Source of the DNA: Phascolarctobacterium sp.
GTDB lineage: Bacteria; Bacillota; Negativicutes; Acidaminococcales; Acidaminococcaceae
Assembly: GCA_030531205.1 (NCBI GenBank)
Contig: JAUNOC010000011.1
Coordinates: 1-42,127, forward strand
Direction: 5' to 3'
Length of the DNA stretch: 42,127 nt
How positions within the stretch are numbered: the stretch's first letter is position 1; the number at the start of each line of letters is the position of its first letter. The translations under genes and the position numbers were made by a program. Under the pieces are notes generated by a model. It was not told where the DNA came from. It worked only from the letters and a program-made list of their open reading frames with translations, and searched no databases. This document shows positions 1 to 42,127 of this stretch, one piece after another.

Positions 1-22
1 CCGAAATGGGCTTTTAATGCTT

Positions 23-271
23 TTATTTGTGTCTACTTTTGCTTGACAAGTTCAGGCAGTCACCCCGATTATTTTTTGACCAACTTAATGCTTCATCATA
101 ATTATGTTGAAGCAACAATTCTTTTAGTTTAGGAAGAAACTCTGCGGATGTTGCTGCATCACGATAAAAAAACAGGCGTTCAACAACAATAGCAATACTG
201 ATTATGGAGCATAACAAAATCGGATACATAACATATCCGCCCTTCAAAAATAAATTCCACAATTCAGACAT
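23..271 (-). CDS. exbB: ExbB/TolQ-type proton channel subunit, N-terminal part only (truncated or frameshifted)
   Basis: ExbB forms the inner-membrane proton channel that, with ExbD, energises TonB for outer-membrane import. The first 60 residues fit the family: a short periplasmic start, a transmembrane helix (about residues 10-30) and the following VERLFFYRDA segment. The frame stops after about 82 residues, whereas the family is usually over 200. The last dozen residues (after NNRGD) do not look like ExbB. A frameshift near position 60, or a real truncation, is likely. Only 22 bases remain to the window edge, so the downstream part cannot be judged. I chose ATG 271 because a GGGGGA ribosome-binding site precedes it; an upstream in-frame ATG at 286 overlaps that site. 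It lies downstream of the TonB-receptor fusion on the same strand, but 1.3 kb away and with its own promoter. Confidence 0.7.
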   Translation of the reverse strand: MSELWNLFLKGGYVMYPILLCSIISIAIVVERLFFYRDAATSAEFLPKLKELLLQHNYDEALSWSKNNRGDCLNLSSKSRHK

Positions 272-340
272 AATTATTTCCCCCATTTATAAATAATTTT
301 CCTATTTAATTCTTTCACTATCCCAACTTTTTTTAATTAT

Positions 341-370
341 ATTATACCATAATTTTTGAAATTATGTAAA
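341..370 (-). promoter_or_regulatory. Promoter of exbB with a Fur-box-like palindrome
   Basis: On the minus strand a TTTACA -35 (365-370) and a TATAAT -10 (341-346) are 18 bp apart. The spacer is filled by a 19-bp palindrome at 348-366 with perfect 8-bp arms, CATAATTT and AAATTATG, around TTG. The size and AT-rich symmetry resemble sites of the Fur/PerR family, which would suit an iron-controlled exbB. The regulator is an inference. Confidence 0.6.
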
Positions 371-407
371 TTTTGTTTAAACGATTATTTAGTTTATTCA
401 CATTTTC

Positions 408-640
408 ACCATATAATCACAGGAACATCTTACCACAATTTATAACTTTTAACTGCTAACTTCTAACTTATAATTTCCCCGTAGGGGCGGGTTTCAAACC
501 CGCCCACTCACTTCTTCTCTTATCGTACTTTCTTCGGGCAGGTTAAAAACCTGCCCCTACGAATTTCCACACTATTCTGACTTCCCTGACACCTGATGCC
601 TCAAACCTGAAACCTGATTTTAATCACAGGTACATTTTAC
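408..640. repeat. Intergenic repeat patch with a nested hairpin GTAGGGGCGGG...CCCGCCC...GGGCAGG...CCTGCCCCTAC
   Basis: No gene is seen here. Positions 480-561 form a large inverted repeat closed by CGTAGGGGC and GCCCCTACG. Each side carries its own short hairpin (GGGTTT/AAACCC and GGCAGGTT/AACCTGCC). Around it lie copies of a motif seen many times in the window, close to AATCACAGGAACATTTTACCA, at 415-440 and 612-636. Imperfect short tandem units (CCTGACACC, CCTGAAACC) lie at 585-620. This is typical non-coding palindromic repeat material. Confidence 0.7.
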
Positions 641-713
641 AATATTTATTTTTTATTCTTTGACATTTATTCCAAGAGAAAGTATCCCCAACTATCAACG
701 TAACCCCCCCTCC

Positions 714-792
714 GTCATAAACGCTTTGCGTTTATGACACCTCCCAGAACTGGGAGGTGTTTGCAACATAATATTAAATATTATGTTGCAAA
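714..792. repeat. Three consecutive perfect hairpins
   Basis: Three perfect inverted repeats follow each other almost without a gap. The first is 714-738 (11-bp arms, GTCATAAACGC). The second is 739-758 (9-bp arms, ACCTCCCAG). The third is 760-792 (16-bp arms beginning TTTGCAACATAATATT around a single central base). No ORF or promoter is evident. The first two resemble the hairpin cores of the other intergenic repeats in this window. Confidence 0.75.
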
Positions 793-839
793 TATAGTCA
801 ACGCTCAACACAAACGCTTTCACTCTTCACTTTCATTTC

Positions 840-1133
840 AAAAAAATTCTCTCATTCAAAACTAAAAAAATCATGAAAAGTTGTTTTCAAAATCGCGAGA
901 TTTTATATCAAAGTCGCGAGATTTTAACTTTTGAATTTTGCTGCTTTGAACGAAAACAAAAGTCCTCTTCACACTGAAAGTATTTTCATCACTGAACTCA
1001 CTCGTCAGCAAAACACAATTAAAAGCGTGAAAAACGATTTCTAAAATGACGTCATTCTATTACAAAATAACGTCATTTTGAAATTAAGATTTTGCTGTTC
1101 CAAATGCTTTTTAACGCTGAGTGAAAAGCGAAA
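840..1133 (+). repeat. 294-bp two-hairpin repeat element, copy A
   Basis: This stretch matches 10973-11266 over its full 294 bp with no gaps and two substitutions that I can find. A diverged third copy is at 25113-25407. Each copy holds two stem-loops in fixed places (here about 889-924, core TCGCGA, and 1043-1079, core TGACGT), joined by a conserved linker that starts AAAGTCCTCTTCACACTGAA. No coding frame is conserved. Copies A and B are in the same orientation and bracket the whole riboswitch and fusion-gene locus. Confidence 0.85.
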
Positions 1134-1136
1134 TAA

Positions 1137-1360
1137 AAAAAAGTCCGCATAATGCTAACTTAACTAAATCTAATCACAGGAACATATTACCATATTTGTT
1201 CTTTATTCTTTGCTCTTTGAAATTTATTCCAAAGTATCATCCTAATTGCTATCGCAAACTACCCCTTCGCCACTTCGTGGCTCTCTTCCCCTCACAAGGG
1301 GACGCAAGAGTTCGCACTATGCCACCTTTCCTCAAACCTGATACCTAAAATCTAACCACA
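1137..1360. repeat. Diverged copy of the AGTCCGC...GCGAACT intergenic repeat
   Basis: The stretch starts with AGTCCGCATAATGCTAACT, carries the AATCACAGGAACAT...TACCAT motif at 1172-1196 and ends with AGTTCGCACTATGCCACC. The same order is seen at 11274-11600, 25421-25800, 39947-40232 and 41081-41367. A short hairpin, CCCCTCACAAGGGG, is present near 1290. The ORF that crosses it is not supported. Confidence 0.6.
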
Positions 1361-1382
1361 ACTCCCCAACATAGTACATCAC

Positions 1383-1414
1383 CCGATTTTCTCCGTTTTT
1401 TAGGAGAAAACCGG
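1383..1414. other. Hairpin downstream of the fusion gene
   Basis: Arms CCGATTTTCTCC and GGAGAAAACCGG (one A-C mismatch) enclose an 8-base loop about 140 bp past the stop codon of the fusion gene. No T-run follows on the minus strand, so this may be a repeat remnant or an mRNA 3'-end structure rather than a classical terminator. The 1415-1553 stretch between hairpin and stop is very AT-rich, and I see nothing else in it. Confidence 0.4.
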
Positions 1415-1553
1415 ATAATGCGCTTACTTCAATGTCATAATTTAACCATCTTATTAAAAACGTTATACTTTTTATATTAAATAATACAATGTTTTATGAT
1501 ATCATTTATCTATTACAATAATCAAAACTATTTTTAATATGAACTATATACAT

Positions 1554-4500
1554 TTAGAAGGTAAACTGCAAACCAACCATAAACGCTCTTCCCGGCATTG
1601 CATAATATTTGCGTTCTCCACCAGCAGTTAAATATGGATCTGTTCCGTCATTTGTATGTTCAGCATAGAATTTATTGAAAATATTCTCAATCTTACAATA
1701 TAACTTCATATTTTTAGTTGGTTTATAATTCAAACTCAAATTGTATATTCCATAATTATCTACGGGGAACTCCCGTCTTCCACTATTATCCAACTTACGG
1801 AAGAACCATGTCCCGTCTATTCCACCACTAAATTTTCCACATTCATAGAAAAATGCAAATGTCGCTAAATCTCTTGGATAGTATCCCAAACTATAAGAAT
1901 CGTCATTACTGCTCTTTTCAAATAAATGAGACCATCCTAAATTAAAGTTCCATTTATCACTTAACCTTGATGTATATTGGGCATTCCATCCTCTGCTTAC
2001 CCCGCTTGTGTTTATACGAGTTGTTCCGCTCCAACCAATTCCTACTTCTTCCTTTGTTTGAAAATAATTGACTGTGAAAAAGTTATTGTCATCAAATTTT
2101 TTATTGTAACCTATACTCTCTGTTCTTCCTTCTGCCGGTTTAAGATTTTTATTGCCATAAACAGGATCAAACATTTGATCCATGCTCGGCAATATAAAGT
2201 ACTCACTACGTCCTGCATAAACTGTATCCTTCTTGGTGACATCCCATGCCAATTTATAACTTTTACTGGTATGATCATCAACATTTTCATGATTCGTGTG
2301 GTCACGCCTAATACCACCACTTAAAGTCACATGAGGAATTATCGTCCAATCTTCATTTATATACATAGATGTGTTGCGAATATCATCCCTATCCCAATTA
2401 CTCTTGACACCCGTCATTTTTTTATCTTTAGCATAGGAATAATCTGCTCCCAATACCATATTATGACGATTATTATGGAAAGTTACCTGATCAGAAATAA
2501 AAGTATAAGCATAATCAGTATCACTGGTTTCCAACATATATCCAGCATAATATTGTTGTTTATAATTGCGTTTTTCTTCATTCTTTCTATATACAAATAC
2601 ATTGCTCCAATTATCATTAATTTTCCAGTCATCACGGACACTCCACATTGTTGAATCATACTTACCATCATACTTATTACTGTAAACATAATCGGAACCG
2701 TTAAAATGCGAACTGATGTCCATATAGTCAAAAGTCAGTTTATTGTTCTCATTAAAAGCATAAGTTATTTTCGTACCAAAATTCTTAGTTTTAGTATGAC
2801 CTTCCCATTTGTCACCGTTACCATCCGTTATATCCCCTTGTTTAAATGTTCCCTGATAAATATTATAGGTCATTTTACCGCCTTTACCCATAGTGTTAAA
2901 TTTGTAATCCTTACGCCCAAAACTTCCTACAGATGTATCAACTATAGTTTTGTTTTCCTGAATTTCCCGTGTAATAATATTAATTACGCCTCCTTTGGCA
3001 CCACTTCCATAAAGAACCCCTGCCGCCCCACGTAAAACTTCAATACGTTCAATGTTATTCATATTGTTAAGAACACCAGCATACATATTCCCCGATTCGC
3101 CAACACCTTGGAAATCATTAATTTTTACACCATCAACTAAAATGGCAATATCCTTACTACCATTAATTCTTACAGAACTAAGATTACCATTCATTTGATT
3201 ACCACCGCCATAATTATTAAATTGCACACCAGGAACAGTCCGCAATGCTTCTTCAACAGTGGTTATATTCATTTCTTCAATTTCATGGCGGGTTACCACG
3301 CTTACATCTGCTGTAGCATCGGTAATCCGTTGTTTTGTTTTGGTTGCCGTAACAATGCACTCGTCCATGACATAAGTGTTACCGCTGCTATGTACCGGTT
3401 TTGCTTGTGCTACAGCCATGCTGTCACCCACAGTTACGCTGTCATTTTCTACCTGAGTACCAGTGATATCAGAAGCAACTGCCTCAACTTGTTGAACCTG
3501 GTTCGTCAAATTGCTTACAGGCACTGCCTCAGCATCTGATTTTTGCCCCTTGTTGCTGCAATTGCCAAAGAAGTCGCTGATGTGATTGAAAGTAAACATC
3601 AAACCTACATCCACACGCCATTTTTCCTTCACATCCCCGCCAAAACTCTTACTGAAGGAACCATAAAGCAGGGCATCATTCTTCAACTTCACGCTGCCGC
3701 CAAATTGTACTTCCTTCCAAGTATCCTTAAAGTCCACACTGGTACCGGAAGTAGGTTCACCAGGTGCACTGTAAGTGGTATCGAAACCGCCAGCAAACTC
3801 ATGTGCCAAACCAAGTTTAGCATAATAAGAATACCTGTCCGCTTCCTTGCCAATGCTGATACCAATACGGCCGATAGCACTGTTGAAGGCATCCTGCTTC
3901 ACGGTCATACTCTTATCATAATATTCACTGTAGGCATCATAATTTTTGGAATTAATCCGTCCTAAAGTGAACTCAACGGCTGGAGTAAGCACCAAACCAT
4001 TCTTCAAATTGATATGCTTACCATATTCCGCACTAACGCTCATACCGAAGTTCTTATAATCACCATCTAGTGAATAACCGTAATCATTGTAAACGGTATA
4101 TTCATTCTCCAGACGGCTAAACTTACCAATCAAATCAATATATTCGCCGTTCTTGTTCACCTTAGTCCCATAGAAGCCCAAGGACTGAACCTTGTTATCG
4201 CTGCTACCGCCGTTGTTCAAACTGCCGCTGCCGTCATCATAACTAAAGGCAATGCCACCCAACCAACCATGACCTAAGGTCTTATCCACACCGACTTGAA
4301 CTGCTTTATATTTGTTACTGAAGGAACCATTATTGTTGTATTCCTGACGTCCACTGTAATATTTAGCCCAAACACCTGCCTCTTCCTTCCTCAGTTGCAA
4401 ATCTCCCATACGCTTGTTCAAATCATTTGCCTCGGCCCTCCAAATCATAGCGGTGGAAGCCATCGCCATTTTGGCTCCCCGCATCATAGCGGTTTCTGTA

Positions 4501-7500
4501 TCTCCATAAACAATTTCCCCATGTGCCAATGTATCACGCAATGTAGTGCGGTCAATAGATGCAGGTTCAGCATCAAATTTATAATCTGCAATATGCGATA
4601 CCATAGTAGGACGGGTCAACCCCTCACCAATACCAACCGTACCTTTAATGTTTCCTTCTGTTGCATAGTTAGTATAAAGCAACTTATTAGCCACGGCCTC
4701 CATTGTATCCAAAATAGAATCAGGGTCATTCATATCAATACCAGCATTTAGCGTCATCATATTAATTACAGAACCTGAAGCCGCACTAACAATCCTTACT
4801 GTCCCGCCGAGAATAGTCGTAGGCGTTGCCGCTTCATGCCCATAAATAATTGTCATACCTCCGCTGTAATTATCAATGGTCACATTTCCACTTGAAGCAT
4901 TGCTCATATCCAAAAATGCTTTGCCGGCTCCACCACCCTTTAATGTAAAATTATTCCCCGTACTGCTGCTTGCACCCATATTAACCCATGTTCCTTGTGT
5001 AAGATTGACATTAATTACATCACCGTTGGCACTGCCACTCCATTTTGCCCCATGACTGTTAATATCAATATTAAATTCTGCATCTTCATTTTGATAATCG
5101 CCATCCCAATATGACCTATCCGTCATCAAAGCAATATTGAACGAACCACTTGTGTTTTGCACGTCACCTATAAATTGCACATCCCTTTTGCTAAACACCT
5201 TTTCATTACTGCTATTCACATATTCACCAATATATATGGAAGAACCATCTTTCATATCGATAGCAGGATTACTTACTGTGCCATCACCTGACCCTGCAAC
5301 AGCATTACTCATTTCGGCACCATCAATAACGACTTTCTTTCCCTCACCAACATTAATCAATTTTTGACCATCCTGCCCCTTCATCCTTACCGCACCGTTA
5401 ATATCAACATTACCGTTTGATGCGTCAATAACAGGAGAAGTTTTTTGGTCGGCAACCAAAACCAAAAGATTATTGCCGTTTTTAACAATAACATCAGCAT
5501 TGGTTGCATTAGTGTTTTGAGTAACAATTGCAGAACCAGTTGTCACTTCAACTTTGATGCCGTTAGTCATTGTATAAGTTCGCTCTGTGCCAGAACCCGA
5601 AACATCTACATTTTCAAAGTTATCATCCTGCAACCCACCCAATGGTGTTTCTGCCAACGTTTTATTTGTCTCTGTTGTAAAATACCCCTTGCCACTGCCA
5701 TCAAAAGCAATATAGCCACCATAACTTGTGCCGTCAATTTTCAATTTGCCTATCAAATTTTCATTTCCTGCAGTATAGTACAACTGTCCTGCCAAAGCAT
5801 TAAGTACCTGCTGATAATTTTCCGCAGTAACACCTTCATTGCTTGCTATCAATGTTATAACACTGGCAACATCTGCATTGGCAATAGACATAACCCCACC
5901 GGACATACTGCTGCCACTGTTGGAATAATTTACATTAATATTTCCGCTATAACTGCCTACGATAATTTTATCATCGGAAACTATATTAATTTTTCCTGCA
6001 TCTGTGTTATTTTCGCCACCCGTTAACGAAGTTATATGTGAAACACCGTCATAACTTCCATAGAACATAAAACTCGGATCCGGCATAGTACCAGCACTCA
6101 ACCCATCCATCTTGGAAGCATTCTCATAATTCCAAGTGCCTCCATTCTGCAAATAAAGATTAAACTCACCTGCCTGAGTATTACCTGTATTATCCACAGC
6201 ACCGATCCACAAGGAATCAGCAGTGGTCAAAGCCAAATTAATTACACCGCTACGATAAAAATACGGATTGTTTCCGCTTCCATAAGCATCTTTCATAACA
6301 ATGGCATTACCTGAAATATTTACTTTACTGTTGTCAGGATTACCGTTCTTCATGTTGATATTAATCGTTCCGCCAAAATTAGCCAATGAATACAAACCGA
6401 CATCTTCCGAAGAACTGACAACAATATTTGTATTTCCATTTACATTTACCACAGCCAAATCCTTATCAGCATAATTTGGATCTGCATAATATGGGTCTGT
6501 AACAATACCATGACCATCAACATAAGCAGTTAATCCATCCGTAATATTAATTGTACTGCCATGTCCCATGTTCATATTGATAGCGGCTCCTGTCCAACGG
6601 GTACCTTCATAAAAACCGTAAGCACCATGCTTATCTTCTGCCATTACCCCGGGAGCATCCGCACTCCCCATTGTTACCTTACCATTAATGGTCAAATCTG
6701 TTTTCTTGCCAATGCCGGTTCCACCTATAACCATAGCAATACCTGCCGCACTATAAGATTCTGAATAAGAAGAAACATTCACATTACCATTTATCGTTAC
6801 ATTCGCCCCATCATTCAAAACAATACCTAAATTTCTATTAGTTTTGCCATCAAAATAAATAGCATTGCCGTCACCAACATCAATAACCGCTTTACTGTCT
6901 GGTGCTGCATTAAGTGAATGATAAGAATATGCCTTATCTGTCAAATTATAATTGACAACGTTATTTGATGAAGTAATTTTATCATTCAAGAACGCCTTAT
7001 CCTTCATGGTGGCAGTCAATACATCACTTGATACATCTGCCGGAATCGGATCAACCGGTTCGGCAGGCGGAACAATATCTTTATAAACGCCCTGACCTGT
7101 TTCAGCAATATAGCCAAAATTGTCGCTAAATAATGTGGCACTGCTTCCTGTAAGACCTTCAGCAATTCCCACACTGCCGCTCAAATTTCTTTCACCGTCT
7201 ACATACGCTGTGTAATACAATTTTCTCGCCAAGGCCCCCAAAACATTATCTACAACAGTTGTGTTTGAGGTATTTATTCCTTGATTATCGGTAATCAAAC
7301 TAATGTTAGACCCTGATGCCGCATTTTTAATAATAATATCACCGGCAGAATAATCTGTTATTGCTGTACCGCTATTGTTATGCGAAAAGATAAACTTAGT
7401 ATAACCGCTGTAGCTGTCAATCGTAATAGGTCTTGCGTCATTTTGAACAATAATACCTGCTGTTGCCGCAGTAGCCCCACCAGTTAATTTATTAATCCGT

Positions 7501-10223
7501 GAACCAAATAATCCGGAATCATTTTCATAGAAACTCAAGCCAGCATATGGGTGTTCATCTGCATGTCCATACAATTCATTAGTCCATGTTGCACCATTAG
7601 CCAACCATAAATTAATTTCACCACGGAACGGAACCGCACCAGTAACATTATTTGAATAAGCATTATGAGCCACACCAATCCAAGTAGAATCAGCAGTGTT
7701 CAAACCCAAATTAATAAAGCTCTCATAATGATTAGGATCTAAACTGCTGTTATCCGCACCACAGGTTACACCCAAGTTACCCTTAATGTTTACTTTCTTA
7801 TTTCCTGCCCCAGTAACATTACCTTTAACAGCGCCAACAGTATCCTTAGTCACGTTCATATAAATATAACCGTCTTCCGCCCGCATAGCATCATAAACCG
7901 TATCGCCACCAACCATGCCCCCAGTTGTGCCTTCTTTGTAAATTGTCGGATCGATTTCAATGTAACCGCCACCATCAATATTGATTACACCGCCACCACC
8001 GTTGATATAAAGTGCCGCCGCCTGAGAAACAATATCCACGTCACCGGTAATATTCACACCGCCAGATTTTTGGCAGGCATTCAAACCACTCTGAACATAC
8101 ACCGCCGCATTGCCAAAATATACAAAACCAAGAGTTGCACCATTAGTGCCATAACCATTAGTACCCCATTTACCATCTGCTGTGTCAGGATCTTTAATGG
8201 TCAAATTACCATCAATGTTTACAAAAGAATTAGCAAAAGTATGAACACCCATTAATGCTGTAAGACCTGCATAAACCTTAATTTCCACATCACCCTTGAT
8301 GTTCATTTGCGTAGGATTGTCATAATCAGTATTTTTGATACTGATGGCTTCCGCCCGCTTGGTGTTGTCCAAATTGATTTTTAATGTTCCCACATCAATT
8401 TTAATTGTGTTGTTATTTACATTTGATCCATCTTTATTAAGTTGATAAATACCATAGGCAGTTGTGGCATCACCTGTTACATTCAAATTTAAAGTTTTAC
8501 CACTACCAATAATTTCCACATTACCTGTATTGGTAATTCCCCTGTAATCAGCACCACTGCCGCTCAAAGTAATCGTGGTAGTATCATCCAAATGATACTT
8601 CCCATCCTCACGCAAAATACCAGCCTTCTTATACTCTTTATCATTACTCTCCACACCGGTAATCATATTACCCAAAGCAAATTTTGTTTGTGCAGTTTTA
8701 TATACATCCGGCTCATAACTGCCCTTGCCTGTTAAATTATCAAAAACAATATTGCCCGCTTTCAGCATAACCGAACTTGCGGTCAATCCTTCGGCTATCT
8801 GTACATAACCGGCTAAATTTTCTTCCCCTGTTATATAGCCAATGTAGTAAAGTTTGCAGGCCAAAGCGGTCAGGACATTATCCACTATTGTGTTATTCGC
8901 CATATCAATACCTGTGTTATCAGTAATCAAGGTAATAGATGTACCGGCATTGGCAGAAGTTATCTTAATATCTCCTGCATAATCACTTGCTTCATCACCG
9001 TCATTAGTATGAGCATAGAACACCTTAACCATACCATCCAATTTATCAATGGTAAGAGCATTAGTGTCCTTCATCATAATTATGCCTTCAGTACCAGCCG
9101 CACCGCCGGTCAGATTGGTGATATGACTGCCGTTAAACCCTGTTTGGTCACCCCATTTATCATTAGTCCATATTGCACCATTCTGCAACCACAAATTAAC
9201 AGTTCCCCCATTATTATAAGCCACACCTTCCCAAGTGGAAGTACTCTTGGTCATTGCCAAATTAACAGTACCGGAATTAGTAGCAACCACATTACCGTTA
9301 ATCTTTACCTCATTAGTATGCGGTACTGCTCCAAAGGTAATTACACCCTTGGAAAAAGTGTCTTTCAAATTAATATCAATTTGACCCCCATCTGCTAACA
9401 AAGCCGCATAATTATTTGTATTAGCGTTATCTACATAAATAGTAGTTGCTGAACTTGCTTTATCACTGCCAACCGCCACCTTGGAACTGGACTTGGACAC
9501 AATACCATTGCCCTGAACATAAGCAGTGTACTTGGGAACTAAAACCTCACTGTTATTAGTTGCATAAATTCCTGCCGCCTTATCACTGCCGGTAGCAGTT
9601 GTACTTAAACCATAAGTAATGGTGTCACCACTTTTACTGCCAATGGCGAAATCCTTAACCGCAGTCCCATAAGCACCAATAAAAGTACTGTTATCCGCAT
9701 AAAGTCCGTAGACACCTGCTGCTCCGGAAACACTAATATTGGTTGTCATAAAAGGCATATATCCTAAACCATTATTCAAATAAAAACCATAAGCATTTGC
9801 GGTTCCTGATGCCGTGGCATTCAAAACCAAATTTGATGTTGTTGCAGTAGCGGAAGTAAAATTAAAATCACCACCATTAATGATATTAATTGCTACCATA
9901 TCATCATCTGCGGTAATGCCGTTAACCGTTAATGTCTTACTTTTACTATTTACCAACCATGCATTAGTACCATCCAAAGTAATGCCATCCAAAGTTACAT
10001 CGCCGGCATAGGTATATTTTTTGTAGCTGGTCTTTGTTGTACCCGTATTTTTAGGATTAGCTGTAGAACCAGTTGTAATTCCACCCGATTTAACACCTGT
10101 GGATGCAACTGTATCGTCAGCAGTACCTGTAATAGTCAACGCCAATGCAAAACTCGGTGCCAGCATCATGCCGCCCAACACCGTTGCCAAAATCGCCTTA
10201 TTCAATAGTTTCTTTTTGAACAT
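1554..10223 (-). CDS. Autotransporter fused to a BtuB-like TonB-dependent receptor (2889 aa, two outer-membrane barrels)
   Basis: One frame encodes two complete outer-membrane proteins. Residues 1-28 are a signal peptide (FKKKLLNKAIL...SFALA). Residues 30-1930 are a beta-helical passenger with four related modules. Each module ends in a block like LARKLYYTAYVDGERNLSG, near residues 450, 990, 1470 and 1836. Residues 1950-2214 are an autotransporter barrel (GVWAKYYSGRQEY to WRVDVGLMFTF). A 70-residue linker follows, then a TonB-box-like DECIVTAT (about 2284), a plug domain (VVTRHEIEEM, ILVDGVKIND, IERIEVLRGAAGVLYG) and a receptor barrel ending GRAFMVGLQFTF. The receptor half has no signal peptide of its own, so it depends on the fusion. 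The chosen ATG has AAGGAGG 5 bases upstream; the longer GTG start at 10241 would include that site. The plug resembles BtuB, and the cobalamin riboswitch upstream supports B12-type import. The exact substrate is an inference. Confidence 0.9.
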   Translation of the reverse strand: MFKKKLLNKAILATVLGGMMLAPSFALALTITGTADDTVASTGVKSGGITTGSTANPKNTGTTKTSYKKYTYAGDVTLDGITLDGTNAWLVNSKSKTLTVNGITADDDMVAINIINGGDFNFTSATATTSNLVLNATASGTANAYGFYLNNGLGYMPFMTTNISVSGAAGVYGLYADNSTFIGAYGTAVKDFAIGSKSGDTITYGLSTTATGSDKAAGIYATNNSEVLVPKYTAYVQGNGIVSKSSSKVAVGSDKASSATTIYVDNANTNNYAALLADGGQIDINLKDTFSKGVITFGAVPHTNEVKINGNVVATNSGTVNLAMTKSTSTWEGVAYNNGGTVNLWLQNGAIWTNDKWGDQTGFNGSHITNLTGGAAGTEGIIMMKDTNALTIDKLDGMVKVFYAHTNDGDEASDYAGDIKITSANAGTSITLITDNTGIDMANNTIVDNVLTALACKLYYIGYITGEENLAGYVQIAEGLTASSVMLKAGNIVFDNLTGKGSYEPDVYKTAQTKFALGNMITGVESNDKEYKKAGILREDGKYHLDDTTTITLSGSGADYRGITNTGNVEIIGSGKTLNLNVTGDATTAYGIYQLNKDGSNVNNNTIKIDVGTLKINLDNTKRAEAISIKNTDYDNPTQMNIKGDVEIKVYAGLTALMGVHTFANSFVNIDGNLTIKDPDTADGKWGTNGYGTNGATLGFVYFGNAAVYVQSGLNACQKSGGVNITGDVDIVSQAAALYINGGGGVINIDGGGYIEIDPTIYKEGTTGGMVGGDTVYDAMRAEDGYIYMNVTKDTVGAVKGNVTGAGNKKVNIKGNLGVTCGADNSSLDPNHYESFINLGLNTADSTWIGVAHNAYSNNVTGAVPFRGEINLWLANGATWTNELYGHADEHPYAGLSFYENDSGLFGSRINKLTGGATAATAGIIVQNDARPITIDSYSGYTKFIFSHNNSGTAITDYSAGDIIIKNAASGSNISLITDNQGINTSNTTVVDNVLGALARKLYYTAYVDGERNLSGSVGIAEGLTGSSATLFSDNFGYIAETGQGVYKDIVPPAEPVDPIPADVSSDVLTATMKDKAFLNDKITSSNNVVNYNLTDKAYSYHSLNAAPDSKAVIDVGDGNAIYFDGKTNRNLGIVLNDGANVTINGNVNVSSYSESYSAAGIAMVIGGTGIGKKTDLTINGKVTMGSADAPGVMAEDKHGAYGFYEGTRWTGAAINMNMGHGSTINITDGLTAYVDGHGIVTDPYYADPNYADKDLAVVNVNGNTNIVVSSSEDVGLYSLANFGGTININMKNGNPDNSKVNISGNAIVMKDAYGSGNNPYFYRSGVINLALTTADSLWIGAVDNTGNTQAGEFNLYLQNGGTWNYENASKMDGLSAGTMPDPSFMFYGSYDGVSHITSLTGGENNTDAGKINIVSDDKIIVGSYSGNINVNYSNSGSSMSGGVMSIANADVASVITLIASNEGVTAENYQQVLNALAGQLYYTAGNENLIGKLKIDGTSYGGYIAFDGSGKGYFTTETNKTLAETPLGGLQDDNFENVDVSGSGTERTYTMTNGIKVEVTTGSAIVTQNTNATNADVIVKNGNNLLVLVADQKTSPVIDASNGNVDINGAVRMKGQDGQKLINVGEGKKVVIDGAEMSNAVAGSGDGTVSNPAIDMKDGSSIYIGEYVNSSNEKVFSKRDVQFIGDVQNTSGSFNIALMTDRSYWDGDYQNEDAEFNIDINSHGAKWSGSANGDVINVNLTQGTWVNMGASSSTGNNFTLKGGGAGKAFLDMSNASSGNVTIDNYSGGMTIIYGHEAATPTTILGGTVRIVSAASGSVINMMTLNAGIDMNDPDSILDTMEAVANKLLYTNYATEGNIKGTVGIGEGLTRPTMVSHIADYKFDAEPASIDRTTLRDTLAHGEIVYGDTETAMMRGAKMAMASTAMIWRAEANDLNKRMGDLQLRKEEAGVWAKYYSGRQEYNNNGSFSNKYKAVQVGVDKTLGHGWLGGIAFSYDDGSGSLNNGGSSDNKVQSLGFYGTKVNKNGEYIDLIGKFSRLENEYTVYNDYGYSLDGDYKNFGMSVSAEYGKHINLKNGLVLTPAVEFTLGRINSKNYDAYSEYYDKSMTVKQDAFNSAIGRIGISIGKEADRYSYYAKLGLAHEFAGGFDTTYSAPGEPTSGTSVDFKDTWKEVQFGGSVKLKNDALLYGSFSKSFGGDVKEKWRVDVGLMFTFNHISDFFGNCSNKGQKSDAEAVPVSNLTNQVQQVEAVASDITGTQVENDSVTVGDSMAVAQAKPVHSSGNTYVMDECIVTATKTKQRITDATADVSVVTRHEIEEMNITTVEEALRTVPGVQFNNYGGGNQMNGNLSSVRINGSKDIAILVDGVKINDFQGVGESGNMYAGVLNNMNNIERIEVLRGAAGVLYGSGAKGGVINIITREIQENKTIVDTSVGSFGRKDYKFNTMGKGGKMTYNIYQGTFKQGDITDGNGDKWEGHTKTKNFGTKITYAFNENNKLTFDYMDISSHFNGSDYVYSNKYDGKYDSTMWSVRDDWKINDNWSNVFVYRKNEEKRNYKQQYYAGYMLETSDTDYAYTFISDQVTFHNNRHNMVLGADYSYAKDKKMTGVKSNWDRDDIRNTSMYINEDWTIIPHVTLSGGIRRDHTNHENVDDHTSKSYKLAWDVTKKDTVYAGRSEYFILPSMDQMFDPVYGNKNLKPAEGRTESIGYNKKFDDNNFFTVNYFQTKEEVGIGWSGTTRINTSGVSRGWNAQYTSRLSDKWNFNLGWSHLFEKSSNDDSYSLGYYPRDLATFAFFYECGKFSGGIDGTWFFRKLDNSGRREFPVDNYGIYNLSLNYKPTKNMKLYCKIENIFNKFYAEHTNDGTDPYLTAGGERKYYAMPGRAFMVGLQFTF

Positions 10224-10282
10224 CATTTCCTCCTTATACACTCATCCCCTTGCCCTCTTTCGCAAAGATTGTGTTTTTGAAC

Positions 10283-10361
10283 AAAATAAAAACCTGCTTT
10301 AACATGCTTCGGCAATCTGTTCCCCACTTGAACAGACCGCCTAAGACATGTCATTGCAGGT
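10283..10361 (-). terminator. Strong terminator-like hairpin just upstream of the fusion gene
   Basis: On the minus strand ACCTGC and CATG pair with CATG and GCAGGT at the base. An upper 12-bp stem, GGCGGTCTGTTC with GAACAGATTGCC (two G-T pairs), closes on AAGTGGG. A TTTTTATTTT run follows. The other strand also ends in a T-run (10361-10370), so the hairpin could act in both directions. It lies 60 bases before the ATG with no promoter in between that I can see. Transcripts of the fusion gene must therefore read through it, which suggests a second control point. Confidence 0.7.
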
Positions 10362-10366
10362 CTTTT

Positions 10367-10444
10367 TTATTGATGGCACATCCGGCTTTAACGGTTAGAA
10401 ATGATAGCGGCTGGGTTTCACAGCTCTTTCGGCTTAATCAATAA
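10367..10444 (-). promoter_or_regulatory. Unidentified structured leader RNA (closed stem, possible aptamer)
   Basis: TTATTGAT and ATCAATAA form a perfect 8-bp closing stem around 62 bases that contain GCTG-TGAAACC-CAGC and a second weak stem, CCG...CGG. It lies between the small ORF and the second terminator, the usual place for an aptamer. I could not match it to a riboswitch class that I know. Confidence 0.4.
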
Positions 10445-10449
10445 CAACT

Positions 10450-10623
10450 TTATTCTGGTTTGCCCGGTTTCACCCTCCTTTCACCGCTCTTGCGTCTGAT
10501 TTTATGCCTGAGTACCAACACCTCATGCAAGAGTTCCACATATTCCAATCTGTTGATGACTACCAAATTCTGCTTTTCTAACAAAAGCTTTTTCCGTAGT
10601 ACTTTGATTTCCTCAGTTTTCAT
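10450..10623 (-). CDS. Small basic helical ORF (57 aa) between riboswitch terminator and fusion gene
   Basis: The peptide starts MKTEEIKVLRKKLLL and is rich in Lys, Arg, Leu and Glu with a basic tail (RRKSGERRVKPGKPE); it has no signal peptide. I do not recognise it. ATG 10623 directly follows the T-run of the riboswitch terminator. Its ribosome-binding site (GAAAGGA) is the 3' arm of that terminator, so terminator folding would also hide it. A GTG at 10641 lies inside the hairpin and is less likely. It may be a leader peptide, a real small protein in the B12 regulon, or a chance frame in a long leader. Confidence 0.4.
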   Translation of the reverse strand: MKTEEIKVLRKKLLLEKQNLVVINRLEYVELLHEVLVLRHKIRRKSGERRVKPGKPE

Positions 10624-10654
10624 AAAAAAATCCTTTCGCACTACGCAAAAGGAT
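10624..10654 (-). terminator. Terminator forming the expression platform of the cobalamin riboswitch
   Basis: Minus-strand ATCCTTTTGC pairs with GCGAAAGGAT (10 bp, one T-G pair) around GTAGT and is followed by seven T. It sits about 60 bases after the aptamer. Upstream of it, ATCACA and TGTGAT (10668-10689) form a small hairpin. Confidence 0.8.
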
Positions 10655-10714
10655 ACTTATCTCTGAAATCACAAATCCACACCTGTGATATCCGTCAAAA
10701 TACGTCTTCCGCGC

Positions 10715-10885
10715 ATTAACTTGACAACACTCGGCAGGTCTTCTGACTCAGTTTCAACACATATTTCCCCTTCTCGGATGGTGAATCCAATGGATAAAGA
10801 AATATGCTCCACATTACAGCTACGGTGACAGCATCGGGTTCTAACCGATTTCCCATTTTAAGCACATAGCACCAAATGTTCTCTT
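10715..10885 (-). promoter_or_regulatory. Cobalamin (B12) riboswitch aptamer
   Basis: Reading the minus strand, the class hallmarks appear in order: GGTGC, TTAAAATGGGAA, GGTTAGAACCC, GATGCTGTCACCGTAGCTGTAA, a CCATTGG segment, and the B12 box GAGTCAGAAGACCTGCC. The order and spacing fit the adenosylcobalamin family. With the terminator that follows, it should stop transcription when B12 is plentiful. The next large gene downstream is the autotransporter/TonB-receptor fusion, the expected kind of target. Confidence 0.93.
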
Positions 10886-10899
10886 ATGAAGTTATAACA

Positions 10900-10928
10900 A
10901 TGATAGCACTAACGCCTTAACTTGTCAA
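10900..10928 (-). promoter_or_regulatory. Promoter of the riboswitch transcript
   Basis: TTGACA (10923-10928) and TATCAT (10900-10905) are 17 bp apart on the minus strand. Transcription would start about 10 bases before the aptamer. Confidence 0.75.
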
Positions 10929-10972
10929 GGATTTTAATCAAAATAGGAATTATTCTCAGTTCCAACTGTTCC

Positions 10973-11266
10973 AAAAAAATTCTCTCATTCAAAACTGAAA
11001 AAATCATGAAAAGTTGTTTTCAAAATCGCGAGATTTTATATCAAAGTCGCGAGATTTTAACTTTTGAATTTTGCTGCTTTGAACGAAAACAAAAGTCCTC
11101 TTCACACTGAAAGTATTTTCATCACTGAACTCACTCGTCAGCAAAACACAATTAAAAGCGTGAAAAACGATTTCTAAAATGACGTCATTCTATTACAAAA
11201 TAACGTCATTTTGAGATTAAGATTTTGCTGTTCCAAATGCTTTTTAACGCTGAGTGAAAAGCGAAA
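10973..11266 (+). repeat. 294-bp two-hairpin repeat element, copy B
   Basis: Same length and orientation as copy A (840-1133), with two differences by eye (G for A near position 24 of the element and again just after the second stem). The two stem-loops and the linker are unchanged. With copy A it forms a direct repeat around about 9.8 kb that contains the riboswitch and the fusion gene. The ORFs crossing it are not supported. Confidence 0.85.
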
Positions 11267-11665
11267 CAAAAAAATAGTCCGCTGAATGCGAACTGTTTTT
11301 TCCCGCCCAGGCGTGGGCGGGGTGGATTGCCTAAAGGAACATAGAAGGGCAAGACGGGGTGGGTCGCTCTCCTCGACTGAAGAATTGAACTTAACATAGC
11401 ACTGACTATTGCTATAATCACAGGAACTCTTTACCATATTTGTTCTTTATTCTTTGATTATTTGGTCTTTATTCTTATCGCAGAGAGCGACCCCACCACC
11501 GTCTTTCTACGTTCCTTTAGACGGTCCCCCGCCCCACGCCTGGGGCGGAAAAAGTTAGCACTATGCCACCTTTCCTGAAACCTGACACCTCATACCTGAA
11601 ACCTAAATATATAATCACTGGAACATTTTACCATAATTACGCATTACGCATTGCGAATTACGCAT
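11267..11665. repeat. Composite intergenic inverted-repeat element
   Basis: It begins AGTCCGCTGAATGCGAACT and has a GC-rich hairpin, CCCGCCCAGGCGTGGGCGGG, at 11304-11323. Two AATCACAGGAACTC/CACTGGAACATT motifs lie at 11415 and 11610. A mirrored half (GAGCGACCCCACC...CCGTC...GTTCC) closes with CCCCGCCCCACGCCTGGGGC. The two halves can pair over a long distance with many interruptions. The stretch ends in short tandem units (CCTGACACC, CCTGAAACC) and ATTACGCATTGCGAATTACGCATT units. No gene is seen. Confidence 0.65.
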
Positions 11666-11671
11666 TAACCG

Positions 11672-11700
11672 AAAAAGCACTGCCATCGGCAGTGCTTTTT
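11672..11700. terminator. Bidirectional terminator
   Basis: AAAAAGCACTGCC and GGCAGTGCTTTTT pair perfectly around a short loop, with A and T runs on both sides. It lies 5 bases past the stop codon of the His-rich periplasmic protein gene and ends that transcript. Confidence 0.9.
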
Positions 11701-11705
11701 GGGTT

Positions 11706-12170
11706 TTACTTCTCCCTGTGCATCATTGGAGGTGTTTGATGCCAGTGTTTCATTCCGTTTTTCATACCGTGTTTTTCACCACGGAAATCATGCTTATGAT
11801 GTTTGTTTTTGAAATGACGGTCAAAGGACATTGTTTCCATTTTGATTACTTCCTTCTGTTCCGGAGTCATGCTCTTGAACTTCTCCGCCATCATCTTTCT
11901 GTGTTCCCGACCCTCAGTTATGAATTTTTCCACTTCCGCCTTTTGCTCCTCAGAAAGGGCTGCTTTCTTCTCCTTCAGCATTTGCTGTTTCAACCCTTTG
12001 TGAATTGCCATTTTCTGTTCACCCGGTTTCATGTCTTTCAGTTGTTCCCACTGCTGGGGAGTCAGATCCAAGGGGGCAACGGCTTTGGGAACTTCTTTTG
12101 CGAATACCATTCCGCTTGCCAGGATACCCAACATGGTCACGGTTAAAATTGTTTTCTTTGCGTTCATCAT
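11706..12170 (-). CDS. Small His-rich periplasmic protein with LTxxQ motifs (Spy/CpxP-like)
   Basis: About 154 residues with a clear signal peptide (KKTILTVTMLGILASGMVFA). A helical, highly charged body holds two LTxxQ-type motifs, LTPQQWEQLKDM and MTPEQKEVIKME, and there is an ALSEEQKAEVEKF repeat between them. The last 35 residues are rich in His and Met (HFKNKHHKHDF, HGMKNGMKHWHQTPPMMH). LTxxQ proteins such as Spy and CpxP are periplasmic chaperones or stress sensors, and the tail suggests metal binding. Both roles are inferred by similarity. ATG 12170 sits 8 bases after AAAGGAG; ATG 12167 is also possible. It stands alone, with its own terminator. Confidence 0.7.
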   Translation of the reverse strand: MMNAKKTILTVTMLGILASGMVFAKEVPKAVAPLDLTPQQWEQLKDMKPGEQKMAIHKGLKQQMLKEKKAALSEEQKAEVEKFITEGREHRKMMAEKFKSMTPEQKEVIKMETMSFDRHFKNKHHKHDFRGEKHGMKNGMKHWHQTPPMMHREK

Positions 12171-12276
12171 TTTCATCACTCCTTTTCTTTAACACCGCAT
12201 CGGGCTTTCCCTTTGCTTGACTGTATTGTACGGAAAAAATGTGACGAAAATATGACAAAATTATTTTTTTCAAAAA

Positions 12277-14652
12277 TTAAATTTCTACCGTTATTTTTGA
12301 ATATCCTTTTTCGTTCCGTGTTACCACAATCTGCTGGTCTATGCGTTCTTTCAGTTCTTCAATGTGGGATATGATTCCCACCAAATGCCGGTTGTCCGCC
12401 AAGGTGTCCAAAACATCAACGGTAGTATTCAGGAAATCTTTGGACAATGAACCGAAGCCCTCATCAATAAACATGGTTTCAATATTGATGCCGCCGGCAC
12501 TTGCCTGTACCTCGTCCGCCATCCCCAACGCCATAGCCAAAGATGCCATAAAGGTTTCCCCACCGCTTAATGAATTGGCGCTCCGTTCCATACCGCTGTG
12601 ATGAATATCGTGAACATTCAAATCCAGCCCCACCTTGGCATTGCCCTTGGAGTCGCTGTCATCCTTGCGTACCAGGGAATAACGGGCATGGGAAATTTTC
12701 AGAAGACGGTTATTGGCATAAGCCAGAATCCTGTCAAAATAGGCCTGCTGCATATAGGTTTCAAAACTGAGTTTTGACGCAGAGGCAGTGTTCAAATTAC
12801 CGCTTAATGTGCGGTACAAATTGTCTATTTCCTGACGCTCCGCCTCAATCTTCACCATAGCCGCCTGCTTATCCTGAATACTCTTGGCACTGGCGGCATT
12901 AAGCATCTGCCTTGCTTTGACGATATCTGCCTGCTCTTTCACCGCTCCTAAAGCACGAAGATTTTCTGAAGATTTTTTTCGCAAGTCATCTACATTTTCT
13001 GTCTTGCCTAATTTGGCTATTTCTTCTTTTAAGTTCTTAATTGCCCCGTCAACAGCCGCCGCTTCCTGACCTGACTTTAATGCTTTTTCCTGAATTCTCT
13101 TTTGATACTGCTCCACACTTTCATTTGGCAACATTCCCAATTCTTTTTCCTTGTCCTTTTCCTGCCGTTCCAATTCTTTCAACCGCAAGGATGTATTGGT
13201 GCCGTCCTCCGTTACCCGTTTATCTATCGTTGCCAAATCAAGGCCGGTAACATCTTCCTGATAAAAATCGCTGACTGCCGCCAAATAATTTTTCAAAGCG
13301 TCTTCTTTCACAACTTTAGCATTATCCAATTTCCCCTGAATTCTTTGCCTTGCACCCTCCGCCACATCAAACGCCTGCTTAGCGTCTTTCACCGCTTCTT
13401 CCGTTGGTGCAGCACTGCTCAACTGGGCGGGAGACGGATGTTCCAACGCTCCGCAAACCGGACAGGGTATTCCTTCCTGCAAAGTTTCCGCTATGATGCC
13501 TGCCTGTGCCATTAAGAACGCACCATAAACATTGTCATATTGCTTTTTTTCCTGCAACGCTTCTTCTGCCGCTTTTTTCAAATCGTTACCAATATTCAGC
13601 AAATTAACCTTTGCCTTTTGGTTTTCATGACTTAATGTGAAAAGACTACGCAACTCTAACAAAGCATTTTTCGTATTTGCCTGTTGCTCACGGCAGTCCG
13701 TAAAGAAAAGCAATGCCTCACTCACTTTGCCGGCATCCTCCTTGGCTTTCGCCGCCGCACTGTCCGCCGCCGTTTTTTGCTTTTCCAATTTTGTTAGTTT
13801 TTCTGTTTGCTGAACAAAGGTATTTGCTTTTTCCAAAGCAATCTTTAATTGCACTTCCTCTTTCTGCAAACGCTCAATTTCTTCATTATGCTTTTTTAAC
13901 AGTTCCTTATCAATTTTATCAAACTGCTGTAAAAGTTCCAGCACCCGTTCCACCTGCACAAACTCCGCCTGTTGCATATCTTGTAACTCTTGGGCATATT
14001 GTTCATCACTGGCGGTAATCTCGTGCAATTTGTCATTAATTTCCCTTTTGCGTGCCTCATACTCATTTACCAAAGCCGTATGTTTATCTTTAATATGATA
14101 TTCCAAATTGATATAGGCATTGGTGTTGAAAATCTCCCGCAAAAGTTCCCGTCTTTCCTTTGTGGACTTCTGCAAAATTTTGGCAAACTTGCCTTGGGCA
14201 ATCATCACAATCTGCTTGAACTGCTCCACATTAAGCCCGATTATTTCTTTAATCTTGGCGTTGACTTCCTCCGCCCGTGTAAGTGTGGTTGTGCCAAAAA
14301 CAAATTCCACCCTTGCATTATCCATAACCTTGCCTTCGCCCCGTTTCTTGGCTCTTTCATAAGCGGGTTTGCGAAAAATTTCATATTCCTGTCCATGACA
14401 AAGGAACCGCAATTTGACATAGGTATCAACATCATCCTCAATACCCATAGTCCGCAACATTTCTGTTTTCCGTTCTCCGCCGGAAACTTCGCCATAAAGG
14501 GCATAGCAAATCCCATCAAAGATAAAGGTCTTGCCACTGCCGGTTTCCCCCGTTACCAAATACAGACCGCCATTGGCAAACTGTGTAAAATCTACAACAA
14601 CCTTTTCGCCATAAGGGCCAAAGCCCTGCATTTCCAACAGTAAAGGTCTCAT
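12277..14652 (-). CDS. sbcC: Exonuclease SbcCD, subunit C (SMC-like ATPase)
   Basis: SbcC is the ATPase and coiled-coil arm of SbcCD (Mre11-Rad50 type), which opens hairpins and cuts DNA ends blocked by protein. Visible parts: Walker A GETGSGKT (about residue 35), a long coiled coil, the zinc hook CPVCG (about 395) at its tip, a second coiled coil, the signature SLSGGE (about 690) and Walker B MFIDEGFGSL (about 726). At 791 residues it is shorter than the usual 1000 or so, mainly in the coiled coil. Its ATG overlaps the sbcD stop by 4 bases, so the two are translated together. Hairpin cleavage by SbcCD is notable in a window so full of long palindromes. Confidence 0.95.
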   Translation of the reverse strand: MRPLLLEMQGFGPYGEKVVVDFTQFANGGLYLVTGETGSGKTFIFDGICYALYGEVSGGERKTEMLRTMGIEDDVDTYVKLRFLCHGQEYEIFRKPAYERAKKRGEGKVMDNARVEFVFGTTTLTRAEEVNAKIKEIIGLNVEQFKQIVMIAQGKFAKILQKSTKERRELLREIFNTNAYINLEYHIKDKHTALVNEYEARKREINDKLHEITASDEQYAQELQDMQQAEFVQVERVLELLQQFDKIDKELLKKHNEEIERLQKEEVQLKIALEKANTFVQQTEKLTKLEKQKTAADSAAAKAKEDAGKVSEALLFFTDCREQQANTKNALLELRSLFTLSHENQKAKVNLLNIGNDLKKAAEEALQEKKQYDNVYGAFLMAQAGIIAETLQEGIPCPVCGALEHPSPAQLSSAAPTEEAVKDAKQAFDVAEGARQRIQGKLDNAKVVKEDALKNYLAAVSDFYQEDVTGLDLATIDKRVTEDGTNTSLRLKELERQEKDKEKELGMLPNESVEQYQKRIQEKALKSGQEAAAVDGAIKNLKEEIAKLGKTENVDDLRKKSSENLRALGAVKEQADIVKARQMLNAASAKSIQDKQAAMVKIEAERQEIDNLYRTLSGNLNTASASKLSFETYMQQAYFDRILAYANNRLLKISHARYSLVRKDDSDSKGNAKVGLDLNVHDIHHSGMERSANSLSGGETFMASLAMALGMADEVQASAGGINIETMFIDEGFGSLSKDFLNTTVDVLDTLADNRHLVGIISHIEELKERIDQQIVVTRNEKGYSKITVEI

Positions 14653-15758
14653 TTTGCCACCTCCCCTGCCAGAAAATCTTGTACCAATTTCAGTTGGGTT
14701 GCCGATGGCTCATGCCCGTTCTGCTGTTTGTAAAAATCCATAAAATGTTCCAACGGTGTTTTTGCCTTCGGCAAAGCCCTGTCATCCTCTTTTGCTTCCA
14801 TGGTTTCACCCCTGTAAGTGAATAACAAAAGATTGGGAAACTGGGCTTTCAATTTGTAATAAGCATCCACAATTTCTGTTTTATCTGTCAGTTGAATTCG
14901 TAAATAATCAAGAGTAGTTGGGCGGGCAATAATTTCACTAAATTGCCCTTTCCAAGTCAAAAGTTGGTGTAAAGGACGAATGGGATTTTTTTTAACTTTG
15001 CAACTCCCTTCCCCGTCCATATCCACCACCGTTATGGAATTGCTGTTGCCTTCCTCGTTGAAAGAATATTGCAACAATGTGCCGGAATAACGAATTTTAT
15101 CGGTAATCTTCTGTGCCTTGTGAATATGTCCCAAAGCCACATAGTCAAATTTTGAGAAAGTGTCCGGATTGATACCGTCCAACCCACCCCAGGAAATAGT
15201 TTCCGAATCTCCTTTTTGTGCTCCTGTAACAAACTGATGTGCCACTAAAATATTACGGCTGGATTTTTTCAAATCCATGTGCTTAATAACCAATTTCATT
15301 GCCTCATCCATTGTCTTGGGTTCCTGCTCATCAGGGTACGCTCGCTTCACTTGGGAACGGGTAATATAGGGCAAGAGATAGAAATTCAACTTGCCAAACT
15401 TATCTTGGCAGGAGAAACTAACCACCTCCCCATGAAAGGGTTTGGACAAATAAAAACCGGCATTTTTGAACATATCCGCTCCAAAACTCAAATGCTCCGC
15501 ACTGTCATGATTGCCGCTCACCATGTAAATGGCAATTCCCATATTGATGAGTTCGGTAAGAAAATTATCCAAAATTTCCATGCTCTCGCCACTGGTCTGA
15601 CTGGTGTTATACACATCACCTGCAATCAGGACAGCATTAGGATTTTCCTCACGGGCTGCCTGCAACACTTGGTCAAGCACAAATTCTTGGTCTTCACGTA
15701 GATTTTGGGAATGTAAGGTCTTTCCCAAATGTAAATCTGCCAAATGAAAAAATTTCAT
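14649..15758 (-). CDS. sbcD: Exonuclease SbcCD, subunit D (Mre11-type nuclease)
   Basis: This is the metal-dependent nuclease subunit of SbcCD. The phosphoesterase motifs are in order: HLADLHLG at the N-terminus, AGDVYNTS, GNHDSAEH, AHQFVTG and GHIHKAQ. At 369 residues it has the normal length. ATG 15758 follows GAGGT by a normal spacing. It begins 11 bases after the yoeB stop codon, so it may be co-transcribed with the toxin-antitoxin pair. Confidence 0.95.
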   Translation of the reverse strand: MKFFHLADLHLGKTLHSQNLREDQEFVLDQVLQAAREENPNAVLIAGDVYNTSQTSGESMEILDNFLTELINMGIAIYMVSGNHDSAEHLSFGADMFKNAGFYLSKPFHGEVVSFSCQDKFGKLNFYLLPYITRSQVKRAYPDEQEPKTMDEAMKLVIKHMDLKKSSRNILVAHQFVTGAQKGDSETISWGGLDGINPDTFSKFDYVALGHIHKAQKITDKIRYSGTLLQYSFNEEGNSNSITVVDMDGEGSCKVKKNPIRPLHQLLTWKGQFSEIIARPTTLDYLRIQLTDKTEIVDAYYKLKAQFPNLLLFTYRGETMEAKEDDRALPKAKTPLEHFMDFYKQQNGHEPSATQLKLVQDFLAGEVAK

Positions 15759-15769
15759 AGTTACCTCAC

Positions 15770-16063
15770 TTATATTTTATCGTAATGTGTCCATAACCGA
15801 ATAATTTTCACAACACCATCGTATTGGACTTTTTCGTATTTCACTTTTCCCTCAAAAACTTGATATACCATTCTGTGTTGAAAACTTATCCTTCGGGAAA
15901 ATAACCCTTGCAAATTTCCTACCAACGCCTCATAACGTGGAGGATTTTGAAACGGATTTTCCCGTAAAACATCCACCAAACTCTTAGCTTTCTCAGTCAA
16001 ATTGGCTTGTTTTAATAATTTAATATCTTTCAATGCTTGTTTTTCAAAAACAATATAATACAT
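15770..16063 (-). CDS. yoeB: Type II toxin, YoeB/Txe family mRNA interferase
   Basis: A 97-residue RelE-fold toxin. The family pattern is clear: ALKDIKLLKQ near the start, PRYEALVGNLQGLFSRRIS in the middle, then HRMVYQVFEG and the C-terminal IIRLWTHYDK. YoeB toxins bind the ribosome and cut mRNA in the A site; the conserved Glu, Arg, His and terminal Tyr positions appear to be present. It directly follows its antitoxin and is followed by sbcD after 11 bases. Confidence 0.92.
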   Translation of the reverse strand: MYYIVFEKQALKDIKLLKQANLTEKAKSLVDVLRENPFQNPPRYEALVGNLQGLFSRRISFQHRMVYQVFEGKVKYEKVQYDGVVKIIRLWTHYDKI

Positions 16064-16315
16064 TTACCAATTAACCTCTGATTCTGGCACACACTTGGAA
16101 ATCGGTGTTTTACTGCCCTTAATAATAGATTGGGCAAGCCCCGGAATATTATTCAAATATAAAGTTTCGCAAATGGCATTCCAATCTTCTTCCCCCACCA
16201 ATACTGCATTCTTCCCACGGGAATTTGTCAAAGTTACTGGCTCGGAATTTTCATTAGCCATGTTCACTAACTGATAAATATTATTTCTTGCTTTAGTAAT
16301 GTTGACAACTGTCAT
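16064..16315 (-). CDS. yefM: Type II antitoxin, YefM/Phd family
   Basis: An 83-residue Phd/YefM antitoxin. The DNA-binding N-terminus MTVVNITKARNNIYQLVN and the EPVTLTNSRGKNAVLVGEEDWNAI block are typical; the tail (IIKGSKTPISKCVPESEVNW) is the toxin-binding part. I chose ATG 16315, which follows AAAGGGG. The longer frame from 16366 would run through the promoter. The stop codon adjoins the yoeB start. Confidence 0.92.
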   Translation of the reverse strand: MTVVNITKARNNIYQLVNMANENSEPVTLTNSRGKNAVLVGEEDWNAICETLYLNNIPGLAQSIIKGSKTPISKCVPESEVNW

Positions 16316-16337
16316 ACTATCACCCCTTTCGTTCAAT

Positions 16338-16366
16338 ATTATAACGTACGCATTTGCGTTCGTCAA
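16338..16366 (-). promoter_or_regulatory. yefM-yoeB promoter with operator palindrome
   Basis: TTGACG (16361-16366) and TATAAT (16338-16343) are 17 bp apart on the minus strand. The spacer, with the edge of the -35, is a 20-bp palindrome (16344-16363): ACGTACGCAT and TTGCGTTCGT match at 8 of 10 paired positions. This is the likely binding site for autoregulation by the YefM-YoeB complex. Confidence 0.75.
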
Positions 16367-16415
16367 GTTACTTTATCATTATATTTTGTACCGCAAAGCA
16401 CAATGCCAATTATCC

Positions 16416-16467
16416 TTGACAAAAAACTCAAACAAGCTTAGAATATTGTTAACCAGTTAATAATATT
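16416..16467 (+). promoter_or_regulatory. Promoter and AdcR/ZitR-like operator of the metal operon
   Basis: TTGACA (16416-16421) and TAGAAT (16439-16444) are 17 bp apart. A 26-bp palindrome at 16442-16467 overlaps the -10 and the start site. Its core is TTAACCAGTTAA, matching the TTAACYRGTTAA operator of the zinc-sensing MarR proteins AdcR and ZitR. AATATT arms flank it on each side. A repressor bound here would block transcription of the MarR gene behind it. Confidence 0.75.
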
Positions 16468-16481
16468 TTTGAGGAGGAAAA

Positions 16482-16964
16482 ATGGAATTTTACCTTGATG
16501 TTCTCTTGCCTATTTTTCAAAAGGCGGAACAGATTGATACTTTGCTACGCAAGAAATATGGCAAAATTCTAACAGATTACACCATCAGTGAAATGCACTG
16601 CCTCGATTATATTGGAAAAATTGAAAAACCCAATGTAACCAAATTAGCGACTGCCCTTAACCTTACCAAAGCGGGTACCAGCAAAATGTTGAAACGCCTT
16701 TTATTGCGGAAAACGGTAAAGACCTATACGGACAGTAACAACAAAAAAGAAGTTTATTATTCCCTTACCGCAAGCGGCAAAAAGATTTTTGCTGCCCATG
16801 CAATACTGCATAAAAACTGGAATTCCTACACACAACAATTTTTAGACACCTGCCCTGCAACCCAAGTAAAGAACACAATCAAACTGCTCACCAACTATTC
16901 CAACTATCTGCAACAACTTTTAGAAAATTTGCAAAAGGATAATAACCATGCATCACAATCATAA
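16482..16964 (+). CDS. MarR-family regulator of a metal-export operon
   Basis: 160 residues with the MarR winged helix: a helix around TISEMHCLDYIGKIEKPNVTK, the recognition region LATALNLTKAGTSKMLKRLL, and a wing YTDSNNKKEVYYSLTASGKK. The tail is helical and contains AHAILHKNW, a possible metal-ligand region, as in AdcR-type zinc sensors. The ATG follows GAGGAGG. The gene leads an operon with a CDF exporter and a copper-type ATPase, and an AdcR-like palindrome covers its promoter. Autoregulation by a metal is therefore likely, though which metal is open. Confidence 0.85.
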   Translation: MEFYLDVLLPIFQKAEQIDTLLRKKYGKILTDYTISEMHCLDYIGKIEKPNVTKLATALNLTKAGTSKMLKRLLLRKTVKTYTDSNNKKEVYYSLTASGKKIFAAHAILHKNWNSYTQQFLDTCPATQVKNTIKLLTNYSNYLQQLLENLQKDNNHASQS

Positions 16965-17574
16965 TCATACACTGAACCATAACAACAAGCAAAGAACTCT
17001 CATTGTTATTATTTTGACAATTTTAACAATGGGAGCAGAAATAATCTATGGCTATGCCACCAATTCCATAGGACTTCTGGCTGACGGCTATCACATGGGA
17101 ACACACGCTTTTGCCCTCGGAATTACCTATGGTGCCTATTTATTGGCGGAACATCTTAATTCCGCAAACAGTAAAATTGAAACCTTGGCAGGATATACCA
17201 GTGCCATCTTCCTGACCCTGTCCGGTGTTTGGATAATCATTGAAGCACTGCACCGGCTCTTTAATCCATTGACCATTGATTTCAATGAAGCCATCACGGT
17301 GGCAGTCATTGGCCTTGCCATCAACAGCATTTGTATTCTTATTATGGGCAAAGGTCAAGGAACTGACTACAATTTTCAGGCCGCCTATTATCACATTTTG
17401 GCAGATGCTGTCACTTCCGTTTTTGCCATAATTGCTTTGCTTTCCGGCAAGTTTTACAATATAATATATCTTGACCCAGTGGCAGGAATCTTGGGCGGTC
17501 TGCTCATCCTCTCTTGGTCGTATAAACTGATATATAAAAGTTTCTTTGTGCTTACTGACTTAAAACCACAATAA
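16948..17574 (+). CDS. Cation diffusion facilitator (DmeF-like) lacking the C-terminal cytoplasmic domain
   Basis: 208 residues against about 300 for common family members. The N-terminus is His-rich (HHNHNHTLNHNN). Six membrane segments follow. Helix 2 carries LLADGYHMGTHAFAL and helix 5 HILADAVTS, the two half-sites for the transported ion; the DGxHMxTH form is typical of DmeF-like cobalt/nickel exporters. The protein ends after helix 6 (FFVLTDLKPQ), so the regulatory cytoplasmic domain is absent. It overlaps the MarR gene by 17 bases and precedes the P-type ATPase by 11. The substrate (Zn, Co or Ni) cannot be decided here. Confidence 0.88.
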   Translation: MHHNHNHTLNHNNKQRTLIVIILTILTMGAEIIYGYATNSIGLLADGYHMGTHAFALGITYGAYLLAEHLNSANSKIETLAGYTSAIFLTLSGVWIIIEALHRLFNPLTIDFNEAITVAVIGLAINSICILIMGKGQGTDYNFQAAYYHILADAVTSVFAIIALLSGKFYNIIYLDPVAGILGGLLILSWSYKLIYKSFFVLTDLKPQ

Positions 17575-17585
17575 GAGGTATTATT

Positions 17586-19403
17586 ATGACTCAACAATTT
17601 AACATCACTGGTATGAGTTGCAGTGCCTGCTCCGCCCGTATTGAGAAGGTCTTGGCAAAAATGGATGGTGTTACCTCCGTCAGTGTCAACCTCTTGCGTA
17701 ATCGTATGTTAGTTGATTTTGACGAAAGCAAAATAACCATTGACGAAATTTGCGAAAAGGTTACCGCTATCGGGTTTGGTGCCTCTGTTCTAACATCTCA
17801 AAATACCAATTTCAAAAATATAGAAGAAAATTCCGAAGTACGCATGCTCGGCATACGGCTCGTACTCTCACTCATCTTTTCAATACCTTTATTTATTTTG
17901 GCAATGGGGCCTATGTGGGGTTTGAGTATGTTAGACGGTTTGGAAAACACCGTTGCCCAACTTGTGCTTTGTCTGCCCGTCTTGGCAATTAACAGAATTT
18001 ATTTTATACGGGGTTTCAAAAATCTTTTTGTTCTTGCCCCCAATATGGATTCCCTTATCGCCCTGTCCGCATCTGCCAGTTTTCTTTACCAATATTATGA
18101 CTCGGCGGCTATGATTACAACGCTTATCACTTTAGGGAAATTTTTGGAAGCAAGAGCCAAAAGTCGCACTACCAATGCCATCACCTCCCTGTTAAATCTT
18201 ACACCACCCGTTGCTTTAGTGGAAAGGCATGGGGAAACAGGTGAAATTCCAGTAGCGGAATTAGAAATTGGCGATATAGTCATTGTCCGTAACGGTTACC
18301 GTGTACCAACGGACGGAACAATCACAAGCGGCAATACCGCCCTTGACGAAAGTGCCATAACCGGCGAATCCCGACCTGTAACACGGGGCATCGGTGAACC
18401 TGTAACTGGCGGTACGCTTTGTGTTCAGGGTAAATTTCGCTTTACGGTTACTGCCATCGGTGAAGACACCACTTTGGCAAATATTATTAAATTGGTGGAC
18501 GAAGCCACCACGACAAAAGCCCCTGTTGCACAGTTGGCTGACAAAATCAGCGGTATTTTTGTACCGGCAGTCATTGTCATTGCCCTTGCCGCAGCAGGTA
18601 TCTGGCTCTTATGTGGGGCAACAACTACCTTTGCGTTACGCATTGCCATTTCCATTTTAGTTATCTCCTGCCCCTGTGCTTTGGGGCTTGCCACCCCCAC
18701 CGCCATTATGGTTGGCACAGGACGGGGTGCCAAAATGGGAATCTTGATTAAATCCGCTGCCGCCCTGCAACAAACTGACGAAATTGACACCATTGTTTTG
18801 GATAAAACAGGCACTATTACAGAAGGAAAACCCGCCTTAAATACAGAAGATAAAATCAAAGCAAGTTCACCGCTTGCTATTAAAGAACTTTACCAACAAA
18901 AGAAAAATATTATTATGTTGAGCGGCGACAAAGAAGAAATCGCCCAAAACATTGCCAATGCAGTGGGTATCAAAGAATACCGTTCCCAATGCCTGCCGAA
19001 GGACAAGGAAAAAATTGTAAGGGAACTGCAAAACGCAGGACATAAAATTATGATGGTGGGGGATGGGGTCAATGATGCTCCCGCCCTTGCCCGTGCGGAA
19101 GTTGGCGTTGCCATCGGGGCAGGAACGGATGTGGCTATTGAAAGTGCGGATGTGGTATTGATGAAATCCGATTTGCAGGATGTCAGCACACTTCTGAAAC
19201 TCAGCCATGCCACCATGAACTGCATCAAGCAAAATCTGTGGTGGGCATTCTTCTACAATGTTATTTGTATTCCTGTGGCAGCCGGTTGCCTCTATCCCGC
19301 CTTTGGTATTCTTTTGAATCCTATGCTTGGTGCCGCCGCTATGAGTATGAGTTCCGTTTCCGTTGTAACCAATGCCTTAAGATTACGGAATAAAAAATTA
19401 TAA
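17586..19403 (+). CDS. copA: Copper-type P1B ATPase lacking its nucleotide-binding domain
   Basis: 605 residues, against about 740 for a one-HMA copper ATPase. Present in order: an N-terminal HMA domain with GMSCSACSARIEKV, transmembrane helices, the actuator TGES (about 257), the CPC ion site SCPCALGLATP (about 360), phosphorylation site DKTGT (about 405), MLSGDK (about 443) and GDGVNDAPAL (about 491), and two final helices. Between DKTGTITEGKP and the DKIKASSPLAIKEL part of the P domain only about 15 residues remain, where the whole N domain with its HP motif should lie. The frame is intact and the edges coincide with the domain borders. Without the N domain normal ATP use is doubtful, so this may be a pseudo-enzyme, a metal binder or a recent decay product. 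Confidence 0.9.
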   Translation: MTQQFNITGMSCSACSARIEKVLAKMDGVTSVSVNLLRNRMLVDFDESKITIDEICEKVTAIGFGASVLTSQNTNFKNIEENSEVRMLGIRLVLSLIFSIPLFILAMGPMWGLSMLDGLENTVAQLVLCLPVLAINRIYFIRGFKNLFVLAPNMDSLIALSASASFLYQYYDSAAMITTLITLGKFLEARAKSRTTNAITSLLNLTPPVALVERHGETGEIPVAELEIGDIVIVRNGYRVPTDGTITSGNTALDESAITGESRPVTRGIGEPVTGGTLCVQGKFRFTVTAIGEDTTLANIIKLVDEATTTKAPVAQLADKISGIFVPAVIVIALAAAGIWLLCGATTTFALRIAISILVISCPCALGLATPTAIMVGTGRGAKMGILIKSAAALQQTDEIDTIVLDKTGTITEGKPALNTEDKIKASSPLAIKELYQQKKNIIMLSGDKEEIAQNIANAVGIKEYRSQCLPKDKEKIVRELQNAGHKIMMVGDGVNDAPALARAEVGVAIGAGTDVAIESADVVLMKSDLQDVSTLLKLSHATMNCIKQNLWWAFFYNVICIPVAAGCLYPAFGILLNPMLGAAAMSMSSVSVVTNALRLRNKKL

Positions 19404-19411
19404 AATATCTC

Positions 19412-19485
19412 TTGTCAACGAAAAAAATTGGTGTTATAATTTTATGCAAATGGCAAACTCCACTTTGCCATTTGCATAACTTTTT
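19412..19485 (+). promoter_or_regulatory. Promoter followed by a 16-bp perfect stem-loop with T-run
   Basis: TTGTCA (19412-19417) and TATAAT (19435-19440) are 17 bp apart, a near-ideal promoter for the downstream ATPase gene. A perfect inverted repeat follows at once: 16-bp arms (TTATGCAAATGGCAAA) around CTCCAC at 19442-19479, then CTTTTT. The hairpin can be the terminator of the metal operon, an operator at the start site, or a 5' stem on the new transcript. The ribosome-binding site GGGAGG comes 6 bases after the T-run. Confidence 0.7.
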
Positions 19486-19496
19486 GGGAGGTATTT

Positions 19497-20702
19497 ATGT
19501 ACATTGAACGGTCAATCAAAAACACCATTAAATCCGTGAACAGCACCTTTAGTGTGCTTTGCTTAACCGGTCCGAGGCAGATTGGCAAAACAACTCTTTT
19601 GGAAAATTTAGCTGATAAAAAGCGTACCATAATCAGTTTAGACAATACCAAGGCAAGAAATTTGGCACAAACCGACCCGGAACTTTTTTTACAGCGTTAC
19701 ACGCCTCCTGTTTTGATTGATGAGGTGCAATATGCGCCAGAACTTTTTCCCTACATCAAACTGCTTGTAGATAAACGTCAGCATACCGGGGATTTTTGGC
19801 TTACGGGTTCACAAATGTTTTCCCTAATGAAAAATGTATCCGAAACCATGGCAGGCCGTGTTGCCCTCATTCCCTTGCAAGGATTTTCTAACAGCGAACT
19901 TCAGGGCTTTAATTGGGGGGAATTCACCTTTGACCGCAAAAAACTTCTGACCCGTATGAAAAAAGCAAAGCCCCTCAATATCCGGCAAATCTTTGACAAA
20001 ATTTTTAAGGGCTCCATGCCCCGTCCCAACACGGTTCGCAATCTTAATTTAGAAGTTTTTTTTGAGTCCTATATCAACACCTACCTTGCAAGGGATTTGT
20101 ATAACCAGAATAACATTGCGGACGAATTAAGTTTTCTCAACTTTTTGAAAATCGTTGCCGCCCGCACCGCCACCAATGTAAATTATGATGTATTGGCAAG
20201 AGAGGCAGAAATTTCCACACCCACTGCAAAACGTTGGTTATCCATTTTGGTTGCCAGCGGATTGGTCATCATTATTCCTTCTTATACTAAAAATGTTATC
20301 AAACGTGTAATAAAATCTCCTCGTATGTATATGACAGATACTGGGCTTTGCAGTTATTTGATGGGTTGGGGTACTGCAAAAGTATTGGAAAACAGCAGTA
20401 TGTCCGGCGCTTTTTTTGAAACATGGGTAGTTAACGAAATCTATAAATCATACTTAAATGTCGGCAAACGCCCGCCACTTTATTTCTACCGTGATTCCAA
20501 TCAGGACGAAATTGATTTGATTATTGAAGAGGGTAATCTTATACACCCCATTGAAATTAAAAAAAGTGCCAACCCCAAAAATCCCTGCCGGCACTTCAAA
20601 ACCCTGCCACAACCTTTGGGAACAGGTGCGGTTATCTGTATGACGGATGACATTATCCCCGTTGACAAATCCAACAACCTCATCCCCGCCTGGCTAATCT
20701 GA
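19497..20702 (+). CDS. AAA-type ATPase with DUF4143 domain
   Basis: 401 residues of a common bacterial family of unknown role. The N-terminal ATPase (AAA_14) has Walker A GPRQIGKTT (about 26-34), Walker B VLIDEVQYAPELF and an LTGSQMFSLM sensor-like motif. A helical, winged-helix-like middle (LAREAEISTPTAKRWLSIL) and a C-terminal DUF4143 part follow, with the nuclease-like pattern ETWVVNEI...YFYRDSNQDEIDLIIE...PIEIKKS. The D-E-K arrangement resembles a PD-(D/E)XK fold. The family is scattered and often near toxin-antitoxin genes, as here. The ATG follows GGGAGG. Confidence 0.9.
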   Translation: MYIERSIKNTIKSVNSTFSVLCLTGPRQIGKTTLLENLADKKRTIISLDNTKARNLAQTDPELFLQRYTPPVLIDEVQYAPELFPYIKLLVDKRQHTGDFWLTGSQMFSLMKNVSETMAGRVALIPLQGFSNSELQGFNWGEFTFDRKKLLTRMKKAKPLNIRQIFDKIFKGSMPRPNTVRNLNLEVFFESYINTYLARDLYNQNNIADELSFLNFLKIVAARTATNVNYDVLAREAEISTPTAKRWLSILVASGLVIIIPSYTKNVIKRVIKSPRMYMTDTGLCSYLMGWGTAKVLENSSMSGAFFETWVVNEIYKSYLNVGKRPPLYFYRDSNQDEIDLIIEEGNLIHPIEIKKSANPKNPCRHFKTLPQPLGTGAVICMTDDIIPVDKSNNLIPAWLI

Positions 20703-20713
20703 CACCACAAACG

Positions 20714-20749
20714 AAAATCCCCGCCGTGCAAAGCACAGCGGGGATTTTT
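20714..20749. terminator. Bidirectional terminator between convergent genes
   Basis: ATCCCCGCCGTGC and GCACAGCGGGGAT pair around AAA, with one mismatch, and A/T runs on both sides. It ends the ATPase gene from the left and the RelE-type toxin gene from the right. Confidence 0.9.
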
Positions 20750-21099
20750 CAATTTTTATTTTCAAATACACTACATTCATTTAATGAAGCCATTTTTTGC
20801 AACTCTACATCTCTTTTTCCGTACATCACCCGTACCACTACAACCTTCACATGCTCCACAAAATAAAACACATGAAAGTTTCCCACAGGCATTAACCTTA
20901 TGCCCTCTTTTGCCAAATCAACATTTCTTGATAAAGGATACCTTTCCGGCATTTTATTCAAACCATGTATCATCTCCCTTATTTTGGAGACAATTTTTTT
21001 TGCTGTATTGCGAACCAAAATATTGTTGAAAATATATCTGTATATCTCAAACAAATCAAATTGGGCAGTTTCGGATATTTCCACAGAATATTTTTTCAT
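20749..21099 (-). CDS. Type II toxin, RelE/ParE family
   Basis: 116 residues with the RelE/ParE fold: SVEISETAQFDLFEIYRYIF at the start, INGL-like helices (REMIHGLNKMPERYPLS), and the strand core IRLMPVGNFHVFYFVEH...VVVRVMYGKRD. The ending YGKRD plus a short tail is typical. It overlaps its antitoxin by 4 bases (ATGA). RelE members cut mRNA and ParE members act on gyrase; the sequence alone does not decide between them. Confidence 0.88.
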   Translation of the reverse strand: MKKYSVEISETAQFDLFEIYRYIFNNILVRNTAKKIVSKIREMIHGLNKMPERYPLSRNVDLAKEGIRLMPVGNFHVFYFVEHVKVVVVRVMYGKRDVELQKMASLNECSVFENKN

Positions 21100-21404
21100 G
21101 CCCTAAATTCCTTCGACAACGCATCAAAAAATGCTTCGGCATCAACCGTCCTGCCCTTACGTGCATCTTGAACCCCTTTCATCACCTCACTATAAAGTTC
21201 CGTGTCATTCAAAGAATCCATATCACACAAACCATTAGAAGGTAACTTAATTGCAAAAGGCAGCCCCCTATGCAAAATAATTTGTTTATAAAAAAGATTG
21301 ATTGCCCCAGATGCTGTCATATTCAATGAAGCCAAAATATTCTCCGCCTCTGTCTTTACAGACGGATCAATTCTTGCGTAAAGTGTTGCAGATTTTCCAC
21401 TCAT
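21096..21404 (-). CDS. Type II antitoxin, RelB/DinJ family
   Basis: 102 residues. The N-terminal ribbon-helix-helix is clear (SATLYARIDPSVKTEAENILASLNMTASGAINLFYKQI), with the LPF motif right after it (HRGLPFAIKLP), as in DinJ. The C-terminal helix (GVQDARKGRTVDAEAFFDAL) is the toxin-binding part. ATG 21404 follows AGGAGGAG. It is the first gene of a two-gene unit. Confidence 0.92.
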   Translation of the reverse strand: MSGKSATLYARIDPSVKTEAENILASLNMTASGAINLFYKQIILHRGLPFAIKLPSNGLCDMDSLNDTELYSEVMKGVQDARKGRTVDAEAFFDALSKEFRA

Positions 21405-21425
21405 AATGCTCCTCCTCTTTTACAT

Positions 21426-21454
21426 ATTATAGTACAATGTCCGTACATTGACAA
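21426..21454 (-). promoter_or_regulatory. Promoter and operator of the DinJ/RelE-type pair
   Basis: TTGTCA (21449-21454) and TATAAT (21426-21431) are 17 bp apart on the minus strand. An inverted repeat in the spacer, CAATGT-CCGT-ACATTG (21435-21450), is a good site for the ribbon-helix-helix antitoxin. Confidence 0.75.
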
Positions 21455-21468
21455 GCATTATCTTTTTT

Positions 21469-21732
21469 TTAATCAACAAACTTAATTGTGAAATCTGGGA
21501 AACTGTCCACATATTGAATGGTGAAGTCAGGGAAAGAGTCCACAAATTGCCACCGCCCCTCCCTGTCAGGGAAACTGGTGACAACCTTCACCTGCAAATC
21601 CGCAAAATGGTCAACCACTTTTACCTTGTAATCCGGAAATGCCGTTACCACCTTGACCCTGCCGAAAGGATAAGCAAGTGCTGTAGAACACACGCTCACC
21701 AACAACACCATTAAACACAAAATCTTTTTCAT
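21469..21732 (-). CDS. Small secreted protein built of short FPD repeats
   Basis: 87 residues: a signal peptide (KKILCLMVLLVSVCSTALA), then about seven units of 10-14 residues with the pattern V-x-x-F-P-D-[FY]-x-[IV]-x-[FYV]-V. Units include VVTAFPDYKVK, VVDHFADLQVK, VVTSFPDREGRWQ, FVDSFPDFTIQ and FVDSFPDFTIK. Alternating hydrophobic residues suggest one short beta strand per unit, perhaps a small solenoid or stacked sheet. I have seen similar small FPD-repeat proteins described only as hypothetical and know no function. ATG 21732 follows GGGGGA. It stands alone; the next promoter (for the antitoxin) begins 15 bases after its stop. Confidence 0.75.
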   Translation of the reverse strand: MKKILCLMVLLVSVCSTALAYPFGRVKVVTAFPDYKVKVVDHFADLQVKVVTSFPDREGRWQFVDSFPDFTIQYVDSFPDFTIKFVD

Positions 21733-22045
21733 AAAATCCCCCGCTTTCTCTTATACAACTTCACAATTACACATTTTTTCTTATCCCATCCTATTCCTAA
21801 AAGTCAAAATTTTTTCATTTTTTAGGAATAGAAAAATTTGGTTATACTTATCTTTCCCATTGCATCATTATCATATTACAAAACACAAGTCAAATGCGTG
21901 GCAAAACAAAAAAATTTTAGTTCTTTTCAAAAGAAATCTACAATTTGAAGAGTTTTTTCGTCTTGTATATATAGGGGGGACAAAATCCCCGACTTAAATT
22001 TTATACACACATGGAAATTACGGAATTTCTCCACAATAACATATA
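21733..22045. other. Gene-free stretch with one hairpin and one recurring motif
   Basis: A perfect 12-bp stem, CTATTCCTAAAA/TTTTAGGAATAG, lies at 21791-21831. At 21941-21972 a segment reads CTACAATTTGAAGA, then a T-run and CGTCTTGTATATAT. Nearly the same segment is at 40972-41006, and its second half is at 39873-39888. A short GGGG/CCCC hairpin follows at 21975. I see no gene. Confidence 0.6.
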
Positions 22046-22801
22046 TTATTTTTTGTGAAACACAAACAAATATTCATGTGCCATAAGTAAAAAATTATAT
22101 TTTGTTGAATTTGTTTTCCAAAATCCCGTTGCCTTACAATTATGCTGCTCTTTGATAATCAATTCTTTCAATGTAAATCCAACATTCTGAAAAATTTTCA
22201 TAACTTCAAAAGACATTGGTATCATATGACCTTTTTGCCTTGTATCACCCATAAGAATTGCACAAAATTTATCTTTTTTCAAAACACGATAACATTCCTT
22301 TGCCACCAATTTCATCTGTTCTAAAAATTCAGTCACTTTTAAATTAGATAAATCCTCTGGAATGTTTTGCCCTTCGCTGTAATGAATACTGTTTGCATAG
22401 GGCGGATGTGTACAAATTAAATCTATCTTACCATCATCTATAAACTTTAAGTTTCTTGCGTCACCCTTTTTTATAAATACTTTACCATCAGCACCTTCAT
22501 GCTTAAAATCAATTTTTTCCCTACATCTCACAAGTGCCTTATCATTTACATCAACACCAATAATGTTTCTATTGAGTAATTTTGCCTCAACAAGTGTTGT
22601 ACCACCTCCCACAAATTGATCTAACACCCAATCATTTTCTTTTGAATAGCGTAAAATAATATTGCGTGGAATATACGGCGACCAATTACCACGCCATTTG
22701 GCATCATAGGTTGCCCATTTGCCTCTGTCTGGAAAACTCCATACTGTATTTGTTTCAAGTTCAAAATTATCTGGTTGCCAGTTAATTATTTTTTTAGTCA
22801 T
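22046..22801 (-). CDS. Restriction-modification DNA methyltransferase (N4-cytosine or N6-adenine type)
   Basis: 251 residues. The AdoMet motif DQFVGGGTTLVEAKLLNRNIIGVD is near residue 60 and the catalytic motif THPPYANSIHY near 131, in place of the more common DPPY. Motif I therefore comes before motif IV. MGDTRQKGHMIPM and the C-terminal YLFVFHK strand complete the fold. It is the last gene of the operon and overlaps the nuclease gene by 4 bases. As the second methyltransferase beside a Dam-type enzyme, it may protect the other strand or single-stranded DNA; the target is unknown. Confidence 0.88.
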   Translation of the reverse strand: MTKKIINWQPDNFELETNTVWSFPDRGKWATYDAKWRGNWSPYIPRNIILRYSKENDWVLDQFVGGGTTLVEAKLLNRNIIGVDVNDKALVRCREKIDFKHEGADGKVFIKKGDARNLKFIDDGKIDLICTHPPYANSIHYSEGQNIPEDLSNLKVTEFLEQMKLVAKECYRVLKKDKFCAILMGDTRQKGHMIPMSFEVMKIFQNVGFTLKELIIKEQHNCKATGFWKTNSTKYNFLLMAHEYLFVFHKK

Positions 22802-23337
22802 GGTTGCTCATCAGATGGCGGTACCGGTAATCCTAACTTTGCCAATGGTATATATTGAAAATAATATTGACAACGAACACTAATAATATAATCCAAAACG
22901 TCCTTATATCTCGGATCTCTAAACCAATCATCCAAAAGATACATATATTCCACTTCAATATTTGCCGGTGCCAATAATTTTTGATATTGCTTCTTTTTGA
23001 AATCACAGGTCTGTAATTTTTCATCCACAGAACCGTCAACTTGCTGATGCTTACATTCAATAATAAAAAGTGTATTGTTTATCAACACATAAATACTGTC
23101 ATCCGGTAATAACCTTTTGGAAATATGTTCTTTCCAATTTATTTCTAATTCTGCCAAGAAACACTTGTAAAAATCATGTTTCTTATAAACCCTTGCAACT
23201 TCTTCCCCTTCATAATAAACTATGTGATTTTTAATTTCATATCCCTTCTGCTTACTCAAAAAAGTCGTCAAATCTGTTTTTCCCTCAAATACCAATCCTG
23301 TTATGGTATTACCTCCACCTTTACCACCTTTAATCAT
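22798..23337 (-). CDS. Putative type II restriction endonuclease (PD-(D/E)XK type)
   Basis: 179 residues. The N-terminus KGGKGGGNTITGLVFE matches a pattern I associate with a group of type II restriction enzymes. The nuclease core is likely LPDDSIYVLINNTLFIIECKHQQ, with the D...ExK arrangement (D near 82, ECK near 96). It lies between two methyltransferase genes, as expected for the nuclease of the system. The specificity cannot be read from the sequence. Confidence 0.8.
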   Translation of the reverse strand: MIKGGKGGGNTITGLVFEGKTDLTTFLSKQKGYEIKNHIVYYEGEEVARVYKKHDFYKCFLAELEINWKEHISKRLLPDDSIYVLINNTLFIIECKHQQVDGSVDEKLQTCDFKKKQYQKLLAPANIEVEYMYLLDDWFRDPRYKDVLDYIISVRCQYYFQYIPLAKLGLPVPPSDEQP

Positions 23338-23355
23338 TTTTCCTCCAATCTCCCT

Positions 23356-23601
23356 TCAATTACACTTTATTTCCGAATAATCTTGTTGGATAAATTGCTT
23401 TATCGTGTCATAGAAATCCAGAACATCATAAGGCAATTCTTGCGAACCATTTTGCTTGTCGTACAATCGCAAATCATGTACCATGTTTCGTGCCTCATCC
23501 ACTGACCAATTTTTAGCATCTTCCTCATCCATATAGGAATATGCCTTGCAAATTGCAGCCATTACCACTTCATCCAAAGTGTATTCTTTCTCTTTTCTCA
23601 T
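23356..23601 (-). CDS. Small acidic protein in the restriction-modification operon
   Basis: 81 residues, acidic and mostly helical (YTLDEVVMAAICKAYSYMDEEDAKNWS...LPYDVLDFYDTIKQFIQQ). I do not recognise the family. It sits between the Dam-type methyltransferase (11 bases before) and the nuclease (18 bases after) in the same direction. It could be a controller, a nuclease subunit or an inhibitor, with nothing to choose between them. No helix-turn-helix is evident. Confidence 0.65.
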   Translation of the reverse strand: MRKEKEYTLDEVVMAAICKAYSYMDEEDAKNWSVDEARNMVHDLRLYDKQNGSQELPYDVLDFYDTIKQFIQQDYSEIKCN

Positions 23602-23612
23602 TTTTCCCCTCC

Positions 23613-24698
23613 TTAAAAATTTGCAATTAAAAGTTCCTTGACCTTACCACGGGCATTGCCCTTACTATTGATGTTTCTATGTGCTTCTACACGTTTTATA
23701 TTTTGTTCACAATACAATTCTTCAAAAAAATTATCCTCATCATCAACATTCTTGGGGTCGGAATTGCTTACCAATACCAATGCCTTTTTCTTATTCAATT
23801 CTTGGACAAATAACGCTAATTGTCTGTGCTGTTCGTCATTAAAAGCATCTTGTGTATATGCCGTAAATCCCGCTGTTTTCGTTAACGGTCTGTATGGCGG
23901 GTCAATATAGACAAAAGTTCTGTCATCCACGAAATTAAGTACATTCCGATAATCCCCGCAATGTAATTTTACTTTTTGCAATTTTTCTGAAACCGCCAAC
24001 AAATTATTTTCGTCACAAATTAAAGGATTTTTGTATGCCCCCATCGGCACATTAAACAGACCTTTACGATTAACACGGTACAGTCCATTAAAGCATGTTT
24101 TATTCAAAAAAATCATTAAAGCCGCTTTTTCCACCTTATCGCCTAAAATGAAATTCCCCACTAACTCGTTAAACCTATTCCGCTTGTTCTCGTAATAAAT
24201 TTTCCTTTGAACCATATCTAAAGGCACATACTCATCCTGATATTGTTTCAACAATGTGATTAAATCTTTTACCCTTGCTTTGACCACAATATATGTGTCT
24301 ATAAGTTCAGCATTGCTGTCATTAATCAGTACATCCTTCAAATGATATTTGTTCAAAACATCAAATAACACAGCACCGCCGCCAACCATCGGTTCAACAT
24401 ATTTGTTAATATGTTTGTCAAAGGGATAATATTTCCCTATTTCACTTAACAACTGTCCTTTTCCGCCAGCCCATTTCAAAAAGGGTTTTACAGGTTCTGT
24501 CAACGGTTGGTTATACCGCAAACTGCGACCATCAACAGGTTTAGGATAATTTCTTGGAATTGCCCATGCCTGATTAAAACGGGAGGCCGGAACACGCCCC
24601 TCAGCACAAAGCACGGCGACTCTGCGTTGAGACACGCCCCATTCTGTTGCCGCTTCACGACAAGTCATAAACTCTTCTTGTGCTAATTTGTATTGCAT
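23613..24698 (-). CDS. Dam-type adenine methyltransferase with N-terminal helix-turn-helix domain
   Basis: 361 residues. Residues 1-55 form a small DNA-binding domain (MTCREAATEWGVSQRRVAVL...GRVPASRFNQAWAIPRNYPKP), usually found as a separate MerR/excisionase-like protein. Residues 65-361 are a D12-class methyltransferase: KPFLKWAGGKGQLL, YVEPMVGGGAVLFDVL, CFNGLYRVNRKG and the catalytic VYIDPPYRPL. This class, including Dam and DpnM, makes N6-methyladenine, often at GATC; the target here is an inference. The helix-turn-helix may let the enzyme control its own operon. ATG 24698 follows GAGGTG. It is the first of four genes. Confidence 0.9.
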   Translation of the reverse strand: MQYKLAQEEFMTCREAATEWGVSQRRVAVLCAEGRVPASRFNQAWAIPRNYPKPVDGRSLRYNQPLTEPVKPFLKWAGGKGQLLSEIGKYYPFDKHINKYVEPMVGGGAVLFDVLNKYHLKDVLINDSNAELIDTYIVVKARVKDLITLLKQYQDEYVPLDMVQRKIYYENKRNRFNELVGNFILGDKVEKAALMIFLNKTCFNGLYRVNRKGLFNVPMGAYKNPLICDENNLLAVSEKLQKVKLHCGDYRNVLNFVDDRTFVYIDPPYRPLTKTAGFTAYTQDAFNDEQHRQLALFVQELNKKKALVLVSNSDPKNVDDEDNFFEELYCEQNIKRVEAHRNINSKGNARGKVKELLIANF

Positions 24699-24726
24699 AC
24701 AATCACCTCAAATAATTTATAGTATA

Positions 24727-24755
24727 ATTATATTCCAAACCTCGAATAATAGCAA
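24727..24755 (-). promoter_or_regulatory. Promoter of the restriction-modification operon
   Basis: TTGCTA (24750-24755) and TATAAT (24727-24732) are 17 bp apart on the minus strand, 29 bases before the first ATG. Confidence 0.6.
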
Positions 24756-24794
24756 TACCATTTTATTGAGCTTTCATAAAATTTTCTTTCCCTT

Positions 24795-24894
24795 TTTGGT
24801 TGCAAAAATAAATCTCATGTCTATTATATAGCAAGGGAGTTTGAAAAATATTTTAACCTTTGGTTGTAAAATCAAAACTCATGTCTATTATATA
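24795..24894. repeat. Two 36-bp CRISPR-like repeats with a 28-bp spacer
   Basis: 24795-24830 and 24859-24894 share TTTGGTTG, an A-rich middle with four differences, and an identical CTCATGTCTATTATATA. Repeat and spacer lengths (36 and 28) are those of a CRISPR unit, but there are only two copies and no cas genes nearby. It could be a decayed array or an unrelated tandem repeat just upstream of the restriction-modification promoter. Confidence 0.5.
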
Positions 24895-24932
24895 TAGTGA
24901 ATAAAAAAACTTTTATACTCTCATCACAAATC

Positions 24933-24963
24933 AAAAATAGCATTTTCTGCTATTTTATTTTTT
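24933..24963 (+). terminator. Terminator-like hairpin
   Basis: AAAATAGCA and TGCTATTTT pair around TTTTC and are followed by ATTTTTTAT. No gene on the plus strand leads into it, so it may end a small RNA or be chance in AT-rich DNA. Another short hairpin, CAATCTCA/TGAGATTG, follows at about 24972-24990. Confidence 0.45.
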
Positions 24964-25027
24964 ATACGCTCAATCTCATAGTGAGATTGACACTCACGCA
25001 AAAATTTTTCGTTTAGCTTTTTGCTTC

Positions 25028-25090
25028 AGCGTTAAAATTATGTCATACTGACTATGGTCTGATATCATTTTAACGCTTTTTTATTTTTAT
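25028..25090 (+). terminator. Hairpin with 11-bp perfect arms and T-run
   Basis: AGCGTTAAAAT and ATTTTAACGCT (25028-25038, 25067-25077) pair around a 28-base loop that has a CATA/TATG pairing of its own. TTTTTTATTTTTATTTT follows. It borders copy C of the 294-bp element, whose ends also carry TTTTAA-C-GCT-like sequence, so it may be an element end rather than a terminator. Confidence 0.45.
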
Positions 25091-25112
25091 TTTCACTCTT
25101 CACTTTCATTTC

Positions 25113-25407
25113 AAAAAAAATTCTCTCACTCAAAACTGAAAAAATCGTGAAACAATAATTTTTTAATGACGTCATTTTTTATATAAATGACGTCATTAAA
25201 ACTTTTTACTTTTATGATTTTGAACGGAAAGAAAAGTCCTCTTCACACTGAAAGTATTTTCATCACTAAAATCACTCTTTAACAAAACGCAATTAAAAGC
25301 GTGGAAAGTGAATTTCAAAATGGCGACATTTTGATATAAAATGTCGCCATTTTAGAAATGATATTTTGCAGTTTCAAATGCTTTTTAATGTTGAGTGAAA
25401 AGCAAAA
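25113..25407 (+). repeat. Diverged copy C of the two-hairpin element
   Basis: The linker and ends match copies A and B, but both hairpins have changed sequence and kept pairing. The first (about 25160-25202) is now a perfect 16-bp stem, TTTTAATGACGTCATT with its complement. The second (about 25317-25354) is a perfect 16-bp stem, AAAATGGCGACATTTT with its complement. In A and B the cores are TCGCGA and TGACGT instead. Confidence 0.8.
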
Positions 25408-25419
25408 CAAAAATAAAAA

Positions 25420-25815
25420 CAGTCCGCTGAATGCGAACTGTAAAATCACCCGTCTTGCCCTTCTATGTTCCTTTAGGCAATCCACCCTCTTTGCAAAGAG
25501 GGCAAGAGTTCGCACTATGCTGACTTTCCTGAAACCTGACACCTCAAACCTGATACCTGATTTTAATCACAGGAACATTTTACCACATTTGTTCTTTGCT
25601 CTTTGTTCTTTGACATTTATTTCAAGACAAAGTATCAACCTAATTGCTCACCCCACCACCGTCTTTCTATGTTCCTTTAGGCGGTCCCCCGCCCCTTTAT
25701 GGGCGGACGAGGGTTCGCACTATGCCGACTTTCCTGAAACCTGACACCTCAAACCTGAAACCTAATTATAATCGCAGGAACATTTTACCACAATTACGCA
25801 TTGCGAATTACGCAT
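25420..25815. repeat. Composite intergenic repeats next to rnhB
   Basis: The stretch has AGTCCGCTGAATGCGAACTG at 25421. Two GTTCGCACTATGCYGACTTTCC segments lie near 25508 and 25713. Two AATCACAGGAACATTTTACCAC-type motifs lie near 25565 and 25770, the second reading AATCGCAGG. Tandem CCTGAAACCTGACACC units are also present. A GC-rich hairpin, CCGCCCCTTTATGGGCGG, is at about 25688-25705. No gene is seen; the ORFs crossing it are not conserved between copies. Confidence 0.6.
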
Positions 25816-25817
25816 TA

Positions 25818-26531
25818 TCAATTAATATTATACTCAAACTCTTTATCCAACAACGGGGAATAGAGAATATTGTCCTTTTTCTCCACCGGCGGCAAAGCCA
25901 TTGACTTCACCGGTTCAAAACTGCGGCGGTGCCAAATGCACGCCCCTTTTTCCTTTACAATCGCCATGTGCTTGGCACTGCCATATCCCTTATGACCGGC
26001 AAAACCATATTCAGGATAAAGAGCATCCAATCTAACCATAATCCTGTCCCTTGTAACTTTGGCAATAACAGAGGCCGCTGCAATACTCACACTCAAAGCA
26101 TCACCCTTGATAATCGGCACTGTTTCCACACCTTCAACAAAGGGTTCCATAGCATCCACCAATGCCACCTGCGGTTTTGGCGTAAGATGTTTCAAAACCT
26201 CTGCCATACCTGCTCTTGTGGCATTATAAATATTCATTGTATCTATATTGCTGACACTGACAATATTCACACTGACCGCCACAGCCACTTTCAAGATTTC
26301 TTCATAAAGTGCTTCCCGCTTTTTTTCAGTCAGTTTTTTGCTGTCATTAAGTCCGGGAATAAAGGCATCACGTGGCAGAATGACCCCGCCAATAACCAAC
26401 GGCCCTGCCAAAGGCCCCCTGCCTGCCTCGTCCACGCCGGCAATCAACTCATTGCCTTTGGCATAGTATTTCTCTTCATATTCCGTCATTGCTAAATAAC
26501 GTTCTTTTTCTTGTTCAGGTGTCAATTTCAT
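25818..26531 (-). CDS. rnhB: Ribonuclease HII
   Basis: It removes RNA from RNA-DNA hybrids and single ribonucleotides from DNA. In 237 residues it shows the acidic catalytic motifs AGVDEAGRGPLAGP (about 31-44), LNDSKKL and VALVDAMEP, then SIAAASVIAKVTRDR and GYGSAKH near the end. An N-terminal extension of about 28 charged residues precedes the core. It overlaps the rbgA end by 17 bases. Confidence 0.95.
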   Translation of the reverse strand: MKLTPEQEKERYLAMTEYEEKYYAKGNELIAGVDEAGRGPLAGPLVIGGVILPRDAFIPGLNDSKKLTEKKREALYEEILKVAVAVSVNIVSVSNIDTMNIYNATRAGMAEVLKHLTPKPQVALVDAMEPFVEGVETVPIIKGDALSVSIAAASVIAKVTRDRIMVRLDALYPEYGFAGHKGYGSAKHMAIVKEKGACIWHRRSFEPVKSMALPPVEKKDNILYSPLLDKEFEYNIN

Positions 26532-27369
26532 CTATGGTAAACTTCCCCATTTTAGCGGTTCTAAAATCTCTGAGCAAAACTTCCCTTGCCCTTTCTTCAT
26601 CAAGCACACCGCCACTTTTTACAAAACCTCTGACTTTGGCAATAGCAGCAAATGTGCCTTGAATATCCGTAACTTCCACTTTATAAAAATTTTGCAACTG
26701 TTCCCTGTGCTTATCCATCAGCCATTGCAACAGGAGTTCCGCTGCCTGCCCCTTGTCAAACACATCTTCCTTTACTGCCCCGGTTACTGCCAAAGCAAAA
26801 CCGATTTTGGCATCCTCAAACTTCGGCCAAAGTACGCCGGGTGTGTCCAACAAATCCAATCCTTTGGCAATAGTAACCCACTGCTGACCTTTGGTTACTC
26901 CGGGTCTGTTTTGAGCAACCACTTTATTTTTCCCAACCAATCTGTTGATGAGTGTAGATTTCCCCACATTAGGAATCCCCACAATCATTACACGAACAGA
27001 ACGGTTCCGCACACCTTTTTTCAGCCACTTGTCCAAAACCGGCTGTGCCGCCTGCTGTACCAAAGTTACTAATTGTCTGACACCATGTCCTGTGGCACAG
27101 TCCACTTTTACCGCACCAATGCCTGCTTTACGGAACTTGGTAAGCCAAAGTTCCGTTTGTTCATCTTCCGCCATATCCACTTTGTTCAAGGCGATAATCC
27201 GCGGTTTTTGACCGATGATTTGCGTGAGCAACGGATTAGTGCTGGCAAGAGGAATTCTGGCATCCAGCATTTCCACCACCACATCAACTAATTTGATTTG
27301 CTCCTCCATCATCCGTTTGGCACGGGTCATATGCCCCGGAAACCACTGGATTTTGAAATCATCAATCAT
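26515..27369 (-). CDS. rbgA: Ribosome biogenesis GTPase RbgA (YlqF)
   Basis: A circularly permuted GTPase needed for late assembly of the large ribosomal subunit. The N-terminus IQWFPGHMTRAKRMM is typical. G4 NKVD comes first, then G1 GIPNVGKSTLINRL and G3 DTPGVLWP, followed by the RNA-binding C-terminal domain. At 284 residues the length is normal. It overlaps lepB by 8 bases and rnhB by 17; lepB-rbgA-rnhB is a tight operon. Confidence 0.95.
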   Translation of the reverse strand: MIDDFKIQWFPGHMTRAKRMMEEQIKLVDVVVEMLDARIPLASTNPLLTQIIGQKPRIIALNKVDMAEDEQTELWLTKFRKAGIGAVKVDCATGHGVRQLVTLVQQAAQPVLDKWLKKGVRNRSVRVMIVGIPNVGKSTLINRLVGKNKVVAQNRPGVTKGQQWVTIAKGLDLLDTPGVLWPKFEDAKIGFALAVTGAVKEDVFDKGQAAELLLQWLMDKHREQLQNFYKVEVTDIQGTFAAIAKVRGFVKSGGVLDEERAREVLLRDFRTAKMGKFTIDEIDT

Positions 27370-27952
27370 GTTTATAAGAAGAAATTGCCGGCAAAGACCG
27401 ACATTCCGTCAAAGGCCAAAATACACAAAGCGCCCTGCCCTTAATCAAGGAATTGGGAACAAAGCCCACATCGTCATAACGGCTGTCTTCGGAATTATTG
27501 CGGTTGTCACCCAAAACGAAAACACAATTTTTCGGCACAATGGATTTGGGGTAATTGCTGCGGTTCTGCCCAGCAGGGTCAGTCGTCCAAATGTATTCTT
27601 CTTTAAGACGCTTGCCGTTCACATATACCTTGCCGTCCACCATTTCCACCGTATCCCCCTCAACTGCCATAACCCGCTTGATAAAGTCACGGGTTTCGTC
27701 CATCGGGAAACGGAAAATAATAATCTGTCCCCGCTCCGGCAAATGGAAAAAGGAAGATAATTTATCCACCACCAAACGCTCGTGATGTTCCAAAGACGGA
27801 TACATACTCTTGCCTTCCACCACATAAAGTTCCACCAAAAAAGTTCGGATGGAAAAAGCCAAACATCCGGCAATCACGATACTCATTATCCAATCGCCAA
27901 TGGTATTGGATAAACTGCTGTTATTTTTCTTTTTTTCTTCTCTATCCATCAT
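27362..27952 (-). CDS. lepB: Signal peptidase I
   Basis: It cuts signal peptides from exported proteins at the outer face of the inner membrane. 196 residues with one N-terminal membrane helix (about 20-40). The catalytic Ser is in VEGKSMYPSL, the catalytic Lys in RDFIKRVMAVEGD, and the conserved box is FVLGDNRNNSEDSR. ATG 27952 follows AAAGGA by 7 bases. It is read in the same direction as rplS, with a terminator between them. Confidence 0.95.
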   Translation of the reverse strand: MMDREEKKKNNSSLSNTIGDWIMSIVIAGCLAFSIRTFLVELYVVEGKSMYPSLEHHERLVVDKLSSFFHLPERGQIIIFRFPMDETRDFIKRVMAVEGDTVEMVDGKVYVNGKRLKEEYIWTTDPAGQNRSNYPKSIVPKNCVFVLGDNRNNSEDSRYDDVGFVPNSLIKGRALCVFWPLTECRSLPAISSYKHD

Positions 27953-27966
27953 AAGTCCGTCCTTTC

Positions 27967-27997
27967 GAAAAAAGCACCGCTATTGCGGTGCTTTCTT
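27967..27997 (-). terminator. Terminator after rplS
   Basis: AAAGCACCGC and GCGGTGCTTT pair around a 4-base loop with a T-run on the minus strand. It directly follows the rplS stop codon. Confidence 0.88.
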
Positions 27998-28351
27998 TTA
28001 TTGTTTCTTTGTTCTTTCAACAATACGGGCAGATTTGCCGGTACGACCACGCATATAATAAAGTTTTGCACGGCGAACCTTACCAGTACGAGCCACCACA
28101 ATCTTTTCAATTTTGGGGCTGTGTACAGGGAACAAACGCTCTACGCCTACACCGGAAGCAATACGGCGAACTACAAAGTTCTCACGAATGCCGCTTCCTT
28201 GACGGGCAATGCACACACCTTCAAAAAGTTGTACACGCTCTTTGTCGCCTTCCTTGATTTTGCAGTACACTTTTAAAGTGTCACCGGGACGAAAATCAGG
28301 AATGTCTTTACGTAATTGTTCTTTTTCCAATACGTCAACAATAATGTTCAT
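27998..28351 (-). CDS. rplS: 50S ribosomal protein L19
   Basis: 117 residues, full length. It matches the family throughout: [45 protein letters not shown] and [19 protein letters not shown]19 sits at the interface of the two ribosomal subunits. A long leader with its own promoter precedes it. Confidence 0.97.
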
Positions 28352-28463
28352 TTTATCCTCCTAAAAATAGTTAGTAGTATTCATAGATGTTCGTGTATGA
28401 ACAAACAGAGGACCATCCGTAGAATAGTTTTTGTATTATAGCATAGGTTTATATATAAATCAA
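28352..28463 (-). promoter_or_regulatory. Promoter and leader of rplS
   Basis: TTGATT (28458-28463) and TATAAT (28435-28440) are 17 bp apart on the minus strand. The leader of about 75 bases contains a GTTCAT/ATGAAC-type pairing and a GGTCCTC segment. L19 leaders with regulatory structure are known in Firmicutes; whether this belongs to them is not certain. Confidence 0.55.
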
Positions 28464-28470
28464 GAACTTT

Positions 28471-28914
28471 TTATTCCCATTTTTCAGGTATGCCTTCAAA
28501 ATCGTCAATCACTATCATGCAACTGGTAGATGTTGCCATTAAATCCCCTGTGGTAAGGTTACGCAAATGCATAACCATATTGACTTTGTTGCCGGTCAGT
28601 CCAATCACTTCCCCATAGGCCTCCACCTCATCCCCAATATTTGCTCCTTTGATAAAGGATGTGGATGTGGTGACGGTTACAACCCGTTTTCCTTTTGTGG
28701 CTGCCGCAATACCCGTGGCATTATCCATCAAGGTCATAAACATACCGCCATGCAGAGATGCGTTCAGGTTGGTGTGCAAACCGTCCTTAACTTTAATGCC
28801 CACCTTAGCCCAACCGCAACCAATGTCATGAATGGAAATATCACAAACATGCATAAAAGCATTGCCGGCATAAATATCACTGACCTTTTTCAAAACTTCC
28901 GCTTTTCTGCTCAT
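28471..28914 (-). CDS. PaaI-type hotdog thioesterase
   Basis: 147 residues with the hotdog fold and the PaaI pattern: LHTNLNASLHGGMFMTLMDNATGIAA (the HGG and D positions of the active site) and TTSTSFIKGANIGDEVEAYGEV. Such enzymes hydrolyse acyl-CoA esters. It ends the propionate operon and overlaps the MmgE/PrpD gene by 4 bases. A role in clearing an unwanted acyl-CoA made near the mutase is possible but inferred. Confidence 0.88.
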   Translation of the reverse strand: MSRKAEVLKKVSDIYAGNAFMHVCDISIHDIGCGWAKVGIKVKDGLHTNLNASLHGGMFMTLMDNATGIAAATKGKRVVTVTTSTSFIKGANIGDEVEAYGEVIGLTGNKVNMVMHLRNLTTGDLMATSTSCMIVIDDFEGIPEKWE

Positions 28915-30275
28915 GCTTTCAATGCCTTGCCCAGTGCCTTGCCAAAGTCCTCAACTTCCTCCAATTTGTCAATCAATGTTACTAACTGGTCGCAAACTTT
29001 TTCGCCATATACCGGCACGGACAAGCCCTTGAATTTTGCCACTGCCTCATCCCAAGTAAAGGCATTATCCGGGTCACCTTTCGGATAATCCACTTCTTTT
29101 TCCAATTTCTTGCCGTCCACAGTTTCAATAACCACAATGCTAGCAAGTTTTGAGGGATCGAACTTAATAATGGCATCCACATCCTTGTCAAAGACCACTT
29201 CAATTTTTGCCATAATGCCACGCAGTTCGGGACTGTTCATTAATTCCGGAGCAAATTGTTCAATCCCCACCTGACCAAATTTCAACATAGCCGCTACGCA
29301 ATATTGAATACTGAATTTGCAACCGTAAGCGGTCTGCGGGTCAGGATTATTGATAAGGTAATTAGTTATATCATTCACACGCAACGTGATTTTCTTAACA
29401 TTTTCCGGTGTGAGATTATTCTCTTTTGCCAAAACTTGTGTGGCATAAATAGCGGCGTGGCTATGTTTGCAGCAAGCATATGGTTTGAAAGAATTGACAT
29501 CAATTTTGAATTTGCCGTTACCCAATCCTTCGGTCAAATGTTCCAAATGAGGTTCCTTCACCATTGCACGGCAGAAGCCCTTTTCGCCTTCCATAATCTG
29601 ACTGGCAGCAGTGAAACCGCCCTTTGCCAATTCAGCAGAAATAATAGCGCCATAACTGGATTTGCCAGTGTGGAGAATTTTGCTCATGGTGCCTTCTTTT
29701 AAGAATTCCCAAAGTCCTGCTGCCTGCGTGCCGGCAGAACCAAAGCACATCAAAGTTTGTTTGGCATCCAATTTCATCAAATTGGCTACCGCAGCCGCCC
29801 CGCCAAAAATTCCGGCGGTACCTGTAGTATGCCAAAAGAAATAGGATTCCGGCAAAACACTTTCACCCACACGACCGCTGGCTTCATAACCGGCAGTAAC
29901 TGCGGTGATAAGTTCCTTACCTGTGCTGTGCAATTTTTCCGCCATACTAAAAGCAGGAGCAACAACCACACAAGCAGGATGAATAATAGAAGGATTGTGC
30001 AAATCGTCAAAATCAAGGGAATGACTGGCAGCACTGTTGCAGAAAGCCGCTTCTCTTGCCGCCGCCCTTTCGTTAGTTCCCAAAATAGTTGCTTCATCCA
30101 CATGATTTTGAAAAACCACATTTCTCAAAATGGTGGTGGATTTTTCCTTACTGCCACGAATGGCAATCCCCATCCAGTCCAAAATACAGAACTTTGCCAT
30201 ACGCACTGTATGAGCACTTAAATCACTGTATTTCAAACCGCTTAAATAATCTGCAATTTGCTTTGTTTCGTTCAT
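28911..30275 (-). CDS. MmgE/PrpD family protein
   Basis: 454 residues, full length for the family, which includes 2-methylcitrate dehydratase, cis-aconitate decarboxylase and iminodisuccinate epimerase. Typical segments: MAKFCILDWMGIAIRGS, NSAASHSLDFDDLHNPSIIHPACVVVAPAF, GYEASGRVGE, GTAGIFGGAAAVANLMKLD and SFKPYACCKHSHAAIYA. The operon has no methylcitrate synthase, so the methylcitrate cycle is not implied. Its place directly after the B12-dependent mutase suggests a C4-C6 dicarboxylic substrate. The reaction is not settled. Confidence 0.88.
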   Translation of the reverse strand: MNETKQIADYLSGLKYSDLSAHTVRMAKFCILDWMGIAIRGSKEKSTTILRNVVFQNHVDEATILGTNERAAAREAAFCNSAASHSLDFDDLHNPSIIHPACVVVAPAFSMAEKLHSTGKELITAVTAGYEASGRVGESVLPESYFFWHTTGTAGIFGGAAAVANLMKLDAKQTLMCFGSAGTQAAGLWEFLKEGTMSKILHTGKSSYGAIISAELAKGGFTAASQIMEGEKGFCRAMVKEPHLEHLTEGLGNGKFKIDVNSFKPYACCKHSHAAIYATQVLAKENNLTPENVKKITLRVNDITNYLINNPDPQTAYGCKFSIQYCVAAMLKFGQVGIEQFAPELMNSPELRGIMAKIEVVFDKDVDAIIKFDPSKLASIVVIETVDGKKLEKEVDYPKGDPDNAFTWDEAVAKFKGLSVPVYGEKVCDQLVTLIDKLEEVEDFGKALGKALKA

Positions 30276-30287
30276 TTTTTACCTCTT

Positions 30288-30677
30288 TTATTTTGCAACA
30301 TTCGCTTTGATGCAATCAACAATCGCTGTAGTCGGTGTTCCTGGGGTAAATACTTCTTTTATTCCTGCCGCTTTCAAACCGGGAATATCAGCATCAGGAA
30401 TAACACCACCGCCCAGAACAAGTACATCTTTCAATCCTTTTGCTTTCAAAAGTTCCACTACTTTAGGGAATAAAGTATTATGAGCGCCGGAAAGCAAACT
30501 CAAAGCAACAACTTGCACATCGTCCTGCAATGCCGCTTCCGCAATTTGTTCAGGGGTTAAACGAATACCAGTATAAATTACTTCAAAGCCTGCATCACGC
30601 AGAGCACGGGCAACCACTTTTGCCCCTCTGTCATGTCCATCAAGACCAGGTTTTGCTACTAAAACTTTAATTGCCAT
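30288..30677 (-). CDS. mcmA2: Methylmalonyl-CoA mutase, small B12-binding subunit
   Basis: 129 residues forming only the cobalamin-binding domain. The base-off motif [16 protein letters not shown] supplies the lower axial His; [10 protein letters not shown] and [19 protein letters not shown] complete the Rossmann-like fold. In most bacteria this domain is fused to the catalytic chain; a separate subunit is known from archaea and some anaerobes. It lies 45 bases after the catalytic subunit gene. Confidence 0.95.
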
Positions 30678-30722
30678 TTTCTTTATTTCCTTTCTAAATT
30701 AAATAATCAAATATTACACCAA

Positions 30723-32375
30723 TTAGAAATTATTGCCGCCCTGTTGATACTCACCAAATACTTCACGCATTACACCGCAAATCTCGCCCAAAGTTGCATA
30801 GGTCTTGGCTGCTTCAATCAAGTAAGGCATCAAGTTTTCCGTACCTTCGCAAGCAACTTTCAATTTTGCCAAAGCCGCATCAACTGCCTTTTGGTCACGT
30901 TTTGCTTTCATAGCATTAACCTTTTTAATTTGACGGTCTGCTACAGTCAAATCAGCGGTAAGTACATCACCTTCAGGTGCTTTCTTGTTGTCAGCATATT
31001 TATTGACACCAACAACTACACGCTTGCCAGTTTCAATTTCCCGTTGATATTCGTAAGCATGAGCCGCCATTTCACCTTGCATATAACCTTTTTCAATGGC
31101 TGCTACCGCACCGCCCATTTCGTCAATCTTCTTAATATATTCGTATGCCTGTGCCTCAATATCATCCGTGAGTTTTTCTACCAAATAAGAACCTGCCATG
31201 GGGTCAATAGTATCAGCACATCCACTCTCGTTGGCAATCAGTTGCTGAGTACGCAAAGCCAAAGTTGCACTTTCTTCAGTCGGCAAAGCCAATGCTTCAT
31301 CATAAGCACAACAAGCCATGGACTGAATGCCGCCCAACACGGCACTCATTGCCTGCCAAGTAATACGTGCCACATTATTCATAGGTTGTTGTGCAGTCAG
31401 CACAGAGCCGGCGGTATGCACATGCACACGGAGCATTTGTGCTTTAGGAACTGTTGCACCATAACGTTCTTTCATAATGCGAGCCCACAAACGACGGGCA
31501 GCACGGAACTTGGAAATTTCAAAGAAGAAATCCAAACCGGCGGTGAAAATCCAGGAAATACCAGGAGCAAAATCATCAACCTTTTGACCTGCTTTAATAG
31601 CCGCATCAATATAAGCAATAGCACAAGCAAAGGCAAATGCCACTTCCTGAATTTCGCTGGAACCTGCTTCACGAATGTGATAAGCGCCTACGGAAATTGT
31701 ATTCCAATGAGGAATATTCTTGGAGCAATAAGCGAAAGTATCGGTTACCAAACGCATGGAAGGACGGGGCGGGAAAATATAAGTGCCACGTGCGATATAT
31801 TCTTTCAATACATCGTTTTGAATTGTACCCTTCAGTTGTTCCGGCTTCACACCCTGTTTCTCTGCCACCGCTACATACATAGCCAACAGCACTGCTGCCG
31901 GGCCGTTGATGGTCATGGATGTGGAAACCTTACTCAAATCAATACCGTCAAAAAGTTGTTCCATATCAGCCAAAGAGTCAATCGCCACACCAACCTTACC
32001 AACTTCACCAGCACTCAACTGGCTGTCAGAGTCCAACCCGATTTGCGTAGGAAGGTCAAAAGCAACAGAAAGTCCTGTCTGCCCTTTTTCCAGCAACAAT
32101 TTATAACGTTTATTGGATTCCTCTGCTGTGCTGAAACCTGCATAAGCACGCATGGTCCACAAGCGTCCACGGTACATAGTAGGTTGCACACCACGAGTGA
32201 ACGGATATTCACCGGGGAAACCCAATTTAGTTTCATAATCCCAATCTTCGGGAATGTCCAACGGAGTATAAACCCGTTGACGCTTGAACGCTGCCCGCTC
32301 CGGGAATTTGGCTACGGCCTTGTCATATTTGGCATTGTAGCCCTCAAGACCCTTTTTCAAAGTTTCTTTAGACAT
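30723..32375 (-). CDS. mcmA1: Methylmalonyl-CoA mutase, large catalytic subunit
   Basis: It interconverts succinyl-CoA and methylmalonyl-CoA with adenosylcobalamin. 550 residues cover the TIM barrel and linker but not the B12 domain, which is the next gene. Typical segments: [67 protein letters not shown] and [13 protein letters not shown]-like [13 protein letters not shown]. The operon starts with a CoA-transferase, consistent with succinate-to-propionate fermentation. The epimerase and decarboxylase of that pathway are not in the window. Confidence 0.96.
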
Positions 32376-32457
32376 AATCTTTTCCTCCTAAAATCTGCTA
32401 ATATTTTGTGGGAAACACCTTCCCAAATTTTCTAACCTAAAACCTCACACCTGACAC

Positions 32458-33996
32458 CTACATTGACCCTGTTTCTTCAAATTTAAGGTGCATATCAAAA
32501 GCATGAGCCAAATCCACCGGCTCGTGGCCACCCTTCTTTTGTGCCAGTTGCAAATAATCTTTAAGCTGGTCACGGTATTTGGGATGAGCACATTTTTCAA
32601 TAATAAGTTTTGCCCGATCCACAGGCGCCAAACCACGGATATCCGCTACACCCTGTTCTGTAATAAACACCATTGTATCATGTTCCGTATGGTCTGCGTG
32701 AGTTACCATAGGCACTACGCTGCTGATGTCCCCACCCTTGGCACAGGAAGGTGTACTGAAAATGGTGATATAACCGTTCCGCATATAGTCACCGCTGCCG
32801 CCGATGCCGTTCATCATATTCCGCCCCATAACATGGGTACTGTTTGCCTGTCCGTAAATATCAAATTCAATCGGTGTGTTCATACTGATAACACCCAAAC
32901 GGCGAATAACCTCCGGACTGTTGGAAATATCCAACGGGCGAAGCACAATTGCCTTATTATAAAGTTCCGGGTCTTCTTTATACATCTGCCAAACCGCCGG
33001 ACTGGGAGTAAAAGCACAACCGGATGCCTTCACAATCTTGCCTAATTTAATCAGTTTGAAAACGCTGTCCTGCAAAATTTCGGAATACATTTCCAAATTT
33101 TCAAACTTGGATTTTGCTAACCCCAACAACACCGCATTGGCAATGGAACCTACACCGCTCTGCATGGGCAGCATCTTATCCTTGGGCAGCCGTCCCATCT
33201 TTTGTTCGTGTTCTAAAAAATCCACCAAATGTTCTGCAATCTTCACCGCATCATCATCCGGGTCGGACAAAGTACGAACTCTGTCCAGAATATCACTCTC
33301 CACAATGGCATCAATTCTATCCAATCCACATTCCACATAGGTCTTGCCGCAACGGTCTCCTGCATGGTAAATAGGAATTTCTTTGCGGAATGGTGGTTTA
33401 TCACAAATATAAATATCGTGCATACCTTCCAAACTGAGAGGTACTGCCGTATTCACTTCCACAATAATGTGTTTGGCATGTTTTACCAACATCGGGGTAT
33501 TACCAACACCACTGCAAAGGATTAAATTTCCCTCCGGAGTAATGGCAATAACTTCCACAATAGCCACATCCACATCCCCATGGAATCCGTAATCAATCTG
33601 TTGGGCAAAATGACTTAAATGTTGGTCAATATAGTCAATTGTTCCCTTGTTGATACCGGCTTTCATTGACTTGTTGGATGCCGCATAATAGGGTTGGCGG
33701 CTCTTAATGCCATCCACCGCTGCCAACTCTTCTTCAATTTCCGGACCTACACTGGCACCTGTCCAAAGATTAATACGACATTTTTTCCCTGCCTTAATCT
33801 GCTTTGCCAAGGCCATTGTAGTCATCTTTGGGTATCCGGAAGGTGTAAAACCGCTGACCCCCACATTCATACCATCAGAAATCAAGCGTGCCGCCTCATC
33901 GGCACTCATAATTTTGTCAAATAATTTAGGATTACGCAACCTGTCCTTATCTAACACAAAACCACTTCCTTTCTTTCTCAATGATTTATTGTTCAT
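32458..33996 (-). CDS. Acetyl-CoA hydrolase/transferase family CoA-transferase (likely propionyl-CoA:succinate)
   Basis: 512 residues of the class I acetate/succinate CoA-transferase group. Visible: GMNVGVSGFTPSGYPK at the N-terminus, MQSGVGSIANAVLLGL and, just after it, LEMYSEILQDS, whose Glu is the probable acyl-carrying residue. Near the C-terminus are GIGGSGDYMRNGYITIF and TEQGVADIRGLAP. As the first gene of the mutase operon it most likely moves CoA from propionyl-CoA to succinate; the exact donor pair is inferred. The ATG at 33996 is followed by a basic start (NNKSLRKKG). Confidence 0.92.
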   Translation of the reverse strand: MNNKSLRKKGSGFVLDKDRLRNPKLFDKIMSADEAARLISDGMNVGVSGFTPSGYPKMTTMALAKQIKAGKKCRINLWTGASVGPEIEEELAAVDGIKSRQPYYAASNKSMKAGINKGTIDYIDQHLSHFAQQIDYGFHGDVDVAIVEVIAITPEGNLILCSGVGNTPMLVKHAKHIIVEVNTAVPLSLEGMHDIYICDKPPFRKEIPIYHAGDRCGKTYVECGLDRIDAIVESDILDRVRTLSDPDDDAVKIAEHLVDFLEHEQKMGRLPKDKMLPMQSGVGSIANAVLLGLAKSKFENLEMYSEILQDSVFKLIKLGKIVKASGCAFTPSPAVWQMYKEDPELYNKAIVLRPLDISNSPEVIRRLGVISMNTPIEFDIYGQANSTHVMGRNMMNGIGGSGDYMRNGYITIFSTPSCAKGGDISSVVPMVTHADHTEHDTMVFITEQGVADIRGLAPVDRAKLIIEKCAHPKYRDQLKDYLQLAQKKGGHEPVDLAHAFDMHLKFEETGSM

Positions 33997-34013
33997 ATTT
34001 TACTACAGTTCAA

Positions 34014-34095
34014 CATATAAGTAAAATACAATTTTTCCACAGACATATATATTTTTCTTATATGCCTTGTCAAAATTGTCAACAACCTTTATAAT
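34014..34095. promoter_or_regulatory. Divergent promoters and likely LysR operator
   Basis: For the plus strand, TTGTCA (34067-34072) and TATAAT (34090-34095) are 17 bp apart and drive the LysR gene. On the minus strand a TTGACA (34068-34073) overlaps it and points to the CoA-transferase operon. Its -10, TATATA/ATATAT, is near 34046-34051. CATATAAG (34014-34021) and CTTATATG (34057-34064) form an inverted repeat across the minus promoter, a plausible regulator site. Confidence 0.6.
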
Positions 34096-34104
34096 GTAAT
34101 TATT

Positions 34105-34980
34105 ATGGATATTGAATTTTATCGTAATTTTTTAACTATCGTCAATGCCGGTTCCATAAGTGCCGCCGCCAAGCGATTGGCAATCGCCCAGCCAGCATTA
34201 AGCAACCAACTGAAAATTTTGAACAAACATATTGGTGCACCACTTCTAAATGTGAAACGGGGCGGACACTTTTTAGAACTGACTGAAGAAGGTAAGATTT
34301 TTTATAACAAAGCACAATATATCTGTGGGATGGAAGATGCGGCACTAAAAGAAATAAAAGATGTGCAGAATGGCTCCGGCGGTACTTTGAGAATTTCTCT
34401 TTCCCCTTCTATGTCCATTTCTGTCATCAAAACGTATCTTACAGAATTCACCAAGTTAAACCCCAAAATTAACTTTGAACTTTTTGAGGCATCACCGGAC
34501 GAACAATTAAAACAACTTTTAAGCAGTGAAACCGAAATAGGTGTTACTAACGGTCCTCTTAAACAACCTTTTCTCTTTGAAACCATCAATCAGAAACGGG
34601 AAAATTTAGTGGCATTGTTTCATAAAAAAAGTCCGTATATAAGCAGTAAAAGCGTATTGCTTTTAGAAGATTTGGAAAAAATGCCCCTTTGCCTTTCCCG
34701 TGGCTGTGCAGAACTTTTTAATACAATATGCCAGGAACAACATATTTCTACCCATATCCTCTCCATTACCACTACCAAATTGAGTGCCATTGCGTGGGCG
34801 GAACAAAACATTGGTATTGCCATTGTCCCGACTTTTAAGGGAGAAATATTTCCGAAAAATTTGATAATGAAAACCATCAAACATCCACGCCTTTACCTGA
34901 CTACTACCATTTCCTTTGTGAAAGACCGTCCCCTGTCCGCCGTGGCAAAATTATTTTTAGATTACTTGAACAACAAATAA
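34105..34980 (+). CDS. LysR-family regulator, divergent to the propionate operon
   Basis: 291 residues, full length. The N-terminal helix-turn-helix is typical (FLTIVNAGSISAAAKRLAIAQPALSNQLKILNKHIGAPLL), followed by an effector domain starting GTLRISLSPSMSISV. Its place, divergent from the CoA-transferase/mutase operon with 108 bases between, suggests that it controls that operon and itself. The effector may be a dicarboxylate or an acyl-CoA, by inference. Confidence 0.9.
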   Translation: MDIEFYRNFLTIVNAGSISAAAKRLAIAQPALSNQLKILNKHIGAPLLNVKRGGHFLELTEEGKIFYNKAQYICGMEDAALKEIKDVQNGSGGTLRISLSPSMSISVIKTYLTEFTKLNPKINFELFEASPDEQLKQLLSSETEIGVTNGPLKQPFLFETINQKRENLVALFHKKSPYISSKSVLLLEDLEKMPLCLSRGCAELFNTICQEQHISTHILSITTTKLSAIAWAEQNIGIAIVPTFKGEIFPKNLIMKTIKHPRLYLTTTISFVKDRPLSAVAKLFLDYLNNK

Positions 34981-35004
34981 TTACCCTATCCACATTACCA
35001 ATAT

Positions 35005-35044
35005 AAAAGTGCAAGCCCTTTTAATAAAGGTGCTTGCACTTTTA
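35005..35044. terminator. Bidirectional terminator between lysR and serA
   Basis: AAAAGTGCAAGC and GCTTGCACTTTT pair perfectly, with an inner CCTTT/AAAGG stem and A/T runs on both sides. Confidence 0.9.
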
Positions 35045-35056
35045 TATTTCTTAAAA

Positions 35057-36631
35057 TTATAACCTTACAAACCTTGCCTCTTTAACGAGGGCATCCTTTT
35101 GCAATCCTGTAAGTACCTCGCCGGACACCACATTATCCACACTCATAAACATCATGGCATCCCCTGCTTGGTTACGGCTGACCTGCATATTGGCAATATT
35201 TACCTTAGCATCACCCAGGAAAGTACCAATACGACCGATAACACCCGGCTTATCCTGATTGCGAACAACCAACATATAGGGTTCAGGAGTCAAATCAAAG
35301 TTATAACCGTCAATATTGGTAATGCGAATCTCACCCTTACGAATAACCGTGCCACTGGCTGTGAATGATTTATTCTTGCTACGTACTGTTACCGTAATCA
35401 AATTGTACTGGCTTTGGGTCTTGCCTACGGAAACTGCCACACCCCTGCTCTCGGCAGCCACTTCGGAATTGACATAGTTCACCCGCTCTTTCAATACAGG
35501 TTCAAACACGCCTTTCAATATTGCCCGGGTAATAAGTTGCGTTTCCATATTCATTACACTGCCGCCATAGAAAATTTCTACTTTTTCTGCCGGCTCCTTT
35601 TCCAACTGATAATAGAGTTTTCCCAATGCTTCGCCCAAACTCAAATAATCCAACATTTCGCTCAATTCTTCAGAATGTAACGCCGGCAAATTCACAGCGT
35701 TAGGCACCATCTCTCCATGCAAAGCACTGATAACCTCTTCTGCCACTGCCACACCGACATTAACTTGTGCTTCCCAGGTTTCTGCTCCCAAGTGAGGAGT
35801 AACCACACATTCAGGAACTTTAATCAACGGGGAAACAGGTTTTGGTTCCCCAATCAAAACATCCACACCGGCACTGGCAACAATACCGTCTTTAATCGCC
35901 TTTACCAAAGCATCTTCATTAATCAAACCGCCACGGGCACAGTTCACAATCCGCACACCTTTTTTGCAGAGAGCAAATTCTTTGTCACTGATAATATTGA
36001 CAGTTTCCTCTGTCTTCGGAGTGTGAATCGTTATCACATCACTGCGGCGTAAAAGTTCTTCCAAGGTAGCACATTTTTCTACACCCAATGCCTCAAAACG
36101 GCTGTCAGCAATATATGGGTCATAGGCAATTATTTTCATACCAAAGGCCTGCATTCTCTTGGTAACCAAACCACCGATGCGACCCAAGCCGATAATGCCC
36201 AAGGTTTTGTTAAACATTTCGCTGCCGGTCAATGCTTTCCGTTCCCAACCGCCGCCTTCCAAAATCTTGTTGGCGGGAACAATATTTCTAGAACTGCTTA
36301 ACAACAAACCAATCGTGTGTTCTGCTGCAGAAATAATATTGGACTCCGGTGTGTTCACAACGATAATACCTCTCTTGGTGGCTCCTGCCATTTCAATATT
36401 ATCTACACCATTGCCCGCTCTGCCCACCACTTTCAAATTGGTGGCTTTTTCATAAAGTTCTTCATTAACTTTAGTTACACTACGGACAACCATAGCGTCA
36501 TAATCACCAATAATTTTCAAAAGTTCTGCACGCTCAATATCCATGCGTACATCCACCTGAATATCAGGACACTTTTGCAACAATTCAATGCCTTTCTCAT
36601 TGATGTCTTCTGTAACAATTACCTTAAACAT
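35057..36631 (-). CDS. serA: D-3-phosphoglycerate dehydrogenase
   Basis: First step of serine synthesis. The 524-residue long form has an N-terminal substrate domain, the NAD motif GIIGLGRIGGLVTKRM (about 145), catalytic Arg in NCARGGLI, Glu in VLIGEPKP and His in TPHLGAETWEAQ. An ASB-like middle domain and a C-terminal ACT domain (YMLVVRNQDKPGVIGRIGTFLG) follow; the ACT domain allows serine feedback in some members. It follows the DUF1015 gene by 25 bases. Confidence 0.95.
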   Translation of the reverse strand: MFKVIVTEDINEKGIELLQKCPDIQVDVRMDIERAELLKIIGDYDAMVVRSVTKVNEELYEKATNLKVVGRAGNGVDNIEMAGATKRGIIVVNTPESNIISAAEHTIGLLLSSSRNIVPANKILEGGGWERKALTGSEMFNKTLGIIGLGRIGGLVTKRMQAFGMKIIAYDPYIADSRFEALGVEKCATLEELLRRSDVITIHTPKTEETVNIISDKEFALCKKGVRIVNCARGGLINEDALVKAIKDGIVASAGVDVLIGEPKPVSPLIKVPECVVTPHLGAETWEAQVNVGVAVAEEVISALHGEMVPNAVNLPALHSEELSEMLDYLSLGEALGKLYYQLEKEPAEKVEIFYGGSVMNMETQLITRAILKGVFEPVLKERVNYVNSEVAAESRGVAVSVGKTQSQYNLITVTVRSKNKSFTASGTVIRKGEIRITNIDGYNFDLTPEPYMLVVRNQDKPGVIGRIGTFLGDAKVNIANMQVSRNQAGDAMMFMSVDNVVSGEVLTGLQKDALVKEARFVRL

Positions 36632-36656
36632 TTTCTTTCTCCTTTTTTTCTAAATT

Positions 36657-37841
36657 TTATTTAATCTTTCTCGCTTCCAAATAGTAGCGTTTTTCCTCAG
36701 CATGTCCCATGGAAAAGGTCTTGCGTGGCAACACTCCGTTTTGAGCAATACTTTCAAAGAACGCATTTTTATCAATGGTCGGAAGCACAAAACCAATATT
36801 GTTTTCCTCTTTTGCCAAATGTTCCAACTCATCTTCCCCATGGATATAATCAATGGAACCGGAATGTTGACTCAAATATTCATCCAACTTTCTTTGCAAA
36901 GCACCTACCGGCAACTCGCCGGGCTGACAGCCAATCTTGACTGTTCCTTTCCCCTTTGCTGTAAGATATGGCAAAGAATAATTTCCCGGGGAATTCAAAA
37001 AATCCAGCACTTCCTGAATCTGCACATTTTTCAGCAAACGGTGAATGGGCTCAAATTTTTGACTCTCATCTTGAATATTACCCAATTCCACCAAAGCATA
37101 GCGGCTGAGCAAATCTTTGCCACCTTTGGCCTTTTCTTCCTCATAACACGCCTTGGCCGCTGACAGGGAATGATTGCCGTCACCCACTGCATAACACAGG
37201 GACTTATTTGCTTCGTACTTTTCAATGGCTTGGGAAACTGATTTCTCTGCCTCACCTTGAAGCAAATACCCACGAATCTGACCTCCGCCCTCCATAAGTG
37301 CAAAATCATAAAGCAATGGCAAATTACTTTTTATTTTAGCAATACTGCCAAAAATCGAATCATCCACATCATTGCAAAGCAACAGCACATGGGGCAGTTC
37401 CAACACTGCATCCCTGCGGATTTCCTGACGGGGAGGAATACGTCTCAACACCGTCTGTTCCGTTGGTCTTACCTGCGATTTAGAACCTTTTTGATAATCA
37501 AATTTTTCCAAATCCACAAGTCCCAACAAACCTCTACGGATAAGTCCGTTCTTCAAAGTCCGCTCAATATAAACATAAGCATTCTCACAAGATCGGAAAG
37601 TGAATTGCAATAAATATTTTCGCATAGCGGCATTGATTTTCGCAATGCGCTCCTTGCAATCACCGTCTAAATATATCTCCGGCAAAACCAAATGCAATGT
37701 GCTTTGGGCAGGACCAACAAATTTCTCCACCCTTTGCCAATATTCCTGATTGCTGGTGAACTGGTCAACTGCAATCACAGACCATTTATTCAATTCCACA
37801 TTCTGCGGCAAAAGTATCTCACCGCCGGAAAAAATAGACAT
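36657..37841 (-). CDS. DUF1015 family protein, partner of serA
   Basis: 394 residues. Family features: ALVELGNIQDES, YAVGDGNHSLSAAKACYEE (a conserved GDGNHSLATA-like box) and FVLPTIDKNAFFESI. DUF1015 genes often stand next to serA in anaerobic Firmicutes. Members have been linked to serine kinase activity in archaea (SerK-related), so a role in serine metabolism is plausible. The function in this organism is not known. Confidence 0.88.
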   Translation of the reverse strand: MSIFSGGEILLPQNVELNKWSVIAVDQFTSNQEYWQRVEKFVGPAQSTLHLVLPEIYLDGDCKERIAKINAAMRKYLLQFTFRSCENAYVYIERTLKNGLIRRGLLGLVDLEKFDYQKGSKSQVRPTEQTVLRRIPPRQEIRRDAVLELPHVLLLCNDVDDSIFGSIAKIKSNLPLLYDFALMEGGGQIRGYLLQGEAEKSVSQAIEKYEANKSLCYAVGDGNHSLSAAKACYEEEKAKGGKDLLSRYALVELGNIQDESQKFEPIHRLLKNVQIQEVLDFLNSPGNYSLPYLTAKGKGTVKIGCQPGELPVGALQRKLDEYLSQHSGSIDYIHGEDELEHLAKEENNIGFVLPTIDKNAFFESIAQNGVLPRKTFSMGHAEEKRYYLEARKIK

Positions 37842-37986
37842 GATTCATCAATTAACAAATTATCAAAGACCAAAGACCAAATAAGGACAATTTTGCTTCG
37901 CAAAATTACCAACTATATAATCAACGGAACATTTTACCACAATTGGTCTTTGCTATTTGGTCTTTGTTTATTTAGTCTAAACTCTA
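37842..37986. repeat. Repeat-rich leader of the DUF1015-serA operon
   Basis: The leader of about 145 bases holds CAAAGACCAAAGACCAAAT and its mirrored TTGGTCTTTG...ATTTGGTCTTTG, a TTTTGCTTCGCAAAA hairpin, and a copy of the AATCAACGGAACATTTTACCACAAT motif. These can pair into a long imperfect hairpin in the 5' mRNA. No gene is seen. Confidence 0.6.
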
Positions 37987-38014
37987 ATTATATTGTATTT
38001 ATTAAAATTGTCAA
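37987..38014 (-). promoter_or_regulatory. Promoter of the DUF1015-serA operon
   Basis: TTGACA (38009-38014) and TATAAT (37987-37992) are 16 bp apart on the minus strand. Confidence 0.65.
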
Positions 38015-38027
38015 CCTCTCAACCGCC

Positions 38028-39056
38028 TTAATTGGGTTTGAAACGAATTAAAAGCGGTATCGTCCACGAAATTGCAAACACTCTCAGCAACTGATATGCC
38101 AAAATAATCGCCACATCCGCCCCCATGCTCAGTCCTGCAATATTCATCTCACTAATGCCCCCGGGAGCCATTGCCAAAAATCCCGTAATAATATCCACCC
38201 CGTACCAGTTGTTAATCATTGTCGCCGCAAAATAACTTGCCCCAATCAATAAAACCGTGCCAACAATAATTGCCGGCAACAATCTTTTTGCTTTCCAAAT
38301 TCTCAACCAATCCATCATCATCCCCATACTGATTCCCACACAAATTTGTGCCGCCCACAACAACGGAGTTGGCAAAGCACTCACAGGATGATAATACATT
38401 GAACAAACGGCAGTGGGAATAACCGGTCCCAAAAGCCACGGAATGGGAATATGAAATTTTAAAAAGAAACCAGAACCCAAAAGTGCCAACGGCAAAAACC
38501 ATAACCAATGTAAAGCATCCGGTGGCACTGTTCGTACAACATTCATCACATGAGCATCAAAAAGAGTAATTACCAAAAACGGCAGGGAAAACACCACCCC
38601 AAAATAACGAATAATTTGCATAACCATTACCACATTAGGGTCATAGCGTTTGTCTTCCTGCACAATTACCATCACCAAACTCATACCGCCCGGCATCATG
38701 CCAAGAACACAACTCATAAAATCCTCATGCCAAACCTTTGCCATAACCAAGGCAATAAAAATACCTACCACAATCATAAAGAAAGTGGAGGCAACAATCA
38801 TCCCAATTTGTGCCACAAAATCATGACACGCCTCTTCCGTTACAAAAGAGCCAATGGCATAACCCACCACCATTAAACCTATGTTGCGATAATATACCGG
38901 CCACTGGTTCCAAGGATTGCGAACCGCAGCCCCTGCCACACCTATCAATAGCCCCGCAAACATAAACGGAATAGGAATATTCAAACTGTAAAAGGTATAG
39001 CCGATTGCCCCTGCAACTGCAAAAAGCACCAGTTCCCTAACCCTTTGCATCAGCAC
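38028..39056 (-). CDS. AbrB-family membrane protein (putative transporter)
   Basis: 342 residues, about ten membrane helices in two similar halves. Each half has a glycine-rich MMPGGMSLVMVI or MAPGGISEMNIA motif, the mark of this family (PF05145, once called ammonia monooxygenase regulators). The repeat of the PGG motif suggests a transporter with inverted or tandem halves. The substrate is unknown. It starts within the end of engB (7-base overlap) and is probably co-transcribed with it. Confidence 0.85.
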   Translation of the reverse strand: MLMQRVRELVLFAVAGAIGYTFYSLNIPIPFMFAGLLIGVAGAAVRNPWNQWPVYYRNIGLMVVGYAIGSFVTEEACHDFVAQIGMIVASTFFMIVVGIFIALVMAKVWHEDFMSCVLGMMPGGMSLVMVIVQEDKRYDPNVVMVMQIIRYFGVVFSLPFLVITLFDAHVMNVVRTVPPDALHWLWFLPLALLGSGFFLKFHIPIPWLLGPVIPTAVCSMYYHPVSALPTPLLWAAQICVGISMGMMMDWLRIWKAKRLLPAIIVGTVLLIGASYFAATMINNWYGVDIITGFLAMAPGGISEMNIAGLSMGADVAIILAYQLLRVFAISWTIPLLIRFKPN

Positions 39057-39676
39057 GGCAACACATCCTCCATCAACCTGTCAATCAAAAATCCCCGTTG
39101 CTTGTTATCCAACGAAGAATAGGCAACCACATCCCGTTCTTCCAAATGCAATTCTCTTTTGAAAAGTGCCACCTGACTGGCGACCTGATTTTTGCTTAAT
39201 TTGTCCGCCTTCGTCAAAACAACTAAAACCCGTCTGCCGCAATCTTTCAGCCAGTTATAACATTCCAAATCAATGGGCATGGGCTCGTGGCGAATATCAA
39301 TCAACTGGCACACGGTCACAATCCCCCGTGCCTTTTCCAAATATTTACCGATAAATCCGCCCCACACTTCCTTGTCTTTTTTACTGGTCTTGGCAAAGCC
39401 GTAACCCGGCAAATCTACAAAATGAAATTTCAGGCGTAAATCACTATCCTCTTCCAAACATTTCCCGTCAATTTCGTAAAAATTGATGGTCTGGGTTTTT
39501 CCGGGAGTGCCGCTGACCCTTGCCAAGCCGTTATGACGGCACAAGGAATTTATCAAGGATGACTTTCCCACATTACTGCGACCAATAAAAGCAACCTGTG
39601 TCAAAGCCACAGGGTACTGCTCCTCCCGCACCGCACTTGTTATATATTTGGCATTAACAATATCCCAGTTTTTCAC
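39050..39676 (-). CDS. engB: Ribosome biogenesis GTPase EngB (YsxC/YihA)
   Basis: It acts in assembly of the large ribosomal subunit. GTPase motifs: G1 FIGRSNVGKSSLINSL, G2/G3 region SGTPGKTQTINFYEI and VDLPGYGFAKTS, G4 LTKADKL and G5 AYSSL. I chose GTG 39676, preceded by AAAGGA; the longer frame from 39694 would run through that site. The protein is about 208 residues, normal for the family. Confidence 0.94.
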   Translation of the reverse strand: MKNWDIVNAKYITSAVREEQYPVALTQVAFIGRSNVGKSSLINSLCRHNGLARVSGTPGKTQTINFYEIDGKCLEEDSDLRLKFHFVDLPGYGFAKTSKKDKEVWGGFIGKYLEKARGIVTVCQLIDIRHEPMPIDLECYNWLKDCGRRVLVVLTKADKLSKNQVASQVALFKRELHLEERDVVAYSSLDNKQRGFLIDRLMEDVLPC

Positions 39677-39872
39677 ACCCGTATATCCTTTCAAAATTTA
39701 TATAGCATAAACCTTATTCTAAAACATAAATTTTAATGTATTTTCTATAAAAATATATTTTACCTTTTCTTGCCTATAATTACAAGTACAAAGGTATAAA
39801 ATGTTTCCTCTTACCCTGTCAAAACATACTAAAAAAAATTTCAAAACCAGTCAACAATTCGCCATCTTTTCT
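39677..39872. other. AT-rich upstream region of engB
   Basis: A minus-strand TTGACA near 39818 with TTATAC/TATACC about 17-18 bp further is a possible promoter. Nothing else is evident. Confidence 0.4.
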
Positions 39873-40232
39873 CGTCTTGTATATATGGTGGTGGTAGTTA
39901 AAAGCTTAAAACTATGGTGAAATGTTCCTGCAATTAAAAATAAAAAAGTCCGCTTAATGCGAACTTTATTTCCCTCTTCTTGAAGAGGGTGGCTGCCCAC
40001 AGGAACACAAGAGCAGACGGGTGTTTTGGTTTATGCGGAGCATTCATAAACTGCTAATCACTTCTCTGTCATTTGTTTGCCGTCTTCATTTTTGACTTCT
40101 ATGTTCACGACTTCTATATGAACACTTCGTGTAGACAAAAACACCCACCGTTTTTCTATGTTCCTAAAAACGGTCCCCCCTCTTCAAGAAGAGGGAAAAC
40201 TTTCGCACTCTGCCAACTTTCCTGATACCTAA
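39873..40232. repeat. Long inverted-repeat element, copy 1 (left of mazEF)
   Basis: The stretch starts CGTCTTGTATATATGGTGG, passes ATGGTGAAATGTTCCTGCAATTA (an inverted copy of the AATCACAGGAACATTTTACCAT motif) and AGTCCGCTTAATGCGAACT, then forms a long imperfect inverted repeat. The left arm holds CCCTCTTCTTGAAGAGGG, AGGAACAC and GACGGGTGTTTT; the right arm holds AAAACACCCACCG, TGTTCCT and CCCTCTTCAAGAAGAGGG. Copy 2 at 40993-41367 is nearly identical from AGTCCGC onwards. No gene is seen. Confidence 0.8.
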
Positions 40233-40251
40233 TTTGATTTATTTCAACAAC

Positions 40252-40572
40252 TCAAAGAATAGCACTTATCACACTCAAAGTTTTCTCCAACAAATCTTCC
40301 GGCAACCTTTCTACTACTTTATAACCACGTGCCTCAATATCCAATGTTCTGATATGTTCGCACAAAATAACACCTGTCGTCTTAGTCCTTTCATCCAACG
40401 GAATATGCAACGGAAATTTATTGTCCGTATTAGTAATCGGGCAAAGCACAGCCAAATTGGTTTTATTGTTAAAAAAATCATTACTTACAACCACTGCCGG
40501 TCTGTAACCTGCCTGTTCATGACCTGCCTGAGGATTAAAATTCACCTTAATAATTTCCCCCTGCACTACCAT
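40252..40572 (-). CDS. mazF: Type II toxin, MazF/PemK mRNA interferase
   Basis: 106 residues. MazF marks: VVQGEIIKVNFNPQAGHEQAGYRPAVVVSND (with the conserved GxExxxxRPxVVxS pattern), LAVLCPITNT and GVILCEHIRTLDIEARGY. It cuts single-stranded RNA at short sites. It overlaps the antitoxin gene by 7 bases. Confidence 0.94.
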   Translation of the reverse strand: MVVQGEIIKVNFNPQAGHEQAGYRPAVVVSNDFFNNKTNLAVLCPITNTDNKFPLHIPLDERTKTTGVILCEHIRTLDIEARGYKVVERLPEDLLEKTLSVISAIL

Positions 40573-40808
40573 ATTTCCTTACCCACCTTTTCGCCCCAGT
40601 CAACTTCCTGTGCTTCATACTTTCCGTTATAATCTTTGAACAATTCCTGAATAGTTAAATTTTTTTTGACGGGTTCAATTATAATCCGTCCGGATTTTGT
40701 TTGAATCATCAGTTCATCGCCACACTCCCATTGTAATTCATCCAAAATGGTTTTGGGGATACGTATTCCCTGACTGTTACCCCATTTTTGTAAATTTGCA
40801 GTAAGCAT
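40566..40808 (-). CDS. mazE: Type II antitoxin, MazE/AbrB-fold
   Basis: 80 residues: an N-terminal swapped-hairpin DNA-binding domain (LQKWGNSQGIRIPKTILDELQW...GDELMIQTKSGRIIIEP) and an acidic tail (YNGKYEAQEVDWGEKVGKEIW) for toxin binding. The ATG follows GGAGGTGAG. Confidence 0.94.
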   Translation of the reverse strand: MLTANLQKWGNSQGIRIPKTILDELQWECGDELMIQTKSGRIIIEPVKKNLTIQELFKDYNGKYEAQEVDWGEKVGKEIW

Positions 40809-40819
40809 AACTCACCTCC

Positions 40820-40861
40820 ATTGTTTATACAAAGTATAAACAATTCAAATAATATTGTCAA
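40820..40861 (-). promoter_or_regulatory. mazEF promoter and operator
   Basis: TTGACA (40856-40861) and TATACT (40833-40838) are 17 bp apart on the minus strand. A perfect palindrome, ATTGTTTATAC-AAA-GTATAAACAAT (40820-40844), covers the -10 and the start site, a strong candidate for MazE-MazF autorepression. Confidence 0.85.
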
Positions 40862-40894
40862 GAAAAATTTTCACTTTCAAAAAAACACGCCAAA

Positions 40895-40936
40895 ATTGCT
40901 AATGATGAAAATTAAATAATTTTCATCATTAGCAAT
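40895..40936. repeat. 42-bp palindrome with 20-bp perfect arms
   Basis: The arms begin ATTGCTAATGATGAAAATTA and meet over two A. No T-run or promoter is attached, and the sequence is unlike the other hairpins here. It stands between the mazEF promoter and the repeat element to the right. Confidence 0.8.
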
Positions 40937-40992
40937 CAACAATAAATTCAAAAAACATTTTAAGCAAACACCTGCAATTTGAAGATTTTTTT

Positions 40993-41367
40993 CGTCTTGT
41001 ATATATGGTGGGGGGAATTTGAAAATTAAAAACTTAAAGCTTAAAGTTATGGTAGCGAGTTCCTTTGATTAGAAGAAAAAAAGTCCGCTTAATGCGAACT
41101 TTCTTTCCCTCTTCTTGAAGAGGGTGGCTGCCCACAGGAACACAAGGGCAGACGGGTGTTTTGGTTTATGCGGAGCATTCATAAACTGCTAATCACTTCT
41201 CTGTCATTTGTTTGCCGTCTTCATTTTTGACTTCTATGTTCACGACTTCTATATGAACACTTCGTGTAGACAAAAACACCCACCGTTTTTCTATGTTCCT
41301 AAAAACGGTCCCCCCTCTTCAAGAAGAGGGAAAACTTTCGCACTCTGCCAACTTTCCTAATACCTAT
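40993..41367. repeat. Long inverted-repeat element, copy 2 (right of mazEF, next to CRISPR)
   Basis: It matches copy 1 at 39873-40232 in the same orientation. From AGTCCGC (41081) to the CTCTGCCAACTTTCCT end only a few bases differ (for example AAGGGCAGACGG for AAGAGCAGACGG). The part before it is looser. The two copies bracket mazEF and the 42-bp palindrome. Confidence 0.8.
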
Positions 41368-41567
41368 CACCTGAAACCTGACACCCGAAACCTAAAACCT
41401 AATTATATAATCACAGGAACATAAATAGCCCCCGCCTTTGCGGGGGCTGTCGCCGGTAAGTTTTTCGGTGGGCGACTGAGGGTGCGGATTACGCAGAGAA
41501 TTTGTTTGCTTAATACGAACTTCTTTCTTAAAAAGGGGGTGGCTTGCGAAGCAAGACGGGGGATTTG
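41368..41567. repeat. Mixed repeats before the CRISPR array
   Basis: Short tandem units (CCTGAAACCTGACACCC) are followed by AATCACAGGAACAT, a GC-rich hairpin GCCCCCGC-CTTT-GCGGGGGC (41428-41447) and CTGTCGCCGGTAAG...CGGTGGGCGACTGAGGG, which can also pair. A GCTTGC-GAA-GCAAG hairpin is at 41542-41555. No gene is seen. Confidence 0.6.
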
Positions 41568-42127
41568 ATTGTGGAGTATTAAACACAAGCGGTTATGCTC
41601 CTTTCGGCTAATCTACAACAGTAGAAATTATTGTGGAGTATTAAACCACACTGGTTGCGGTGGTATCTCTTACATCTACAACAGTAGAAATTATTGTGGA
41701 GTATTAAACTTGCCGCCTCCGCCGCCATGGTCTCAATCTACAACAGTAGAAATTATTGTGGAGTATTAAACGGCATTTAAGGCATCCATTTATGGTGCAT
41801 CTACAACAGTAGAAATTATTGTGGAGTATTAAACGCATATTTTAAGAGTTTGGCGGTCTTATCTACAACAGTAGAAATTATTGTGGAGTATTAAACATTT
41901 GTTCAAAAGAATAGGGTGTATAATCTACAACAGTAGAAATTATTGTGGAGTATTAAACTGATTTTTCTGTAGAAAATCTTTTATTTATCTACAACAGTAG
42001 AAATTATTGTGGAGTATTAAACACGATTGTTTTAAGCATAAATATTACATCTACAACAGTAGAAATTATTGTGGAGTATTAAACATAAGAGGTATTAGAC
42101 ATACGCTCCTATCTACAACAGTAGAAA
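41568..42127 (-). CRISPR. Type V-A (Cas12a-type) CRISPR array, cut by the window edge
   Basis: Eight full 36-bp repeats start at 41611, 41674, 41736, 41799, 41861, 41923, 41987 and 42049; a ninth is cut at 42127. They are separated by spacers of 26-28 bp, all different. On the minus strand each repeat ends in AATTTCTACTGTTGTAGAT, the pseudoknot handle of Cas12a crRNAs, so the array is transcribed leftwards. The leftmost repeat (41568-41584) keeps only its 5' 17 bases and marks the trailer end; one more spacer (41585-41610) lies before it. Repeats seen in full look identical. The leader, cas12a and adaptation genes must be to the right, outside the window. ORFs across the array are artefacts. 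Confidence 0.97.

Follow-up and report, generated by a model that had tools for sequence, protein, structure and literature searches.

Fusions of an autotransporter and a TonB-dependent receptor downstream of cobalamin riboswitches in Negativicutes

The locus and its features

The window analyzed here, a stretch of 42,127 nucleotides from a genome of Phascolarctobacterium sp., carries on its minus strand a single long gene in which an autotransporter is joined to a TonB-dependent receptor. The frame is open without a break from the ATG at 10223 to the stop codon at 1554-1556. The gene is composed of the following parts:

1554..10223, minus strand: fused autotransporter-TonB-dependent receptor gene, 2,889 codons and a stop
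10140..10223, minus strand: signal peptide, residues about 1-28 (sequence inspection; gene start kept in G002, a genome of the same genus)
4452..10139, minus strand: passenger, residues 29-1924, four related repeats, beta-helix (repeat comparison, AlphaFold2, PDB matches)
3588..4451, minus strand: autotransporter helix and 12-strand barrel, residues 1925-2212 (PF03797, model)
3366..3587, minus strand: periplasmic linker, residues 2213-2286, disordered, without signal peptide (pLDDT <50, hydropathy)
3345..3365, minus strand: TonB box DECIVTA, residues 2287-2293 (structural alignment with BtuB, alignment with unfused receptors)
2985..3323, minus strand: plug domain, residues 2301-2413 (PF07715)
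1557..2984, minus strand: 22-strand TonB-dependent receptor barrel, ending in GLQFTF (PF00593, model, VIA-align)

Pfam models match the fused protein well over their cut-offs, with Autotransporter at residues 1951-2190 (118 bits for PF03797), Plug at 2301-2413 and TonB_dep_Rec_b-barrel at 2459-2848. The protein thereby combines the features of a type Va autotransporter (signal peptide, beta-helical passenger, helix and 12-strand PF03797 barrel) with those of a TonB-dependent receptor (TonB box, plug and 22-strand barrel). Outer-membrane proteins are normally viewed as having one barrel per chain and a C-terminal assembly signal. In the window protein the autotransporter barrel is internal, and 677 residues of linker and receptor come after it; the assembly signals of both barrels are retained, GLMFTF at the end of the last autotransporter strand and GLQFTF at that of the receptor. 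A hydropathy scan of the 74-residue linker revealed no signal peptide ahead of the TonB box, the best 15-residue value being 0.87 versus 1.24-2.0 in the signal peptides of five unfused relatives.

The gene shows a shift in GC and third-position GC close to the autotransporter/receptor junction. The fused gene and its leader are also flanked by a 300-bp direct repeat (window 836-1135 and 10969-11268, 99% identical), a member of a dispersed family that has 43 matches genome-wide; if the two copies recombined, the fused gene could be lost.

Structural models of the two halves

AlphaFold2, run on residues 1925-2889 with an alignment of 17 sequences as guide, yielded two separate, complete barrels of 12 and 22 strands (mean pLDDT 76.6, pTM 0.62). 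N-terminal helices precede the 12-strand barrel, and the pLDDT of the linker falls below 50 at residues 2214-2288. An earlier note, made from the sequence alone, had described two barrels in one polypeptide and proposed that their structure be predicted; both Pfam and the model bear out that description, and they support the topology it put forward, in which linker, TonB box and plug follow the autotransporter barrel in the periplasm. The Foldseek and VIA matches listed for this model concern the receptor half, the identity of the autotransporter barrel being given by Pfam and the strand count. For the receptor half, VIA-align gives Escherichia coli BtuB as the best match (530 residues at rmsd 2.8, Z 37.4), although Cir comes almost level. 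The alignment begins at BtuB residue 6, the start of the BtuB TonB box, and pairs it with model residue 363 (Asp2287 of DECIVTA). E. coli BtuB, the top structural match, shares TonB box, plug and 22-strand barrel with the window receptor. It stands alone, however, and has its own signal peptide, whereas in the window protein an autotransporter barrel precedes the receptor within one chain.

The four related repeats of the passenger emerged from a comparison of segment against segment, although self-BLAST of the whole protein found no internal repeats. One repeat (residues 1080-1545) was modeled by AlphaFold2 as a beta-helix, with UpaB and pertactin as best PDB matches (Foldseek E <0.001). The fold is that of an ordinary pertactin-like beta-helix, and no recognized corrinoid-binding domain was found in the passenger. 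Both type Va proteins share with the window protein the signal peptide, the beta-helical passenger, and the helix with its 12-strand PF03797 barrel. They differ in that their barrel is C-terminal, whereas the window barrel is internal and its gene lies under a cobalamin riboswitch.

The riboswitch leader and the evidence on substrate

The leader upstream of the fused gene contains two riboswitch-like elements, each followed by a hairpin:

10900..10928, minus strand: promoter-like TTGACA-17-TATCAT just upstream of the riboswitch (consensus scan, 11/12 matches and an extended TG)
10716..10891, minus strand: cobalamin riboswitch aptamer RF00174 (97.1 bits, gathering cut-off 31.5)
10630..10654, minus strand: intrinsic terminator right after the aptamer (11-pair stem, then TTTTTT; identical in G002)
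10450..10623, minus strand: small ORF of 57 codons between the two riboswitch-like elements (read from the sequence; largely kept in G002)
10367..10444, minus strand: second B12-riboswitch-like element, AdoCbl-II RF01689 (29.9 bits, E 0.0012, below the curated gathering cut-off of 36.5; identical in G002)
10290..10365, minus strand: long hairpin, then a U tract (fold z-score -4.47 for 10280-10460)

The terminator at 10630..10654 is likely the OFF expression platform of the RF00174 aptamer, and the hairpin and U tract at 10290..10365 are probably the terminator of the AdoCbl-II-like element. The window thus presents the two marks of a cobalamin-riboswitch regulon, a same-strand RF00174 upstream of the gene and a likely expression platform. 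A scan of the 1.33-Mb genome detected the window copy at 10716-10891 as its sole RF00174 match. In G002 the leader is near-identical (100% identity over 10860-10661), and both the riboswitch and the gene start MFKKKLLNKAIMATVLGGMMLAPNFAFA are retained, the gene being interrupted by the contig end. The btuB gene of E. coli is itself known to be controlled by a B12 riboswitch. In each of the 31 fusions described below, an RF00174 copy precedes the gene on its own strand by 64-2,537 bp, the longer gaps usually being filled by other genes of that strand.

The riboswitch is evidence for regulation by B12, not for B12 transport. As for the substrate, the top NCBIfam model for the receptor half is TonB-B12 (TIGR01779), at a score far below its curated equivalog cut-off (149.1 vs 599.7 bits). 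The genome also encodes proteins with B12-binding domains, as well as a separate, standalone BtuB-like receptor located among cobalamin-salvage-like and ABC-transporter genes. The suggestion of the earlier note that cobalamin could be the ligand has gained from the riboswitch(es) upstream, from the resemblance of the fold to BtuB and from the btuF/btuC-like genes that follow a related fusion in the genome G053; we infer from these that a corrinoid is the substrate of the fused receptor.

Recurrence of the fusion

The genome G053, which belongs to the same family but to a different genus, encodes the same domain order in a single frame of 3,548 amino acids. Residues 1697-2889 of the window protein align with it end to end, across the junction, at 39% identity. 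As in btuF/btuC, the genes that come after the fusion code for a periplasmic binding protein and a permease of the FecCD type. Genes reading like CobN, magnesium-chelatase and nitrogenase-like subunits are found nearby (L058), and they may form a possible tetrapyrrole cluster.

Among the matches listed (380 genomes of the class, E <=1e-35), the window and G053 proteins are the only fused members of their receptor clade. The closest unfused relative of the window receptor (G039, 49%) is encoded 70 bp after an autotransporter gene, with a signal peptide of its own, while in G349 and G323 the unfused receptor is located just before an autotransporter gene. These pairs belong to the receptor clade of the window, yet they consist of two separate genes in varying order, with a signal peptide on the receptor. 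Two candidates were rejected: in G013 the receptor has a signal peptide and is set apart by a terminator-like gap from the autotransporter upstream of it, and a 24,355-residue “open frame” with a receptor match in G028 consists of masked N and is not a giant gene. A pattern-based search of GTDB r220 contigs returned no close relatives of the stretch from residue 1921 (autotransporter barrel and receptor), and phage records gave no match to the fusion.

A second clade came to light with a 1,709-residue protein of G015, which has the same domain order and a receptor unrelated to that of the window; a sequence search with its receptor half revealed many fused relatives across the class. In total, local HMMs identified 31 fusion proteins in 23 genomes, two in clade 1 and 29 in clade 2, the latter from 21 Negativicutes genomes, a recurrence well in excess of what chance would give. 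The search among other Negativicutes that the earlier note had proposed was therefore positive both in the receptor clade of the window and in a separate, widespread one. Pfam confirmed the fused architecture in all seven clade-2 proteins scanned (L057, L062, L108, L117, L124, L130 and L131), two of which bear the type V signal extension ESPR. The hosts include Phascolarctobacterium sp., Sporomusa acidovorans, Pelosinus propionicus DSM 13327 and Anaerospora hongkongensis. The copy in G012 has a frameshift within the passenger part. An unfused TonB-dependent receptor in G071 (L132 3131-6001) carries the ESPR extension of type V secretion and is perhaps a relic of a fusion that lost the autotransporter part. 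Relatives of the clade-2 receptors in Synergistaceae and Deltaproteobacteria were not fused by the HMMs used.

Repeated origin

The trees of the receptor half and of the autotransporter half both place the two fusion clades far apart, which indicates that the fusion arose at least twice. AU tests, based on small trees with long branches, also reject a single group of the window and G053 (receptor, p 0.013; autotransporter barrel, p 0.004), which suggests a third fusion event or a barrel swap within clade 1. The higher third-position GC of the window autotransporter barrel fits a swapped cassette. The separation of the clades, together with the rejection of the window/G053 grouping, argues that the fusion is convergent, and its origins are probably three in number.

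Proposed function and alternative explanations

The reading that we favor, and consider reasonably probable, is that of a two-barrel outer-membrane system in a single polypeptide, which imports cobalamin or related corrinoids through an importer tethered to a surface autotransporter and is made under B12 limitation. When B12 is scarce, the cobalamin riboswitch(es) would permit transcription into the fused gene. The chain would be exported by Sec, the autotransporter barrel would insert, and a beta-helical passenger of about 1,900 residues would be displayed outside the cell. The chain would then run on via the disordered periplasmic linker, presumably uncut, to the TonB box, through which import would be coupled to energy, and to the plug and the BtuB-like importer barrel, and the tether would hold one large surface passenger next to each importer. 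Most likely, the passenger would serve the importer, either by capturing and funneling corrinoids or their carriers, or by guarding the importer mouth. Ligand capture is only a guess, given the ordinary pertactin-like beta-helix, and since the two fusion clades have dissimilar passengers, the role of the passenger may be unconnected to the ligand.

The closest functional parallel is found in the pedal-bin complexes of Bacteroides, in which a BtuB-type importer acts with a separate surface lipoprotein, BtuG, in corrinoid uptake (PMC10404256). In both cases an importer is paired with a large surface-exposed partner, but BtuG is a separate lipoprotein, whereas in the window an autotransporter takes this place, linked covalently to the importer, and its binding of B12 is hypothetical. 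A fuller version of our proposal, tentative and held at somewhat less than even credence, is that two unlike barrels per chain, for secretion and TonB-dependent import, evolved at least twice in Negativicutes, with the passenger as a tethered corrinoid capture arm or lid, i.e. a counterpart of the BtuG lid.

Several other explanations have to be weighed against this one. The shift in GC near the junction and the near-identical repeats on both sides of the gene might hint at an artefact confined to this genome, whereby mis-assembly or a lost stop codon fused two adjoining genes. This is highly improbable: the repeats lie outside the gene and not at the junction, and the architecture occurs in 30 other proteins from 22 other genomes, named cultured strains among them. 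The same domain order in an independent genome of another genus (G053), together with the second clade, shows that the gene is not an accident of assembly. Nor does the linker hold a leftover receptor signal peptide, in agreement with the view of the earlier note that these are not two genes with a lost stop. An unlikely but more serious contender is a polyprotein, translated once and cut in the periplasm at the linker into an autotransporter and a BtuB-like receptor, both of the ordinary kind and equal in amount. The linker is indeed disordered and variable in length and sequence, intact outer-membrane signals end both barrels, and the unfused relatives function as adjoining separate genes. 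Inspection of the linker ends disclosed no conserved cleavage motif, however, and in none of the 31 fusions does the receptor half carry its own signal peptide. Repeated convergent fusion also suggests that the covalent link is useful, although co-expression alone could account for it.

The passenger may instead act as a B12-regulated adhesin, which would hold the cell near B12 producers or host material and bind no ligand directly while the receptor half imports; we regard this as possible, if somewhat doubtful. Its beta-helix resembles pertactin and UpaB, other autotransporters are present in the window genome, and ORFs resembling trimeric YadA-type autotransporters have their own cobalamin riboswitch in G349 (L059, 12661-16679, minus strand, riboswitch upstream), where B12 may thus regulate adhesins. 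Adhesion alone does not explain why covalent fusion to an importer happened more than once.

Tethered import by a two-barrel chain, the reading favored here, seems to represent a hitherto undescribed type of nutrient-uptake protein. A search of open-licence PMC text, where absence is a weak indication, brought up neither a paper on an autotransporter-receptor fusion nor one on an autotransporter under a cobalamin riboswitch, and a paper on the Veillonella outer-membrane proteome makes no mention of fusions or chimeras; the architecture may already be listed in domain databases. Many genera have retained the arrangement of an internal autotransporter signal with a second, unrelated barrel behind it, and these proteins thereby offer a natural test of how BAM handles two barrels per chain and of whether TonB-dependent import is aided by surface passengers. 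They point to an undescribed strategy of corrinoid uptake in diderm Firmicutes, including cultured type strains open to study.

Gene neighborhood and copy number in clade 2

Most clade-2 fusions lie beside a conserved gene of 430-490 codons (e.g. L117 2244-3671 and L108 1569-2906) whose product has propeller-like motifs and lacks an evident signal peptide. Its PDB matches are limited to three chains of the YncE family, which have weak E values (0.016-0.04) and include chain B of the BtuB1-BtuG1 entry 8blw. A gene for an OmpH/Skp-like periplasmic chaperone is located between the riboswitches and the fusion in at least four loci:

L117 1596-2057: OmpH/Skp-like chaperone gene
L111 2255-2719: OmpH/Skp-like chaperone gene
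L118 4933-5397: OmpH/Skp-like chaperone gene
L122 9145-9609: OmpH/Skp-like chaperone gene

Two to three fusion copies per genome are present in G141 (L107), G304 and G296, those of G141 being close together on one strand. Pelosinus propionicus DSM 13327 contains, beside an intact fusion, a second copy whose frame is broken in the plug (L143 11826-14612).
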